In this document: piece after piece, positions 1-64,000 of the stretch
Layout: each line of letters begins with the position of its first letter
How positions within the stretch are numbered: the stretch's first letter is position 1
NCBI GenBank assembly: GCA_019510125.1
Contig: JAEKKX010000008.1
Coordinates: 62,001 to 126,000 of the forward strand
Direction of reading: 5' to 3'
DNA length: 64,000 nt
DNA from: Lysobacterales bacterium
GTDB taxonomy: Bacteria > Pseudomonadota > Gammaproteobacteria > Xanthomonadales > Xanthomonadaceae
Position numbers and translations under genes: made by a program
Notes under the pieces: model-generated
What the model saw: the letters and a program-made list of their open reading frames with translations, nothing else
Told to the model about the DNA's origin: nothing
Databases searched by the model: none

Positions 1-867
1 CCGCACGCGCTGATGGTGCAGGTGTTCGAGAGCCAGGGCATCGTCTTCCGCGACACCCTGATCGATCGCAGCTTCCCGCACGAGAACGCGCCGACCCGCA
101 AGCCGAGGCTCGGACTGGTGCAGCCGCTGCTGCGCGACCACGGCATCGACTGGGCGCGCTCGGCGATGGTCGGCGACCGCGAGACCGACATCGAGTTCGC
201 CGTGAATCTCGGCATCCGCGGCTTCAAGCTGAAGTCGCCGCAGTTCGGCGACGGCGTGGACTGGGCGGAGATCGCGCACGCCCTCGCCGACGCGCCGCGC
301 ACCGCGAAGGTCGTGCGCCGCACGAAGGAAACCAGGATCGAGGTCGAGGTCGATCTCGATCGCGAGGCCGACCCGGACGTGAAGACCGGCCTCGGCTTCT
401 ACGACCACATGCTGGAACAGCTCGGCAAGCACGGCGGCTTCGCGCTGCGCCTGCGCTGCGAGGGCGACCTGCACATCGACGAGCACCACACCGTCGAGGA
501 CTGCGCGCTCGCGCTCGGCCAGGCGCTGCGCGAGGCGCTGGGCGACAAGCGCGGCATTGCGCGTTACGGCTTCACCCTGCCGATGGACGAGGCGCTGGCC
601 ACCGCCGCGCTGGACTGGTCGGGGCGGCCGTACTGCGTGTTCGAGGGTGCGTTCGAGCGCGAGATGGTCGGCGGCCTCGCCACCGAGCTGGTGCCGCACG
701 TGTTCCGCTCGCTGTGCGAGACCGCGGGGCTCAACCTGCACCTGAGCGTGCGCGGCGACAACGACCACCACAAGATCGAGGCCTGCTTCAAGGCCGTGGC
801 GCGCGCGCTGCGGCAGTCGTTCCGTCGCGAGGGCGATGCCTTGCCCAGCACCAAGGGGGCGCTGTGA
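1..867 (+). CDS. hisB: Bifunctional histidinol-phosphatase / imidazoleglycerol-phosphate dehydratase, 5' end outside window
   Basis: HAD-phosphatase tail ([15 protein letters not shown]) followed by IGPD motifs ([35 protein letters not shown]); first gene of his-operon remainder. Confidence 0.95.
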
Positions 868-1493
868 GCGCACGCCCGAACGGCGGCGACCTGGCGTTGA
901 TCGACGCCGGTGGCGCCAACCTCGGTTCGGTGATGTACGCGCTGCGCCGCATCGGCGCCGCGCCGCGGCTGGTGCGCGACGCCGATGCGTTGGGCGATCC
1001 CGAGCGGGTGATCCTGCCCGGCGTCGGCGCCGCGGCGCCGTCGATGGCGCTGCTGCGCGCGCGCGGGCTCGACGTCGCGCTGCGCGCCAGCGAGGCGCCG
1101 CTGCTCGGCGTCTGCGTCGGCCTGCAACTGCTGTTCGAAGGTTCGGAAGAAGGCGACGTCGATTGCCTCGGCCTGCTGCCCGGCCGCGTGCGCAGGCTCG
1201 CCGGCGGTCCCGGGCTGCGCATTCCGCACATGGGCTGGAACACGCTGCGGTTCCGCCAGCCGGCGTCGCCGCTGCTCGCGGGCATCGACGACGGCGCGCA
1301 CGCCTATTTCGTGCACAGCTTCGCCGTGCCCGTCGAGGAGGCCGGCGACGCGGTGCTCGCCGACACCGACCACGGCGCGCGCTTCGCCGCGGTGGTCGGC
1401 CACGGCCGCCGCTTCGGCGCCCAGTTCCATCCCGAGCGTTCGTCGGCCACCGGCCTGCGCCTGCTCGACAACTTCCTGAAACTGCCCGCCTGA
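864..1493 (+). CDS. hisH: Imidazole glycerol phosphate synthase glutaminase subunit
   Basis: GTG start overlaps hisB stop (GTGA); class I GATase motifs [18 protein letters not shown] and [10 protein letters not shown]. Confidence 0.95.
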
Positions 1494-1517
1494 CCGCGCC
1501 CCGACGATGTGGCCCGC

Positions 1518-2261
1518 ATGACCGACGCGACCTTCACCGCCTATCCCGCGATCGACGTGCGCGACGGCCACGTCGTGCGCCTGCTGCAGGGCGACTACGA
1601 TCGCGAGACGCGCTACGCCGACGATCCGTTCGCGGTCGCGATGCGCTATGCCGACGCCGGCGCGCGCTGGCTGCACCTGGTCGATCTGGACGCCGCCCGC
1701 GCAGGCGGGTACACGCTCGCGCCGCTGCTGCGCCGGATCGCCGACGACGGCCGCCTGCGCGTGCAGACCGGCGGCGGCGTGCGCGACGAGGCCGCGGTCG
1801 CGGCGATGCTCGACGCCGGTGCGTCGCGCGTCGTGATCGGTTCGCTCGCGGTGCGCGAACCGGAGCGCGTCGTCGCCTGGTTGGCGCGCTTCGGCGCCGA
1901 GCGGCTGACGATCGCGCTCGACACGCGTCGCGACGAGACCGGCGTCTGGCGCCTGCCGGTGCACGGCTGGACCGAACATGCTCCACGCGACCTCGATGCC
2001 TGTCTCGATCTGTATCGCGACGCCGGCGCGCGCCACCTGCTGTGCACCGACATCGCCCGCGACGGCATGCTCCAGGGGCCGAACCTCGATCTGTACCGCG
2101 CGATCCTCGCCCGCGGCGACGGCTTCGCGCTGCAGGCCAGCGGCGGCGTCCGCGATGTGGCCGACGTGGCCGCGGCCCGCGACGCCGGCTGCGCCGGCGC
2201 GGTGCTGGGCAAGGCGCTGCTGGAAGGCCGGATGACGGTCGCGGAGGCGCTGGCATGCTGA
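1518..2261 (+). CDS. hisA: 1-(5-phosphoribosyl)-5-[(5-phosphoribosylamino)methylideneamino]imidazole-4-carboxamide isomerase
   Basis: [29 protein letters not shown]; between hisH and hisF. Confidence 0.95.
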
Positions 2262-3025
2262 GCCGCCGCATCGTGCCCTGCCTCGACGTCCGCGACGGCC
2301 GCGTGGTCAAGGGCGTGCGCTTCCGCGACCACGTCGACATGGGCGACATCGTCGAACTCGCCTGCCGCTACCGCGACGCCGGCGCCGACGAACTGGTGTT
2401 CTACGACATTTCCGCCAGCCCGGATGGCCGTTCGGTCGACGTCGGCTGGGTCGAGCGGGTGTCGTCGACGATCGACATCCCGTTCTGCGTCGCCGGCGGC
2501 ATCCGCACGCTGGAGACGGCGACGCGCGTGCTGTTCGCGGGGGCCGACAAGGTGTCGATCAACACCCCGGCGCTGGAGCGTCCCGAACTCATCACCGAGA
2601 TCGCCGAGGCCTACGGCCGCCAGTGCGTCGTGGTCGGCATCGATTCGATCCGCGAGCCCGACGGCGTCTGGCGCGTGCGCACGCATACGGGCGATCCTGA
2701 TCGCGCGCGCGCGCCGGGTCGCGCCACCCTCGACTGGGTGCGCGAGGCGCAGGCGCTGGGCGCGGGCGAGATCGTGCTCAACTGCATGGACAGCGACGGC
2801 GTGCGCCGCGGCTACGACATCGCACAGTTGCGGGCAGTGCGCGCGCTGTGCGACGTGCCGCTGGTGGCGTCCGGCGGCGCGGGCACGGTGCAGCACTTCG
2901 TCGATGCCTTCCGAGAGGCCGACGTCGACGCCGCGCTCGCCGCCAGCGTGTTCCACTCCGGCGCCATCGCCATTCCCGACCTCAAGCGCGACCTGCGCGC
3001 CGCCGGCATCGAGGTGCGTCCATGA
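2255..3025 (+). CDS. hisF: Imidazole glycerol phosphate synthase cyclase subunit
   Basis: [34 protein letters not shown]; overlaps hisA. Confidence 0.96.
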
Positions 3026-3660
3026 CCGAATCCGCTTCCAACGACGCGTCGCCCGACGGCGCGACCTTCGACCCCGACGCGCTCGCCTGGGACAAGCAGG
3101 GCGGCCTGCTGCCTGTCGTCGTGCAGGACGCCGAGACGTACCGCGTGCTGATGCTCGGCTACATGAATCGCGAGGCGCTGGCGAAGACGCTGGAAACGCG
3201 GCAGGTCACGTTCTTCAGCCGCAGCAAGGGCCGGCTGTGGACCAAGGGCGAAAGCAGCGGCCACGTCCTGTCGCTGGTGTCGATCGAGACCGACTGCGAC
3301 GCCGACACGCTGCTGGTGCAGGCGCGGCCGCAGGGCCCGACCTGCCATCTCGGGACCGCCAGTTGCTTCCCCAGCGCGCCCGGCGACGTGCTCGGCGAAC
3401 TCGATGCGCTGATCCGCCGCCGCGAGGCCGAGCGCCCGCCGGGCAGCTACACGACCAAACTGTTCGAGAGCGGCGTCAAGCGCATCGCGCAGAAGGTCGG
3501 CGAGGAGGGCGTGGAGACGGCGCTCGGCGCGCTGGCCGACGACGACGACGGCTTCCTCGGCGAAGCCGGCGACCTGCTCTACCACCTGATCGTGCTGCTG
3601 CGCGCCCGCGGCTTCTCGCTGGAAGACGCCAAGCGCGTGCTGAAGCAGCGCCGCGGCTGA
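3022..3660 (+). CDS. hisI: Bifunctional phosphoribosyl-AMP cyclohydrolase / phosphoribosyl-ATP diphosphatase
   Basis: HisI part ([31 protein letters not shown]) fused to HisE part ([14 protein letters not shown]); ATGA overlap with hisF. Confidence 0.95.
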
Positions 3661-3666
3661 AATTCC

Positions 3667-3734
3667 CCGGTAGAGCGGCCTTCAGGCCGCTGCTTTTTCG
3701 ATCAACACCAGCGGCCTGAAGGCCGCTCTACCGG
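3667..3734. repeat. Palindromic repeat, family A (26-bp perfect arms CCGGTAGAGCGGCCTTCAGGCCGCTG)
   Basis: Left arm 3667-3692, right arm 3709-3734; lies between convergent hisI and a diguanylate cyclase gene; partial copy at 3790-3812 and full copy at 46518-46590. Confidence 0.9.
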
Positions 3735-3789
3735 AGCGCGCCGGCGGGGCTGCCTCGCGACGCTGCCCTTGGCTTCCGCGGGAGATGCC

Positions 3790-3812
3790 GCGGCCTGAAG
3801 GCCGCTCTACCG
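3790..3812. repeat. Single arm of family A palindromic repeat
   Basis: GCGGCCTGAAGGCCGCTCTACCG matches the right arm at 3711-3733. Confidence 0.85.
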
Positions 3813-3832
3813 AGCCGGGTCGATGGCGGGCC

Positions 3833-5674
3833 TCAGGCCGCCGTGATCGACGTGCGCACGCAGTCGCGGCCGTTGGCCTTGGCGGCGTAGAGCGCCTGGT
3901 CGGCGACCGACAGCGCGGCGTCGGAATCGACCTCGGCGCCCGCGTCCACGGTATGCACGCCGATGCTCGCGGACACGCGCAACTGGTGTTCGCCGCTGGG
4001 GCACGTGTCCTCCACCAGCCGCCTGCGCAGCGCTTCGGCGACGGCCACCGCGCCGCCGAGGTCGTGGCCGGGCAGGACCACCACGAATTCCTCGCCGCCG
4101 AAGCGCGCGAGCAGCGCGCCTTCGTGCGTGCGCAGGGCCTGGCCGATGCGCTGCGCGGCCCAGCGCAGGCAGTCGTCGCCGACCAGGTGGCCGTAGCGGT
4201 CGTTGATCGACTTGAAGTGGTCGAGGTCGATCATCAGCAGCGAGATCGGCCGGTTGCCTTCGCGACCTTCGCGCAGCAGCGTCTCGAAGGTCTCGTGGAA
4301 GTAGGAGCGGTTGTAGAGGCCGGTGAGGCCGTCGCGGCGGCTGGAATCGCGCAGCCGGCGATGCGCGTCCTCCAGTTGCATCAGGGTGCTGCGCACTTCC
4401 TGCGTGCGCTGCGCGACCTTGCGCTCCAGCCGCTGGTTGGCCTCGGCGGCGATGCGTTCGTTCTCGTTGCGCAGGGCGGCATAGCGGTGGCTCAGCGCGA
4501 TCGACAGCAGCAGCATCTCCATCGCCGAGCCGATCTGGACGCCGTACTCGGTCAGCATGTTCTTGGGCAGGATGCCGAACGCCAATGCGGCGATCATCGC
4601 GGTGCCGGACAGGAACACCGCCCACGCCAGCAGGAACAGCCGCGCCGGCATGTAGCCGCGGCGCACGCCCACGATCGCCGCGGCCACCACCCACAGCACG
4701 CCGACGATCACGATGCGGGTGGCCCACGGCGTCGCGACGCTGTAGGGAATCCACATCGACGCCAGCCCCAGCAGCGAGCACACGACGATGAAGCCGATGC
4801 TGACCTTGTTGCCGCGCGGGAAGCGCGTGGGCATCTCCAGGAAGGCCCGCGCGAACTGCTGCATGCCGATCATCGCCAGGCAGATCGAAGCAGGCACCGC
4901 CACGTTCGCCAGCCACGGGTCCTTCGGCCAGAAGTACTCGAAGCTGTAGCCGTTGAGCGTGAACAGCACCAGCCCGAAGGCGCTGATGTGGAACAGGTAC
5001 CAGAAGTAGTTGCGGTCGCGCAGGGTGATCCACAGCACCAGGTTGTAGACGAACAGCGCGATCAGGATGCCGTAGTACAGGCCCATCACGAACTGGGCGT
5101 CGCGCGAGAGCGAGGTGAAGGCCTGCGGGGTGTAGAGATCCAGCGGCACCTGCATCGAGCTTTCGCTCTGGGTGCGCACGAGCAGTTCGACCGGCTCGCC
5201 CAGCGGCAGGTCGATGCGGAAATTGGGGTGGCGATAGGCGATGCTGCGCGACGCGAACGGCAGGCGGTCGCCGCCGGCCTGGTGGACGATGCGGCCGTCG
5301 GGATAGCGCACGTACACGTCGATGCGGTCGAGCAGGGCGAAGCTCTGCACCAGCATCCAGTACGGCTGCTCCGCGTTGCGGTTGTCGAGCGTGGCGTGGA
5401 ACCAGAACGCGCCGGACTGGAAGCCGAAGGCGGTCTTGCCGGCCGGCACCGGCGTGAACTTGCCGCCGTCGCTGAGCCGCCAGGCGTCGTCGGGGTCGTC
5501 GACCGCGCTGGCGTCGTGGTAGTAGCTCAGGTAGGGCGTGAGCGACAGCGCGGCAGTGTCGTCGCCGAGCACGGCCGGCGGGGGCGCGGACTGCGCGGCG
5601 GCCCATGCCATGCCGGACAACGCCAGCAGGACCAGCGTCGCGACGATGCGGCGCCAGGCGCGTCGGAACGGCAT
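3833..5674 (-). CDS. 7TMR-DISM sensor diguanylate cyclase
   Basis: Signal peptide, DISM extracellular domain, multiple TM helices, C-terminal GGDEF (RDGLTGLYNRSYFHE, FGGEEFVVVLPG). Confidence 0.92.
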   Translation of the reverse strand: MPFRRAWRRIVATLVLLALSGMAWAAAQSAPPPAVLGDDTAALSLTPYLSYYHDASAVDDPDDAWRLSDGGKFTPVPAGKTAFGFQSGAFWFHATLDNRNAEQPYWMLVQSFALLDRIDVYVRYPDGRIVHQAGGDRLPFASRSIAYRHPNFRIDLPLGEPVELLVRTQSESSMQVPLDLYTPQAFTSLSRDAQFVMGLYYGILIALFVYNLVLWITLRDRNYFWYLFHISAFGLVLFTLNGYSFEYFWPKDPWLANVAVPASICLAMIGMQQFARAFLEMPTRFPRGNKVSIGFIVVCSLLGLASMWIPYSVATPWATRIVIVGVLWVVAAAIVGVRRGYMPARLFLLAWAVFLSGTAMIAALAFGILPKNMLTEYGVQIGSAMEMLLLSIALSHRYAALRNENERIAAEANQRLERKVAQRTQEVRSTLMQLEDAHRRLRDSSRRDGLTGLYNRSYFHETFETLLREGREGNRPISLLMIDLDHFKSINDRYGHLVGDDCLRWAAQRIGQALRTHEGALLARFGGEEFVVVLPGHDLGGAVAVAEALRRRLVEDTCPSGEHQLRVSASIGVHTVDAGAEVDSDAALSVADQALYAAKANGRDCVRTSITAA

Positions 5675-5785
5675 TCGGCTCCCCCTCGGACGGATCAGGG
5701 GCGATCTTACTGCAAGGGGCCGGCGGTCGCCCGCCGGGGACGTGGGGCATAATCCTGTACCGACGCGGACAGAAATGAGGTGGGC

Positions 5786-7405
5786 ATGCGTTCGATCCTC
5801 GGCTGGGCGGCGCTGGGACTGGCCTGCGCGATCGCGGGCCTGCCCGGGCGCGTGGACGCGAAGACGCTGTCGGGCGTCGTGTTCGACGACCGCAACGGCG
5901 ACGGCCGCCGCCAGTCCGGCGAGCCGGGCGTCCCCGGCGTGGCCCTCTCGGACGGACGCGCGCTGGTCGTCACCGACGTCGCCGGGCGCTACCGGATCGA
6001 CCCCGCGCCGGGCAGCACGGTGTTCGCGATCAAGCCCGCCGGCTGGCGCCTCCCGGGCGACGACCCGGCACGCCCGGGGGCGTGGCGGCAGGTGCCCTCG
6101 AACGCGCCCATTGCGCCGAAATACGGCGGCATCCGCGCGGCGTCGTGGTCCCCGGCCTTCGACATCGGATTGCGGCGCGCGCCTGCCGCCGCCGGGCCGC
6201 TGTCGGTCCGGGTGTTCGCCGATCCGCAGCCGAAATCCCGGGTGGACGTCGATTACTACGGTCGCGACATCGTCGACAGCGTGCTCGCGGAGCCCGCGGC
6301 CGCGCCCGACGCGCGCCTGCCGCCGCCGCAGCTTGGCGCGAGCCTGGGCGACATCGTCAACGACGATCTGTCGCTGTATCCGGCGATGAACGCGCAGACC
6401 CGCCGCATCGGCGTGCCGTGGCTGCACGTCCCGGGCAACCACGATCTCGACCTCGACGTGGCGCGCGACGAGGATGCGCTGCTGGGCTTCCGCAACGTCT
6501 ACGGCCCCGACACGTTCGCGTGGGAGGAGCCGCAGGCCACGTTCATCGGCCTGGACGACGTGATCTACCGTCCCGGGCAGTCGCCGGCCTACATCGGCGG
6601 GTTCCGCGACGACCAGTTCGCGTTCCTCGAGGCCTACCTGCCGCGGGTGTCGAAGGATCGGCTGCTGGTGCTGATGATGCACATCCCGCTGTTCGAGACC
6701 GACGGCCGCGACACCTTCCGCGACGCCGATCGCGCGCGCCTGTTCGCGCTGCTGCAGGCCTTCCCGCACGTGCTGGTGCTGAGCGGCCACATGCATACGC
6801 AGCAGCACTGGCGCCACGACGCGTCCACCGGCTGGCACGGCGCCGCGCCGCTGCACGAATACAACGTCGGCGCGGCCTGCGGCGCGTTCTGGAGCGGGGT
6901 CAAGGACGCGGCCGGCATCCCGGACACGACCATGGCCGACGGCACCCCGAACGGCTACGCCAGCCTCGTGATCGGGCCCGACGCGCGCTACGCCCTGCGC
7001 TGGCACGTCGCGCGCGCCGCCGGCGACCCGACCATGGCCGTGCATGCGCCCGCCGTGCTGCGGCGCGGGGCGTATCCGGCCTGGGGCGTCTACGCGAACG
7101 TGTGGATGGGGCAGCGCGACGACCGGGTCGAGTTCCGGGTCGACGACGGCGACTGGACGCCGATGCGCCGGGTGGATGCGGCCGATCCCGACATGCTCGC
7201 CGAGAACCGGCGCGACGACGAGGCGCGCGCGCTGCGCGGCTACGATCGCTCGCCGGAGGCGACGCCGTCGGCGCACCTGTGGCGCGGCGCGCTGCCGACC
7301 GACCTCGGCGTCGGCACGCATCGGGTCGAGGTGCGCACGTCCGACGCCTGGCGCGGCGAACTGCGTGCCGGGACGACCTATCGCCTGGAGGACGCCGCGC
7401 CATGA
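5786..7405 (+). CDS. Calcineurin-like metallophosphoesterase, secreted
   Basis: Signal peptide; VPGNHDLDLDV and LSGHMHTQQHW metallophosphoesterase motifs; SdrD-B-like N-terminal segment (VFDDRNGDGRRQSGEPGVPGV). Confidence 0.88.
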   Translation: MRSILGWAALGLACAIAGLPGRVDAKTLSGVVFDDRNGDGRRQSGEPGVPGVALSDGRALVVTDVAGRYRIDPAPGSTVFAIKPAGWRLPGDDPARPGAWRQVPSNAPIAPKYGGIRAASWSPAFDIGLRRAPAAAGPLSVRVFADPQPKSRVDVDYYGRDIVDSVLAEPAAAPDARLPPPQLGASLGDIVNDDLSLYPAMNAQTRRIGVPWLHVPGNHDLDLDVARDEDALLGFRNVYGPDTFAWEEPQATFIGLDDVIYRPGQSPAYIGGFRDDQFAFLEAYLPRVSKDRLLVLMMHIPLFETDGRDTFRDADRARLFALLQAFPHVLVLSGHMHTQQHWRHDASTGWHGAAPLHEYNVGAACGAFWSGVKDAAGIPDTTMADGTPNGYASLVIGPDARYALRWHVARAAGDPTMAVHAPAVLRRGAYPAWGVYANVWMGQRDDRVEFRVDDGDWTPMRRVDAADPDMLAENRRDDEARALRGYDRSPEATPSAHLWRGALPTDLGVGTHRVEVRTSDAWRGELRAGTTYRLEDAAP

Positions 7406-7986
7406 CCGATCTGCCCGACGACCTGCCGGTGCTGCCGTTCGCCGACGCCGGCGCCTGGGAAGCGTGGCTGGAGGCCAACGCGACGACGAAGGGCGCGTGG
7501 CTGAAGATCGCGAAGAAGGACAGCGGCATTCCCAGCGTCACTTATGCCGAGGCGCTGGACGTGGCGCTGTGCCACGGCTGGATCGACGGCCAGAAGCGCA
7601 GCTTCGACGCGGCGTATTTCCTGCAGCGATTCACCCCGCGGCGGCCGAAGGGACTGTGGTCGAAGATCAACATCGGCCATGTCGAGCGCCTGACCGCCGC
7701 CGGTCGCATGCGCGCGGGCGGCCTGCGCGAGGTCGAGGCCGCCCGGGCCGACGGCCGCTGGGACGCCGCCTACGACGGCAGTCGCAACATGGCGGTGCCG
7801 CCGGAGCTGGCGAAAGCGCTGGCGCTGGCGAAGCACCGCAAGGCCAGGGCGTTCTTCGAGGCGCTCGACGCGGCCAATCGCTATGCCGTGTGCTGGCGCG
7901 TGCAGACCGCGAAGACGCCGGAAACGAAGGCGAAACGCGTGGAAACGCTGGTGGCGATGCTCGCCCGGGGCGAGAAGCTGCACTGA
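7402..7986 (+). CDS. YdeI/OmpD-associated family protein
   Basis: ALCHGWIDGQKRSFD...FTPRRPKGLWSKIN signature; ATGA overlap with preceding CDS. Confidence 0.88.
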   Translation: MTDLPDDLPVLPFADAGAWEAWLEANATTKGAWLKIAKKDSGIPSVTYAEALDVALCHGWIDGQKRSFDAAYFLQRFTPRRPKGLWSKINIGHVERLTAAGRMRAGGLREVEAARADGRWDAAYDGSRNMAVPPELAKALALAKHRKARAFFEALDAANRYAVCWRVQTAKTPETKAKRVETLVAMLARGEKLH

Positions 7987-8016
7987 CGGCCCGCCGGGCG
8001 ATCGACGCCCGCGGGG

Positions 8017-8988
8017 TCAGCGTTGCTTGCGGTTCGGGGTGGCGGGCGGAGCGGCGGGCGCGCCGGCTGCCGACGTCGCTTTCGTCGCCGCGCCCGTGTT
8101 TTCGGGTTTCGCCGGCGGCGTCGGCGCGGCGTAGGCGATCGGCGGCCCCGCGACCAGTTGCGCGCGCCATGCCGCGAGGATCGGCACGATCGCCTTGCCG
8201 ATCGCGATCTGCGGACGCGACGGCCTGAAACCTTCTTCGCGCTCGCGTTCGGCGATGCGCTGCTTCGCCTGCTCGAAGGCCTCGGCGAAATCGGTGGTCG
8301 CATTCAGCGCTTCGGCCAGGTAGGCGCGGCCGAAATAGGTCGCGTCCGAATCCGCGCCGCAGCCGAACGAGGGCCGGTTGCGATGCGCCGCGGTGATCAC
8401 CAGCGCGCGGTCGCCTTTGAGCAGCGGCACGAAGCCGCCGGAATAACAGGCCGAGATCACCAGCACGCGGTTGCGGATGCCGGCCTCGTCGAGCGCCTTG
8501 CGCAGCCAGGTCGGGTCGATCACGCCGATGTAGTTCGGCGCCATCCGCAGCAGCAACTGGTGCTGGGGAGTGCCGTGCATCGTCATGAACAGCACCAGGA
8601 AGTCCTGGTCCGGATCCATCGTCTTGCCCATCGCCGCCAGCGCGGCGCGCAGGTTGTCCGGCGTCGCCAGCGGATGCGGCAGCGCGCCGAGGCTGTCGGC
8701 GTGGTTGATCAGCGCGATCGTACGGCCGCCGGCGCCGAAGCGCTCGGTCATCAGCCGCTCGAAGTAGGCGGTCTCGTTGCGGAACACGTTCTCTTCGCTG
8801 TCGCCGCCGAAGCCGATGGCGTACAGGTCGGGCTGGCCGGGGCGCTGCGGCGCGAGCGCCGACAGCGCCGCCTGCAGGCGCTCGCGGTCGCGCGTGCGCT
8901 GGGTGGTGTCCGCGGGCTCGCGCGCGGCGACCGCGCCCGCGACGCAGGCCAGCGACAGCAGCAGGAGGCAACGGACGAAGCGGGGCAT
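8017..8988 (-). CDS. Secreted C13 (legumain-like) family cysteine peptidase
   Basis: Signal peptide; His motif FMTMHGTPQH and Cys motif ISACYSGGF in caspase-fold spacing. Confidence 0.8.
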   Translation of the reverse strand: MPRFVRCLLLLSLACVAGAVAAREPADTTQRTRDRERLQAALSALAPQRPGQPDLYAIGFGGDSEENVFRNETAYFERLMTERFGAGGRTIALINHADSLGALPHPLATPDNLRAALAAMGKTMDPDQDFLVLFMTMHGTPQHQLLLRMAPNYIGVIDPTWLRKALDEAGIRNRVLVISACYSGGFVPLLKGDRALVITAAHRNRPSFGCGADSDATYFGRAYLAEALNATTDFAEAFEQAKQRIAEREREEGFRPSRPQIAIGKAIVPILAAWRAQLVAGPPIAYAAPTPPAKPENTGAATKATSAAGAPAAPPATPNRKQR

Positions 8989-8991
8989 GGG

Positions 8992-9699
8992 TCAGGCCGT
9001 CGTGTCGATGGCGTCGAAGCGCTCGACGCGGGCGTGTCCGTGGGTGGCGTCGCCGGTGCGCGGCATCGGATAGTCGTCGAGACGATCGACCAGCACCGTG
9101 CGCAGGCCCGCATCGCGCGCGGCGTCCAGCTCCTCGACCACGTCGGAGAGGAACAGGATGTCCTGCGGCGCGACGCCCGGATGCTGCCGGCCCAGACTTT
9201 CAGCGATGGCGCGGTAGCTGCCGGCCTCGCGTTTGTGGCCGACCTCGGTGTCGAACCAGGCGTCGAACAGCCCGGTGAGGTCGCCGGCGTCGGTGTGGCC
9301 GAAGAACAGTTTCTGCGCCGGCACCGAGCCGGACGAATACACCGCCAGCGGCAGGCCGGCGGCGTGCCAGGCGCGGAGCTGCCGCGCGGCGTCGGGATAG
9401 ATGTGCGCGGTGAAATCGGCGCTGCGGTAGCCGTCCTGCCAGATCATGCCCTGCAGCGCCTTCAGCGCCGTGTGCTTGCGGTCCTCGTCGATCATTCCCT
9501 GCAGGATCTCGACGATCACCCGATCGTCGCAGACCGCGCCGTGCTCGGTCGCGACCGCGTCCAGCCAGCGCCGCACCTCCGGCTCGTGCCCGCGCTCGCG
9601 CACGAACCCGGGCAGCGCCCGCCGCGCATACGGGAACAGCACGTCCTTCACGAACGAGATGGAGGAGGTGGTGCCTTCGATGTCGGTGAGGATGAGCAT
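8992..9699 (-). CDS. mtnC: Acireductone synthase (enolase-phosphatase E1)
   Basis: [46 protein letters not shown]; adjacent to mtnD/mtnB. Confidence 0.95.
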
Positions 9700-9718
9700 G
9701 TCGAGTCGATGGTGGAGG

Positions 9719-10174
9719 TCAGGAGGCATATCGCACGAGCGTGTGGTTTTCGCCGTTCAGTGCCGTGTCGATGATGGGGGCGATGTATTCCCAATCGCCA
9801 CCCGCCAGCCCGGCGCCGATGAGGGGGTAACCGATCCTTTTCCCGCCGAATGTACGCTTGACGAGCTGCATGGCCGTTCGGATGGCATCGTAATCCACCT
9901 TCTTCCCCGATCCGCGCCAGTCGTATTGCGTGTAGGCGTTGACCACCACGAACGAACGATGCGGGCGTTGGATCTCCGCGAACGAGATCGTTCCGAGTTT
10001 CCCGCGGTCGCCTTTCGCTGTCGCGAGGTCTGCCGCATAGGCTTCCGGGAAGTGCGCCTTGATCGTCTTCGCGATGCCTGCGCCCATCGTGCAGTGACAA
10101 TTGCAGCCATGCACGATCACGTCGAATTCGCCCGCAAGGGCGAATTCGAGCAGGTCGCCATCGATGACGCGCAT
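9719..10174 (-). CDS. Macro domain-containing protein (ADP-ribose-binding/hydrolase-like)
   Basis: GDLLEF...[28 protein letters not shown]...[16 protein letters not shown] typical of TARG1/phage-type macro domains. Confidence 0.88.
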
Positions 10175-10196
10175 GACGTGCGTTCCTGCCGCCCGT

Positions 10197-10748
10197 TTAC
10201 GCCCCGGCCTCATACCGCGGAAACCGCTGCGCGATATCCGTGCCGGTGAAGTGGCCGACCCAGCCGTCGGGCTGCTGGAAGAAGCGGATGGCGACGAAGC
10301 TCGGCTCCGGGCCCATGTCGAACCAGTGCGTGGTGCTGTCGGGCACGGAGATCAGGTCGCCGGCCTCGCACAGGACTTCGTAGACCTTGCCGTCGACGTG
10401 CAGGTCGAACAGGCCCGAGCCGGCGACGAAGAAGCGGACTTCGTCCTCCCTGTGGACGTGCTCGTCGAGGAACTTGGCGCGCATCGCCTCGCGGTTCGGG
10501 TTGTCCGGGGCGATGCTCACCACGTCGATGGTGATGAAGTTGCGCTCGGCGCTGATCCGGTCGATGTCGGCGCGATAGGCTTCGATGATCGTCTCCGGCG
10601 CATCGCCCGGGGCGATCGGCTGCGCGGCTTCCCAGCGCTCGAAATCGACGCCGATCTTCGCCAGTTCGGCGGCGATCGCCGCGTGATCGTGGATGACCGA
10701 CAGCGGGACGTCGGGGCGGTCGTCGGCAAACAGGCGCAGGCGGCTCAT
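10197..10748 (-). CDS. mtnD: Acireductone dioxygenase
   Basis: Cupin metal motif [30 protein letters not shown]. Confidence 0.95.
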
Positions 10749-10931
10749 GGGGCGTGTTCCGGGCGGGACGTGGGTCCGCCGATCATGGGGCAGGGGGCAG
10801 GGCGGTTCAATGCGAAGCGGTCGAAACGGTGCGGTGCGCGACCTTGGCGCCGCGAGCGCGTGGTCGCGGCGGGCCCCGTCCGGGGCCGCGGTCCTGTCCG
10901 GGCGTCCTCCGCGGAAGCGGAGGAGGGGCGG

Positions 10932-11567
10932 TCAGCCGCGCAGTCGGCGCATCTCCAGCTCGCAGCCGAGCATGAACTCGAAGGCGTCCAGGTGGCGGCG
11001 GGCTTCGGCGATGTCCTGGCCCCAGGCGTACAGCCCGTGGCCGGCGATCAGGTAGCCCCAGGTGTCGGGTTCGGTCAGCACCGCGTCGACGCTGGCGATC
11101 AGCTCGTTCATGTCCTGCGAATTCGGCACCACCGGCAGGTCGAAGGTCTTCTCGTGGGTGGTGTGGCCGCGCAGGGCCTTGAACAGCTCGTAGCCCTCGA
11201 GCCGGACCCGGCCCTCCGGCGCGTAGAGCAGGCCGGCGATGGTCTGGGTCGGCGAATGGGTGTGGAGGACGGCGCCGACGTCGGGAAAGCGGCGATAAAG
11301 ATGGGTGTGCAGGGCGGTCTCGGCGGACGGCCGGTGGTGGGTGGCGACCGGACGGTTGTCCATGTCGACGACCATGATGTCGGCTTCGGTCAGCCGGCCC
11401 TTGTCCTTGCCGGAAATGGTGATCGCGGCGCGGTCGGCGTCCATCCGGATCGAGAAGTTGCCGGCGGTCGCGGGCGTCCAGCCCTTGGCGGCGAGCTCGC
11501 GGGTGTGCGAGACGATCTGGGCGGCGCAGCCGGCGTAGAGATTGTGGTCGAAGGCGGGGGTGTTCAT
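10932..11567 (-). CDS. mtnB: Methylthioribulose-1-phosphate dehydratase
   Basis: Class II aldolase/adducin fold; [19 protein letters not shown]; clustered with mtnD and mtnC. Confidence 0.92.
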
Positions 11568-11646
11568 GCCGCGCAGTGTAGCGGCTGGGGCCTGCCGGGA
11601 TCATGCGCGCCGGTCGGACGCTCATTCCCGGTGGGCATGCGGTCGT

Positions 11647-12306
11647 TCAGTCGTCGGAGCGCTGCTGGCCGTAGCCGCGGAATTTATCGAGCACGCGTGC
11701 CATTTCGTCGTCGGGGAGATCGCGGGTCGGGCCGAGGCTGCGCGCCAGCAGGTACTGCCGGGCGAGGTTCTCGACTTCCTGCGCCAGCGCGTAGGCCTCC
11801 GCGAGCGTGGCGCCGGTGGCGACCTGGCCGTGGTTCGCCATCAGGCAGGCGCGATAGCCGCCGTCCAGGGCGTGCAGCACGTTGGCGGAGAGTTCCGGCG
11901 TGCCGAAGGTGGCGTACTCGGCGCAGGGGATCCGGGCGCCGCCGGCCACCGCGACCATGTAGTGGAAGGCGGGGATGCCGAGCCCGAGGCAGGCCAGCGC
12001 GGTGGCGTAGGTCGAGTGGACGTGGACCACGGCGTTCGTGCGCGGGAACGCCTGCAGGATGTCGCAGTGGAAACGCCACTCGCTGGACGGGATCAACTGG
12101 CCCGGCGGGCAGTCGCCGTCGGCGCCGAGATAGACGATGTCTTCCGGTTGCAGGCGATCGTAGGCGCGGCCGGTGGGCGTGATCAGCAGGCCGTCGCCCC
12201 AGCGCAGGCTGGCGTTGCCGGATTTGCCGATCGACAGCCCGCTGGCGTTCATGTCGCAGCAGCGGTCGATCAGCGATTGCCGGGCGGCGCGTTCGTGGTC
12301 CTGCAT
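11647..12306 (-). CDS. Class II aldolase/adducin family protein, L-fuculose-phosphate aldolase-like
   Basis: PSSEWRFH, VVHVHSTYATA, HYMVAVAGGARIPCAEYATFGTPELS, ANHGQ closely resemble FucA motifs. Confidence 0.88.
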   Translation of the reverse strand: MQDHERAARQSLIDRCCDMNASGLSIGKSGNASLRWGDGLLITPTGRAYDRLQPEDIVYLGADGDCPPGQLIPSSEWRFHCDILQAFPRTNAVVHVHSTYATALACLGLGIPAFHYMVAVAGGARIPCAEYATFGTPELSANVLHALDGGYRACLMANHGQVATGATLAEAYALAQEVENLARQYLLARSLGPTRDLPDDEMARVLDKFRGYGQQRSDD

Positions 12307-12388
12307 GCGGGGGTCGCGACGTCAGACGGGCGTGCAGGATAGCCGGACTGTGCCAGCGTCGCGACCTCGTGAATGCGAACGATTCGCG

Positions 12389-12417
12389 TTGACTTGCGTT
12401 TTCGATGTCGCTGCTAG
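12389..12417 (+). promoter_or_regulatory. Possible sigma70-like promoter upstream of the HiPIP gene
   Basis: TTGACT (12389-12394), 17-bp spacer, TGCTAG (12412-12417); weak -10. Confidence 0.35.
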
Positions 12418-12545
12418 CATGCGTGCCTGTTTGAAGGCCATGCGAACGCTCCGCTCGAAGTCGCTCCGGATTGACCCAGCGCAAGGACACGGCATCGATG
12501 GCCCGGATATTTTCCCTTTCGTTCCCACACGCCACGGTACCCGCC

Positions 12546-12881
12546 ATGTCCCACGATGCTTCCCGTCGCCGTTTCCTGACCATCGCCGTCGTCGCCGCGG
12601 CCACCGCGCCGGTCGCGCTGCATTCGCTCAACGCCGAAGCCGCCGCGCCGGCCCCCGCCGCGCTTCCGAAGCTCTCGCCGACCGACGCCACCGCGAAGGC
12701 GCTGGGCTACGTCGAAGACGCGACCAAGGCCAAGCACGCCGCCTTCAAGCCGGGCAGCGACTGCGCCAACTGCAACTTCTTCAAGGGCGCCAAGGGCGCG
12801 GCGTCCGGTCCGTGCACCATCTTCCCGAAGAACACGGTCGTCGCGAAGGGCTGGTGCAGCGCCTACGCCAAGAAGCCCTGA
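12546..12881 (+). CDS. High-potential iron-sulfur protein (HiPIP), Tat-exported
   Basis: Twin-arginine signal SRRRFL; CANCNFF...GPCTIF...KGWCSAY four-Cys HiPIP pattern. Confidence 0.93.
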   Translation: MSHDASRRRFLTIAVVAAATAPVALHSLNAEAAAPAPAALPKLSPTDATAKALGYVEDATKAKHAAFKPGSDCANCNFFKGAKGAASGPCTIFPKNTVVAKGWCSAYAKKP

Positions 12882-12908
12882 TCGCCAGCGGCTTCGTCGG
12901 CAGCAACG

Positions 12909-12938
12909 AAAAACGGCGCGGGAAACCGCGCCGTTTTC
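12909..12938. terminator. Bidirectional intrinsic terminator
   Basis: AAAAACGGCGCGG-GAAA-CCGCGCCGTTTT hairpin between convergent genes. Confidence 0.85.
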
Positions 12939-12960
12939 GTTTGCCCGCGAACGGGGCGGG

Positions 12961-14502
12961 TCAGGCCTGCGGGCCTTCGTGGAAGCTGGGTTCCGCGGGG
13001 ATCGCCGGTTCCTGCGCATGGGCGTGGAGCAGGTGCTCGTTGCCCGGCGCGAGGTGGCTGCGGCGGCGTGCGTAGGCGAAGTAGACGATCAGGCCGACGA
13101 CCGCCCAGGCGCAGAAGAACTTGATCGTCGGGTTCCAGCCCAGGCTGAAGAACAGCAGCACGCAGCCGGCCATCGCCAGCGGGCCGACGACCCAGACCAT
13201 CGGCGTCCGGAACGGCCGTGCGCGACCCGGATCGGTCTTGCGCAGGATCATCACGCCGGCCGCGACCATGAAGAACGCGAACAGCGTGCCGGCATTGGAA
13301 ATGTCGGCGAGGATGTCGACCGGGAACAGCGCCGCGAAGAACGCGACGAAGATGCCGGTGATCCAGGTCACCACGTGGGGAGTGTGGTACTTCGGATGGA
13401 CCTTGGCCAGGCCTTCCGGCAGCAGGCCGTCGCGCGACATCGTGAACAGGATGCGGGTCTGGCCGAACATCATCATCAGCACGACCGAGGGCAGCGCGAG
13501 GATCGCGGCGCCGGCGACGAGGTCGCCGATCCTGGGCCAGCCGATCTCGCGGAGCACGAAGGCCAGCGGTTCCTTCGACTCGGACAGCGGGCCGCCCGGC
13601 TGCGCGCCCATCGAACCGACCGCGGCGTAGGCCACCAGCAGGTAGAAGATGGTGCAGACCCCGAGCGAGCCGATCAGGCCGATCGGGATGTTGCGGTTCG
13701 GATTCTTGGTTTCCTCGGCGGCGGTGGAGACCGCGTCGAAGCCGACGTAGGCGAAGAAGATGGACGCCGCGGCGCCCAGCACGCCCACGCCCGACAGCGG
13801 CGTGCCCCAGCCGTTCGGCAGCATCGGTTCGAAGTTGGCGCCGTCCACGACCGGGAAGGCCAGCGCGATGAAGGCGGTCAGCGCCGCGATCTTGATCAGC
13901 ACCAGCACGGCGGTGACCTTGGCCGACTTCGAGGTGCCCGCGACCAGCAGCACGGTGACCAGCAGCGCCAGCAGGAAGGCGATCAGGTTGAAGCCGCCCT
14001 TGTGCTCCACGCCGTCGACCATGTGGATCACGGCGCCGTCCTTGAGCTGTTCGACCCAGAATGGCCCTGCGGTGAGGACATCTGGCAGGCCCAGTCCATG
14101 ATGCGCCAGGAAGCCGTTGGCGTAGCCCGACCATCCGACGGACACGGCGCCGGCCGCGACCGCGTATTCGAGGATCAGCGCCCAGCCGACCATCCAGGCG
14201 ATCACTTCGCCCAGCACGGCGTAGGAATAGGTGTAGGCCGAGCCGGAGACCGGCACCATCGCCGCGATCTCGGAGTAGATCAGTGCGGTCAGCGCGCAGA
14301 CGATGCCGGCGATCACGAACGAATACATCATGCCCGGGCCGGCCTTGTTGGCGGCGACCGCGGTCAACACGAAGATGCCGGTACCGATGACCGCGCCGAT
14401 GCCCAGCATGGTGAGGTCGAAGGCGCCAAGCTGGCGGGTCAACGACCGCTTGGCGGCGGTCTCGAGAATCAGGTCGAGCGGTTTCGTGCGCTGAAACAGC
14501 AT
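12961..14502 (-). CDS. APC superfamily amino acid permease
   Basis: About 12-14 TM helices; GIGAVIGTGIFVLTAVAANKAGPG; EETKNPNRNIPIGLI. Confidence 0.92.
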   Translation of the reverse strand: MLFQRTKPLDLILETAAKRSLTRQLGAFDLTMLGIGAVIGTGIFVLTAVAANKAGPGMMYSFVIAGIVCALTALIYSEIAAMVPVSGSAYTYSYAVLGEVIAWMVGWALILEYAVAAGAVSVGWSGYANGFLAHHGLGLPDVLTAGPFWVEQLKDGAVIHMVDGVEHKGGFNLIAFLLALLVTVLLVAGTSKSAKVTAVLVLIKIAALTAFIALAFPVVDGANFEPMLPNGWGTPLSGVGVLGAAASIFFAYVGFDAVSTAAEETKNPNRNIPIGLIGSLGVCTIFYLLVAYAAVGSMGAQPGGPLSESKEPLAFVLREIGWPRIGDLVAGAAILALPSVVLMMMFGQTRILFTMSRDGLLPEGLAKVHPKYHTPHVVTWITGIFVAFFAALFPVDILADISNAGTLFAFFMVAAGVMILRKTDPGRARPFRTPMVWVVGPLAMAGCVLLFFSLGWNPTIKFFCAWAVVGLIVYFAYARRRSHLAPGNEHLLHAHAQEPAIPAEPSFHEGPQA

Positions 14503-14646
14503 TGAGAACTCCCCGGGAAGGCTTGCGGCGATCGCCGGCGAAACGCCGGCGCGATAACCCGGCGACCATACCGGGCCCGCTCCCGGCGCACAAGCGCAGG
14601 CCCCGGCGGCGGCACGTCCTGCGCCGGGCGATAATGCCGGCCCGCG

Positions 14647-15225
14647 ATGATGCGATGCACCATGAACGATCCGAACGCGATGTCCGACCGCCTGCACCGT
14701 GTCTTTGCCGCATACGCCGCCCGCTGGCCCGGGGAAGCGGAGGTCGCCGACGCGTTCGACGCGCTCCTCGGCGACCCCGAGGACCCGTTCGTCCGCGACC
14801 GGCTCGCCGGCCATTTCACCGCCTCGGCCTGGCTGGTCGATCGCGCCGGCGAGCGTCTGCTGATGACCCACCACCGCAAGCTCGACCGCTGGCTGCAGCT
14901 CGGCGGGCATGCAGACGGCGACCGCGACCTCGCCGCGGTCGCGCTGAAGGAGGCGGAGGAGGAGTCGGGCCTGACCGGGCTGGTGGTCGAACCCGAACCG
15001 TTCGACCTCGACCGGCACTGGATCCCCGCGCGCGGCGACGTGCCCGGGCACTGGCACTACGACGTCCGCTACGTCGTGCGGGCGACCGCCGGCGAGGCGT
15101 TCGCGGTGAGCGAGGAATCGCACGCGCTGGCGTGGCGGCCGATCGCGGCGCTCTTCGACGAGCCGGGACTCGACCCCTCGATCCTGCGCATGGCCGCCAA
15201 GTGGCGGGACAGGTCCGTCGGCTGA
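14647..15225 (+). CDS. NUDIX hydrolase
   Basis: Nudix box GGHADGDRDLAAVALKEAEEESGL. Confidence 0.88.
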   Translation: MMRCTMNDPNAMSDRLHRVFAAYAARWPGEAEVADAFDALLGDPEDPFVRDRLAGHFTASAWLVDRAGERLLMTHHRKLDRWLQLGGHADGDRDLAAVALKEAEEESGLTGLVVEPEPFDLDRHWIPARGDVPGHWHYDVRYVVRATAGEAFAVSEESHALAWRPIAALFDEPGLDPSILRMAAKWRDRSVG

Positions 15226-15723
15226 CACGGCGCGCAACGGTCGCGGCGGCGCCAGGGTTCGCCGTGCCCCGCCCGCGTCCGCCGGAGGCTTGCCCGGATG
15301 CCCGCCCCGGGATGCGGGCCGGCGTCGCGCGGGAAACGCTTCCCATGTCGTTCCGGACGACAGTGGGTGCGCCGGTCGCGTGCCGGGGACGATCCAGTCG
15401 CCGGACTGCCGCCCATGACGACAGGCCCGGGGCCCGGGGCGCCGGACCCGGTATCGTCGGTCCCGATCCGGGCGGAAGTCGGCCAGGGACGCGCCGACCG
15501 GGAAACCGCACCTGCCCGGCCGGAACCGGCATGGACAATCCGTCACGGCCGGTGTCGCGAACGGACGTTGAACTCACCGTATGATTCCGGGACATGCGCC
15601 GGAGCCGGATCGCGTGCGCCGCAGTGGCCGTCGTCGGCCCCGGCATCGAGGACGGACGGGACCGCGCCATGCGCCGGGCCCGCCCCCGCGAAATTGATTT
15701 CGTAAAGACATAGGGAGTGTGCA

Positions 15724-18700
15724 ATGGAAGTCGTGAGGCAGCTCCTGGCCGAACTCGCCGGCCGGGACGTCAAGCTGGTGGTCGAAGACGGCAATCTGAA
15801 CTGCTATGCGCCGAAGGGGGCCCTGACCCCCGACCTGGCCGCCGCCATCGCGCGCTGCAAACCCGACCTGCTGCGCGTGCTCGCCGAAGGGTCGGCCGCG
15901 CCGGGGGCGTCGGCGGGGGCGTCGGGGATTGCGGAGTTCCCGCTGTCCGTCGGAGAGAACACGCACTACATCCTGCAGCGGCTCAATCCGCTGAGGAGCC
16001 ACGCGGTCCCGATCTGCGTCGAGGTCGGCGCCGACCTCGATCCCGGGCTGCTCGCCGAGGCCTGGAACCGGGTGCTCGATCGCCATCCGATCCTGATGGC
16101 GCGGATCGTCGAACGCGAGGGCGTCCCGGTCCACCACATCGACCCGGCCTGCCGCGCGGTGCTGCACGAGGAAACGCTGCCGCTGGCGCGCAGCGAGGAC
16201 GTGGTCGCGCACTTCCAGGCGCGCGTGCTCGAACCGTTCGACCTGCAGGCCGGTCCGCCGTGCCGGATCACGCTGTTCACCTGGGCCGGCGGACGCCGCG
16301 GCCTGTTCGTCCTCGTCCACCACATCGTGTCGGACGGTTTCTCCAGCGGCGTGCTGCTGCGCGCGCTGTTCGATGCGTACCGCGATGCGGCCGCGGGCCG
16401 TGCGGCCCCCGCGCCGGCCGCCGCCAGCGGCTACGAGGCGTTCGTCGAGTGGGAGCGGCGGATGCTCGAATCCGCGGACGGCCGCAAGCACGCCGACTAC
16501 TGGAAGGCGCAGTTGCAGGGCGACCTCTCCGGCTTCCGCCTGCTGCCCGACGCGCCGCGCCCGCTGCCGCCGGGTTACGAGCCGGAGATCGTGGTCGACA
16601 CGCTGCCGGACGAGGTCGCGCGCCGCGTCCGCGACTACTGCGCGGCGAAGTCGCTGCTGCCGTCGGCGTTCTTCCTCGCCGTGTTCCAGTTGCTGCTGCA
16701 CAAGTATTCGGGCCAGAAGGACATCGTCGCGGTGATGCCGATGGTGGTCCGGCCGGATGCGCGCTTCCACGACGAGATCGGCTACTACTTCAACATCGTG
16801 CCGCTGCGCGCCAGCTTCGAGTCGCCGCTCACCGCCGCCGGACTGATGCAGCAGATGCAGGGACGGATGGTCGATGCGCTGTTCCACGGCGCCTATCCGT
16901 TCCCGCTGATGATGAACCGGCAGAAGGGCAGCGACGCCCAGGATTTCCGGATCTACTACGCCTACCAGGAATTCGCCAATCTGTCGGATCCGTCCTTCGT
17001 CGAGCTTCGCCGCGAATTCGGCCTCGCTCCGTTCGAGGGCTTCCGGCAGAAGGCCGAGGGCGATTTCGACATCGCGTTCGAGGTGTTCCCGGAGGACGGC
17101 AGCTTCCGCATCCACCTGCAGAGCGATCCGAACCTGTACCCGAACGACACCATCCGCGCGCTGATGGCCCACTTCCGGGTACTGCTCGACGGGATCGGCC
17201 GCGACCCCGACCGCCCGGTCGCGGAATACCCGATCGCCACCGCGGAGGACCGTCGCCTGGTCCTGCAGGCATGGAACGACACCCCCGCGGACTATCCGCG
17301 CGATCGCTGCATCCACGCGTTCTTCCTCGACAACGTCGCCGCCATGCCCGACCGCCCGGCGGTGCTGTTCGAGGGGCGGACGCTGTCCTATCGCGAACTG
17401 GGCGAGGCGACCTCGGCCCTGGCCCTGGTGCTGCAGGCGCACGGGGTCCGCCCGGACACCATCGTCGCGCTGTGCGTCGAACGCTCGGTCGAGATGATGA
17501 CCGGCATCACCGGCATCCTGCGCGCCGGCGGCGCGTACATGCCGATCGACCCGGACTACCCGGATGATCGCGTCACCTGGATGCTCGAGGATTCCAGCGC
17601 GACTCTGCTGCTGACCCAGGCGAAGCATCGCGCGCGGGTCGCGGCGCTCGCCGGCCCGGGCGTGCGCGTGATCGCGCTCGACGACGACTGGGACGAGGTC
17701 CTGCGCGAGGCCGCGGCGCTGGCCGCGCAGGGCGCGCGCCTGGCCGAGGACGTCGGCCCGACCAACGTCGCCTACGTGATCTACACCTCCGGCTCCACCG
17801 GCAAGCCCAAGGGCGTGCTGGTCGAGCACCGCGCGCTGGTCAACCGCGTCCACTGGATGCAGAAGTCGTACCCGATGGACCACCGCGACATCGTGGTCCA
17901 GAAGACGCCGTACTGCTTCGACGTGTCGGTGTGGGAATTCGTCTGGCCGCCGATGGTCGGCGCGGCGCTGGCGTTCGCGGTGCCGAACGGGCATTCCGAC
18001 GCGCAGTACATGGCCTCGCTGATCCGCGGGGTCGGCGTGACCACCCTGCATTTCGTGCCGTCGATGCTGCACACCTTCCTCGACAACTGCAGCGAGCCGT
18101 GCGAGAGCGTGCGCTTCGTGTTCTGCAGCGGCGAAGCGCTCGACCGGCATTCGGTGGACCGCTACCGCAAGGCGTTCCCGAACGCCGCGCTGCACAACCT
18201 CTACGGCCCCACCGAGGCGGCGATCGACGTCACCTTCTACGACTGCACGAAGATCGAATATCCGTTCGTGCCGATCGGCGCGCCGATCGACAACACCCGG
18301 ATCTACATCGTCGACGCGCACAACAACCCGCAGCCGGTCGGCGTGCCCGGCGAGCTGCACATCGCCGGCGACAACCTCGCCCGCGGCTATCTCAACCGGC
18401 CCGAGCTGACCCGCGAGCGCTTCATCGACAATCCGTTCGAGCCCGGCGCGCGGATGTACCGCACCGGCGACCTCGCGCGCTGGCTCGACGACGGCAACAT
18501 CCAGTACCTCGGCCGGATCGACGACCAGGTGAAGATCGGCGGCGTCCGCATCGAGACCGGCGAGATCGAGGCGCACCTCAATCGCCACCCGGCGATCAGC
18601 GAAAGCGTGGTGATCGCGCGCGGTCCCGACGGCTACAAGCAGTTGATCGCCTTCTACCGTGCGGTCGGCTCGCGCGAGGACGACGTCGTCGCGCTCGCCC

Positions 18701-19974
18701 ACGGCGAACTGCGCGCGCACCTGCTGCAAACCCTGCCGGAGTACATGATCCCGGCGGCCTTCGTCGCCATGCCCTCGATGCCGGTCACCTCCAACGGCAA
18801 GGCCGATCGGCGCGCGCTTTCGAAGATCGAGGTCGGTCTGGAGTCGAGCCGGGAATACGTGGCCCCGCGCAACGAGGCCGAGCGCCGCCTCGCCGAGATC
18901 TGGGCCTACGTATTCAAGGAAAAGGGCTTCGTGCTGGAGCAGGCGAAGATCGGCGTCGACGACAACTTCTTCGAGCTCGGCGGCAATTCGCTGCTCGCCA
19001 CCCAGTTGCTGTACCGGATCCGCTCGGCGTTCGGCGTCGAGCTGCCGGTGCGCGCGCTGTTCGAGCAGGTCACGATCGCGCAACTGGCGGAGACCATCGC
19101 CCGGATCGCCGCCGGCGATGCGCAGGCGGCCGCCGCCGACCTGGTCGTGGCGATCCAGCCGCGCGGCGAGGGTCCGGCGGTGTTCGCGCTGCCGGGCGTG
19201 GGCGGCAACGTGTTGTCCTATCGCGAACTGAGCCGCGCGTTCGGCCCGGAGCAGCCGTTCCACGCCGTGGAGGCGATCGGCCTGGACGGCGCGACGCCGC
19301 CGCCGGACAGCGTCGAGGCGACCGCGCAGGCCAACCTGGCGGCGATCCGCACGCGCCAGCCGCACGGTCCTTACCGGCTGGTCGGGCATTCCTACGGCGG
19401 CGTGCTCGCCTACGAGATGGCGCGCGCGCTGCTCGCACAGGGCGAGCGGGTCGAGTACCTGGCGCTGCTGGATGCGGCGACGCCCGAGGTGCTGTTCGCG
19501 GCGGACGCGGGCGCGGGCGACGAAGCCGAGGACATGCGCCGCCTGTGCGCGGAACTGGCCGAGCAGAACGGCCGCAGTTTCGACCTGTCCACCGACGCGC
19601 TGCGCGCGATGCCCGTGGACGGGGTGCTCGCGCAACTGGAACGGCTGGGCATTCCGGTCGATCGCGACCGCTACGAGACCCTGACCGCGGTGTTCCGCGC
19701 GAACCGGGACAGCTATCGCCGCTACCGGCCGGCGCCGCCGCCGCTGCCGCTCGCGGTGCATCTGTTCCGCGCGACCCGGTCGATGCCGTCCACCGATGCG
19801 TGGCCCGGCGACTACGGCTGGGGCGCGGTCCTCGGCGCGGCGCCGGTCATCCACGACGTCGACGCCGACCACCACGGGATCCTCCGCGGCGCGGCGGCGT
19901 CGGCGGTCGCGGACGTGCTGATCGCGGCGTCCGCGCCGCGCACCGCCGGCGAGGCGGCGGAGACCACGCACTGA
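15724..19974 (+). CDS. Single-module non-ribosomal peptide synthetase: TubC-type docking - C - A (predicted Ser) - T - TE
   Basis: N-terminal LLAELAGRDVKLVVEDGNLNCYAPKGALT docking domain; C motif HHIVSDGFS; A motifs YTSGSTGKPKG, NLYGPTEAAIDV; T motif DNFFELGGNSLLATQL; TE motif GHSYGGVLAYEMA. Confidence 0.95.
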   Translation: MEVVRQLLAELAGRDVKLVVEDGNLNCYAPKGALTPDLAAAIARCKPDLLRVLAEGSAAPGASAGASGIAEFPLSVGENTHYILQRLNPLRSHAVPICVEVGADLDPGLLAEAWNRVLDRHPILMARIVEREGVPVHHIDPACRAVLHEETLPLARSEDVVAHFQARVLEPFDLQAGPPCRITLFTWAGGRRGLFVLVHHIVSDGFSSGVLLRALFDAYRDAAAGRAAPAPAAASGYEAFVEWERRMLESADGRKHADYWKAQLQGDLSGFRLLPDAPRPLPPGYEPEIVVDTLPDEVARRVRDYCAAKSLLPSAFFLAVFQLLLHKYSGQKDIVAVMPMVVRPDARFHDEIGYYFNIVPLRASFESPLTAAGLMQQMQGRMVDALFHGAYPFPLMMNRQKGSDAQDFRIYYAYQEFANLSDPSFVELRREFGLAPFEGFRQKAEGDFDIAFEVFPEDGSFRIHLQSDPNLYPNDTIRALMAHFRVLLDGIGRDPDRPVAEYPIATAEDRRLVLQAWNDTPADYPRDRCIHAFFLDNVAAMPDRPAVLFEGRTLSYRELGEATSALALVLQAHGVRPDTIVALCVERSVEMMTGITGILRAGGAYMPIDPDYPDDRVTWMLEDSSATLLLTQAKHRARVAALAGPGVRVIALDDDWDEVLREAAALAAQGARLAEDVGPTNVAYVIYTSGSTGKPKGVLVEHRALVNRVHWMQKSYPMDHRDIVVQKTPYCFDVSVWEFVWPPMVGAALAFAVPNGHSDAQYMASLIRGVGVTTLHFVPSMLHTFLDNCSEPCESVRFVFCSGEALDRHSVDRYRKAFPNAALHNLYGPTEAAIDVTFYDCTKIEYPFVPIGAPIDNTRIYIVDAHNNPQPVGVPGELHIAGDNLARGYLNRPELTRERFIDNPFEPGARMYRTGDLARWLDDGNIQYLGRIDDQVKIGGVRIETGEIEAHLNRHPAISESVVIARGPDGYKQLIAFYRAVGSREDDVVALAHGELRAHLLQTLPEYMIPAAFVAMPSMPVTSNGKADRRALSKIEVGLESSREYVAPRNEAERRLAEIWAYVFKEKGFVLEQAKIGVDDNFFELGGNSLLATQLLYRIRSAFGVELPVRALFEQVTIAQLAETIARIAAGDAQAAAADLVVAIQPRGEGPAVFALPGVGGNVLSYRELSRAFGPEQPFHAVEAIGLDGATPPPDSVEATAQANLAAIRTRQPHGPYRLVGHSYGGVLAYEMARALLAQGERVEYLALLDAATPEVLFAADAGAGDEAEDMRRLCAELAEQNGRSFDLSTDALRAMPVDGVLAQLERLGIPVDRDRYETLTAVFRANRDSYRRYRPAPPPLPLAVHLFRATRSMPSTDAWPGDYGWGAVLGAAPVIHDVDADHHGILRGAAASAVADVLIAASAPRTAGEAAETTH

Positions 19975-20005
19975 GTGCGCGGCGGGCGCGACCACGTCCG
20001 CCATG

Positions 20006-20045
20006 AAAAAAGCCGGCCGCTGCGACGCGGCCGGCTTTTTTTTTT
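20006..20045 (+). terminator. Intrinsic terminator after NRPS gene
   Basis: AAAAAAGCCGGCCGC-TGCGAC-GCGGCCGGC followed by a long T tract. Confidence 0.88.
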
Positions 20046-20087
20046 GCGCTACCGCGCAGGGGGCCCGCGCGCAGGCCGGGGCGCGGC

Positions 20088-20654
20088 TCAGTCCGCGCGT
20101 CCGCCGAACTCGCCGGTGACGGTGTTCACCCACACCTTCTCGCCGTTGGCGATGTATTCCGGGACCTGGATCTCGATCCCGGTGTTGAGCCTGGCCGGCT
20201 TCGGGCGCTTGGTGGCGGTGCCGCCCTTGAGTTCCGGCGGGGTCTCGACCACTTCCAGCACCACGCTCTGCGGCAACTGCAGGCCGACCGGCGCGTCGTC
20301 GATCACCTGCACGTAGCACCCGGTGAGGCCGTCGGTGATGTAGCCGGCGCCGTCGCCGACGACATCGGCGTCGAGCATGTACGGGGTGAAGTCCTCGTCG
20401 TCCATGAACACGAACGCGTCGCCGTCCTTGTACGAGAATGTGGCCTGGCGGCGGGCGAGATCGACTTCCTTGAGGTCGTCCTCGGCGCCGACGCTGATGT
20501 CGAGCTTGTTGCCGCCGGGCACGCTGTACATGGTGAAGCGGTACTTCACGTTGCCGCCGCGGCCCTGCGGCGAGCTGCGCTCGATGTCGCGGATCTGGTA
20601 CGCGCCGCCGTTGTATTCGACGACGTTGCCCTTCTTGATGTCGTAAGCCTTCAT
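20088..20654 (-). CDS. efpL: Elongation factor P-like protein EfpL/YeiP
   Basis: EF-P fold; [17 protein letters not shown] loop with Arg instead of the EF-P Lys; C-terminal GGRAD. Confidence 0.85.
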
Positions 20655-20685
20655 TGGGGGGGATTCCGTTGCGGTGCCGTTGCGG

Positions 20686-21456
20686 TTATTTCGGAGCGAG
20701 GCGCGTCGCGCCGTCGAGGCGGATGGTCTCGCCGTTGAGATAGACGTTGCCCAGGATGTAGGCCACGAGGTCGGCGAATTCCTCCGGCCTGCCCAGGCGC
20801 GAGGGGAACGGGATCGACGCCGACAGCGACTGCTGCACGCTTTCGGGCATGCCGTCGACCATCGGCGTCCAGAAGATGCCCGGGGCGATGGTCATCACGC
20901 GGATGCCGAAGCGGGCCAGCTCGCGCGCCATCGGCAGGGTCATGCCGACCACGCCGCCCTTCGACGCCGAGTACGCGGCCTGGCCGATCTGGCCTTCGTA
21001 GGCCGCGACCGAGGCGGTGTTGACGATCACGCCGCGCTCGCCTTCGGCGTTGGCCTCGTTGGCCTGCATCAGTTGCGCGGCGGCCTTGGCCACGTTGAAG
21101 CTGCCGACCAGGTTGACCATGACCGTGGTCTGGAACTGCGACAGCGGCATCGGGCCGTCCTTGCCCAGCACGCGGCCCGCGCCGAGGATGCCGGCGCAGT
21201 TGATCGCGGCGTTGAGGCCGCCGAGGAACTCCCTGGCCGCGGCGACATTGGCGACGACGCCGGCCTCGTCGGAGACGTCGGTGCGGAAGTAGCGGGCGTT
21301 GGCCGCGCCCAGTTCCGCGACCGCGGCGGCGCCCTTGTCGTCGTTGACGTCGAACAGGGCGACCTTGCCGCCGTGGGCGACGAGGTGCTTCGCGACCGCG
21401 AAGCCGAGGCCGGAAACGCCGCCGGTGACGAGGGCGCGGGTATCGGAAAGCTGCAT
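20686..21456 (-). CDS. SDR family oxidoreductase (3-hydroxyacyl-CoA dehydrogenase type II-like)
   Basis: TGGVSGLG cofactor motif, NCAGI, YSASKGG active site. Confidence 0.9.
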
Positions 21457-21687
21457 GCGCGTGGTCCGTGGATGCGAAAAGCGGGATTTTAGCGCACCGC
21501 CCGTCGGCCCCGGTCGCCGGACGCACGCGGGTCCGCGGGCGCGGCGAACGCGCGCCCGGGCCCGCGGCCCGGGGCAGGGGCCCGGGACAGGGGCCGGGCC
21601 GGCGTGGTATACCTGCCGGGCGTGCCGTGGCCCCGGCCACCGCGCAGACAATTCCGCTTTCCAGTCGTATCCCTTCAGAGACGCGTC

Positions 21688-21723
21688 ATGGCTGATACGA
21701 GACTGCCGGCAGTGGCCACTGCC
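21688..21723 (+). repeat. Partial duplicate of the start of the downstream T4SS effector gene (ATG + 16-bp palindrome)
   Basis: ATGGCTGATACGAGACTGCCGGCAGTGGCCACTGCC vs ATGGCTGATGATCGACAGAAGGCAGTGGCCACTGCC at 22858-22893. Confidence 0.75.
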
Positions 21724-22007
21724 GGACGCCACGGGCGCCCGCGTGCGCCCGCGCCTGCCGCGCACCGCGCCGGGCGCCGCCGATCGGCCTACCGGGCCGT
21801 GCCTGTGCAGGCCGCTGCGCGCCTGCCGTCGCCGCGTTTCATGCCGCGGCCTTCCACCGCGTTTCCCACCCTTTACGGGGCCGCCCGCTCCCCCGCAGCC
21901 GTTGCGCCTGTCCGCCTCCCCCGAGTTCGCGGCGGCGCATCGGCTTCGCCCTGTCCGCGGGCGCGTTCCCGTTTTCTTGTACCGCCCGTCGCGGGCCGGG
22001 GGCGCGC

Positions 22008-22787
22008 ATGACCGCCGCCGGCGGTCGCCGCGGGTGCACGGTCCGGTTCGCCCGGAGCGTCGCCGTGCTGGCCCTGTGGCTGGCCCTGGCCGGCTGCCGC
22101 GAGGCGCCCGCGCCTCCGTCGCCCGCCGCCGCACCGGCGCAGACCGCCTCGCCCGCACCAGACGCCGCGGTCACGCCCGCGGCCGCCTTCCAGGGGAAGA
22201 CCCAGATGACGGAACTCGACGCTCTCCTCGCGCTGTACGTGACCGAAGCCGGGCTGCAGTGGCGCGCCTACGACGGTCTCGCCGGGGTGCATTGGAACGA
22301 CCCCGCCCCGGTCGAGAACGACGCGGTCGCCGACCCGGCGCTGCGCTACGCGCGCAGCGGCCGCGTGCTGCTGGCCGGCTTCGGCGAGGTCGCGCTGCCC
22401 GACGGCAACGCCGGCGCCGACGCCGGCGTGCGCATCGGCAACGAGGGCGAGGCCGGGCTGACCCTCAACGGCGACGCCGACCGCGTGAACGAGATCGCGA
22501 TCGTCAAGTTCTACCCCAGCGACGACTACGCGCAGGTGCTGTCGGCGCAGTTCCCGGCCGCCGCGGTCGCGCCGGTCGCCGACCAGTGCACGGTCGACGC
22601 CTATGGCGGCGAGAACGTCCAGCACAACGCCTTCTATCGCATCGACCTGGGCGGCGAGCGTGCGGTCTTCGTCGAGGCGTTCGTCGACGAGGACGGCGGC
22701 GCCGCCGGCCCCGGTTCCACCACGTTCGTGTTCACCCGCGACAAACCCGCGGCCCGCATCGCGTCGATGCGCTGCCGCGAACGCTGA
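22008..22787 (+). CDS. Lipoprotein, candidate cognate immunity protein (X-Tfi-like) of the downstream effector
   Basis: Signal peptide with lipobox LALAGC; 70 bp upstream of an XVIPCD lysozyme-like effector, same strand. Confidence 0.6.
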   Translation: MTAAGGRRGCTVRFARSVAVLALWLALAGCREAPAPPSPAAAPAQTASPAPDAAVTPAAAFQGKTQMTELDALLALYVTEAGLQWRAYDGLAGVHWNDPAPVENDAVADPALRYARSGRVLLAGFGEVALPDGNAGADAGVRIGNEGEAGLTLNGDADRVNEIAIVKFYPSDDYAQVLSAQFPAAAVAPVADQCTVDAYGGENVQHNAFYRIDLGGERAVFVEAFVDEDGGAAGPGSTTFVFTRDKPAARIASMRCRER

Positions 22788-22857
22788 CCCGCGCCCGCGG
22801 TGATCCATCCGCGGGCATTCCCTTCCACACGTCGATATCCACTCGAGGGGCAACACC

Positions 22858-24909
22858 ATGGCTGATGATCGACAGAAGGCAGTGGCCACTGCCAATGCGT
22901 ACCACCAGGGCAACATCGCCGGACTGGACCAGGCCGAGACCCGGCGCCTGGTCGCGTCCACGGTGCTCACCGAAAGCAGCGGCGGCGATCTCGCCGTCAC
23001 CAACCGCCAGGGCTACGTCGGCCGCTACCAGGCCGGCGCCGGCTGGCTGGTCGAGGCCGGCTACGTCGACCGCCAGAAATACGACCAGGCGTTCAAGGCC
23101 TCGGGCGCGCGCACCGAATGGGAATGGGCGACCACCGGCGGCATGACCCGCTTCCTGCGCGACGATGGCAACTGGAAGGATGGCCTGAGCCTCGACAAGT
23201 ACAAGGCGTCCGCCGACCTGCAGGACAAGGCGTTCAAGACCAACTGCGACAAGCTCTACGCGCACGCCGTCCGCGACCACCTGCTCGACGCGAACAGTTC
23301 CGCCGAACGCGTCGCCGGCTTCCTCAAGGCCTCGCACCTCGGCGGCTACGGCGCCGGCAAGGCGGTGCTGGAAGGACGCCCGGTGCGCGCCGACGCCAAC
23401 GGCACCACGCCGTACAAGTACTACAACGACATCGCCCGCAACGGCGACGGCCTGGACCAGATGATGGCGCGCGGCGGCCGCGACCACGCGCCGGCGCGCA
23501 CGCCGGACGCGCAGACGCCGTCGCCCACGGGCACGACCGCTGCGCCCGCCGCGCCGGCGCCGCTCGCCGCCAGTGCGTTCTTCCGCCAGCAGACGCCGGA
23601 AGTCCGCGCCTACCTCGACCTGGTCGCGTGGAAGGAAGTGGGGCATTCGCTCAACGCCGACGGTTCGCCGGCCGGCTATCGCGAGCGCAACGGCGTGCCC
23701 GGCAGCCGCGGGCTGATGCCGGAATCGGCGATCGCCGACAACGGCACGCTGCCGCGCGACGAACTGCGCTACAACGTTGGCCGCTACCAGATGAAGCTGG
23801 TCGACGTCGAGGACATGCGCAACCGCTACGACCGCCGCATCGACGATTTCTCGCCCGAGAGCCAGGACCGCATCGCGGTGGCGAAGATGCGCTACCGGGG
23901 GGTGACGGCGGAGCTGGAGCAGGGCGACATCCGCGGCGCGATCGAGCGCGGCGGCAAGGAGTGGGCGTCGCTGCCGGGCTCGCCGTACGGCCAGGTGCAG
24001 CGTGGCTACACGGTCGAGAAGGCGATCGATTACTACGAGCAGCGGCTCGCGTTCCATCGCGCGCTCGACCGCGGACAGCCGCCGCCGGCGCACACCGAGG
24101 CGCCCGCGGCGTCGCGCGACCCGATGGCCGACGGCGTGCTCAGGCACGGCGAGCGCGGCGAGGCGGTGAAGCACCTGCAGGAAGCGCTGAACAAGGCCGG
24201 CATCCGCGACGACAAGGGCCAGCCGCTGCCGACCACCGGCTACTACGGCGACCTCACCGAAGCTGCGGTGCGCAAGTACCAGGCGCAGCACGGGCTGGAG
24301 GTCGACGGCAAGGCCGGTCGCGAGACCCTCGGCGCGCTCGCCTCGACCGCCGCGAGGACGCAGCCGAACGCCGATCCGCAGCATGCGCCCGCGCCGTCGC
24401 AGACCACGCCCTCCCAGACGACGCCCTCGCAAACCACGCCCTCGCAAACCACGCCCGCCCACCCGCCGCAGACCACCGACGGCGGCGCGGCGAACCCGCC
24501 GAGGACCGCGCCGCCCGCGCAGTCGGACAAGCCCTCGATCGCCGATCCGAAGCACCCGGACCACCGGCTCTACGAACAGGCGCTGTCGAACCTGCAGCAA
24601 CTGGGCCCCAGCGGCGGCTTCAAGTCCCGCGAGGAGCTGGAGAAGGCGGCCGCGGCCGTCGCCGCCGACGCGAAGGCGACCGGCCTGTCGTCGATCGACC
24701 ACATCAGCAAGACCAATGCGGTCAACGGGCAGACGCTGCTGGTGGCGGTGGAGGGCAGCCCGCTGAGCCCGGCGTCGAAGAACTCGTACATCGACTATGC
24801 GCAGGCGACGACGCAGACGGTCGAACAGAGCAGCCGCATGGCCGAGGCGGCGAAGGCGCCCGACCCGCAGGCGGCGCACGAGCAGGCCAGGAGCGTGTCC
24901 GGCCGCTGA
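22858..24909 (+). CDS. Putative X-type T4SS antibacterial effector: lysozyme-like N-terminus, GH104/lambda-R-like muramidase, PG_binding_1, XVIPCD
   Basis: Lambda-R-like segment AYLDLVAWKEVG...GRYQMK...FSPESQDRIAV...GDIRGAIERGGKEWASLPGSPYGQ; PGB LRHGERGEAVKHLQEALN...YYGDLTEAAVRKYQAQHGL; C-terminal XVIPCD HPDHRLYEQALSNLQQL...SSIDHISKTN...LLVAVEGSPLSPASKNSYIDYAQATTQTVEQSSR. Confidence 0.85.
   Translation: MADDRQKAVATANAYHQGNIAGLDQAETRRLVASTVLTESSGGDLAVTNRQGYVGRYQAGAGWLVEAGYVDRQKYDQAFKASGARTEWEWATTGGMTRFLRDDGNWKDGLSLDKYKASADLQDKAFKTNCDKLYAHAVRDHLLDANSSAERVAGFLKASHLGGYGAGKAVLEGRPVRADANGTTPYKYYNDIARNGDGLDQMMARGGRDHAPARTPDAQTPSPTGTTAAPAAPAPLAASAFFRQQTPEVRAYLDLVAWKEVGHSLNADGSPAGYRERNGVPGSRGLMPESAIADNGTLPRDELRYNVGRYQMKLVDVEDMRNRYDRRIDDFSPESQDRIAVAKMRYRGVTAELEQGDIRGAIERGGKEWASLPGSPYGQVQRGYTVEKAIDYYEQRLAFHRALDRGQPPPAHTEAPAASRDPMADGVLRHGERGEAVKHLQEALNKAGIRDDKGQPLPTTGYYGDLTEAAVRKYQAQHGLEVDGKAGRETLGALASTAARTQPNADPQHAPAPSQTTPSQTTPSQTTPSQTTPAHPPQTTDGGAANPPRTAPPAQSDKPSIADPKHPDHRLYEQALSNLQQLGPSGGFKSREELEKAAAAVAADAKATGLSSIDHISKTNAVNGQTLLVAVEGSPLSPASKNSYIDYAQATTQTVEQSSRMAEAAKAPDPQAAHEQARSVSGR
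24406..24465 (+). repeat. In-frame ~15-bp tandem repeats encoding (Q)TTPS linker
   Basis: cagaccacgccctcc/cagacgacgccctcg/caaaccacgccctcg/caaaccacgcccgcc. Confidence 0.85.
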
Positions 24910-24979
24910 GGCCGACGCCTGCCGGAGGCGATGCCGCTTCGGCGGCGTCGCCGAAGGCGGGGGCCGGGCCCGCCGCGGA

Positions 24980-25591
24980 TCAGGCCAGCAGCGCGTCGAT
25001 CAGGGCGCGGTGGCGCACCGCCTGCGCTTCGCGGCGCAGGCGGCTGGCGGTGAAGATCGCGCACATCTCGTCGACCGCGGTCTCGAAGGTTTCGTTGACG
25101 ATCACGTAGTCGAACTCGCCGTAGTGCGACATTTCCTCGTGCGCGTTGGCGAGCCGGCGCGCGATCGTTTCCTCGCTGTCCTGCCCGCGCTTGCGCATGC
25201 GCTCCTCCAGCGCCGCGCGCGACGGCGGCAGGATGAACACGCCGACCGCGTCCGGCACGTGCCGACGCACCTGCTGCGCGCCCTGCCAGTCGATCTCCAG
25301 CAGCACGTCGCGGCCGGCGGCGAGCTGCGGCTCGACCGACTGCCGCGCGGTGCCCTTGAGGTCGCCGTGGACGTTCGCCCACTCGAAGAAGTCGCCGGCG
25401 TCGATCATCGCCCGGAACGCGTCCTCGCTGACGAAGTGGTAGTGCTGCGCGTGGCGCTCGCCCGGGCGCATGCCGCGCGAGGTGAACGAGATCGACAGCG
25501 CGATGTCGGGAAAGCGCGCCAGGCAGGCGTTGACGATGCTGGACTTGCCGGCGCCGGACGGGGCCGCGACGATGAAAAGTGTTCCGCGCAT
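24980..25591 (-). CDS. gmk: Guanylate kinase
   Basis: P-loop APSGAGKSS; SFTSRGMRPGE; DVLLEIDWQGAQQV. Confidence 0.96.
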   Translation of the reverse strand: MRGTLFIVAAPSGAGKSSIVNACLARFPDIALSISFTSRGMRPGERHAQHYHFVSEDAFRAMIDAGDFFEWANVHGDLKGTARQSVEPQLAAGRDVLLEIDWQGAQQVRRHVPDAVGVFILPPSRAALEERMRKRGQDSEETIARRLANAHEEMSHYGEFDYVIVNETFETAVDEMCAIFTASRLRREAQAVRHRALIDALLA

Positions 25592-25619
25592 GACTGGAGG
25601 GTCTCGTGGGTCCGGAGCG

Positions 25620-25961
25620 TCATCCGGGCGTGGGATTGTGCGGCAGACGCAGCAGGTCCGCCACCGGCGCCAGCGCGATTTCGGGAAACGAGGCCTCGAT
25701 GCAGGCCGACATCCGCGCGAACAGGGCCGGATCGACCGCGCCCGCGGCGGTGGCCGCCGCGCGCGTGGCCGCATCGGGCCACTGCGCGTAGCCGTACCAC
25801 AGGCCGTCGTCGCCGCGATGGAGGCGGGAACCGAACGAGCCGTGGCGCAGCAGGGTCTCGGTGATCTCGCGCCAGGCCTGCACGAACGCGTCTTCGGCGC
25901 CCGGCCGCAGCCGCCAGCGGTAGAGCACGACCAGGCCGATGCCGGCGTCGCCCGCGCTCAT
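25620..25961 (-). CDS. Antibiotic biosynthesis monooxygenase (ABM)-fold-like protein
   Basis: Short alpha+beta barrel-like sequence [22 protein letters not shown]. Confidence 0.6.
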
Positions 25962-26818
25962 TCGATGTTCTGGGCCTGTTCGCGGATCTGGTCGATCAGC
26001 ACCTTGAGCTCCACCGCCAGCGCGGAGGTGCGCGCGTCCACCGACTTCGAGCCGAAGGTGTTGGCCTCGCGGTTGAACTCCTGCAGCAGGAAGTCGAGGC
26101 GGCGGCCCACCGCGTCCTTCTGCTTCAGCGCGCGGCGCAGCTCGGCGATGTGGCTGTCGAGGCGGTCCAGTTCCTCGTCCACGTCGAGCTTCTGCAGCGC
26201 CAGCACCAGCTCCTGCTCGAAGCGGCCCGGGTCCAGCGGCTGCGGGAGGTCGGCGAGCCGGTGTTCCAGCTTCTGCCGCTGGCCGGCGCGGATCGCCGGC
26301 ATCAGCGTGCGCGCGTCGGCGGCGTGCCTGGCGATCGCGTCCACGCGCTCGAGGATCACCGCGGCCAGCTTGCCGCCCTCGCGTTCGCGGGCTTCGACGA
26401 ACTGCGCCAGCGTCTCGTCCAGCAGCGACAGCGCCTCGGCGTGCAGCGCCGCCGGGTCGTCGGCGTGCGACTGCAGCACGCCGGGAAACTTCAGCAGGTC
26501 GGTCATCTCCACCCGCATCGCCGGGAAGTGCTCCTGCAGGTTGCGGCCCAGCGCCGCGAGCTGCGCCACGCGCGCGGCGTTGAGCTGCAGCGCGTCGTCG
26601 CGTTCGTCGCTGCGCAGGCGCATGGTGAGGTCGAGCTTGCCGCGCGACAGCCGCGCCGCGATCCGTTCGCGCAGCGCCGGTTCGGCCGCGCGCAGGTCGT
26701 CGGGCAGGCGTGTGCCGACTTCGAGGAAACGGTGGTTCACCGCGCGCAGCTCGCAGCCGAGCGTGCCCCAGGGCGTGCTCCGCTCGGCGGCGGCGAAGGC
26801 GGTCATGCTGCGGATCAT
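25958..26818 (-). CDS. yicC: YicC family endoribonuclease
   Basis: MIRSMTAFA...[11 protein letters not shown]...C-terminal [14 protein letters not shown]; adjacent to gmk and rph. Confidence 0.95.
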
Positions 26819-26971
26819 CGGGTGTCCTGGGCGGGGGCCGGGGTCGGCGAGACCGCCATTGTCCGCCATCCGGCGCGCCGGTTGGGGCCCGCCGCCCCGC
26901 CGCGCGGCCGCGCGGGGGAGGGCGCGGGCGCCGGTGATAGACTGCGCCGCCCGCACGCCGAGCAACGCCGC

Positions 26972-27712
26972 ATGACCATCGCCCGCCCCAGTGGCCGCCG
27001 CCCCGACCAGTTGCGCCCGGTCCGCATCGAACGCAGCCACACCCGCCACGCAGAGGGTTCGGTGCTCGTGTGCTTCGGCGATACCCGGGTGCTGTGCACC
27101 GCCAGCGTCGAGAACAAGGTGCCGGGTTTCCTGCGCGGCAAGGGCGAGGGCTGGGTCACCGCCGAGTACGGCATGCTGCCGCGCGCCACCCACACCCGCA
27201 GCGACCGCGAGGCCGCGCGCGGCAAGCAGGGCGGGCGCACGCTGGAGATCCAGCGCCTGATCGGCCGCGCGCTGCGCGCCTGCGTCGATCGCAACGCGCT
27301 GGGCGAGCGCACGATCACCCTCGACTGCGACGTGCTGCAGGCCGACGGCGGCACCCGCACCGCGGCGATCACCGGCGCCTACGTGGCGCTGGTCGATGCG
27401 GTGCGCTGGCTGCAGACGCGCAAGGACTACGTGCCGCCGAAGGGCGGCCGCGACCCGATCCACGGCGCGGTCGCCGCGGTCTCGGTCGGCGTCTACCGCG
27501 GCGTGCCGGTGCTGGACCTCGACTACGCCGAGGACAGCGACTGCGACACCGACATGAACGTGGTGATGAACGACGGCGGCGGCTTCATCGAACTCCAGGG
27601 CACGGCCGAGGGCCATGCCTTCCGCCGCGACGAACTCGACGCGCTGCTCGGCCTCGCCGAACAGGGCATCGGCGAACTGTTCGCGGCGCAGCGCGCGGCG
27701 CTGGCGGGCTGA
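26972..27712 (+). CDS. rph: Ribonuclease PH
   Basis: [38 protein letters not shown]. Confidence 0.97.
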
Positions 27713-27714
27713 GC

Positions 27715-28125
27715 GTGGCCGCGCGCAAGCACATCGCCTGTTTCGCGCTGGTGGTGGACGACTACGACCGCGCGATCGACTTCTATATCGACGCGCTCGG
27801 CTTCGAGCTGCGCGAGGACCGCCTGCTCGGCGCGGTCCCCGGCAACGCCACCAAACGCTGGGTGGTGGTCGCGCCGGCCGGGGCCGAGACCGGCGTGCTG
27901 CTGGCGCAGGCCGCCAACGATGCCCAGCGCGCGAGCATCGGCCGCCAGACCGGCGGCCGCGTCGGCTTCTTCCTGCACACCGACGACTTCCGCCGCGACC
28001 ACGCCGCGATGCTCGCGAAGGGCGTGCGCTTCGTCGAGTCGCCGCGCGAGGAGGCCTACGGCACCGTGGTGGTGTTCGAGGACCCGTACGGCAACCGCTG
28101 GGACCTGGTGGAACCGCGCGGATGA
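27715..28125 (+). CDS. VOC (glyoxalase/bleomycin resistance) family protein
   Basis: [20 protein letters not shown]...[20 protein letters not shown] start. Confidence 0.88.
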
Positions 28126-28718
28126 AGCTCGTCCTCGCCAGCGGCAACGCCGGCAAGCTCGCCGAACTGCGCGACCTGCTGGGCGATCTCGACGTCGAGC
28201 TGCACGCGCAGTCCGAGTTCGGCGTCGAGGACGCCGAGGAGACCGGCCTGACCTTCGTCGAGAACGCGATCCTCAAGGCGCGGCATGCGTCGCGCGCGAC
28301 CGGACTGCCGGCCTTGGGCGACGATTCGGGGATCTGCGTCGATGCGCTCGACGGCGCGCCGGGGCTGTACAGCGCGCGCTACAGCGGCGTCCACGGCGAC
28401 GCCGCGGCGAACATCGCCAAGCTGCTCGACGCCCTGCACGACGTGCCCGACGCACGCCGCGGCGCGCGCTTCGTCTGCGTGCTGGCGCTGCTGCGCCATG
28501 CCGACGACCCGCAGCCGCTGATCGCCGAGGGCGTGTGGGAAGGCCGCGTGCTGCACGCGCCGCGCGGCGCCGGCGGGTTCGGCTACGACCCGGTGTTCTT
28601 CGATCCGGAGCGCGGGCAGGGCGCGGCCGAACTCGAGGCTGCGCTGAAAAATCGAATCAGCCATCGCGGCCGCGCGCTGGACGTGCTGCGTGCGCGGCTG
28701 CACGAGGCGTTGCGCTGA
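28122..28718 (+). CDS. rdgB: XTP/dITP diphosphatase
   Basis: [48 protein letters not shown]. Confidence 0.96.
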
Positions 28719-28735
28719 GGCGCACGCAGGCTCGC

Positions 28736-29962
28736 ATGCTGTCGTTGCCGCCCCTGTCCCTGTACGTCCACCTGCCGTGGTGCGTGCGCAAGTGCCCGTA
28801 CTGCGACTTCAACTCGCACGAATACCGCGACGCCGCCGGCGGCCCGCCGCCGTTCGCCGCCTACGTCGATGCCCTGATCGCCGATCTCGACCTCGACCTG
28901 CCGCTGGCGTGGGGTCGCACCGTGCACAGCGTGTTCTTCGGCGGCGGCACGCCCAGCCTGTTCCCGGCCGCGGCCATCGACCGCTTCCTGCAGGCGGCAA
29001 GCGCCCGGCTGCGCTTCGCGCCCGGCTGCGAGATCACCCTGGAGACCAATCCCGGCACCGCCGAGCACGGCCGCTTCGGCGACTACCTGCGCGCCGGCGT
29101 CAACCGCGTGTCGTTCGGCATCCAGAGTTTCGACGACGGCTGCCTGCGCCGGCTCGGCCGCATCCACGACAGCACCCAGGCCGAGGCCGCGGTGAAGCTG
29201 GCGCAGGACGCGGGCCTCGACAATCTCAACCTCGACCTGATGTACGCGCTGCCCGGGCAGACGCTGGCGATGGCGCTGCACGACCTCGAGCGCGCGTTCG
29301 CGCTGGCGCCGGCGCACATCAGCCACTACCAGTTGACGCTGGAGCCCAACACCGTGTTCGCCGCGCGCCCGCCCGAGCACCTGCCCGACGAGGACCTCGC
29401 CTGGGACATGCAGGAGCAGGGCCAGGCGCTGCTCGCCGCCGCCGGCTACGCGCAGTACGAGATCAGCGCCTACGCCCGGCCCGGCCGCCAGTGCGCGCAC
29501 AACCTCAACTACTGGCGCTTCGGCGACTACCTCGGCATCGGCGCCGGCGCGCACGGCAAGCTCTCCCTGCCCGCGGAAGGCGGCGACGCCGGGCGCATCC
29601 TGCGCCGCTGGAAGCTCAAGCACCCGGCGGCGTACCTGGCGCAGGCCGGGACCGCGGCGGCGATCGGCGGCGACGAGGACATCGCGCCGGCGCAGCGGCC
29701 GTTCGAGTACATGCTGAACCTGCTCCGACTGCGCGAGGGCTTCGCGCTGGCGGCCTTCGAGGCGCGCACCGGGCTGCCGCGCGCGGCGATCGCCGCGCCG
29801 CTGGCGGAGGCGGTCGCCGCCGGCTGGCTGGTCGTCGGGGACGAGCGCGTGCGGCCCACCGAGTCCGGCCTGCGCTTCGCGAACGACGTCATCGCGCTGT
29901 TCCTGCCGGCGCCGGGCCCGGCCGTCGCGGCGCAGGCCGCCGCGCACGGCGCTGCGCCATGA
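28736..29962 (+). CDS. hemW: Radical SAM heme chaperone/coproporphyrinogen III oxidase-like protein HemW
   Basis: SLYVHLPWCVRKCPYCDFNSH; FFGGGTPSLF. Confidence 0.95.
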   Translation: MLSLPPLSLYVHLPWCVRKCPYCDFNSHEYRDAAGGPPPFAAYVDALIADLDLDLPLAWGRTVHSVFFGGGTPSLFPAAAIDRFLQAASARLRFAPGCEITLETNPGTAEHGRFGDYLRAGVNRVSFGIQSFDDGCLRRLGRIHDSTQAEAAVKLAQDAGLDNLNLDLMYALPGQTLAMALHDLERAFALAPAHISHYQLTLEPNTVFAARPPEHLPDEDLAWDMQEQGQALLAAAGYAQYEISAYARPGRQCAHNLNYWRFGDYLGIGAGAHGKLSLPAEGGDAGRILRRWKLKHPAAYLAQAGTAAAIGGDEDIAPAQRPFEYMLNLLRLREGFALAAFEARTGLPRAAIAAPLAEAVAAGWLVVGDERVRPTESGLRFANDVIALFLPAPGPAVAAQAAAHGAAP

Positions 29963-30067
29963 GCCGCCAGCCGGGTCCGCGGCGCCGCCTTTCCCGGTGC
30001 GGGAGTTGGCTCGCGATGCCCGGACATGTTAAGAAATGCGGATAACGTCGCACTTCCACAGGCTGAA

Positions 30068-32779
30068 ATGAGCCCGCCCAACGACCTTCCCGACCTCGCG
30101 CCGAAGACCCTGGCCTCCGCCGGCCTTCCGCGCCGCGTGCGACGCACGCTGGATCGGGTGCTGGCGCTCGCCAGCGAGGAGTTGGAGAAGAACCTGGTCG
30201 CGGCCGTCTCCGACTTCGAGGAGGAGCTGTTCCGGCTCGGCGAGCGCGGCGGCACCACCGGCGGCGGTTCGATGGTCGACTACATGCACACCCTGCGCGT
30301 GGTGCGCCTCAACCGCCACGACCTGGTGCCGCGCTTCATGCAACTGCTGGAAGCCAGCCTCGCCGGCCTGCGCCGGCCGAGCGCGATCCAGAGCCTCTCG
30401 CGCCCGTCCTCGACGCCGCCGCCGGCGCTGAATTTCCGCAATCTCAGCCTCGTCGACGAGTCGATGATGGACGAGGGCGCGGTGCTGCACGAGATCGCCT
30501 CGCGGCAGGAATCGCGCACCAACCTCGTGCTGCACCTGCTGGGCCAGCGCTTCGCGGTGCTCGCGGCGGCGCCGGCCTTCGACGGGGAGCGCGTCCCGCT
30601 GGGCCCGCAGGCGCTGTGCCGCGCGATCCGGCAGGCGGTCGAGCCGCTGCAGCTCAACCACGCCGCGCGTCCGCTGTTCTACCGTACCTTCGACCGCCGG
30701 GTGATGGCGTACTACCCGATGCTGTGCGAGAAGCTGGACGCGCTGCTGATGGAGGAGGGCGTGCTGCCCGGCCTCACTTACGTGCCGATGCGGACCCGTG
30801 CGTCCGGCGTCGACGATCAGGACGCGCCGGCGCAGGACCAGCCGACGCCGGGGACGCGGCCGGAGCCCGGGACCCCCGCCGCGCGCGCGCCCGGCGGCGA
30901 TCCCGTGGCGTTCGGCGAGCGGCGGCCCGCGGGCGAGCCCGGCGGCGGGTTCGGTCGCGGCGCGACCGGTGGCGCGGCCGAATCGGGCGGACCGTCTCCG
31001 GGCGGTCCCGGCGGCGCCGCGGCCGGCGGCCCGGGCGCTTCCGGCGGTCCCGGCGGCGGTGGCGGCTATGCCGGCGGCGGCGGTGCGGGCGGCGGACAGG
31101 CCTACGACGGCAATCGTCCGCACACGACCTGGATGGGACAGGCCATCCCGCACGCCGAAGTCGACGAGATGCAGTCCTTCCGGGAACTGCACCAACTGCT
31201 GAACCAGCGCCGGATCCGCAACGAACGGATGAATCCGGTGCCGCCCGGCGCGCGCAACGAAACCCCGATCCCGACCCGCGACCTGCTGCAGACCCTGGGT
31301 CGCCTGGACGCCCAGTCGGACCTGCCGAGCGGCGCCGCCAGCATCGAGGACATCAAGCAGTCGATGCTGGCCCAGGCGCGCCAGCAGCACGGTGGACCGG
31401 TCGCGCTGGCGCCGGCCGACAACGACACGTTCGACCTGCTCGGGCTGCTCTACAGCCACCTCAACCGCGAGATCCGCGAGGATGCGCCGGCCGCGGCCCT
31501 GATCAAGCGCCTGCAGCTCACCCTGCTGCGCGTGGCGCTGCAGGATCGCGCCTTCTTCGTCCGGCCGAACCACCCGGCCCGCCAGTTGCTGAGCACGGTC
31601 TCGGAAACCGCGGCCAAGTGGCTCGCCGACGACGACATCGATCCGACGTTGCTGGCGCCGCTGCAGGAGGCCGTCACCCACGCCGTCAAGCACTACGACG
31701 GCGACGTCTCGGTGTTCGAGCAGAGCAACCGCGAGCTCAAGACCCACATCGACGCGCAGGCCAAGCGCGCCGAGACCCTGGAGCGCCGCCACGTCGAGGC
31801 CGCGCGCGGCAAGGAAAAGCTCGAAGCGGCCAAGCTCCGCGCCGAGCAGACGCTGGCCGAGATCGTCGGCGACGCCTCGCTGCCGAAGTTCAATCGCGCG
31901 CTGCTCAACCAGTCGTGGGCGGATGTGCTCACGCTGACCTTCCTGCGCCACGGCGAGGGTTCGGAGGAGTGGAAGCGCCAGCTCGATGCGACCCGCCAGA
32001 TCGTTTCCGCCTGCGCCCAGCGCGATACCGAGGCCGAACACCCGGCGCTCAAGGCCCACGTCGAAAGCGCGCTCAAGCAGGTCGGTTACCACGACGAGGA
32101 AGCCGACGTCATTTCCCGACGGCTGTCGAGCAGCCTGCGCGAGGAAGAGGACGGCGAGTCTCGCACCGAGCTGACCATGAAGCTCAAGGCGCGCGTGCGC
32201 CTGGGCGAGGAAGCCGCGCAGAAGGCGCGCAAGCCGGACCTGCCGCAGCGCAGCGAGCACGAGCAGGAATGCTACGAACAACTGCGCCTGCTGCCGTTCG
32301 GCACCTGGCTGGAATTCGTCACCAACCAGCAGGGCGACGTGGTCCGCCGGCGCATGTCGTGGTTCAGCCCGATCACCGGCAACGCGCTGTTCGTCAACCA
32401 GCGCGGCCAGCGCGTCGGCGAACATTCGCTGGACAGCCTCGCGAGGATGATGGCCAAGGACCAGTTGCGCGTCGTCACCGCGCAGCGCGCGGGCCTGGTC
32501 GATCGCGCCTGGCACGCCGCGCTCAACGCCCTGCGCACCCTCACCGGCAATCGCCGCGAAGGCCAGGAGCAGGATGACGAGGCCGAAATGCCGTCGGACG
32601 TGGCCGTGCGCTCCTCGCCGGCGGCGCCGCTGGAGCCGCTCGACGCGCCGGCCGCGCGCTCGGTGCCGGCCGCCGGCGCCGCGCCCCCGGCCGCGCCCGG
32701 GTTTCGCCGGACGGTCGAGCCCTACCCGGGACTGATCGGCGACGAGTCCGCGCCGCCGCCGCAGGGAGATGATCGATGA
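30068..32779 (+). CDS. DUF1631 family protein with Gly-rich linker
   Basis: Long acidic/coiled protein with DUF1631-type N-terminal and C-terminal segments; C-terminal EFVTNQQGDVVRRRMSWFSPITGNALFVNQRGQR; ATGA overlap with PilZ gene. Confidence 0.75.
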   Translation: MSPPNDLPDLAPKTLASAGLPRRVRRTLDRVLALASEELEKNLVAAVSDFEEELFRLGERGGTTGGGSMVDYMHTLRVVRLNRHDLVPRFMQLLEASLAGLRRPSAIQSLSRPSSTPPPALNFRNLSLVDESMMDEGAVLHEIASRQESRTNLVLHLLGQRFAVLAAAPAFDGERVPLGPQALCRAIRQAVEPLQLNHAARPLFYRTFDRRVMAYYPMLCEKLDALLMEEGVLPGLTYVPMRTRASGVDDQDAPAQDQPTPGTRPEPGTPAARAPGGDPVAFGERRPAGEPGGGFGRGATGGAAESGGPSPGGPGGAAAGGPGASGGPGGGGGYAGGGGAGGGQAYDGNRPHTTWMGQAIPHAEVDEMQSFRELHQLLNQRRIRNERMNPVPPGARNETPIPTRDLLQTLGRLDAQSDLPSGAASIEDIKQSMLAQARQQHGGPVALAPADNDTFDLLGLLYSHLNREIREDAPAAALIKRLQLTLLRVALQDRAFFVRPNHPARQLLSTVSETAAKWLADDDIDPTLLAPLQEAVTHAVKHYDGDVSVFEQSNRELKTHIDAQAKRAETLERRHVEAARGKEKLEAAKLRAEQTLAEIVGDASLPKFNRALLNQSWADVLTLTFLRHGEGSEEWKRQLDATRQIVSACAQRDTEAEHPALKAHVESALKQVGYHDEEADVISRRLSSSLREEEDGESRTELTMKLKARVRLGEEAAQKARKPDLPQRSEHEQECYEQLRLLPFGTWLEFVTNQQGDVVRRRMSWFSPITGNALFVNQRGQRVGEHSLDSLARMMAKDQLRVVTAQRAGLVDRAWHAALNALRTLTGNRREGQEQDDEAEMPSDVAVRSSPAAPLEPLDAPAARSVPAAGAAPPAAPGFRRTVEPYPGLIGDESAPPPQGDDR

Positions 32780-33123
32780 GCAAGCGCGAACATCGCCGCT
32801 CGCCGCGGCGCAAGGTCGCCGAAACCGTGCGCGTGGCCGACACGATGACCGAGGAAATCGTCGGCCGCCTCGGCAATCTCTCCGAAGGCGGCATGCTGCT
32901 GGTCGCCAGCGCATCGCTGGTCGAGGACGCGCTGTACCAGTTCCGCTTCCGCCTCCCGGGCGCGGAGGCGATCGACATCGAGGCCGGCGCGCACCTGCTC
33001 TGGCTCGATCGCTCCACCTCGCTCGGCCAGTCGTGGGCGGGGTTCCGCTTCATCTCGATGAGCGAGGACCACCGCGACGCCCTGCACGCCTGGATCGAAG
33101 CGCCCGGCGCCCATTACGACTGA
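32776..33123 (+). CDS. PilZ domain protein
   Basis: RRSPRRKVAE (RxxxR) and GNLSEGGMLL ((D/N)xSxxG) c-di-GMP-binding motifs. Confidence 0.88.
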   Translation: MSKREHRRSPRRKVAETVRVADTMTEEIVGRLGNLSEGGMLLVASASLVEDALYQFRFRLPGAEAIDIEAGAHLLWLDRSTSLGQSWAGFRFISMSEDHRDALHAWIEAPGAHYD

Positions 33124-33173
33124 TGCCTGCCGTCCTCCCGGGCGGCCTTGTGTCCACTTCCCCCGAGTTCGCC

Positions 33174-34505
33174 ATGTCCGCCGATCCGTCCCGTCTCTAC
33201 GCCGACCACCTTGCCGTCGTCCGCGCGCGCGCCGACGCCGCGCTCGAACGCGGCGGCTTCGACCACCTGGTCGTGCCCAGCGGCACGCTGCATTACCAGT
33301 TGTTCGACGACCGCGACTATCCGTACGCGGTCAATCCGCAGTTCAAGGCCTGGCTGCCGGTCACCCGCGCGCCGGGCAGTTGGCTGGTGCACACGCCCGG
33401 CGAGCGCCCGCAACTGATCTACCTGCAGCCGCACGACTACTGGCACGTGGTGCCCGAGGCGCCGAGCGGCGAATGGGTCGAGCATTTCGACATCCACGTC
33501 ATCCGCGAGCCGGAGGACGCCAAGCGCCTGCTGCCGAAGAACGCCGCCCGTTGCGCGATCCTCGGCGAAGCGCAGAGCGCGCTCGGCGCGTACGGCGCCT
33601 ATGCGCCGAACAATCCGGAGCCGGTGCTCGACTACCTGCACTACCACCGCGCGTACAAGACGCCGTACGAGATCGCGATGATGCGCGAGGCGACGCGCTG
33701 GGGCGTGCGCGGCCACCGCGCAGCCGAGCGCGCGTTCCGCGCCGGCGCCAGCGAGTTCGGCATCCACCTGGCGTACTGCCAGGCCGCGCGCCAGGACGCC
33801 AACGACCTGCCGTACGGCAACATCGTCTGCCTCGACGCGCACGCCGCGGTGCTGCACTACACCGATCGCGACCGCACGCCGCCGGCGCATGCGCGCAGCT
33901 TCCTGATCGACGCCGGCGCCAGCCACCGCGGCTACGCCTGCGACATCACCCGCACCTACGCCACCGACACGTTGGGCGAATTCCAGGCGCTCATCGACGC
34001 CGTCGACCGCGCCCAGCTCGCGATGTGCGCGCAGGTCCGCGCCGGCGTCGACTACCGCCGGATCCACCTCGACGCGCATCTCGCGCTGGCGACGATCCTG
34101 CGCGACTTCGGCCTGATCACGGTCGCGCCCGACGTCGCGGTCGAGACCGGCGTCAGCAGCGCCTTCTTCCCGCACGGCATCGGCCACGGCATCGGCCTGC
34201 AGGTGCACGAAGTCGCCGGTTTCGCGGCTTCCGACGCCGGCGGCACGATTCCCAAGCCCGAAGGCCACCCGTACCTGCGGCTCACCCGTACCCTCGAGCC
34301 CGGCATGGTCGTCACCATCGAACCGGGGATCTATTTCATCGACATGCTCCTCGACGCGCTCAAGGACAAGGGCCTCGGCCCCAGCGTCGACTGGAACCGC
34401 GTCGCCCAGTTCAGGCCCTACGGCGGCATCCGCATCGAGGACGACGTGGTGTGCACCGAAGGCGACCCGGTGAACCTGACGCGGGAAGGCTTCGCGGCGG
34501 GGTGA
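33174..34505 (+). CDS. pepQ: Xaa-Pro dipeptidase
   Basis: M24B metal ligands IDAGASHRGYACDITRTY, GHGIGLQVHE, TIEPGIYF. Confidence 0.93.
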   Translation: MSADPSRLYADHLAVVRARADAALERGGFDHLVVPSGTLHYQLFDDRDYPYAVNPQFKAWLPVTRAPGSWLVHTPGERPQLIYLQPHDYWHVVPEAPSGEWVEHFDIHVIREPEDAKRLLPKNAARCAILGEAQSALGAYGAYAPNNPEPVLDYLHYHRAYKTPYEIAMMREATRWGVRGHRAAERAFRAGASEFGIHLAYCQAARQDANDLPYGNIVCLDAHAAVLHYTDRDRTPPAHARSFLIDAGASHRGYACDITRTYATDTLGEFQALIDAVDRAQLAMCAQVRAGVDYRRIHLDAHLALATILRDFGLITVAPDVAVETGVSSAFFPHGIGHGIGLQVHEVAGFAASDAGGTIPKPEGHPYLRLTRTLEPGMVVTIEPGIYFIDMLLDALKDKGLGPSVDWNRVAQFRPYGGIRIEDDVVCTEGDPVNLTREGFAAG

Positions 34506-34574
34506 GGCCCTCGCGGACGCGCCGGTCTGCGCCCCCGGCTTCCATGCTTTTTCGTCTTCTTCGTAGGAGCGACT

Positions 34575-34639
34575 TCGTAGGAGCGACGTGAGTCGCGACC
34601 CGATGCGCCACCGCGTCGCGACTCACGTCGCTCCTACGA
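34575..34639. repeat. Palindromic repeat, family B (25-bp perfect arms TCGTAGGAGCGACGTGAGTCGCGAC)
   Basis: Arms 34575-34599 and 34615-34639; second copy at 34924-34984; degenerate partial near 35870-35955. Confidence 0.92.
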
Positions 34640-34923
34640 ACGAAACGCTTCGATGCGGTCGTGCCGCAGGCGATGTGCGATGAAAACGGCCGAGCCAGCA
34701 GGGCAGTCTCCAGCCCGCCACCAACAAAGCGCCCAGCCGCGGGATTCGATGGTCTGTTGCCGCGGATGGCAGATCCCTTCGCGGGCTTCGCCCGCGTTCG
34801 GGAGGACCGTCAGGCGCGCTGCCGTGGCCGGCGCGCAGGTTGATGCTTCGTTCGACGCCCGGTGCGATCGGATGCGTCGCGATGGTGGGCCAGGGGCCAC
34901 CCCGTGACTTTTTTGTCTTCTTT

Positions 34924-34984
34924 GTAGGAGCGACGTGAGTCGCGACCCGATGCCCCACCGCGTCGCGACTCACGTCGCTCCTAC
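34924..34984. repeat. Palindromic repeat, family B, second copy
   Basis: Arms 34924-34946 and 34962-34984, same direct-repeat context as first copy. Confidence 0.92.
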
Positions 34985-35059
34985 GAACGAAACGCTTCGA
35001 TGCGGTCGAAACGCGCCGCAGGCGATGTGCGATGAAAACGGCCGAGGAGCCCCAGCCGC

Positions 35060-35242
35060 ATGAAACGCTTCCACCGCTTCACGCTCGCCTGCTTCGCGAC
35101 CGCGATGTTGCTGTACGCCGTGGCGTGGATGCCCGGTGCAATCGGGTTCGGCGTCCTCGGGGTCGTGTTCGAGATCGTCGGCTGGGTGAGCCTGTTCTCC
35201 GATCATCGAAAAGCGCGCAGGGCGGGCCCTGGCCCGCCATGA
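35060..35242 (+). CDS. Small hypothetical membrane protein (60 aa)
   Basis: MKRFHRFTLACFATAMLLYAVAWMPGAIGFGVLGVVFEIVGWVSLF: two hydrophobic segments; 3' end runs into a repeat. Confidence 0.5.
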   Translation: MKRFHRFTLACFATAMLLYAVAWMPGAIGFGVLGVVFEIVGWVSLFSDHRKARRAGPGPP

Positions 35243-35518
35243 ACGCAGCGTGGGCCCGCGAAGTTCGGTGCCCAGTCCGATCAAAAGCAGATCCGCCTCC
35301 GGGCTTCGCCGTATCCGGGATGGCAAGCTGTTTCGGCGCCGCGCATCAACACAGGGAGCGACGTCGTCGTTCGACCGGCGTCTTCGTTCGATGCGCGAGA
35401 CGCACCGAAGCGTCGCAATGGCGGGCCAGGGCCCGCCCTGTCGCCGGTTTCGCTATGCTGTGGCGCATCGTTCCGCCGGTGCCGTGGGCGCCGGCTCGCC
35501 CCGTTTCAGGTGATCGCC

Positions 35519-35815
35519 ATGGCGCCGCTGTTTCTCCGCATCCTCATCCTCGTCGGCCTGGCCTGGTGGCTGCTGGTCGGGGTCGGGCTGCTGCCGCCAC
35601 CGTTCAGCCGGACCACCATCCGCATCCGCAACGGGCAGATCCGTGTCACCGGGGCGGACCTGCCGCCGCGGGTGCGCGATTACGTGGCGGACGTCGTGCG
35701 CGAGGCGATGCTGTCCGGGGGCTTCATCGCCCTGTCGAGCAATCGGCGGGTGGCGTTCTCGCGCGGCATCCCGGAAGGCATCCGCCAGCGGCTGCGGAAC
35801 ATCCTGCTGAACTGA
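35519..35815 (+). CDS. DUF3634-like small membrane-anchored protein
   Basis: N-terminal TM, TIRIRNGQIRVTGADLPPRVRDYVADVVREA...VAFSRGIPEGIRQRLRNILL. Confidence 0.7.
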   Translation: MAPLFLRILILVGLAWWLLVGVGLLPPPFSRTTIRIRNGQIRVTGADLPPRVRDYVADVVREAMLSGGFIALSSNRRVAFSRGIPEGIRQRLRNILLN

Positions 35816-35965
35816 CGGCTGCGGTTCGCGGGGAGCGCCCCTGCGGCCTGTGGACTTGGTTTTTCGGGGGAGCGATGTGCGTCGGGACGCCAGGCGTTCG
35901 CGGGGTCGCGACTGAGGAGTGCGGGGTCGCGACTGACGTCGCTCCTACGAACAACAGGGGGGCGG

Positions 35966-37351
35966 TCACGGGCGGGGTTGCGGCCGTCGCGATTTCTCCC
36001 GCGCTTCGCGGTGCGCGGTTTCGGCCATGACCTTGAACTGGCGTTCGCGCTTGAGCCACAGCTCGTGGCCGTCCAGCCCTTCCTGGGCGACGCCGACGTC
36101 CTCTTCGAGGTCGGTCTTCGGGATCTGGCCGAAGGCGATGCGCATCGGCGCGGCCTTTTCCGCCAGCGCGTGCTGCATCGCGCCGAAGTACAGGGCGTTG
36201 TTGCCGTAGCGACGGTTGACCTTGTCGAGCACGGCGCTCATCTCGCGGCTGCGGTGGCGTTCGGGCATCAGTTCGCCGCTGACCGCGCCGCGCGGTTCCA
36301 GTTGCACCAGGGTCACCGACACCGACAGCGGCGGGTGGCGGTGCGCCTTCCAGCGGCCGTTGGCGAGCGCGCGTTCGAGCGGGCGCAGGCTGTCGCCGAG
36401 CAGCTTGAGGAAGGTCGGGGTGTCGTCGATCGGCGCGAACGACAGGTCGCGCTCGAAGCGTTCGTCGCGGCCGACGAAGCGGATGCGGATGGCGAGGCCG
36501 CCGGCGAGGAAGCCTTCGTTGCGCAGGCGCATCGCCGCCTTCGCCAGCAGCTTGAACAGCACCGAGCGCGCGCCGTCGTAGCTGCGCAGCTCCGGCCCGA
36601 GCACGTGCGAATGTCCGACCGAGCCGCGTTCGCTCTTGCGCGCCGGCAGCTCGAAGCCGCGCAGTTGCAGCCAGTAGCGTTCGCCCTCGATGCTGCCCCA
36701 GGCCGCGCGCAGATGTTCGCGGGTGGCGGCGCACAGTTGTTCCACCGTGTGGATGCCGGCGCGCTTCAGCCGCTTTTCCATCGACGGCCCGATCCCGCAG
36801 AAATCGCGCAGTTCCAGCGCGTGCAGCCGGTGCGGCAGGTCGTCCTGTTCCAGTACGGTCAGGCCGTCCGGTTTCTGCATGTCGGAGGCGGTCTTGGCGA
36901 GGAACTTGTTGGGCGCGATGCCGATGGAGCAGCCGATGGCGTCGAAGCCGCGGTCGAGGATCGTGCGCTTGATCCGACCGGCGATCTCGATCGCGTTCTC
37001 GCGCACGCGCTCGCGGCCGATCAGCCAGCAGGGGACCTCGTCGATGGATTCCGGCGTGCCGTGCGGGATGCAGTCCTGGATCGCATCCATCAGCGCGTGG
37101 TGCACCTCGACGTAGCGCGCCGGCCGCGCCAGGCGCAGCACGATGTCCGGGCAGCGCTGCCTGGCCTCCCACACCGGGGTGCCGGTCTTCACTCCGAAGG
37201 CCTTGGCCTCGTAGCTGGCGGCGATGCAGCAGGTGCTGTCGGCCATCACCGGGACCACGCCCACGGGGCGGCCGCGCAGGCGCGGGTCGTCCTGCTGCTC
37301 GACCGAGGCGAAGTACGAATTGAAGTCGACGAAGAGGCAGCGCAGGGTCAT
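35966..37351 (-). CDS. Y-family DNA polymerase (Pol IV-like)
   Basis: LFVDFNSYFASVEQ; ESIDEVPCWL; CSIGIAPNKFLAKTASDMQKPDGL; FCGIGPSMEKRLKRAGIHTVEQL. Confidence 0.9.
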   Translation of the reverse strand: MTLRCLFVDFNSYFASVEQQDDPRLRGRPVGVVPVMADSTCCIAASYEAKAFGVKTGTPVWEARQRCPDIVLRLARPARYVEVHHALMDAIQDCIPHGTPESIDEVPCWLIGRERVRENAIEIAGRIKRTILDRGFDAIGCSIGIAPNKFLAKTASDMQKPDGLTVLEQDDLPHRLHALELRDFCGIGPSMEKRLKRAGIHTVEQLCAATREHLRAAWGSIEGERYWLQLRGFELPARKSERGSVGHSHVLGPELRSYDGARSVLFKLLAKAAMRLRNEGFLAGGLAIRIRFVGRDERFERDLSFAPIDDTPTFLKLLGDSLRPLERALANGRWKAHRHPPLSVSVTLVQLEPRGAVSGELMPERHRSREMSAVLDKVNRRYGNNALYFGAMQHALAEKAAPMRIAFGQIPKTDLEEDVGVAQEGLDGHELWLKRERQFKVMAETAHREAREKSRRPQPRP

Positions 37352-37611
37352 GGGGCGGCACGCAGAAGGATGGAGCGGGTCTGCGGCACGTCCGCCCCAA
37401 CGGGCGTGCGGGTGGTTCGGTGGGGGCGGGCCCCGGGCCCGGTCGCCGGACCGGGGAGGCGATTATGGCACCGCCGCCGGGGCGGCGGCGCCACCGCCGA
37501 TCGGCGGCCGGCCGCCGGACATGAACCGCGGCCCGGCGGCGGTGACGGCGGGCTGGAGCCGGTCGTGCCGGTGCGCCCATACTCCGCCCGAATCCACGAG
37601 GGGAGCGTGCC

Positions 37612-38301
37612 ATGTCCACAGGCGTGCGTGCGGTCGTGCTGACGGTGGGGCTGCTGGCGGCGGGCGCCGCCGCGGCGAGCGGGATCAACGGGATCAACGG
37701 CGGGATGCCCAACCGCATCTCGATGAACGTGACGGTGCCCAGGCAGACCCAGGGCGCCACCTTCGGCGAGAAGGTCAACGCCGGCCTGCATGCCGCCGCC
37801 GGCGCCGTCGCCCAGGGCGCCCGCCTGGCGATCGCCTGCGGCCCGGCGACCTGCACCGTGGCGTTGCCGGACGGCAGCGGCTATCGCGCCGATCTGGACG
37901 CGATGACGCTGTCGCCGCTGGCGGCCGGGCAGGCCGTGGCGCCGGCGGGCCCCGGCGCGGGCATCGTGTCGGCGGCGGTGTCCTCGGTCGGCCATCTGTC
38001 CGGCGGCGGCGGCAGCGGCGCCGCGGCCGCCTCGTACGCGCGCACGGCCGCGCCGGCGCCGCTGGCCAGCCAGCGCCGCGCCGACGGCGACATCGACGTC
38101 GCCGAGCCGCTGGTCGACGGCGACTACCTGCTGACGCTGGTCGTGGAGAAGGCCACCAGCGGCCTCAAGGACACGCTCAAGACCCAGGTCCGCATGGCCG
38201 CGCCGCAGCGCATCCGCATCGACCTGGTCTTCGCCGTGGAAGGCGGCGTGCTGAAGGCGCGGCACGAGACCGCGAAGAACGCGATCGGCAACGTCCGCTG
38301 A
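37612..38301 (+). CDS. Hypothetical secreted protein
   Basis: Signal peptide; Ala/Gly-rich; no confident family recognised. Confidence 0.65.
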   Translation: MSTGVRAVVLTVGLLAAGAAAASGINGINGGMPNRISMNVTVPRQTQGATFGEKVNAGLHAAAGAVAQGARLAIACGPATCTVALPDGSGYRADLDAMTLSPLAAGQAVAPAGPGAGIVSAAVSSVGHLSGGGGSGAAAASYARTAAPAPLASQRRADGDIDVAEPLVDGDYLLTLVVEKATSGLKDTLKTQVRMAAPQRIRIDLVFAVEGGVLKARHETAKNAIGNVR

Positions 38302-38332
38302 GGACTGCTGCCGATCGGCGCCGCCGCGGGCG

Positions 38333-38980
38333 TCAGAGCACCGTCGGCGGTTCGCCGCCGACGATCACCACGTCGGCGGGGCGGCGCGCGAACAGGCCGA
38401 CGCTGACCACGCCGGGGATCTGGTTCAGGTCGCGCTCCATGCCGACCGGATCGGTGATGGCCAGGCCATGCACGTCGATGACCCAGTTGCCGTTGTCGGT
38501 GACCACGCCGTCGCGCCAGACCGGCTGGCCGCCGGTGATCCGCAGCAGCTCGCGCGCGACCAGGCTGCGCGCCATCGGGATCACCTCCACCGGCAGCGGG
38601 AAGCGGCCGAGGATGCCGACCTGCTTGCTCGGGTCGACGATGCACACGAACTTCGCGCTGGCCTCGGCGATGATCTTCTCGCGGGTCAGCGCCGCGCCGC
38701 CGCCCTTGATCAGGCGCCGATGGCCGTCGCACTCGTCGGCGCCGTCCACGTACAGCGCCAGCGGGCCGGTGGCGTTGAGGTCGAGCACCTCGATGCCGTG
38801 GCCGCGCAGTTGCGCGGTGCTCTGCTCGGAGCTGGAGACCGCGCCGCGGATGCGGTCCTTGCGGCGGGCGAGGCCGTCGATGAAGTAGGCGACGGTGGAA
38901 CCGGTGCCGACGCCGACGATCATGTCGTCCTCGACGTAGTCGAGGGCTTTCTCGGCGGCCTGGCGTTTGGCTTCGGACAT
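38333..38980 (-). CDS. rpiA: Ribose-5-phosphate isomerase A
   Basis: [38 protein letters not shown]. Confidence 0.97.
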
Positions 38981-38987
38981 GTGGAAC

Positions 38988-39452
38988 CTATTCGAGGGAG
39001 AGGATGATCTTCCACTGCGCGGCGGTCACCGGCAGCACGGACAGGCGGTTGCCCTTGCGGATCAGCGCGAATTCCTCGCCCAGTCGCTCGGCCTGGCCGC
39101 GGATGTCGTCCAGCGTGATCGCGCGCCCGAGGGTGCGCACGTAGCGCACGTCGACCAGGTCCCAGCGCGGCTGTTCGCGCGTGGACTTCTCGTCGAAGTA
39201 TTTCGACTTGCGGTCGAACTGGGTCGGGTCCGGATACGCCGCGCTGGCGACTTCGGCGATGCCGTACACGCCGGGCACGTCGGCGTTGGAATGGTAGAAC
39301 AGCACGCCGTCGCCGACCTGCATCTGGCGCATGAAGTTGCGCGCCTGGTAATTGCGCACGCCGGTCCAGGGCTCCACCCGCACGCGGGCGAGGTCGTCGA
39401 TGGAGAAGTCCTCGGGCTCGGACTTCATCAGCCAGTGGTGTTTGCGGCTCAT
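38988..39452 (-). CDS. EVE domain-containing protein
   Basis: [45 protein letters not shown]. Confidence 0.95.
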
Positions 39453-40042
39453 GGCGAAGGAGAGTGCGGTAGGAACGTGTCGGTTTCGGTGCAGACCGCG
39501 TCCAGCGGGACATCCCAGGCTTCGGCCGCTAGCGCCTCGACGCGCTGCGCGTCGAACGCGGCGCCGGCCAGCCACGGCGGTGCGGTGGCGGTGCGGCGGA
39601 AGGCGAGGCTGCGATCGTACCAGCCGCCGCCCATGCCGAGGCGATGGCCGTCGGCGTCGAACCCGACCAGCGGGGCCACGATCAGCGCCATGGCGGCCGC
39701 CGGCAGCGGCGTTGAGACCGGTTCGGGAATGCCGAAGCGATTGGCGACGAGGTCCTCGCCCGGGCGCCACGGCGCGAAACCGAGCAGGCCGTCGTCGCCG
39801 AGCACCGGCAGGCAATAGCGCACGGCGGGCGGGAGCCGGAGCTGCCAGACGTGCAGCGCGATCTCGCCGTCCATCGCCCAGTAGCCGGCGACGTGGCCGT
39901 CCTGCGGCGCGAACGGCAGCGCCAGCAGCCGCGCGGCCAGCGCCTCGGCCGCGGCGATGCGCGCCGCCGGCGGCAGCGCGCGACGGCGCTCGCGCAGGAG
40001 GCGACGCAGGGCGTCGCGCGCCGGAGCGGAAGGATCGGTCAT
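39449..40042 (-). CDS. 5-formyltetrahydrofolate cyclo-ligase
   Basis: C-terminal LVGFDADGHRLGMGGGWYDRSLAF; located next to 6S RNA/zapA. Confidence 0.93.
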   Translation of the reverse strand: MTDPSAPARDALRRLLRERRRALPPAARIAAAEALAARLLALPFAPQDGHVAGYWAMDGEIALHVWQLRLPPAVRYCLPVLGDDGLLGFAPWRPGEDLVANRFGIPEPVSTPLPAAAMALIVAPLVGFDADGHRLGMGGGWYDRSLAFRRTATAPPWLAGAAFDAQRVEALAAEAWDVPLDAVCTETDTFLPHSPSP

Positions 40043-40135
40043 CGACGGAGGCGGGGGACGGGAACGGAGACGCATTGTGCGCCATGCGCCGCGCCGACTT
40101 CAAAACGACGCGCGCCGGCGCGCGATCGCGCCCAC

Positions 40136-40165
40136 GAGAAAGGCCCGTGCCTTGCGGCACGGGCC
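40136..40165 (-). terminator. Intrinsic terminator at 3' end of 6S RNA
   Basis: GGCCCGTGCC-GCAA-GGCACGGGCC followed by TTTCTC on minus strand. Confidence 0.8.
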
Positions 40166-40345
40166 CTGTGAAGAGGCATCCTCCGCCATGTCGATGCGCG
40201 CGAAACGACCTTGAACCCGGGGTTCAAGTGGGGACGCTTGGCTTCCATCGGGCTTTCCGCTCGGAGGCGGACATGCACACCCGGATTCCGCTGCGCCCCC
40301 GTGGTCGTCATTAAGGGACAAGGCGAATGTTTGCGCGCGCCGTCG
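40166..40345 (-). ncRNA. ssrS: 6S RNA
   Basis: Syntenic zapA-ssrS-fau arrangement; minus strand carries ACTTGAACCCCGGGTTCAAGGTCG and GTGCATGTCCGCCTCCGAGCGGAAAGCC, matching conserved 6S elements; ends approximate. Confidence 0.85.
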
Positions 40346-40503
40346 GTCACGGCAGAGGACGCAAGCGCAGTATAGGCGCGGGCCGCGGGTTCGCAAGGGG
40401 TGCGCGTCGCATCCTGCGCGGCGGGGATCGCATGCGCGACGCGCGCCGGCGCTTGCGATGCCGCGGTAATGCCGCGGCCGCGCGCGTCGAAGCGCGATCG
40501 CGA

Positions 40504-40794
40504 TCAGTCCGCCGAGGGCAGCGCGTCGAGCTTGCGGTTCAGCTCCGAGAGTGTCTGCGCGAGTTCGCGGTCGCGCGCGCGCTGGTCGACGCGCATCAGT
40601 TCGAGTTCGTGCGCGAGGTTGAGCGCGGCCAGCACCGCGACGCGATCGACCGCGGCCATGCGGTTGCTGCCGCGGACCTCGCGCATCTTCGTCTCGAGCA
40701 GGCGGGCGGCGGCGAGCAGGCTGTCGCGCTGCTCCGGATCGACGCCGACGGTGTACTCGCGGTCGAGAATGCGGATGTTGACCGCTTCGCTCAT
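40504..40794 (-). CDS. zapA: Cell division protein ZapA
   Basis: VNIRILDREYTVGVDPEQRDSLLAAARLLETKMREVR. Confidence 0.95.
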   Translation of the reverse strand: MSEAVNIRILDREYTVGVDPEQRDSLLAAARLLETKMREVRGSNRMAAVDRVAVLAALNLAHELELMRVDQRARDRELAQTLSELNRKLDALPSAD

Positions 40795-40804
40795 GGGCGG
40801 TGGC

Positions 40805-41026
40805 TCACGTGTGCTGTTCCAGCGACTTCAGCCGCGCGATCATCGCCTCGACGCGGGAGCGGGCCTGCTCGTTCTTGGCCAGCAGTTGCGCGCGTTCGCT
40901 CGCCATCTGTTCCTGCTGCTGTCGCAGGCTGCGGTTCTCGTCGCTCAGGCGCTGCACGCGCTGGGCGAGCGCGTCCACCCGGGCGGCCAGGGCGCGCAGT
41001 TCGGCGATGGCGTCGGCGGTCTGCAT
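40805..41026 (-). CDS. TIGR02449-like small coiled-coil protein
   Basis: 74-aa coiled coil RVDALAQRVQRLSDENRSLRQQQEQMASERAQLLAKNEQARSRVEAMIARLKSLEQ immediately upstream of zapA. Confidence 0.8.
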   Translation of the reverse strand: MQTADAIAELRALAARVDALAQRVQRLSDENRSLRQQQEQMASERAQLLAKNEQARSRVEAMIARLKSLEQHT

Positions 41027-41058
41027 GAGGGGCACGATAGGCAGGCGCCCGCCGGGGG

Positions 41059-43281
41059 TCAAGCGCGGTCGGCGGCCGCGGGGGCGGCCCCCGGCGACGC
41101 CCCCGGGACGGCACGGGGCCAGTCGCGGAGGAAGCCCAGGCAGGTGTCCGGGTCGACCGGGCGGGACAGCCAGTAGCCCTGGACCTCGTCGCAGCGGAAA
41201 TGGTCCAGGAAGCGGAGCTGGGTTTCGGTCTCCACCCCCTCGGCGACCACGGTCAGGCCCAGCGAGTGGGCCATGGTGATGACCGTGGTGGTGATCGCGG
41301 TGTCGTCCGGGTCGCGGTTCAGGTCGGTGATGAAGGTCTTGTCGATCTTCAGCGTGGTGATCGGCAGGCGCTTGAGGTAGGCCAGCGACGAATAGCCGGT
41401 GCCGAAGTCGTCGATCGCCAGCGACACGCCCATCTCGCGCAGCGCCTGCAGCTTGGCCGCGGACTGCCCGGCGTTGGCCATCAGCACGCTCTCGGTCAGT
41501 TCCAGCTCCAGCGCGGTCGGCGGGACGCCGGTGTCGGCCAGCGCCCGGCGGACGGTCTCGGTGAAGTCGCCGCGCAGCAGTTGCAGCACCGAGACGTTGA
41601 CCGCCATCGTCAGCGATTCCTGCCCGGCGTCGCGCCAGCGCCGCAGGGTGCGGCAGGCCTCGAACAGCACCCACTCGCCGATCTCCAGGATCATGCCGCT
41701 TTCCTCGGCCAGCGGGATGAACTGGCCCGGCGGCACCTCGCCGTATTCCTCGCTGTTCCAGCGCAGCAGCGCCTCGACGCCGGTGATCCGGCGCGAGGCG
41801 AGCGACAGCTTCGGCTGGAACGCCAGCCGCAGTTCGCGGCGGTCGAGCACCTTGTTCAGCGCGGCGGAGAGCTGGGCGCGCCGGCGGTTGGCGATCTCCA
41901 TGCTGTCGTCGTAGCGCACCGAGGTCCGGCGACCGGCGGCCTTGGCCTGGTACATCGCGGTGTCGGCCTGCTTGAGCAGTTCGGTCGGCACCTGGCCGTG
42001 GTCGGGATACAGGCTGATGCCGATCGACGGCGAGATCACCACTTCCTGGCGATCGTCCAGCACCAGCGGCGCTTCGAAGGCGGTGATGATCTCGCGCGCC
42101 ACCCGGTCGGCGTCCTCGGGCTGCTGCAGGCTTTCCAGCACCACGGTGAACTCGTCGCCGCCGAGGCGGGCGACGGTCTGCTGCTCGCCGACGGTCTCCT
42201 GCAGGCGCATCGCGGCCGCGCGCAGGATGCGGTCGCCGGCGGTGTGGCCGAGCGAGTCGTTGATGTCCTTGAAGCGGTCGAGGTCGAGGAACAGCACCGC
42301 GATCCGGTGGTCCTGGCGACGCGCGCGCACGATCGCCCGCGACAGCCGCTCCGACAGCATCGCCCGGTTGGGCAGGTTGGTCAGGGTGTCGAAGTTGGCG
42401 AGGTAGCGCAGCTCCTGTTCGGCGCGCTTCTGCTGGGTGATGTCGGTGATCACCGCGATGTAGACGCGATGTTCGCCGTGGATGCCCTCGGTCGCGTTGG
42501 ACTCGATCAGGCACAGGAATTCCTGGCCGTTCTTGCGCCGCTGCCAGATCTCGCCGGCCCAGTGGCCCTCGTTGACCAGGCGCTGGCGGATGCGGTTGTA
42601 GAAGGCGACGTCGTGCTGGTTGCTGTCGAGCAGGCTGGCGTTCTGGCCGATGACCTCGCGTTCCGAATACCCGGTGGTGCGGGTGAAGGCCGGGTTCACC
42701 GAGATGAAGTTGAAGTCGCGGTCGAGCACCATCACCGCCTCGTTCATGCTGCGCAGCACCGCGATCGCGATCCTGCGCTCGCGTTCGGCCTGGCGGCTGC
42801 GGGTGATGTCGCGGGCGGTGCCGGCGATCCGGCGGGCGCGGCCGTCGCCGCCGGACTCCACCGCGCGTCCGCGGGCGCGGACCCAGACCCATTCGCCGCG
42901 GGGGTCGAGGATGCGGTGCTCGGAGATGAACAGTTCGGCCTCGCCGCGCAGGTGGGCGCGGAGCTTGGCGTCCACGGCGGCGCGATCGTCGGGATGGATG
43001 CGGTGGTCGCCCTCGGCGAGGTTGCGCACCTGCAGGTCGCCGTGGTGGCCGCGGGCCTCGACCCACATCCGGTGCATGTGCCCGGTCTTGAGGTCGTAGT
43101 CCCAGTACTGCTCGGAGGACGCCCACAGCGCGAGTCTCAGCCGCTCCTCGCGGTCGCGCAGTTGCGCGGTGTAGCGCTTCTCGGCCCGCGAGCGTCGGGT
43201 CCAGGCGAACACCAGCATCAACGTCAGCGCACTGGCCAGGGCCAGCGCGGCGTAAAGTGGCAGATTCGCGGATTCCGGCAT
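41059..43281 (-). CDS. PAS-GGDEF-EAL sensor protein
   Basis: TM anchor, PAS/PAC segments, ARLGGDEFTVVLESL, ITGVEALLRW, AIDDFGTGYSSLAYLKRLPITTLKIDKTFI. Confidence 0.95.
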   Translation of the reverse strand: MPESANLPLYAALALASALTLMLVFAWTRRSRAEKRYTAQLRDREERLRLALWASSEQYWDYDLKTGHMHRMWVEARGHHGDLQVRNLAEGDHRIHPDDRAAVDAKLRAHLRGEAELFISEHRILDPRGEWVWVRARGRAVESGGDGRARRIAGTARDITRSRQAERERRIAIAVLRSMNEAVMVLDRDFNFISVNPAFTRTTGYSEREVIGQNASLLDSNQHDVAFYNRIRQRLVNEGHWAGEIWQRRKNGQEFLCLIESNATEGIHGEHRVYIAVITDITQQKRAEQELRYLANFDTLTNLPNRAMLSERLSRAIVRARRQDHRIAVLFLDLDRFKDINDSLGHTAGDRILRAAAMRLQETVGEQQTVARLGGDEFTVVLESLQQPEDADRVAREIITAFEAPLVLDDRQEVVISPSIGISLYPDHGQVPTELLKQADTAMYQAKAAGRRTSVRYDDSMEIANRRRAQLSAALNKVLDRRELRLAFQPKLSLASRRITGVEALLRWNSEEYGEVPPGQFIPLAEESGMILEIGEWVLFEACRTLRRWRDAGQESLTMAVNVSVLQLLRGDFTETVRRALADTGVPPTALELELTESVLMANAGQSAAKLQALREMGVSLAIDDFGTGYSSLAYLKRLPITTLKIDKTFITDLNRDPDDTAITTTVITMAHSLGLTVVAEGVETETQLRFLDHFRCDEVQGYWLSRPVDPDTCLGFLRDWPRAVPGASPGAAPAAADRA

Positions 43282-43442
43282 GGGCCCCCCGCACCCCGGA
43301 GAAGCGCCCAGTGTAAGGGAATCTCGCAACGTCTCGGAGGGTGGACGCGCCGTTCGGACGATCGGCGCGTGGCGGATGCGCGACAGGTGCGCGGCTGCTG
43401 CGTTGTACACTGCGCCATCCGCCGAGGATCGCCCGCCCGCCG

Positions 43443-44003
43443 ATGATGTCCGCCGCCCCCAGCCCGGAATTGCCCGCCCTCGACGATCTCGAGGACGCGA
43501 TCCGCGCCCGAGGCCTCGGCGTGGGCGCGTCCGAACTGCACGGCGCGCTATGCGGCTGGCTGGCCGGCGGCGGCGCCGACTCGCCGCGCTGGCTGGCCCA
43601 GGTGCTGGCCGACGACGCCTTGACCGCCCCCGAGGCCGACGGCGCGCTGGACCGGCTGCGCGCCGCGAGCGTGGCGCAGATGGAAGACCGCGATTTCGGC
43701 TTCGAGCTGCTGATCCCCGGGGCGGAGGCGCCCCTGGTCGAGCGCAGCGGCGCCCTGTTCGACTGGTGCCGGGGGTTCCTCGGCGGCTTCGGACTGGCCG
43801 CCGGGCAGGCGCCGGCGCTGGGCGAGGACAGCCGCGAGGCGCTGGCCGACCTGGCCCGCCTCGCCGCCGCCGTCCCGCAGGAGGAGGGCGACGAGGAGGA
43901 CGAACAGGCCCTGGCCGAGATCGAGGAATTCGTCCGCGTGGCCGCGCTGCTGCTGCACGGCGACTGCGCGATGGCCGCCCGCCATCGCCGCCAGCTCCAC
44001 TGA
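43443..44003 (+). CDS. UPF0149/YgfB family protein
   Basis: ASELHGALCGWLAGG...FDWCRGFLGGFGL...EIEEFVRVAALLLH. Confidence 0.9.
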   Translation: MMSAAPSPELPALDDLEDAIRARGLGVGASELHGALCGWLAGGGADSPRWLAQVLADDALTAPEADGALDRLRAASVAQMEDRDFGFELLIPGAEAPLVERSGALFDWCRGFLGGFGLAAGQAPALGEDSREALADLARLAAAVPQEEGDEEDEQALAEIEEFVRVAALLLHGDCAMAARHRRQLH

Positions 44004-44023
44004 TCGAAGCGCTCCGCCGCGCA

Positions 44024-45349
44024 ATGAGCACCCGCACCGGCATTTCCGCCCAGACCTACGCCCGTCGCCGCCGCCAGTTGATGCGCATGGCCGGCGACGA
44101 GGCCATCGTGGTGATCCCGGCCGCGCCGGAGCGCATCCGCAGCCGCGACACCCACTATCCCTACCGCCAGGATTCCGACCTGTGGTACCTGTGCGGCTTC
44201 ACCGAGCCCGAGGCGGTGCTGGTGCTGATCCCCGGCCGCAAGCACGGCGAGTCGCTGCTGTTCTGCCGCGAGCGCGACCCCGAGCGCGAGGGCTGGGACG
44301 GCCCGCGCGTCGGTCCGGACGGCGCGGTCGACGCGCTCGGCATGGACGACGCCTACCCGATCGACGACCTCGACGAGATCCTGCCCGGCCTGCTCGAGGG
44401 CCGCACCCGGGTCTACTACCACTTCGGGCGCGACACCGAGTTCGACCTCAAGCTGATCGGCTGGGTCAACCGGGTCCGCGCGCAGGTGCGGATGGGCGCG
44501 CAGCCGCCGCACGAATTCCTCGAACTCGGCCACCTGCTGGACGAGATGCGGCTGTTCAAGGACCGCGAGGAGCTCAAGCTGATGCAGCGCGCCGCCGACA
44601 TCAGCGTCGAGGCGCACCGGGTCGCGATGCGCGCGGCCCGGCCGGGCTGCCACGAGTACGAGCTGCAGGCCGAACTGGAACGCGTGTTCCGCCGCCACGA
44701 CGCCGAGCCGGCCTACGCCAGCATCGTCGGCGCCGGCGACAACGCCTGCGTGCTGCACTACCGCGACAACCGCGCGCAGGCGAAGGACGGCGCGCTGGTG
44801 CTGATCGACGCCGGCGCCGAGTACCGCGGCTACGCGGCGGACATCACCCGCACCTTCCCGGTCAACGGCCGCTTCACGAAAGCGCAGCGCGCGCTGCACG
44901 ACCTCGTCGGCGACGCCCAGCGCGCCGCGCTCGCGCAGGCGCGCCCGGGGGTGCCCTACGAAGCCGGCCACGTCGCCGCGGTGGAGACGCTGACCGAGGG
45001 GTTGCTGAAGCTCGGCCTGCTCAAGGGCACGCTCGAGAAGAACCTCGCCGAAGGCCACTACAAGCGCTTCTACCGGCACAAGACCGGGCACTGGCTGGGC
45101 CTGGACGTCCACGACGTCGGCGAATACCGGCTCGACGGCGAATCGCGCCTGCTCGAACCGGGCATGGTGTTCACCATCGAACCGGGCCTGTACGTCTCCG
45201 TCGACGACAAGTCCGTGCACGAGCAGTGGCGCGGCATCGGCATCCGCACCGAGGACGACGTCCTGGTCACCCGCGACGGCCACAGGGTGCTGACCGACGG
45301 CCTCGCCCGCAGCGCGGACGAGATCGAAGCGTTCATGGCCGGCGGCTGA
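44024..45349 (+). CDS. pepP: Xaa-Pro aminopeptidase
   Basis: YPYRQDSDLWYLCGFTEPEAVLVL; M24B ligands DAGAEYRGYAADITRTFP, GHWLGLDVHDVG, TIEPGLY. Confidence 0.95.
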   Translation: MSTRTGISAQTYARRRRQLMRMAGDEAIVVIPAAPERIRSRDTHYPYRQDSDLWYLCGFTEPEAVLVLIPGRKHGESLLFCRERDPEREGWDGPRVGPDGAVDALGMDDAYPIDDLDEILPGLLEGRTRVYYHFGRDTEFDLKLIGWVNRVRAQVRMGAQPPHEFLELGHLLDEMRLFKDREELKLMQRAADISVEAHRVAMRAARPGCHEYELQAELERVFRRHDAEPAYASIVGAGDNACVLHYRDNRAQAKDGALVLIDAGAEYRGYAADITRTFPVNGRFTKAQRALHDLVGDAQRAALAQARPGVPYEAGHVAAVETLTEGLLKLGLLKGTLEKNLAEGHYKRFYRHKTGHWLGLDVHDVGEYRLDGESRLLEPGMVFTIEPGLYVSVDDKSVHEQWRGIGIRTEDDVLVTRDGHRVLTDGLARSADEIEAFMAGG

Positions 45350-45399
45350 TTCGCTCGATCCGCTCCACGCGGGCGGGCGGATGCGTGGTCGACGAGCTC

Positions 45400-45903
45400 T
45401 CAGCCCGGATGCCGGCACAGGCGGTCCACCGCCTTCAGCAGCGTCGGTACGCGGTGCGCGCCGTGCATGGCGCGGACGTGCGCCTGCGCTTGGGCCAGCG
45501 GCAGGCCGGCGGCGGTGACGTAAAGCGGTCGCCTGCTGTCGCCGCGCAGCACGGCGAAACGTGCATCCATGCCCGCGAACGCGGTCTTGGCCACGCCGAT
45601 CACCGGCACGCGGCCGTCCAGCGCGTCGAACAGGTGCTTGCCGAGCCCGGCGCGGCCGGCGTCGTCCAGGAAGACGTGGCCGTCGACGACGATGACGTCG
45701 GGATGCAGGGCATGTTCGCGCAGCAGGCCGAGGAGGCACGGCAGTTCGCGGCGGTAGAACGCGCCCGGTGCGTAGGCCTCGACCGTGTCGAGGCGACTGG
45801 TCACAGTGCGCAGCGGCGCCGCAGCGCACCAGTCGTCGAACAGCACGCCCGCGGCGACCGCGCCGGGCTCGGTGTAGTGCACGTCGGTCGCGAGGATCCG
45901 CAT
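45400..45903 (-). CDS. Endonuclease V-like protein
   Basis: ATDVHYTE; HPDVIVVDGHVFLDDAGRAGLGKHLFDALDGRVPVIGVAKTAF. Confidence 0.85.
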   Translation of the reverse strand: MRILATDVHYTEPGAVAAGVLFDDWCAAAPLRTVTSRLDTVEAYAPGAFYRRELPCLLGLLREHALHPDVIVVDGHVFLDDAGRAGLGKHLFDALDGRVPVIGVAKTAFAGMDARFAVLRGDSRRPLYVTAAGLPLAQAQAHVRAMHGAHRVPTLLKAVDRLCRHPG

Positions 45904-45934
45904 CGGCGCGGGCGATCGTGGCGTCTGCGACCGC

Positions 45935-46492
45935 TCAGCCGACCGGCGAGCCGTCCGGGTTGCGGTCGATCATCCACAGTCCGCCCCACAGCTTGAGGTC
46001 GAGTTCGTAGCCTTCGCGCTGCTTGCGCATCAGCCACGCCGGCGCGTCGGCGCGCGGGACCGCGTGGACGATGATGTCCTCGCCGTCGACGCCGCCGCCG
46101 TCGCCCACCCGCACGAGGCCGGTGGCGCGGACGAAGGCGATGCGTTCGCTGCTCATGCCCGAGGACGTGGGGCCGATCAGCAGCACCTCGACCTTCTCCG
46201 GATGCCAGCCGGTCTCCTCGGCGAGTTCGCGCTGCGCGGCGCGCTCCAGGGTGTCCTCCATGCCGTCGCCGTGGACCAGGTCGCCGACCAGTCCGGCCGG
46301 CATCTCGATCGTGCGTGCGCCCAGCGGCACCCGGTACTGCTCGACGAACAGCACCTCGTCCTGTGGGGTGACCGCAACGATGATGACGGCCATGCCGTCG
46401 CGGCCGTGGGTGCGCTCGCAGTATTCCCACTGCCCGCGGCGCTTCATGCGCAGCCACTTGCCTTCGTGGATGGTTTCTTCGTGTTCGCTCAT
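45935..46492 (-). CDS. NUDIX hydrolase, ADP-sugar pyrophosphatase-like
   Basis: EMPAGLVGDL...RAAQRELAEETGWHPEKVEVL. Confidence 0.9.
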   Translation of the reverse strand: MSEHEETIHEGKWLRMKRRGQWEYCERTHGRDGMAVIIVAVTPQDEVLFVEQYRVPLGARTIEMPAGLVGDLVHGDGMEDTLERAAQRELAEETGWHPEKVEVLLIGPTSSGMSSERIAFVRATGLVRVGDGGGVDGEDIIVHAVPRADAPAWLMRKQREGYELDLKLWGGLWMIDRNPDGSPVG

Positions 46493-46517
46493 GCGGTTCC
46501 CGTCGTGGTTCTTGCCT

Positions 46518-46590
46518 GGTAGAGCGGCCTTGAGGCCGCTGCTCTTCATGGATGCCGCGAAAGGCAGCGGCCTGAAGGCCGCTCTACCGG
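46518..46590. repeat. Palindromic repeat, family A, distal copy
   Basis: GGTAGAGCGGCCTTGAGGCCGCTGC ... GCAGCGGCCTGAAGGCCGCTCTACCGG; one arm mismatch relative to 3667-3734. Confidence 0.9.
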
Positions 46591-47588
46591 TCCTCGTCTT
46601 TGGATGGGCTGGCGCCAGGCGCGAACGCCAGCCCGCCGGCGGCGTACAGCCGGCGCCGGGTCATCGGCCCGAAGCGCAGGTGTTCGCACAGCGCACCGAG
46701 CGTGTCCGCGTCGGCCCCGCCGCGATGGAAGCGCGGGGCGGCGTCGCCGACCGGGGCGTCGCACGCGATGGTGGTGAGCCGGCGGAACAGCAGCGCGTTG
46801 TCGCGATGCTCGCGCAGGCGCGCGGCGGTCTGGGCCGCGCCGCGCAGGCGCAGGAACGGCACCTCGTCGACCCGCGCCAGCAGGCTGTCGAGGTCGCCGA
46901 AATGCGCGAGCAGCACCGCCGCGGTCTTGGCGCCGACGCCCGGCACGCCGGGGATGTTGTCGACCGCGTCGCCGGACAGCGCGAGGTAGTCCGCGATCTG
47001 GTGCGCCTCCACGCCGTGGCGCGCCTTCACCCCGTGTACGCCCCAGCGCTGGTTGCGGCCGTAGTCCCACTGCTCGTCGCCCAGGTGCAGCAACTGCGAA
47101 AGGTCCTTGTCGGCGGACAGCACGATGCCGCGGTGCCCGGCGGCGCGCGCCCGCACCAGCGCGCTGCCGATCAGGTCGTCGGCCTCGTAGTCGGGATGGC
47201 CCAGCACGCTGAGCCCCAGCGCGGCGCAGACCGCGCGGCAGTGCGCGAACTGGCGCTTGAGTTCCTCCGGCGCCGGGTCGCGATTGGCCTTGTACGCGGG
47301 GTACAGCGCGTTGCGGTAGCAGGTGTCGAGGGCCTCGTCGAAGGCGACCACGATGTGCTTCGGCCGTTCGCGTTCGAGCACGTCCAGCAGGAAGCGGGTG
47401 AACCCGGCGACCGCGTTGGTCGGCCAGCCGTCGGCGTCGGTGAAGTCGGCCGGCATCGTGTGCCAGGCGCGGAACACGTAGATGCTGGCGTCGATCAGGT
47501 ACAGCGGCGGCTCGCCCGAGGGCAGGTCGCGATCGAGGACGTCGGGCGCCTGGCCGTCGCGGTCGGCGTCCGCTCCGAAGCCGCTCAT
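46584..47588 (-). CDS. 5'-3' exonuclease (FEN/ExoIX-like)
   Basis: YLIDASIYVFRAWH; HPDYEADDLIGSAL; LSADKDLSQLL; LSGDAVDNIPGVPGVGAKTAAVLL. Confidence 0.92.
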   Translation of the reverse strand: MSGFGADADRDGQAPDVLDRDLPSGEPPLYLIDASIYVFRAWHTMPADFTDADGWPTNAVAGFTRFLLDVLERERPKHIVVAFDEALDTCYRNALYPAYKANRDPAPEELKRQFAHCRAVCAALGLSVLGHPDYEADDLIGSALVRARAAGHRGIVLSADKDLSQLLHLGDEQWDYGRNQRWGVHGVKARHGVEAHQIADYLALSGDAVDNIPGVPGVGAKTAAVLLAHFGDLDSLLARVDEVPFLRLRGAAQTAARLREHRDNALLFRRLTTIACDAPVGDAAPRFHRGGADADTLGALCEHLRFGPMTRRRLYAAGGLAFAPGASPSKDEDR

Positions 47589-48148
47589 GCCGGGGTCCAG
47601 TCGGTCAGCAGCGCCGCGGGATCGGGGCGCTCGCGCTCCGGCGCCTCGGCCTGCGCGGTGCCGATGTGGACGAAGCCGGCGACGACCTCGTCCGCGGCCA
47701 CGCCGAGCAGGGCGCGGATCTCCGGGTCGTACGCCGCCCAGCCGGTCAGCCACTGCGCGCCGAAGCCGGCGGCCTGTGCGGCCTGGAGCAGGGCGAAGCA
47801 CACGCAGCCGGCGGTCAGCAGCCGTTCCTGCTCGGGGATCTTCTCGTCGGGGCCGAGCCGGGCGATCACGGTGACGATCACCGGCGCGAACGAGAACCGC
47901 AGCCGGTCCTTCTCGATCGCGGCCTCGGCGGCGCCGGGATCGCGCGCGCGGCTGCGCGCGGCCAGGCGCTCGCCCAGCGCGAGGCGGGCGTCGCCGGCGA
48001 TGCGCAGGAACCGGAACGGCACCCGCTTGCCGTGGTCGGGCACCCGCACCGCCGAGCGCAGCAGGCGCTGCAGGGTGGCCTCGTCCGGGCCGGGCGCGCC
48101 GAGCTGGCGGCTCGGGACCGACCGTCGGAGATCAAGCAGTTGCAACAT
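47585..48148 (-). CDS. Nitroreductase family protein
   Basis: LLDLRRSVPSRQLGAPGPD; AVRVPDHGKRVPFRFLRI; GFGAQWLTGW. Confidence 0.88.
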   Translation of the reverse strand: MLQLLDLRRSVPSRQLGAPGPDEATLQRLLRSAVRVPDHGKRVPFRFLRIAGDARLALGERLAARSRARDPGAAEAAIEKDRLRFSFAPVIVTVIARLGPDEKIPEQERLLTAGCVCFALLQAAQAAGFGAQWLTGWAAYDPEIRALLGVAADEVVAGFVHIGTAQAEAPERERPDPAALLTDWTPA

Positions 48149-48264
48149 CGGGAAGGGATGATCTGAGGAGGAAGTCACAGAAGCCGCCCACACCTTTCGG
48201 GGATCGTTGTAGTCTGGATTCGCGGCTCCCATTCTCCCCCGAAAGCTCCGCCGAAACGACCCGT

Positions 48265-50700
48265 ATGGACGACAACAGCCGGTATGCCGGCGGGCACGGC
48301 CCGCTGACCCGCCCCAGCGCCGAGAAAGTCTTCGAATCGGTCCGCCGCGACGCGGTCACCGCGCTGTCGGGCGTGCTGGCGGGGTTCTGGGGCGACATCG
48401 AGGAGCAGGTCAGGCTCGCGTCGATCGCCAGCCCGGACAGCCGCGCGATCTACGACGACCGGCTCGCCATCCGCCTGCTCAGCCAGCGCGCGCTGGAGCT
48501 GGCCAGCCGCTACCGCGAGGCGCTGGAGACCGCGTTCGACCAGTGGCGCAACCCGCGTCCGCGCGCGGTCGACAACAAGAGCCTGAGCCTGATGTCCGAG
48601 GCCCAGCTCGAGATCCATCTGTCCGGGCAGCAGATCGTCGAGCTGCTCGAATACCAGTTGATGCATCCGCTGCACACGCTGCACGAGCGCCTCGACGCGC
48701 TGGCGACGCCGCTGGGCCTGCCGCGGCAGGGCCCGGCGACCAACCCGCTGCGCCCGGAAGTGCCGGTGCAGGCGTTCGTGAAGCTGTTCGGCGAGGACGA
48801 TCTCACCCCGGAACTGCGCCGGCTGGTGTTCCTGCAGCTCGAGAAGCGGCTGTCGAAGGCGCTCGACGAGCTCTACACCAAGATCAACGCGCAGTTGCAG
48901 CACGGCTTCAGCGCCCGCGAGGAGGCCGGCAACGCGCCGCTGCCGCCGCAGGCCGGCGGCTGGACCCCCGACGGCGGGCTGGTCGAGGGGCGCGCGCCGC
49001 ACTCCGAGGCCCCGGGACTCCCGCCCGGCGCCGGCGGCAGGCTGTCGGAGAGCGACCAGCGCCCGCTGCGCTACCGCGAGAGCGTCCACCAGCAGTTGCG
49101 CGCCTGGCGACAGGCGGTCCTGCGCCGCGGCGGCGGGCCGGCGCCCGCGTCCGGCGGTGGCGGTGGCGGTGGCGGCAGCGGTGGCGGTGGCTCGGTGTCG
49201 CCGTTCCCGGGCCATGGCGACCACGGCGGCGGGTTCTCCGGCGGCCATGCGGGCGGCCCGGCAGGCAATGGTGGCGGTGGCGGCGGCGGATATGCGCCGA
49301 TGAACGGCCAGGGCATGTCCGCCGGCGGCGGGCAGTGGTTCAACGGCGTGCGCATGCTGGCCCCGCAGGAGCTGATGGGCATCGCCGACATGCTCCAGGG
49401 CGACGATCCCGAGCCCTACGTCCGGGCGCTGACCGACGAGGCCGATCGCCCGCTGTCGGCGGTGATTCGCGACCAGATCGTCAGCGGTTCGCGGCAGATG
49501 GGGCTGGACCCGACCCAGACCCGCTTCAACGAAGTCGACGAGGACGCGATCGACCTGGTCGGCATCATGCTGCAGACCCTGGCCCGCGGTTACGCGCCGA
49601 TGCCTCGGTCGCGCGCCATGTACGGCCGGCTGGTGCCGCCGTACCTCAAGCTGGCGCTGAGCGACGACGGCCTGTTCGACCAGCGCGGCCATCCCGGCCG
49701 GCGCCTGCTCGAAGCGCTGAGCGAGGCCTGCGACGGCAACAGCGGCGAGACCCCGCAGGACCAGCAGACGCTGACCCACGCCGAACTGGCGGTGGACAAG
49801 GTGGTCGAGGAGTTCCGCGACGACAAGACGATCTTCGAGCTGGCCGCCGCCGAACTGCGCGAACACCTCGACCAGCAGCGCAAGATGCGCGAGGTCGCCG
49901 AGCAGCGCGCGAGCGAGGCGGTCGGCGGGCGCGAGCGCCTGCAGCACGCCCGGCGCACGGTGGACGAACTGCTGGCGGCGAAGATGAGCCAGCACGCGCT
50001 GACCGAGGGCATCGCCGAATTCCTGACCGGGCACTGGCGCCACCACCTCGTCCAGACCTGGCTGCGCGAAGGGCCGAGTTCGGCCCAGTACCTGTCGGCG
50101 CTGTCGATCGGCGACGGCCTGATCCAGGCCGACCTCGACGCGTCGCGCTGCGAGGGCGGCAAGGTCGCCGACAAGATCCTCGAACTGCAGGGTCCGCTGG
50201 GCCGCTGCTACGCCAGTTGCGGCCTGGACGCCTCCGCCGCCCGCGATTCGCTGGCGCGGATCGTCTCCGCGCTGGCCTTCCCCGACCAGGCCCGGCAGTT
50301 GCACCCGCTGGCCGTCGAGGACGCGGCGCCGGAGGTCAACGACGCCGTGCAGTGGGGCGGCCTGCGCCCGGGCGCGGGCGCCGACGTCGATCCGGCGCTG
50401 GTCGCCCGGATCCGCCGGCTGCGCATCGGCCAGAACCTGCGCCTGGTCGAGGAGGACGGCCGCGAGACCTCGGCGCGGATCGCCTGGTCCAGCCCGCTCA
50501 GCGCGCGCTTCCTGATCGTCAACCGGCGCGGCATGCGCAAGCTGGTGCTGTCGCCGGAGGACATGGCGGCGCTGGTGGCGCGGGGACGGATCGTGCTGCG
50601 CTCGTCCGAGCCGCCGTTCGACGAGGCGATGCGCGAAATGTGGCAGCAGCTCGAACTGCCCGACATGGCGCCGACCTCGTCCGCGCCGCGCTCGTCCTGA
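48265..50700 (+). CDS. DUF1631 family protein, paralog with Gly-rich linker
   Basis: FESVRRDAVTALSGVLAGFWGDIEEQVRLAS; Gly-rich linker; C-terminal SARIAWSSPLSARFLIVNRRGMRKLVLSPEDMAALV; resembles 30068-32779 in layout. Confidence 0.75.
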   Translation: MDDNSRYAGGHGPLTRPSAEKVFESVRRDAVTALSGVLAGFWGDIEEQVRLASIASPDSRAIYDDRLAIRLLSQRALELASRYREALETAFDQWRNPRPRAVDNKSLSLMSEAQLEIHLSGQQIVELLEYQLMHPLHTLHERLDALATPLGLPRQGPATNPLRPEVPVQAFVKLFGEDDLTPELRRLVFLQLEKRLSKALDELYTKINAQLQHGFSAREEAGNAPLPPQAGGWTPDGGLVEGRAPHSEAPGLPPGAGGRLSESDQRPLRYRESVHQQLRAWRQAVLRRGGGPAPASGGGGGGGGSGGGGSVSPFPGHGDHGGGFSGGHAGGPAGNGGGGGGGYAPMNGQGMSAGGGQWFNGVRMLAPQELMGIADMLQGDDPEPYVRALTDEADRPLSAVIRDQIVSGSRQMGLDPTQTRFNEVDEDAIDLVGIMLQTLARGYAPMPRSRAMYGRLVPPYLKLALSDDGLFDQRGHPGRRLLEALSEACDGNSGETPQDQQTLTHAELAVDKVVEEFRDDKTIFELAAAELREHLDQQRKMREVAEQRASEAVGGRERLQHARRTVDELLAAKMSQHALTEGIAEFLTGHWRHHLVQTWLREGPSSAQYLSALSIGDGLIQADLDASRCEGGKVADKILELQGPLGRCYASCGLDASAARDSLARIVSALAFPDQARQLHPLAVEDAAPEVNDAVQWGGLRPGAGADVDPALVARIRRLRIGQNLRLVEEDGRETSARIAWSSPLSARFLIVNRRGMRKLVLSPEDMAALVARGRIVLRSSEPPFDEAMREMWQQLELPDMAPTSSAPRSS

Positions 50701-50831
50701 GCCTGCGTTCGCGCACGCATTTCCCCGCATCCGGCGCCCGCCAGGCGCCGGATCGCCGTGCGGTGGGTGAAAAAGTCCGGCGCACGCTCTAGGATGCGGA
50801 CAACCGGTTCGAAACGAAGGGGAGTCAGGCG

Positions 50832-51977
50832 ATGACGGAAGCGGCGGAGACGGCGGCGCCCGCGGCGACGGCCGCGACGGTGATCGTCGGTGCGGTGCGC
50901 GAACGCGCGCCCGGCGAACGGCGCGTGGCGCTGACCCCCGAGACCTGCAGGAAGTACGTCGCCGCCGGCGCGCGGGTCGCGATCGAACGCGGCCTGGGCG
51001 AAGGCGCGAACCAGCCCGACGCCGCCTATGCCGACGCCGGCGCCGAACTGCACGACGGGGCCGCCGCGGTGCTCGCCGCCGCCGACATCCTGGTCTGCGT
51101 GCAGCCGCCCGCGGCCGACGCCATCGCCGCGATGAAGCCTGGCGCGGTGCTGGTCGGCATGCTCCAGCCGCAGGCCGACGCCGCCCGCGGCGAAGCGCTG
51201 GCGGCGCGCGGCATCGTCGCGTTCCCGCTGGAACGGCTGCCGCGCACCACCCGCGCGCAGGCCATGGACATCCTCAGCTCGCAGGCCGGCATGGCCGGCT
51301 ACAAGGCGATGCTGATCGCGGCGCAGCTCGCGCCGAAGTTCTTCCCGATGCTGACCACCGCCGCCGGCACGATCCGTCCGTCGAAGGTGCTGGTGATCGG
51401 CGCCGGCGTTGCCGGCCTGCAGGCGATCGCCACCGCCAAGCGCCTCGGCGCGCAGGTCGAGGGCTTCGACGTGCGCCCGGAGACCCGCGAGCAGATCGAG
51501 TCGCTGGGCGGCAAGTTCCTCGACCTCGGCGTCAGCGCCGCGGGCGAGGGCGGCTACGCCCGCCAGCTCACCGACGAGGAGCGCGCGCTGCAGCAGCAGC
51601 GCCTCGCCGACCACCTCAAGGGCGTGGACGTGATCGTGTCCACCGCCGCGGTCCCGGGCCGCCCGGCGCCGAAGATCGTCAGCGCGGCGATGGTCGCCGG
51701 CATGAAGCCCGGCAGCGTGATCGTCGACCTCGCCGCCGAGACCGGCGGCAACTGCGAGCTGACCCGGCCGGGCGAGATCGTGTCGCACGACGGCGTGGTC
51801 GTCTCCGGCCCGCTCAACCTCGCCAGCAGCGGCGCGATGCACGCCAGCGACATGTTCGCCCGCAACGTGCTGAACTTCGTGTCGCTGATGATCGACAAGG
51901 GCGGCGCCCTGCATTTCGACTGGAACGACGAACTGCTGGCGAAGACGGTCTGGCCGGAGCGCGCGCCGGCCGCCTGA
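50832..51977 (+). CDS. pntA: NAD(P) transhydrogenase subunit alpha part 1
   Basis: VRERAPGERRVALTPETCRKYVAAGA; VIGAGVAGLQAIATAKRLGAQVEGFDVRPETREQI; no TM region. Confidence 0.92.
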   Translation: MTEAAETAAPAATAATVIVGAVRERAPGERRVALTPETCRKYVAAGARVAIERGLGEGANQPDAAYADAGAELHDGAAAVLAAADILVCVQPPAADAIAAMKPGAVLVGMLQPQADAARGEALAARGIVAFPLERLPRTTRAQAMDILSSQAGMAGYKAMLIAAQLAPKFFPMLTTAAGTIRPSKVLVIGAGVAGLQAIATAKRLGAQVEGFDVRPETREQIESLGGKFLDLGVSAAGEGGYARQLTDEERALQQQRLADHLKGVDVIVSTAAVPGRPAPKIVSAAMVAGMKPGSVIVDLAAETGGNCELTRPGEIVSHDGVVVSGPLNLASSGAMHASDMFARNVLNFVSLMIDKGGALHFDWNDELLAKTVWPERAPAA

Positions 51978-52095
51978 ACGGCCTCGGCGGCGACCTTGCC
52001 GGGCGGCGGTTCCGCGGCCGCCGCTTCCGCAGTATGCTCGGCCCGCCGGCCCGGACTGGACAGGGGCGTCCGCCGGCGCCTCCAGGAGACCCGTC

Positions 52096-52650
52096 ATGAG
52101 CGAACGCTTCGCAGGACACGCGCCCGGCGCCCCGGGCCACGAGGAAGGCCCGCGCGCGACCGGCGCGCACGCCGTCGCCGCCCCCGACCTCGAGCGCCAG
52201 GGGCCGATGCTGCAGGCGCCGCAGAAGCGCCAGGAGCTGGAGATGAATCCGGCCGAGCGGCAGTTGTTCGAGCGCGCGATGAGCCTGGTCCAGAACCGGA
52301 CCGGCATGACCGAGGACGACGCGAAGAAGGTCGCCACCGACGTGGTCCTGACCGCGCGCCACACCCCCGGCCTGTCGGAGAAGCCCGAATACATGGATGT
52401 GCGCAACGGCCACGTGATGATGGCCGAGAAGGTCGGCAAGGAGCCGATCTTCAACGGCTACGTGAACATCGAACAGTCGCAGCAGCAGAGCCCCGCGCAG
52501 CAGCAGGACCGGGTCGCGATGGAGAACCGGCAGCGCGAGCAGCAGCAGGCCGAGGTCCAGCGCACGCAGCGCGAACCCGAGCAGCGCAACGCCGCGCAGG
52601 TGCTGGAGGACAACGCCGCCTGGCGGCTGTCCGCGCACCGCACGCTCTGA
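52096..52650 (+). CDS. Stand-alone XVIPCD-like protein, candidate T4SS substrate/adaptor
   Basis: ERQLFERAMSLVQNRTGMTEDDAKKVATDVVLTARHTPGL...VRNGHVMMAEKVGKEPIFNGYVNIEQSQQQSPAQQQDR aligns by eye with the XVIPCD of 22858-24909; Q-rich tail. Confidence 0.6.
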   Translation: MSERFAGHAPGAPGHEEGPRATGAHAVAAPDLERQGPMLQAPQKRQELEMNPAERQLFERAMSLVQNRTGMTEDDAKKVATDVVLTARHTPGLSEKPEYMDVRNGHVMMAEKVGKEPIFNGYVNIEQSQQQSPAQQQDRVAMENRQREQQQAEVQRTQREPEQRNAAQVLEDNAAWRLSAHRTL

Positions 52651-52674
52651 GAGGGGACTGCGGTCCCCCGCAAT

Positions 52675-52702
52675 GAAAACGGCGCCTTGCGGCGCCGTTT
52701 TC
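52675..52702 (+). terminator. Intrinsic terminator
   Basis: GAAAACGGCGCC-TTGC-GGCGCCGTTTTC. Confidence 0.85.
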
Positions 52703-52749
52703 GTGTGTGCGCGGGGCGTGCGCGCGTCGCGCAGACGCCGTGCGCGGGC

Positions 52750-54540
52750 TCAGTGCGCGGGCGCGCCGGCCACCGGCGGCGGGTTCGCCTTCATCATCGC
52801 GTCGCGGGCGGCGCGGAAGGGATTGCCGGCGTACCAGTTCGGCCAGCCTTCGCCGTTCGCCAGGGTTTCGCCGACCTGGTACAGCGCGTCGAGGTCCTCC
52901 ATCGTGCCGTCCAGCTTCCAGGTCGCCGCGTCGTACTCGTCGCCGGGCTTGTGGTAGCGGTGCTCGTTGTAGTCCTTGCCCGCCGCCTCGCCGGCCGCGG
53001 TGCCGCCTTCGAGCAGGTCGGTGCCGCCGTCGACGTACAGCGCCGGCACGCCGGCCTTGGCGAAGTTGAAATGATCGGAGCGGAAGTAGTGGCCGGCGGC
53101 CGGGGTCGATTCCTCGACCAGGCGCCGGTTCTGCTTCTCGGCGATCGGCTTGAGCACGTCCTCCAGCTCGGAACTGCCCTTGCCGACCACGACCAGGTCG
53201 TGCGAACGGCCGGCGACGTTCATCGCGTCGAGGTTGATCACCCCGACCGTGCGGTCGAGCGGGATCGTCGGGTGCGCGACGTAGTACTTCGAGCCGAGCA
53301 GGCCGGATTCCTCCAGGGTGACCGCCGCGAACAGCACCGAGCGCTTGGGCTTGCCCTGCTTCGCGAAGCGTTCGGCCAGTTCGAGGATGCCGGCGACGCC
53401 GGTGGCGTTGTCGACGGCGCCGTTGTAGATGTGGTCGCCCGGTTCGTCCGGATGGTTGCCCAGGTGGTCCCAGTGGGCCATGTAGACGACCGCCTCGTCC
53501 GGGCGCTCGGTGCCCGGCAGCACGCCCAGCACGTTGCGCGATTCCTTCTCGGCGATCGTGCTCTTGAGGGTGACGCTGAGCTTGGCCGGCATCGGCATCG
53601 GCTTGAAGCCGCGCCGGTTGGCGGCCTTGCGCAGCGCGTCGAGGTCCATGCCCGCGTCGGCGAACAGCGCCTTCGCCTGCTCGCCGGTGATCCAGCCCTG
53701 GATCGGCAGGCGCGGCGCCGGGTCGTCGCTCGCGCGCAGGTCGTACTGCGCGCCCGACCAGGAGTTCTTGACCACGTCCCAGCCGTAGGACGCGCCGGGC
53801 GTGTCGTGGATGATCAGCGCGGCGGCGGCGCCCTTGCGCGCGGCCTCCTCGAACTTGTAGGTCCAGCGCCCGTAGTAGGTCATGCGCTTGCCTTCGAACA
53901 GCTTCGGATCGTCGACGTGGAAGCCGGGGTCGTTGACGAACATGACCACGGTCTTGCCCTTGACGTCGACGCCGGCGTAGTCGTTCCACTTCTGCTCCGG
54001 GGCGTCCACGCCGTAGCCGACGAACACCAGGTCGCTGTTCGCGACCTTGACCTCGGGCTGGCCGGTGCGGGTGCCGATGACCATGTCGGCGCCGAATTTC
54101 AGCGCGTGCGGCGTGCCCTTGACGTCGATGGTCGCGACCGTCGATTCGTCGGCGGTGGTCTCCATCATCGGCACGGTCTGGAACCAGCTATCGCCGTTGC
54201 CGGGCCTCAGGCCGATGCGCTCGAACTGCGCCTTGATGTATTCGACGGTCTTCTCCTCGCCCGGCGAGCCGGGGCCGCGGCCCTCGAAGGCGTCGGAGGC
54301 CAGCGTCTTCACGTGCTCGGCGAAGTCGCCGGCGTCGATCGCGTCCCGGAAGGCGTGGGCGGGCGCGGCGGCGGTCGCGGGGGCGGGCGTGGCGGACGCC
54401 GCGGGCTTGGCCGGCGGGGCGGCGTCGCGCTGGCAGGCGCCGAGCGCCGCGGTGGCGGCGAGCGCCAGCAGCAGCCCGCGCGCGGCGCGCTTCGGCAAGA
54501 CGGGTGTCTGGAGCACGGGTGTCTGGAAAAAGCGGGACAT
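52750..54540 (-). CDS. M28 family metallopeptidase, lipoprotein
   Basis: Lipobox LGAC; YMAHWDHLG, NGAVDNATGVAGILELAERF, TLEESGLLGS, FRSDHFNFAKAGVPALYV. Confidence 0.92.
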   Translation of the reverse strand: MSRFFQTPVLQTPVLPKRAARGLLLALAATAALGACQRDAAPPAKPAASATPAPATAAAPAHAFRDAIDAGDFAEHVKTLASDAFEGRGPGSPGEEKTVEYIKAQFERIGLRPGNGDSWFQTVPMMETTADESTVATIDVKGTPHALKFGADMVIGTRTGQPEVKVANSDLVFVGYGVDAPEQKWNDYAGVDVKGKTVVMFVNDPGFHVDDPKLFEGKRMTYYGRWTYKFEEAARKGAAAALIIHDTPGASYGWDVVKNSWSGAQYDLRASDDPAPRLPIQGWITGEQAKALFADAGMDLDALRKAANRRGFKPMPMPAKLSVTLKSTIAEKESRNVLGVLPGTERPDEAVVYMAHWDHLGNHPDEPGDHIYNGAVDNATGVAGILELAERFAKQGKPKRSVLFAAVTLEESGLLGSKYYVAHPTIPLDRTVGVINLDAMNVAGRSHDLVVVGKGSSELEDVLKPIAEKQNRRLVEESTPAAGHYFRSDHFNFAKAGVPALYVDGGTDLLEGGTAAGEAAGKDYNEHRYHKPGDEYDAATWKLDGTMEDLDALYQVGETLANGEGWPNWYAGNPFRAARDAMMKANPPPVAGAPAH

Positions 54541-54649
54541 CGGGACCTCCGGAGGAGCGGAGGCCCGAGTGTACGGCCGACCCGGGGCAGGGTCGCCTGC
54601 CGGAAGTCCGGGGCGGGCGCCGGGCGCGTCGCCGGACGCCCGGGTCCGA

Positions 54650-55375
54650 TCAGTCCTTCGGCGCGGTCGGGCCGTCGAAGGCGATGGCGGTCGCGCCGGT
54701 CACCGCGCCGATGCGCGCGGTCTTGTGCACGTACAGCTTGACCTCGCGCTTGAACACCAGCGGGCCGTCGACCACGGCGCCGGGGCCGATGACGATCCGC
54801 GGGACGCGCGGCTTGAAGGTGATGCCCATGCCGCCGCCGCGGGGCTTTTCGATGGTCAGCCCGCCGCGGACGTGCGAATCGACGCCGATGGTGACGTCGC
54901 CGTTGACGGTGCTCACGCTGCCGCCGACGTCGGTGTCGACCAGGCCGATCGCGCCGTTCACGCTCTCGACGTCGCGGGTCACGTCACTGCCGCGGCCGGC
55001 GAAAATGCTGCCGTTGACGGTCTCGATGCCGCCGACGCGGTTGCGGCCCTCGACGCGGATGGCGCCGTTCACCGTTTCCAGCGAGCCGGCGTTGACGTCC
55101 ACGTCGGCCTTGATGCCGCCGTTCACGGTCTCGACGTTGCCGACCTGCGCGCCGGCGGCCAGTTCGACGCTGCCGTTCACGGTCTCGATGTTGCCGGTGC
55201 TGGCCTTGGCCTCGACGTGGATGCTGCCGTTGACCGTTTCGAGGTTGCCGTAGCGCTCGCCGGCGTGGGCGGTGATGCTGCCCATGACCTTCTCGATGTC
55301 TTCGGCGGCGCTGGCGACGGACGGGAGCAGGGCGCAGGCGAGCGCGGCGGCGAGGAGGGATCTGGACAGGGTCAT
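54650..55375 (-). CDS. Secreted beta-helical repeat protein (ETVNG repeats; DUF4097/polymer-forming-like)
   Basis: Signal peptide then about eight 18-aa repeats with (L/I/V)ETVNGxI core. Confidence 0.75.
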   Translation of the reverse strand: MTLSRSLLAAALACALLPSVASAAEDIEKVMGSITAHAGERYGNLETVNGSIHVEAKASTGNIETVNGSVELAAGAQVGNVETVNGGIKADVDVNAGSLETVNGAIRVEGRNRVGGIETVNGSIFAGRGSDVTRDVESVNGAIGLVDTDVGGSVSTVNGDVTIGVDSHVRGGLTIEKPRGGGMGITFKPRVPRIVIGPGAVVDGPLVFKREVKLYVHKTARIGAVTGATAIAFDGPTAPKD

Positions 55376-55478
55376 GGTGCGGTCTCCGGTGCGAAGGCGG
55401 CCCGTGCGGGCGACGGGGGCAGGATGCGACCGCTTCGCTACAATCGCATCTGCCCGAAGTCACTGCCCCGAAGGTCAC

Positions 55479-57044
55479 ATGTCCGCAGTCGCCGCCCGTT
55501 CCGCGTCCGTCGCCCTCAGGCCGGTCGTCCTGATGATCCTGGACGGCTGGGGCCATCGCGAGGATCCGGCCGACAACGCGCTCGCGCTGGCCGATCTGCC
55601 CCATTGGCGCCGGCTGCTCGCGCAGCGCCCGCACACCCTGGTCCACACCGAAGGACGCCACGTCGGCCTGCCGGACGGGCAGATGGGCAACTCCGAGGTC
55701 GGCCACATGAACCTCGGCGCCGGCCGCATCGTCTACCAGGACCTCACCCGGATCGACGCCGCGATCGAGGACGCCAGCTTCTTCGCCAACGCCGAGCTGC
55801 GCGCGGCCTGCGCCGCGGCGAAGGCCGCGGGCGGCACACTGCACGTGATGGGCCTGCTCTCGCCCGGCGGCGTGCACAGCCACGAGCGGCACATCTTCGC
55901 GATGCTCGAGCTCGCCGCGCGCGAAGGCGTGCCGCGGGTCGCCGTCCACGCCTTCCTCGACGGCCGCGACACCCCGCCGCGTTCGGCCGAACCGAGCCTG
56001 CGCGCGCTGGAAGCCGAATGCGCCGCGCTCGGCAACGCCCGCATCGCGACCGTCGGCGGCCGCTACTTCGCGATGGACCGCGACAAGCGCTGGGATCGCG
56101 TGCGCCGCGCCTGGGACGCGATCGTCGAGGCCCGGTCCGACGAACACGCCGCCGACGCGCCGGCCGCGCTCGCGGCCGCGTACGCGCGCGGCGAGAACGA
56201 CGAATTCGTCGCCCCGACCGTGCTCGACGGAACCGTGGGCGGTGTCCGCGACGGCGACGCGGTGGTGTTCATGAACTTCCGCGCCGACCGCGCGCGCCAG
56301 CTCACCGCCGCGTTCGTCGATCCGGCCTTCGACGGCTTCGTCGCGCGCCGCCCGGCGCTGTCGCGCTTCGTCTGCCTCGCCGAATACGACGCCAGGCTGC
56401 CGGCGCCGGTGGCCTATCCGCCGGACGACCTGCGCGACACCCTCGGCGAAGTGCTTGCCGCGCACGGCCTGACCCAACTGCGCATCGCCGAGACCGAGAA
56501 GTACGCGCACGTCACCTTCTTCTTCAGCGGCGGTCGCGAGGATCCCTACGTCGGCGAGGAACGCATCCTGGTGCCGAGCCCCAAGGTCGCGACCTACGAC
56601 CTGCAGCCGGAGATGAGCTGCCCCGAGGTGACCGCGAAGCTGGTCGAGGCGATCGCCTCCGGCCGTTTCGACGTGATCGTCTGCAACATCGCCAATCCGG
56701 ACATGGTCGGCCACACCGGCGACCTCGCCGCGGCGATCCGCGCTGCCGAAGCGGTGGACGTCGCGATCGGCGCGGTCGAGGCCGCGGTGCGCGCGGCCGG
56801 CGGCGCGCTGCTGGTCACCGCCGACCACGGCAACCTGGAAATGATGCGCGACCCCGAGACCGGGCAGCCGCACACCGCGCACACCGTCGGCCCGGTGCCG
56901 TTCGTGCTGGTCGCCGACGGCCGCCCCGGCGCGACCCTGCGCGCCGGCGGCGCGCTGCGCGACGTGGCGCCGACGATCCTCGACCTGCTCGGCCTGCCGG
57001 CCCCGGCGGCGATGAGCGGGCACAGCCTGATCGCGGCGGGATGA
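55479..57044 (+). CDS. gpmI: 2,3-bisphosphoglycerate-independent phosphoglycerate mutase
   Basis: VLMILDGWGHRE; GQMGNSEVGHMNLGAGRIVYQDLTRI; TADHGNLEMM. Confidence 0.97.
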   Translation: MSAVAARSASVALRPVVLMILDGWGHREDPADNALALADLPHWRRLLAQRPHTLVHTEGRHVGLPDGQMGNSEVGHMNLGAGRIVYQDLTRIDAAIEDASFFANAELRAACAAAKAAGGTLHVMGLLSPGGVHSHERHIFAMLELAAREGVPRVAVHAFLDGRDTPPRSAEPSLRALEAECAALGNARIATVGGRYFAMDRDKRWDRVRRAWDAIVEARSDEHAADAPAALAAAYARGENDEFVAPTVLDGTVGGVRDGDAVVFMNFRADRARQLTAAFVDPAFDGFVARRPALSRFVCLAEYDARLPAPVAYPPDDLRDTLGEVLAAHGLTQLRIAETEKYAHVTFFFSGGREDPYVGEERILVPSPKVATYDLQPEMSCPEVTAKLVEAIASGRFDVIVCNIANPDMVGHTGDLAAAIRAAEAVDVAIGAVEAAVRAAGGALLVTADHGNLEMMRDPETGQPHTAHTVGPVPFVLVADGRPGATLRAGGALRDVAPTILDLLGLPAPAAMSGHSLIAAG

Positions 57045-58366
57045 GCGATCGCCTGCGCCCGCGTCGGCCGGGTCGCGCGCTGCGGCTGGCGCTGCCGCTG
57101 CTGCTGGCCGCCGTCGCGGCGGCCCCGGCGCTGCCCGCGGATCCCGCATCGAAGGCCGCCACGCCCGCGAACAGCCGCGATGCGCAGCGCCGCCTCGGCG
57201 AGATCCGTCGCGAACTGGAGGCGGTCGCGGCCGATCGCCGGCGGCTGGAAGGCCAGCGCGGCGAGGCCAGCCGCTCGCTGCGCGCCGCCGACGAGCGGGT
57301 GGCCGCGTCCAGCCGCGCGCTGCACGACACCGAGCGTCGCCTGACCCAGGCGAGCACCGATCTGGAGACGCTCGCCGCGCGCCGGCAGGTGCTGATCGGC
57401 CAGCAGGACGAACATCGCCGCCGGCTGGCCGCGCTGCTGCGCGCCGCCTACGCCCGCGACGACGCCGCGCCGCTGAAGCTGATGCTGGCCCAGGACCGCA
57501 TCGCCGACGCCCAGCGCCAGCTCGCCTACGACCGCTACCTGCAGAGGCAGCGGCTGGCGCAGACCACCGCGCTGGCCGCGGAGCTGGTCGAACTGGACCG
57601 GGTCGAACGGGCGATCGTCGACCGCCGCGCCGCACTGGACGCCGCGCGCAGCGAGCGCAGGACGCAGTTGGCCGCGCTCGCGCGCGAGCGCGTCGCGCAG
57701 GCGCAGACCCTCGCCGGGCTGGAGACGCGCTACCGCGACCGCCAGCAGCGCGAGGCCGCGCTGGGCAGCGACGCCCAGGCGCTGCAGGACGTGATCGCGC
57801 GCCTGCGCGCCGCCGCGGCGAAGGCCGAGGCCGAGCGCGTCGCCGCCGCCCGCGCGGCCGCCGCGAAGGCGCGGGCCGACGCCGCCCGCGCCGCCGTCGG
57901 GCGTGGCGACGCCGGGCGTGCCGACAGCCGGCGTGGCGCCGCTGCGAAGCCGCCGCGCCAGGTCGCCAACGCCGCGCCGATCCGGGTCGGCGGCCTCGGC
58001 TGGCCGCTGTCGGGCACGCTGCTCGCCGGCTACGGCGGCCGCATGCCCGACGGTCGCGCCAGCAGCGGGCTGCTGATCGCCGCCGCCGCCGGCACCCCGG
58101 TGCGCGCGGTCGCCGATGGCACCGTCGTGTTCTCGGAGTGGATGACCGGCTACGGCCTGATCCTGATCGTCGACCACGGCAACGGCACGCTCAGCCTGTA
58201 CGCCCACAACGAGAGCCTGCTCAAGAACGCCGGCGACACGGTCAAGCGCGGCGATGCCGTCGCCCGGGTCGGCGACTCCGGCGGCCTGGCGCAGACCGCG
58301 CTCTATTTTGAACTGCGCCGCAACGGCAAGCCGGTCGATCCCGGCACCTGGCTGCGCCGCCAGTGA
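57041..58366 (+). CDS. envC: Murein hydrolase activator EnvC-like (degenerate LytM/M23)
   Basis: Signal peptide, long coiled coil, C-terminal LytM domain lacking M23 zinc-ligand His (LYFELRR instead of HLHFE); follows gpmI. Confidence 0.88.
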   Translation: MSDRLRPRRPGRALRLALPLLLAAVAAAPALPADPASKAATPANSRDAQRRLGEIRRELEAVAADRRRLEGQRGEASRSLRAADERVAASSRALHDTERRLTQASTDLETLAARRQVLIGQQDEHRRRLAALLRAAYARDDAAPLKLMLAQDRIADAQRQLAYDRYLQRQRLAQTTALAAELVELDRVERAIVDRRAALDAARSERRTQLAALARERVAQAQTLAGLETRYRDRQQREAALGSDAQALQDVIARLRAAAAKAEAERVAAARAAAAKARADAARAAVGRGDAGRADSRRGAAAKPPRQVANAAPIRVGGLGWPLSGTLLAGYGGRMPDGRASSGLLIAAAAGTPVRAVADGTVVFSEWMTGYGLILIVDHGNGTLSLYAHNESLLKNAGDTVKRGDAVARVGDSGGLAQTALYFELRRNGKPVDPGTWLRRQ

Positions 58367-58473
58367 ACGGCTGGGTTAAGGTGCAGCGTCCGCCGGAACC
58401 CGCGGCGGCCCCGGCGGTCCCAGCCGGGGCCACCACCGCGATCCCCGCCGCGATCCTTCCCCCGGAGTGTCCG

Positions 58474-59907
58474 ATGCCCCAGTCGCCGTCCCGTGTCCGC
58501 CGCGCCGCGCCGGCGCTCGTCCTCGCGCTGTGCGCCGCCTGCGCGGGCGCGCCGGCGTTCGCGCAGGACCCGAAACCCGCCGCTGAAAAACCCGCCGCCG
58601 GACAGCCGGCCGCCGAAAAGCCCGCCGCGGAGAAGCCCGCCGCGGAGAAGCCTGCCGCCGAGCAGCCGGCCGCGGACAAGCCCGACGCCGCCGACGCCGT
58701 GGACGCGACCGCGAAGGACGAGGGCAGCAAGATCCCGCTGGAGGAAATCCGCCGCTACGTCGGCGTGTTCAACACCGTGAAGCAGGCCTACGTCGAACCG
58801 GTCGACGACCGCAAGCTGATGCAGTCCGCGATCCGCGGCCTGCTGCAGGACCTCGACCCGCACAGCGCCTACCTGGTGCGCAGCGACGCGCAGGCCTTCG
58901 ACGAGGACGCCAGCGGCGCCTACCAGGGCATCGGCGTGGAAGTGCAGCAGCAGCCCGACGGCCCGATCCTCGTGGTCTCGCCGATCGACGGCTCGCCCGC
59001 CGCCGCCGCCGGGGTGCGCGCCGGCGATCTCATCGTCGCGGTCGACGGCAAGCCGCTGACCGCCGACAGCATCGAGGCCAACCCGCTGCGCGGCGAGGTC
59101 GGGTCCACCGTCAACCTCACCATCCGCCGCAAGGCCGAGAAGGATCCGCTGCAGATCGCGGTCAAGCGCGACGTGATCCGGGTCGGCAGCGTGCGCAGCC
59201 GCATGCTGGAGCCCGGCTACGGCTACGTCCGCATCGGCGCCTTCCAGGCCGACACCGCCACCGATTTCGAGCGCAACCTCGACCAGTTGCAGGCCAAGGC
59301 CGGCGGCAAGGGCCTGCGCGGCCTGGTGCTGGACCTGCGCAGCAATCCGGGCGGGCTGCTGACCTCCGCGGTGCAGATCGCCGACGACCTGCTCGACAAG
59401 GGCGACATCGTCAGCACCCGCGGCCGCGATCCGGTCGGCGACGCGCTGTTCCGCGCCACCCCCGGCGACCGCCTGGGCGGCGCGCCGATGGTGGTGCTGG
59501 TCGATGCCGGCTCCGCCAGCGCCGCGGAAGTGCTGACCGCCGCGCTGCGCGACAACCGCCGCGCCCAGGTCGTCGGCAGCCGCACCTTCGGCAAGGGCTC
59601 GGTGCAGACCGTGCTGCCGCTGGACAACGGCGACGCGATCAAGCTCACCACCGCGCGCTACTACACGCCCAGCGGCAAGTCGATCCAGGCCCACGGCATC
59701 GACCCGGACGTCGTGCTCAAGCCCGACGGCGGCGCGGCGCGGCCCGCGGACTATTCCGAAGCCGGCCTGTCCGGCCACCTGCGCGGCGACGAGGAAAGCG
59801 AGAGCGCCGCCACCGGCGACGTGCTCGACGGCGACACGCCGATCCAGTCGGCGCTCGCCGTGCTCAAGCAGCAGGTCGCGACCCTGCCGGCGGCCGACCG
59901 CCGCTGA
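58474..59907 (+). CDS. ctpA: S41 family carboxy-terminal processing protease with PDZ
   Basis: LDPHSAYL; LRSNPGGLLTSAVQIADDL; VDAGSASAAEVLTAAL; RTFGKGSVQTV. Confidence 0.95.
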   Translation: MPQSPSRVRRAAPALVLALCAACAGAPAFAQDPKPAAEKPAAGQPAAEKPAAEKPAAEKPAAEQPAADKPDAADAVDATAKDEGSKIPLEEIRRYVGVFNTVKQAYVEPVDDRKLMQSAIRGLLQDLDPHSAYLVRSDAQAFDEDASGAYQGIGVEVQQQPDGPILVVSPIDGSPAAAAGVRAGDLIVAVDGKPLTADSIEANPLRGEVGSTVNLTIRRKAEKDPLQIAVKRDVIRVGSVRSRMLEPGYGYVRIGAFQADTATDFERNLDQLQAKAGGKGLRGLVLDLRSNPGGLLTSAVQIADDLLDKGDIVSTRGRDPVGDALFRATPGDRLGGAPMVVLVDAGSASAAEVLTAALRDNRRAQVVGSRTFGKGSVQTVLPLDNGDAIKLTTARYYTPSGKSIQAHGIDPDVVLKPDGGAARPADYSEAGLSGHLRGDEESESAATGDVLDGDTPIQSALAVLKQQVATLPAADRR

Positions 59908-60074
59908 GGCGCGCGCGCCGCGTCGCAGAGGGCGCGGCGCCGCGCATCGTCCGGAAGTCAGGGGCACCCTCGTCACGTCGCGCCGCGGGCATGACCATCG
60001 GCGGGTCCGGGCCGCGCGCGCGGTCCCCAGAATGGCGGCGCCCGGATGCGCCGGGCCTCGCCAGGGACCGTGCC

Positions 60075-60968
60075 ATGCTGACCATCCGCAACCTCCGCAA
60101 GACCTACGCCAACGGCGTGTGCGCGCTCGACGACGTGTCGCTCGACATCCCCCGCGGCATGTTCGGCCTGCTCGGCCCGAACGGCGCCGGCAAGTCATCG
60201 CTGATGCGCACCCTGGCGACCCTGCAGGAGGCCGACGGCGGCACCGCGGTCTACGACGACGGCGCCGGCGAGCGCATCGACGTGCTCCATGACAAGGACG
60301 CGGTGCGTCGCCGCCTCGGCTACCTGCCGCAGGATTTCGGCGTGTACCCCAAGGTCAGCGCGCTCGACCTGCTCGACCACTTCGCGGTGCTCAAGGGCAT
60401 CGTCGACCGCCGCCGCCGGCGCGAGGTGGTCGAGGCGCTGCTGCAGCAGGTCAACCTGTGGGAGGTGCGCAAGCGCAAGCTCGGCGGCTTCTCCGGCGGC
60501 ATGCGCCAGCGCTTCGGCATCGCCCAGGCGCTGCTCGGCGATCCGCGCCTGGTCATCGTCGACGAACCGACCGCCGGCCTCGACCCCGAGGAGCGCAACC
60601 GCTTCCTCAACCTGCTCGCCTCGATCGGCGAGAACGTCGCCGTGATCCTGTCCACGCACATCGTCCAGGACGTGACCGACCTGTGCCCCAACATGGCGAT
60701 CATGAACAAGGGGCGGGTGCTGCTCAGCGGCCGTCCCGTCGACGCCATCGCCGCGCTGGAGGCGCGGATCTGGCGCCGGCAGGTGCCGCTGGAGGCGCTG
60801 CCGCGCTACCAGCAGTCGTTCGCCGTGCTGTCGACGCGACTGGTCGGCGGTCATCCGGTGATCCACGTCTACGCGGACAGCCAGCCGGAGGAGGGCTTCG
60901 AACGCATCGCGCCGGACCTCGAGGACGTGTACTTCCAGCGCCTGCGTCGCGACCTGGTCGCGGCCTGA
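60075..60968 (+). CDS. ABC transporter ATP-binding protein
   Basis: Walker A GPNGAGKSS; signature FSGGMRQRFGIAQALL; Walker B LVIVDEPTAGLD. Confidence 0.95.
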   Translation: MLTIRNLRKTYANGVCALDDVSLDIPRGMFGLLGPNGAGKSSLMRTLATLQEADGGTAVYDDGAGERIDVLHDKDAVRRRLGYLPQDFGVYPKVSALDLLDHFAVLKGIVDRRRRREVVEALLQQVNLWEVRKRKLGGFSGGMRQRFGIAQALLGDPRLVIVDEPTAGLDPEERNRFLNLLASIGENVAVILSTHIVQDVTDLCPNMAIMNKGRVLLSGRPVDAIAALEARIWRRQVPLEALPRYQQSFAVLSTRLVGGHPVIHVYADSQPEEGFERIAPDLEDVYFQRLRRDLVAA

Positions 60969-60978
60969 GGAGACGGCC

Positions 60979-63900
60979 ATGTTCGAATTCTTCCGTTTCG
61001 AGCTGCGCCAGCAGTTGCGATCGCTGCTGCTGTGGCTGATGGGTGCGCTGTTCGCCGCGATGGCGTTCGGGGCCGCAGCCACCGACGCGATCCAGATCGG
61101 CGGCGGCGTGGGCAACGTCCATCGCAACGCGCCGATGGTTGCCGTCCAGTTCCTGGGCATCTTCACGCTGATCGGCATGCTGTTCACGGCGATGGCGATC
61201 AACAGCGCATTGCTGCGCGATTTCGAGCAGGGCACGGCGGAGCTGATCTTCGCCAGCCCGATCCGGCGCCGCGATTACGTCGCCGGGCGGATCCTCGCCG
61301 CGGTGATCGCCTGCCTGATGGTCTACGTGCTGATCGGCTTCGGCATCTTCATCGCCCAGTTCATGCCGTGGGTGGATGCCGAGCGCCTCGGGCCGGTGTC
61401 GCTGTATCCGTACGCGTGGACGTTCGCGGTCATCGTGCTGCCCAACCTGCTGTTCACCGCTGCGTTGCTGTCGCTGCTGGCCATCCTGACCCGCAGCATC
61501 CTGTGGGTCTACATCGGCGTGCTCGGCTTCTTCATCCTGCTGGGCGTGAGCACGGTGCTGCTGCGCGATCTCGACAACGTCTGGATCGCCACGCTGTCCG
61601 AACCGCTGGGCATGCGCGCGTTCGGCCGCACCATCCGCTACTGGGCCGCGGATCAGCGCAATACCCAGTTGCCGGCGATCGGCGGTTACCTGCTCGCCAA
61701 CCGAGCGCTGTGGCTCGGCATCGCGCTTGCGCTGTTCGTCGCCTGCTTCGCGCTGTTCAAGACCGAGCGCAGCGGCACCGGCCGCGGTTGGCGGAAGGCG
61801 AAGGCCATGGCCACGTCCACGCCTGCGCCCGCCGCATCGCCCGCCGAAGCCGCGAAAGCGCTGCCGAAAGTTTTGCCGACCTTCGGGGCATCCACGGGGA
61901 TCGCCCAGTTCCTGCGCCAGCTCCGGTTCGATACGGTCGGCGTGCTGCGCGGCATCCCGTTCATCGTGATGCTGGCCTTCGCGATGGCGAATTTCATTCC
62001 CGGCGCGATCTTCTCGGAGTCGCTGTACGGCACGCCGATCCATCCGGTGACGTCGCAGATGCTGCAGGCGCTACAAGGCGCCTACAGTTTCGTGCTGATC
62101 ATCATCGTGCTGTTCTATGCAGGCGAGCTGGTGGCCAAGGAGCGCAGTGCGAAGATCCACGAGGTGACCGATGCCATGCCGGTGCCCAACTGGGTGCCGC
62201 TCGCGGCGAAATTCGCCGCGCTGGTCGCGGTGATCGCCTGTTTCCAACTGTTGGGCGGCCTGGTCGCGATCCTCATCCAGCTCGTCAAAGGGCACACGCA
62301 GCTCGAACTCACGGTCTACGCCAAGACCCTGTCCCTCAACAGTATCGTGTTCGTGCTGATGGGCGGCCTCGCGCTGTGCCTGCAGGTGTTCACCAACAAC
62401 AAATACGTCGGCTATGCGCTGCTGATCCTGGTGCTGATCGGGCAGCTCGTGCTCGGCATGCTGGATTTCAACCAGAATCTCTACAACTACGCCGGCGCGC
62501 CCGATGCGCCGTATTCCGACATGAACGGATACGGCCATTTCCTCGGAGCCCGCCTCTGGTTCCAGGGGTACTGGGGCCTGTTCCTGCTGGTCCTGCTGCT
62601 GCTTTCGGCGGCGCTGTGGGTGCGCGGCGTCGGTGGCAGTCCGCGTGAGCGCCTGCGTCTGGCGCGGAAGCGGCTGAGCGGGCCGCTGGGCGTCGCGACC
62701 GCAGTCTCGCTGCTGGCGTTCCTGGCGGTCGGCGGCTATCTGTTCTGGAACACCAATATCCGCAACGACTACCTGTCCCCGGACGACACGCTCGACCTGC
62801 GTGCGCGGTACGAGCGCGAATACAAGCAATACCAGCACCTGCAGCAGCCGAAGATCATCGCCACCGCGATCGAGGTCGATTTGCGGCCAGAAATCCAGAC
62901 GATGCGCGCCACCGGCACCTATCGGGTGCGCAATCCCTACGCGAAGCCGATCACCGATCTGCATATCAGCATGATGGACGACAAGTCGCTGGTCGACATC
63001 GACATGGGCGGCGCGACCCTGATCAAGCACGACGCGCCGCTGGGCTACCGCATCTATCGGCTGAAGTCGCCGATCCTCCCGGGCGCCGAACGCATCATCA
63101 CCTTCAAGGTGGAGGTCGCGCCGAACGGCATCACCAACGATCTGGCGCAGACCCAGGTCGTCGACAACGGGACGTTCTTCAACAGCCGATCCTTCCCGAC
63201 GTTCGGGTACAGCGACGACGCCGAGATCCAGGACCGGAACGAACGCCGCAAGCGGAATCTCGGCGAGCCGCGGCGCATGCCGAAACTGGAGGACCAGGCG
63301 GCGCGCGCAAGCACCTATCTGACCGACGACGCGGACTGGATCGATTTCAGGACCACGATCTGCACCGCGCCGGACCAGATCGCGCTGTCGCCGGGCTACC
63401 TGCAGAGGGAGTTCATGCGCGATGGCCGCCGCTGCTTCAGCTATGCGATGGACCGGCCGATGCTGGACTTCTACTCCTATCTGTCGGCGCGCTGGCAAGT
63501 GAAGAAGGGGCGCTACAGGGACATTCCGATTGAGGTCTACTACGACGCAAAGCACGCGTACAACGTCGATCGCATGATCGAGGCGGTGCAGAAGTCGCTG
63601 GCTTACTACGAGACCCACTTCACGCCCTATCAGCACCGTCAGGTGCGGATCATCGAGTTTCCGAGTTTCAAGAACGACGACAAGTTCGCGCAATCGTTCG
63701 CCAACACCATCCCGTATTCGGAGTCGGTGGGATTCATCGCCGATCTGAGCGACAAGGATGCGGTGGACTACGTCTTCTACATCACCGCGCACGAAATCGC
63801 GCACCAGTGGTGGGCGCACCAGGTGATTGGCGCCAACATGCAGGGCGCGACCGTGCTGTCGGAATCGCTCGCGCAGTATTCGGCGCTGATGGTGATGGAG

Positions 63901-64000
63901 AAGGAATATGGCCGCGGCAGGATGCGCAAGTTCCTCAAGTACGAACTGGACAACTACCTGTCCGGCCGCGGCGGCGAAATCGTCGAGGAGCTGCCGCTGT
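60979..64000 (+). CDS. ABC transporter permease fused to M1-family (gluzincin) aminopeptidase domain; 3' end outside window
   Basis: Uninterrupted frame from ATG 60979 to window end (absent from ORF track); two sets of TM helices then HEIAHQWWAHQ...SESLAQY (HExxH-18-E) starting at 63790, in frame. Confidence 0.9.
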   Translation, partial: MFEFFRFELRQQLRSLLLWLMGALFAAMAFGAAATDAIQIGGGVGNVHRNAPMVAVQFLGIFTLIGMLFTAMAINSALLRDFEQGTAELIFASPIRRRDYVAGRILAAVIACLMVYVLIGFGIFIAQFMPWVDAERLGPVSLYPYAWTFAVIVLPNLLFTAALLSLLAILTRSILWVYIGVLGFFILLGVSTVLLRDLDNVWIATLSEPLGMRAFGRTIRYWAADQRNTQLPAIGGYLLANRALWLGIALALFVACFALFKTERSGTGRGWRKAKAMATSTPAPAASPAEAAKALPKVLPTFGASTGIAQFLRQLRFDTVGVLRGIPFIVMLAFAMANFIPGAIFSESLYGTPIHPVTSQMLQALQGAYSFVLIIIVLFYAGELVAKERSAKIHEVTDAMPVPNWVPLAAKFAALVAVIACFQLLGGLVAILIQLVKGHTQLELTVYAKTLSLNSIVFVLMGGLALCLQVFTNNKYVGYALLILVLIGQLVLGMLDFNQNLYNYAGAPDAPYSDMNGYGHFLGARLWFQGYWGLFLLVLLLLSAALWVRGVGGSPRERLRLARKRLSGPLGVATAVSLLAFLAVGGYLFWNTNIRNDYLSPDDTLDLRARYEREYKQYQHLQQPKIIATAIEVDLRPEIQTMRATGTYRVRNPYAKPITDLHISMMDDKSLVDIDMGGATLIKHDAPLGYRIYRLKSPILPGAERIITFKVEVAPNGITNDLAQTQVVDNGTFFNSRSFPTFGYSDDAEIQDRNERRKRNLGEPRRMPKLEDQAARASTYLTDDADWIDFRTTICTAPDQIALSPGYLQREFMRDGRRCFSYAMDRPMLDFYSYLSARWQVKKGRYRDIPIEVYYDAKHAYNVDRMIEAVQKSLAYYETHFTPYQHRQVRIIEFPSFKNDDKFAQSFANTIPYSESVGFIADLSDKDAVDYVFYITAHEIAHQWWAHQVIGANMQGATVLSESLAQYSALMVMEKEYGRGRMRKFLKYELDNYLSGRGGEIVEELPL

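What the first reader, a model, noticed from the sequence alone, without database searches (positions are those of the whole stretch)
22008..24909. Candidate X-type T4SS antibacterial effector/immunity pair with a multi-domain muramidase
Seen: a lipobox protein (LALAGC) is followed 70 bp later by a 683-aa protein. That protein contains a lysozyme-like N-terminal region (VLTESSGG...GRYQAGAGWL), a second domain matching lambda endolysin R motifs (AWKE, GRYQ, FSPESQD, GDIRGAI, WASLPG-YGQ), a PG_binding_1 domain, a QTTPS-repeat linker and a C-terminal XVIPCD. Known: XVIPCD tags substrates of the bacteria-killing T4SS of Xanthomonadales, and cognate immunity proteins are often lipoproteins encoded immediately upstream. 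Inference: the pair is an X-Tfi/X-Tfe module carrying two putative catalytic muramidase domains. The Glu of AWKE (residue 260) is the likely GH104 catalytic residue.
Basis: partly seen in the sequence, partly recalled or inferred. Interest (0 to 1): 0.8.

Follow-up and report, generated by a model that had tools for sequence, protein, structure and literature searches.

The report
T4SS toxin–immunity pair, two phage lysozymes
This is a bacteria-killing secretion-system toxin that joins two different phage-tail-type cell-wall cutters to an export tag, next to a lipoprotein that appears to protect against only one of them; the operon also carries an apparently undescribed RNA hairpin at the translation starts.

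Summary
A 259-aa lipoprotein gene (22008-22787, lipobox Cys30) lies 70 bp upstream of a 683-aa gene (22858-24909) with a significant XVIPCD (1e-21) and PG_binding_1. The genome holds 25 XVIPCD genes over the Pfam cut-off and the parts of an X-type T4SS, so it is very probably an X-Tfe/X-Tfi pair.

(1) Both catalytic domains are phage tail-hub type. The N-terminal domain (NTD, Glu39) resembles baseplate-hub tail lysozymes (51% to Xanthomonas phage Rb1) and folds most like GH23 transglycosylases. The lambda-lysozyme-like domain (Glu260) groups with cyanophage hub proteins, not endolysins. (2) The lipoprotein tracks the NTD: 29 of 36 homologues sit with an NTD gene, only three with the GH104-like domain. 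All 23 sampled genomes with a Glu39-type NTD effector carry it; none of four with Glu39 lost does. No gene is shared by all four GH104-like loci, so that domain has no evident dedicated immunity. (3) A conserved two-hairpin RNA element with compensatory changes overlaps the effector start. A second copy starts a leader ORF ending ATGA on the lipoprotein start. All testable copies precede XVIPCD genes; Rfam has no match.

Toxicity and protection are untested. It is a new variant of a known kind.

The parts
21647..21732 (+). RNA element copy 1 (leader): P1 stem 21662-21671 with 21694-21705 enclosing the SD-like stretch and ATG 21688; P2 hairpin CCGGCAGTGGCCACTGCCGG 21706-21725
   Evidence: covariance model 1e-16; covariation; fold
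21688..22011 (+). putative leader ORF, 107 codons (MADTRLPAVATA...), whose stop overlaps the lipoprotein start as ATGA (translational coupling inferred)
   Evidence: only the first 12 codons are conserved, at nucleotide level
22008..22787 (+). predicted lipoprotein immunity protein (X-Tfi-like), 259 aa, lipobox LALAGC, Cys30; possible internal start Met67 with GGGGAAG upstream
   Evidence: family of 36 loci; model pLDDT 84
22814..22902 (+). RNA element copy 2 at the effector start: P1 stem 22831-22839 with 22864-22873 around ATG 22858; P2 GGCAGTGGCCACTGCC 22878-22893
   Evidence: covariance model 3e-14
22858..24909 (+). X-T4SS effector (X-Tfe), 683 aa: NTD - GH104-like - PG_binding_1 - QTTPS linker - XVIPCD
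22858..23490 (+). N-terminal tail-lysozyme domain (GH23/SLT-like fold); putative catalytic Glu39 at 22972-22974
   Evidence: phrog_27932 1e-12; phage Rb1 51%; AF2 pLDDT 91.7; MltE and phage hub matches
23554..24072 (+). lambda-lysozyme-like (GH104-type) domain, phage-hub lineage; putative catalytic Glu260 at 23635-23637
   Evidence: 8kea 1e-24; phrog_90 2e-23; Glu invariant in 14 aligned; tree
24154..24339 (+). PG_binding_1 domain, residues 433-494
   Evidence: PF01471 7.7e-18
24400..24459 (+). QTTPS-repeat linker (four units)
24544..24846 (+). XVIPCD, the VirD4-recognition/secretion domain, residues 563-663
   Evidence: PF20410 1e-21; solved XVIPCD 7mu9 8e-18

Best explanation
This is a bactericidal X-type T4SS effector (X-Tfe) with its upstream lipoprotein immunity protein (X-Tfi). 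The XVIPCD docks the effector on VirD4, and the X-T4SS carries it into the periplasm of a neighbouring Gram-negative cell. There PG_binding_1 holds it on peptidoglycan while two unrelated tail-hub-type lysozymes, a GH23-like NTD (Glu39) and a GH104-like domain (Glu260), cut the glycan strands and cause lysis. The outer-membrane-anchored lipoprotein neutralises the NTD in the producer's own periplasm, probably mainly against leaked effector. It was an NTD immunity protein before the GH104-like domain joined, and probably still is only that. Shown here: domain homology, secretion tag, presence of the secretion system, and co-occurrence of lipoprotein with NTD. Inferred: delivery, catalysis and inhibition.
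For: XVIPCD 1e-21 and PG_binding_1. X-T4SS parts: virB8 with a 73% AQGP tail, virB7 with a TcpQ/N0-like domain, virB10 and virB11 on C19, virB3-6 at the end of C32, virD4 on C30; 25 XVIPCD genes over cut-off plus one below. NTD: phrog_27932 1e-12, phage Rb1 51% identity, AF2 pLDDT 91.7, best PDB fold MltE (prob 1.0, TM 0.5) and a Gp5/VgrG-type phage hub (TM 0.70). GH104-like: 8kea hub 1e-24, Glu260 invariant, groups with hubs and not endolysins with 100/100 support. Lipoprotein-NTD linkage: 29 of 36 loci, GH104-like in 3; also Dyella and Rhodanobacter, and NTD-PGB proteins without XVIPCD. Glu39 kept: 23/23 genomes with lipoprotein; lost: 0/4. dN well below dS in all domains. Known X-Tfis are usually upstream lipoproteins (PMC6536674, PMC6759196).
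Against: No toxicity, secretion or binding data for this pair. The lipoprotein has no Pfam match or convincing PDB fold match. Seven lipoprotein homologues are orphans, and NTD copies in G014/G062 (L177, L178) lack an adjacent one, though those genomes carry it elsewhere. The Glu39/lipoprotein association rests on related genomes (the Glu-less ones are all in one genus, at least two losses), and only the six best candidates per genome were scored. The T4SS is split over three contigs and its virB1/B2 end was not verified.
Confidence: 0.85

Rival explanations
1. The lipoprotein neutralises both lysozyme domains, so the fusion is fully covered by one immunity protein.
For: All four genomes with the GH104-like effector also hold a lipoprotein homologue somewhere, and no other gene shared by the GH104-like loci was found.
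Against: In G138 the GH104-like effector sits at a different locus from that genome's lipoprotein. Most lipoproteins in the family pair with effectors that have no GH104-like domain. The lipoprotein next to the G138 GH104-like gene is absent from G000, G014 and G062.
Confidence: 0.2
2. The GH104-like domain is no longer catalytic and serves as a second peptidoglycan-binding module.
For: No dedicated immunity gene follows it; an inactive domain would need none.
Against: Glu260 and 22 other columns are invariant among effectors, hubs and endolysins; it is the most conserved domain of the effector (dN 0.15, 81% identity) and was moved intact between two different effector scaffolds (window versus L137).
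Confidence: 0.15
3. The pair is a prophage lysis or tail remnant, not a secreted toxin.
For: Both catalytic domains have phage hub relatives.
Against: XVIPCD at the C-terminus, a lipoprotein partner, no phage structural genes at the locus, and the same chromosomal site (between an SDR gene and gmk) is filled by different XVIPCD effectors in related genomes.
Confidence: 0.03

Closest known systems
X. citri XAC2609/XAC2610 (GH19 lysozyme-like X-Tfe with lipoprotein X-Tfi; PMC10933484)
   Same: XVIPCD-tagged peptidoglycan hydrolase with a periplasmic lipoprotein inhibitor, XVIPCD at the C-terminus
   Different: Different catalytic families, two instead of one; the lipoprotein does not match XAC2610 in sequence or fold searches
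X. citri XAC1918/XAC1917 (listed as putative peptidoglycan hydrolase and paired gene, PMC6759196)
   Same: putative peptidoglycan-hydrolase X-Tfe deleted together with its partner gene in that work
   Different: sequences not at hand; homology not tested here
Phage baseplate hub / tail lysozymes (Xanthomonas phage Rb1, Agrobacterium Atu_ph04; Anabaena phage A-1(L) hub)
   Same: source family of the NTD (51% to Rb1) and of the GH104-like domain (about 39% to A-1(L) hub)
   Different: In phages the domain is part of a virion hub (for Rb1 the gene is annotated only as hypothetical); here it carries PGB and XVIPCD and is paired with a lipoprotein
Lambda lysozyme R (GH104)
   Same: active-site Glu and the GRYQ, FSPxSQD and WASLPG motifs
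   Different: Tree places the effectors with hub proteins, apart from lambda-type endolysins

Membership tests
X-Tfe (Xanthomonadales-like T4SS effector) | C-terminal XVIPCD | tested here: met
   PF20410 1e-21, 77.8 bits against cut-off 24.9
X-Tfe (Xanthomonadales-like T4SS effector) | X-T4SS encoded in the same genome | tested here: met
   virB3-6, virB7, virB8 with AQGP-rich tail, virB10, virB11, virD4; virB1, virB2 and virB9 not checked
X-Tfe (Xanthomonadales-like T4SS effector) | N-terminal toxic domain | tested here: met
   two lysozyme-like domains by homology; activity not tested
X-Tfe (Xanthomonadales-like T4SS effector) | VirD4-dependent secretion | not testable with these tools
   needs an experiment
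X-Tfi (cognate immunity protein) | gene adjacent to the effector, usually upstream | tested here: met
   70 bp upstream; adjacency kept across Lysobacter, Xanthomonas, Luteimonas, Dyella, Rhodanobacter
X-Tfi (cognate immunity protein) | signal peptide and lipobox when the effector acts in the periplasm | tested here: met
   LALAGC, Cys30; lipoprotein signals in nearly all homologues
X-Tfi (cognate immunity protein) | binds and inhibits the effector | not testable with these tools
   indirect only: absent where Glu39 is lost
GH104 (lambda lysozyme type) | catalytic Glu and conserved motifs | tested here: met
   Glu260 invariant in 14 aligned sequences
GH23 / SLT lytic transglycosylases (for the NTD) | family profile match | tested here: not met
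   no Pfam SLT match; fold resembles MltE only at TM 0.5, E 0.014, so it is called GH23-like and not GH23
XAC2610-type immunity fold | sequence or fold match to the solved XAC2610 structure | tested here: not met
   XAC2610 entry not among the listed matches of PDB sequence and fold searches

The most novel reading that the evidence does not exclude
A previously undescribed cis-regulatory RNA marks and coordinates a set of X-T4SS toxin/immunity operons. A stem pairing the region upstream of the Shine-Dalgarno site with codons 3-7 encloses the start codon, followed directly by a GGCAGT-GGCC-ACTGCC hairpin. One copy starts a leader ORF that ends ATGA on the immunity gene and another starts the toxin gene, so both would respond to the same signal at translation (CsrA is one candidate).
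Probability: 0.6. Interest if true: 0.7.

Novelty: new variant of a known kind. Interest (0 to 1): 0.58.

Why it matters
X-Tfes are known as peptidoglycan hydrolases, but here one is traceably built from two unrelated phage tail-hub lysozymes. The comparative data say which domain the immunity protein answers to, and leave the other apparently uncovered. That makes a general question testable: must every toxic domain of a polytoxic effector have its own immunity? The RNA element offers a handle on how toxin and immunity production are kept in step in bactericidal T4SSs, where regulation is known mainly for the virB operon (CsrA, PMC7286519).

Tried and rejected
Lipoprotein as immunity for the C42 effector B: suggested at first by its place next to B, rejected because the same cluster holds an NTD effector and in G138 the order is lipoprotein - NTD effector - LIPA - effector B. 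LIPC of G138 as GH104 immunity: rejected, absent from the other three GH104-like genomes and a homologue precedes an SLT-M23 effector in G173. Endolysin origin of the GH104-like domain: rejected by the tree. Trb-type T4SS on C19:18-31 kb as the delivery system: it scores as conjugative TrbE; the VirB set is separate. Pfam and NCBIfam for the lipoprotein and the NTD: no hits. PDB profile searches with both alignments: no credible hits. First named-genome scan with the whole effector found nothing. One family-wide search with the full effector failed on the server. The palindrome as a transcription-factor site was considered; covariation in the P1 stem, whose arms lie about 25 nt apart, favours RNA.

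Full report
Observation. Both ORFs are real and at the stated places. The downstream protein carries XVIPCD (1e-21) and PG_binding_1 (7.7e-18). Residues 234-409 match a phage hub structure (8kea, 1e-24) and lambda lysozyme over 304-382. The quoted motifs and residue numbers are right.

Secretion system. The window lies in a 4.08-Mb, 44-contig genome with 26 XVIPCD matches, 25 over the cut-off. It encodes an X-T4SS in pieces: virB7-8-10-11 on C19 (L040), virB3-4-5-6 at the end of C32 (L033), and virD4 on C30 (L042). VirB8 has a 117-residue tail that is 73% A/Q/G/P and VirB7 matches the TcpQ/N0-like family at 1e-5. The AQGP tail is given as an X-T4SS feature in PMC6536674; the N0-like VirB7 is from my own knowledge. 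VirB1, VirB2 and VirB9 were not individually checked. A separate Trb-type system also lies on C19.

N-terminal domain (NTD). Pfam has no model for it. It matches phrog_27932, 'baseplate hub subunit and tail lysozyme' (1e-12), and a 948-codon protein of Xanthomonas phage Rb1 at 51% identity. AlphaFold2 on 26 homologues gives pLDDT 91.7. The best solved folds are MltE lytic transglycosylases (prob 1.0, TM 0.5, E 0.014), and the best viral fold is a Gp5/VgrG-type hub protein (TM 0.70, 27% identity). The motif TES...GYxGRYQ resembles the GH23 signature (own knowledge), so Glu39 is the candidate catalytic acid.

GH104-like domain. Glu260 is invariant across effectors, hubs and endolysins. In a tree of 36 sequences the four effector domains join three cyanophage hub proteins (100/100), apart from 29 endolysins (the root is by midpoint). 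In 397 family genomes the effector form occurs only in four genomes of the window's genus. In one of them, G138, it sits in a different scaffold (M23-like - PGB - GH104-like - PGB - PGB - XVIPCD) at the same chromosomal site. It has therefore been shuffled between effectors. All domains show dN well below dS.

What the lipoprotein answers to. Of 36 loci with a lipoprotein homologue, 29 have an NTD gene or remnant beside it or in the same cluster; the usual partner is NTD-PGB-XVIPCD of about 430 aa without a GH104-like domain. The pair recurs in Xanthomonas, Luteimonas, Dyella and Rhodanobacter, and even where the NTD protein lacks XVIPCD. Putative catalytic Glu39 is kept in 22 of 26 aligned NTDs. 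All 23 sampled genomes with a Glu39-type NTD effector carry the lipoprotein; the four genomes whose NTD effector has lost the Glu (G230, G173, G116, G090) do not. The association is phylogenetically clustered, with at least two losses, and one search scored only the top six candidates per genome, so it is suggestive and not proof. By contrast, no gene is common to all GH104-like loci: the G138 neighbour lipoprotein is absent from the other three genomes. Hence the lipoprotein is most likely NTD immunity, and the GH104-like domain has no evident dedicated immunity. In X. citri, immunity proteins act mainly against leaked own effector (PMC10933484), so a poorly leaking or weakly active second domain could be tolerated; that is inference.

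RNA element. A 14-bp palindrome, GCAGTGGCCACTGC, occurs exactly four times in the 4.08-Mb genome, all at XVIPCD operons: upstream of the lipoprotein (21709), in codons 8-12 of the effector (22879), at the start of the paralogous NTD effector on C42, and before an SLT-M23 effector operon on C44. It belongs to a larger element. A stem P1 pairs the stretch upstream of the Shine-Dalgarno region with codons 3-7, enclosing the start codon; then follows P2, GGCAGT-GGCC-ACTGCC.

RNAalifold found both helices without guidance, five of twelve pairs having compensatory changes. Against controls, 93% of cells pair compared with 27-57% for slid partners, and the covariation score is 0.279 against a shuffled 0.077 (0 of 500). 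Single-sequence folding energies are only mildly better than shuffles. The codons used (GCT, GCA, ACT, AGA, CGA) are each under 2% of their amino acid in the genes sampled, and codon identity given the same residue is 0.90 at codons 8-12 against 0.56 later. So the constraint is on nucleotides.

Of 22 exact copies in the genus, all 19 with enough downstream sequence are followed by an XVIPCD gene in the same orientation, and the other three are on short contigs. In the window the upstream copy starts a 107-codon ORF ending ATGA on the lipoprotein start, and the C44 leader ends the same way; in three relatives the leader ORF stops 2 nt before the effector ATG. In other relatives (G014, G062, G138, G230) no such junction was seen. 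Where a leader copy is present just upstream (L181-L183), the effector's own start has lost the element. A covariance model finds it nowhere else among the own-genome loci examined, neither at the other effector genes nor at the vir loci, so it serves a subset. Rfam has no match. Function is inferred.

Verdict. The pair is a new variant of X-Tfe/X-Tfi: a double tail-hub lysozyme with immunity tied to one domain, under an apparently undescribed RNA element.

Noticed in passing
21647-21732 and 22814-22902; also L034:10221-10303 (C42) and L222:2157-2236 (C44): Conserved two-hairpin RNA element around the start codons of an X-Tfi leader ORF and of NTD effectors, with compensatory changes, found also in Lysobacter, Xanthomonas, Dyella and Rhodanobacter; no Rfam match.
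   Followed up: yes
21688-22011: Leader ORF whose stop overlaps the lipoprotein start (ATGA); the same arrangement occurs on C44, and in G173/G116/G090 the leader stops 2 nt before the effector start.
   Followed up: partly
L034:4906-10265 (C42): Second locus in the same genome: NTD-XVIPCD effector, a different lipoprotein (LIPA), an M23-PGB-lysozyme-PGB-XVIPCD effector, then a paralogue of the window lipoprotein.
   Followed up: partly
site between the SDR gene (about 20686-21640) and gmk (about 24980): Effector hotspot: the same chromosomal site holds different X-Tfe/X-Tfi cassettes in related genomes G014, G062, G138 and G173.
   Followed up: partly
whole genome G000: 26 XVIPCD loci in 4.08 Mb, against twelve X-Tfe/X-Tfi pairs given for X. 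citri 306 and S. maltophilia K279a in PMC6759196; most not examined individually.
   Followed up: no
L179 (G230:C158): A Glu39-less NTD effector lies just downstream of virB6 in the vir locus of a related genome.
   Followed up: no
L203, L206, L208, L211, L212: NTD-type lysozyme inside long proteins without lipoprotein or XVIPCD in Rhodoferax, Xylophilus, Dickeya and others; perhaps prophage hubs or other toxins. The Dickeya one adds a glucosaminidase domain.
   Followed up: partly
L090, L093, L197, L198, L201: NTD-PGB proteins with the lipoprotein upstream but no XVIPCD detected; C-terminal region unidentified, possibly another delivery tag.
   Followed up: no
G000:C19:18923-30599: A second, Trb-type conjugative T4SS with its own coupling protein.
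   Followed up: no
15724-19974: A 1416-aa NRPS-like ORF (condensation, adenylation, carrier, thioesterase by eye) upstream of the hotspot.
   Followed up: no
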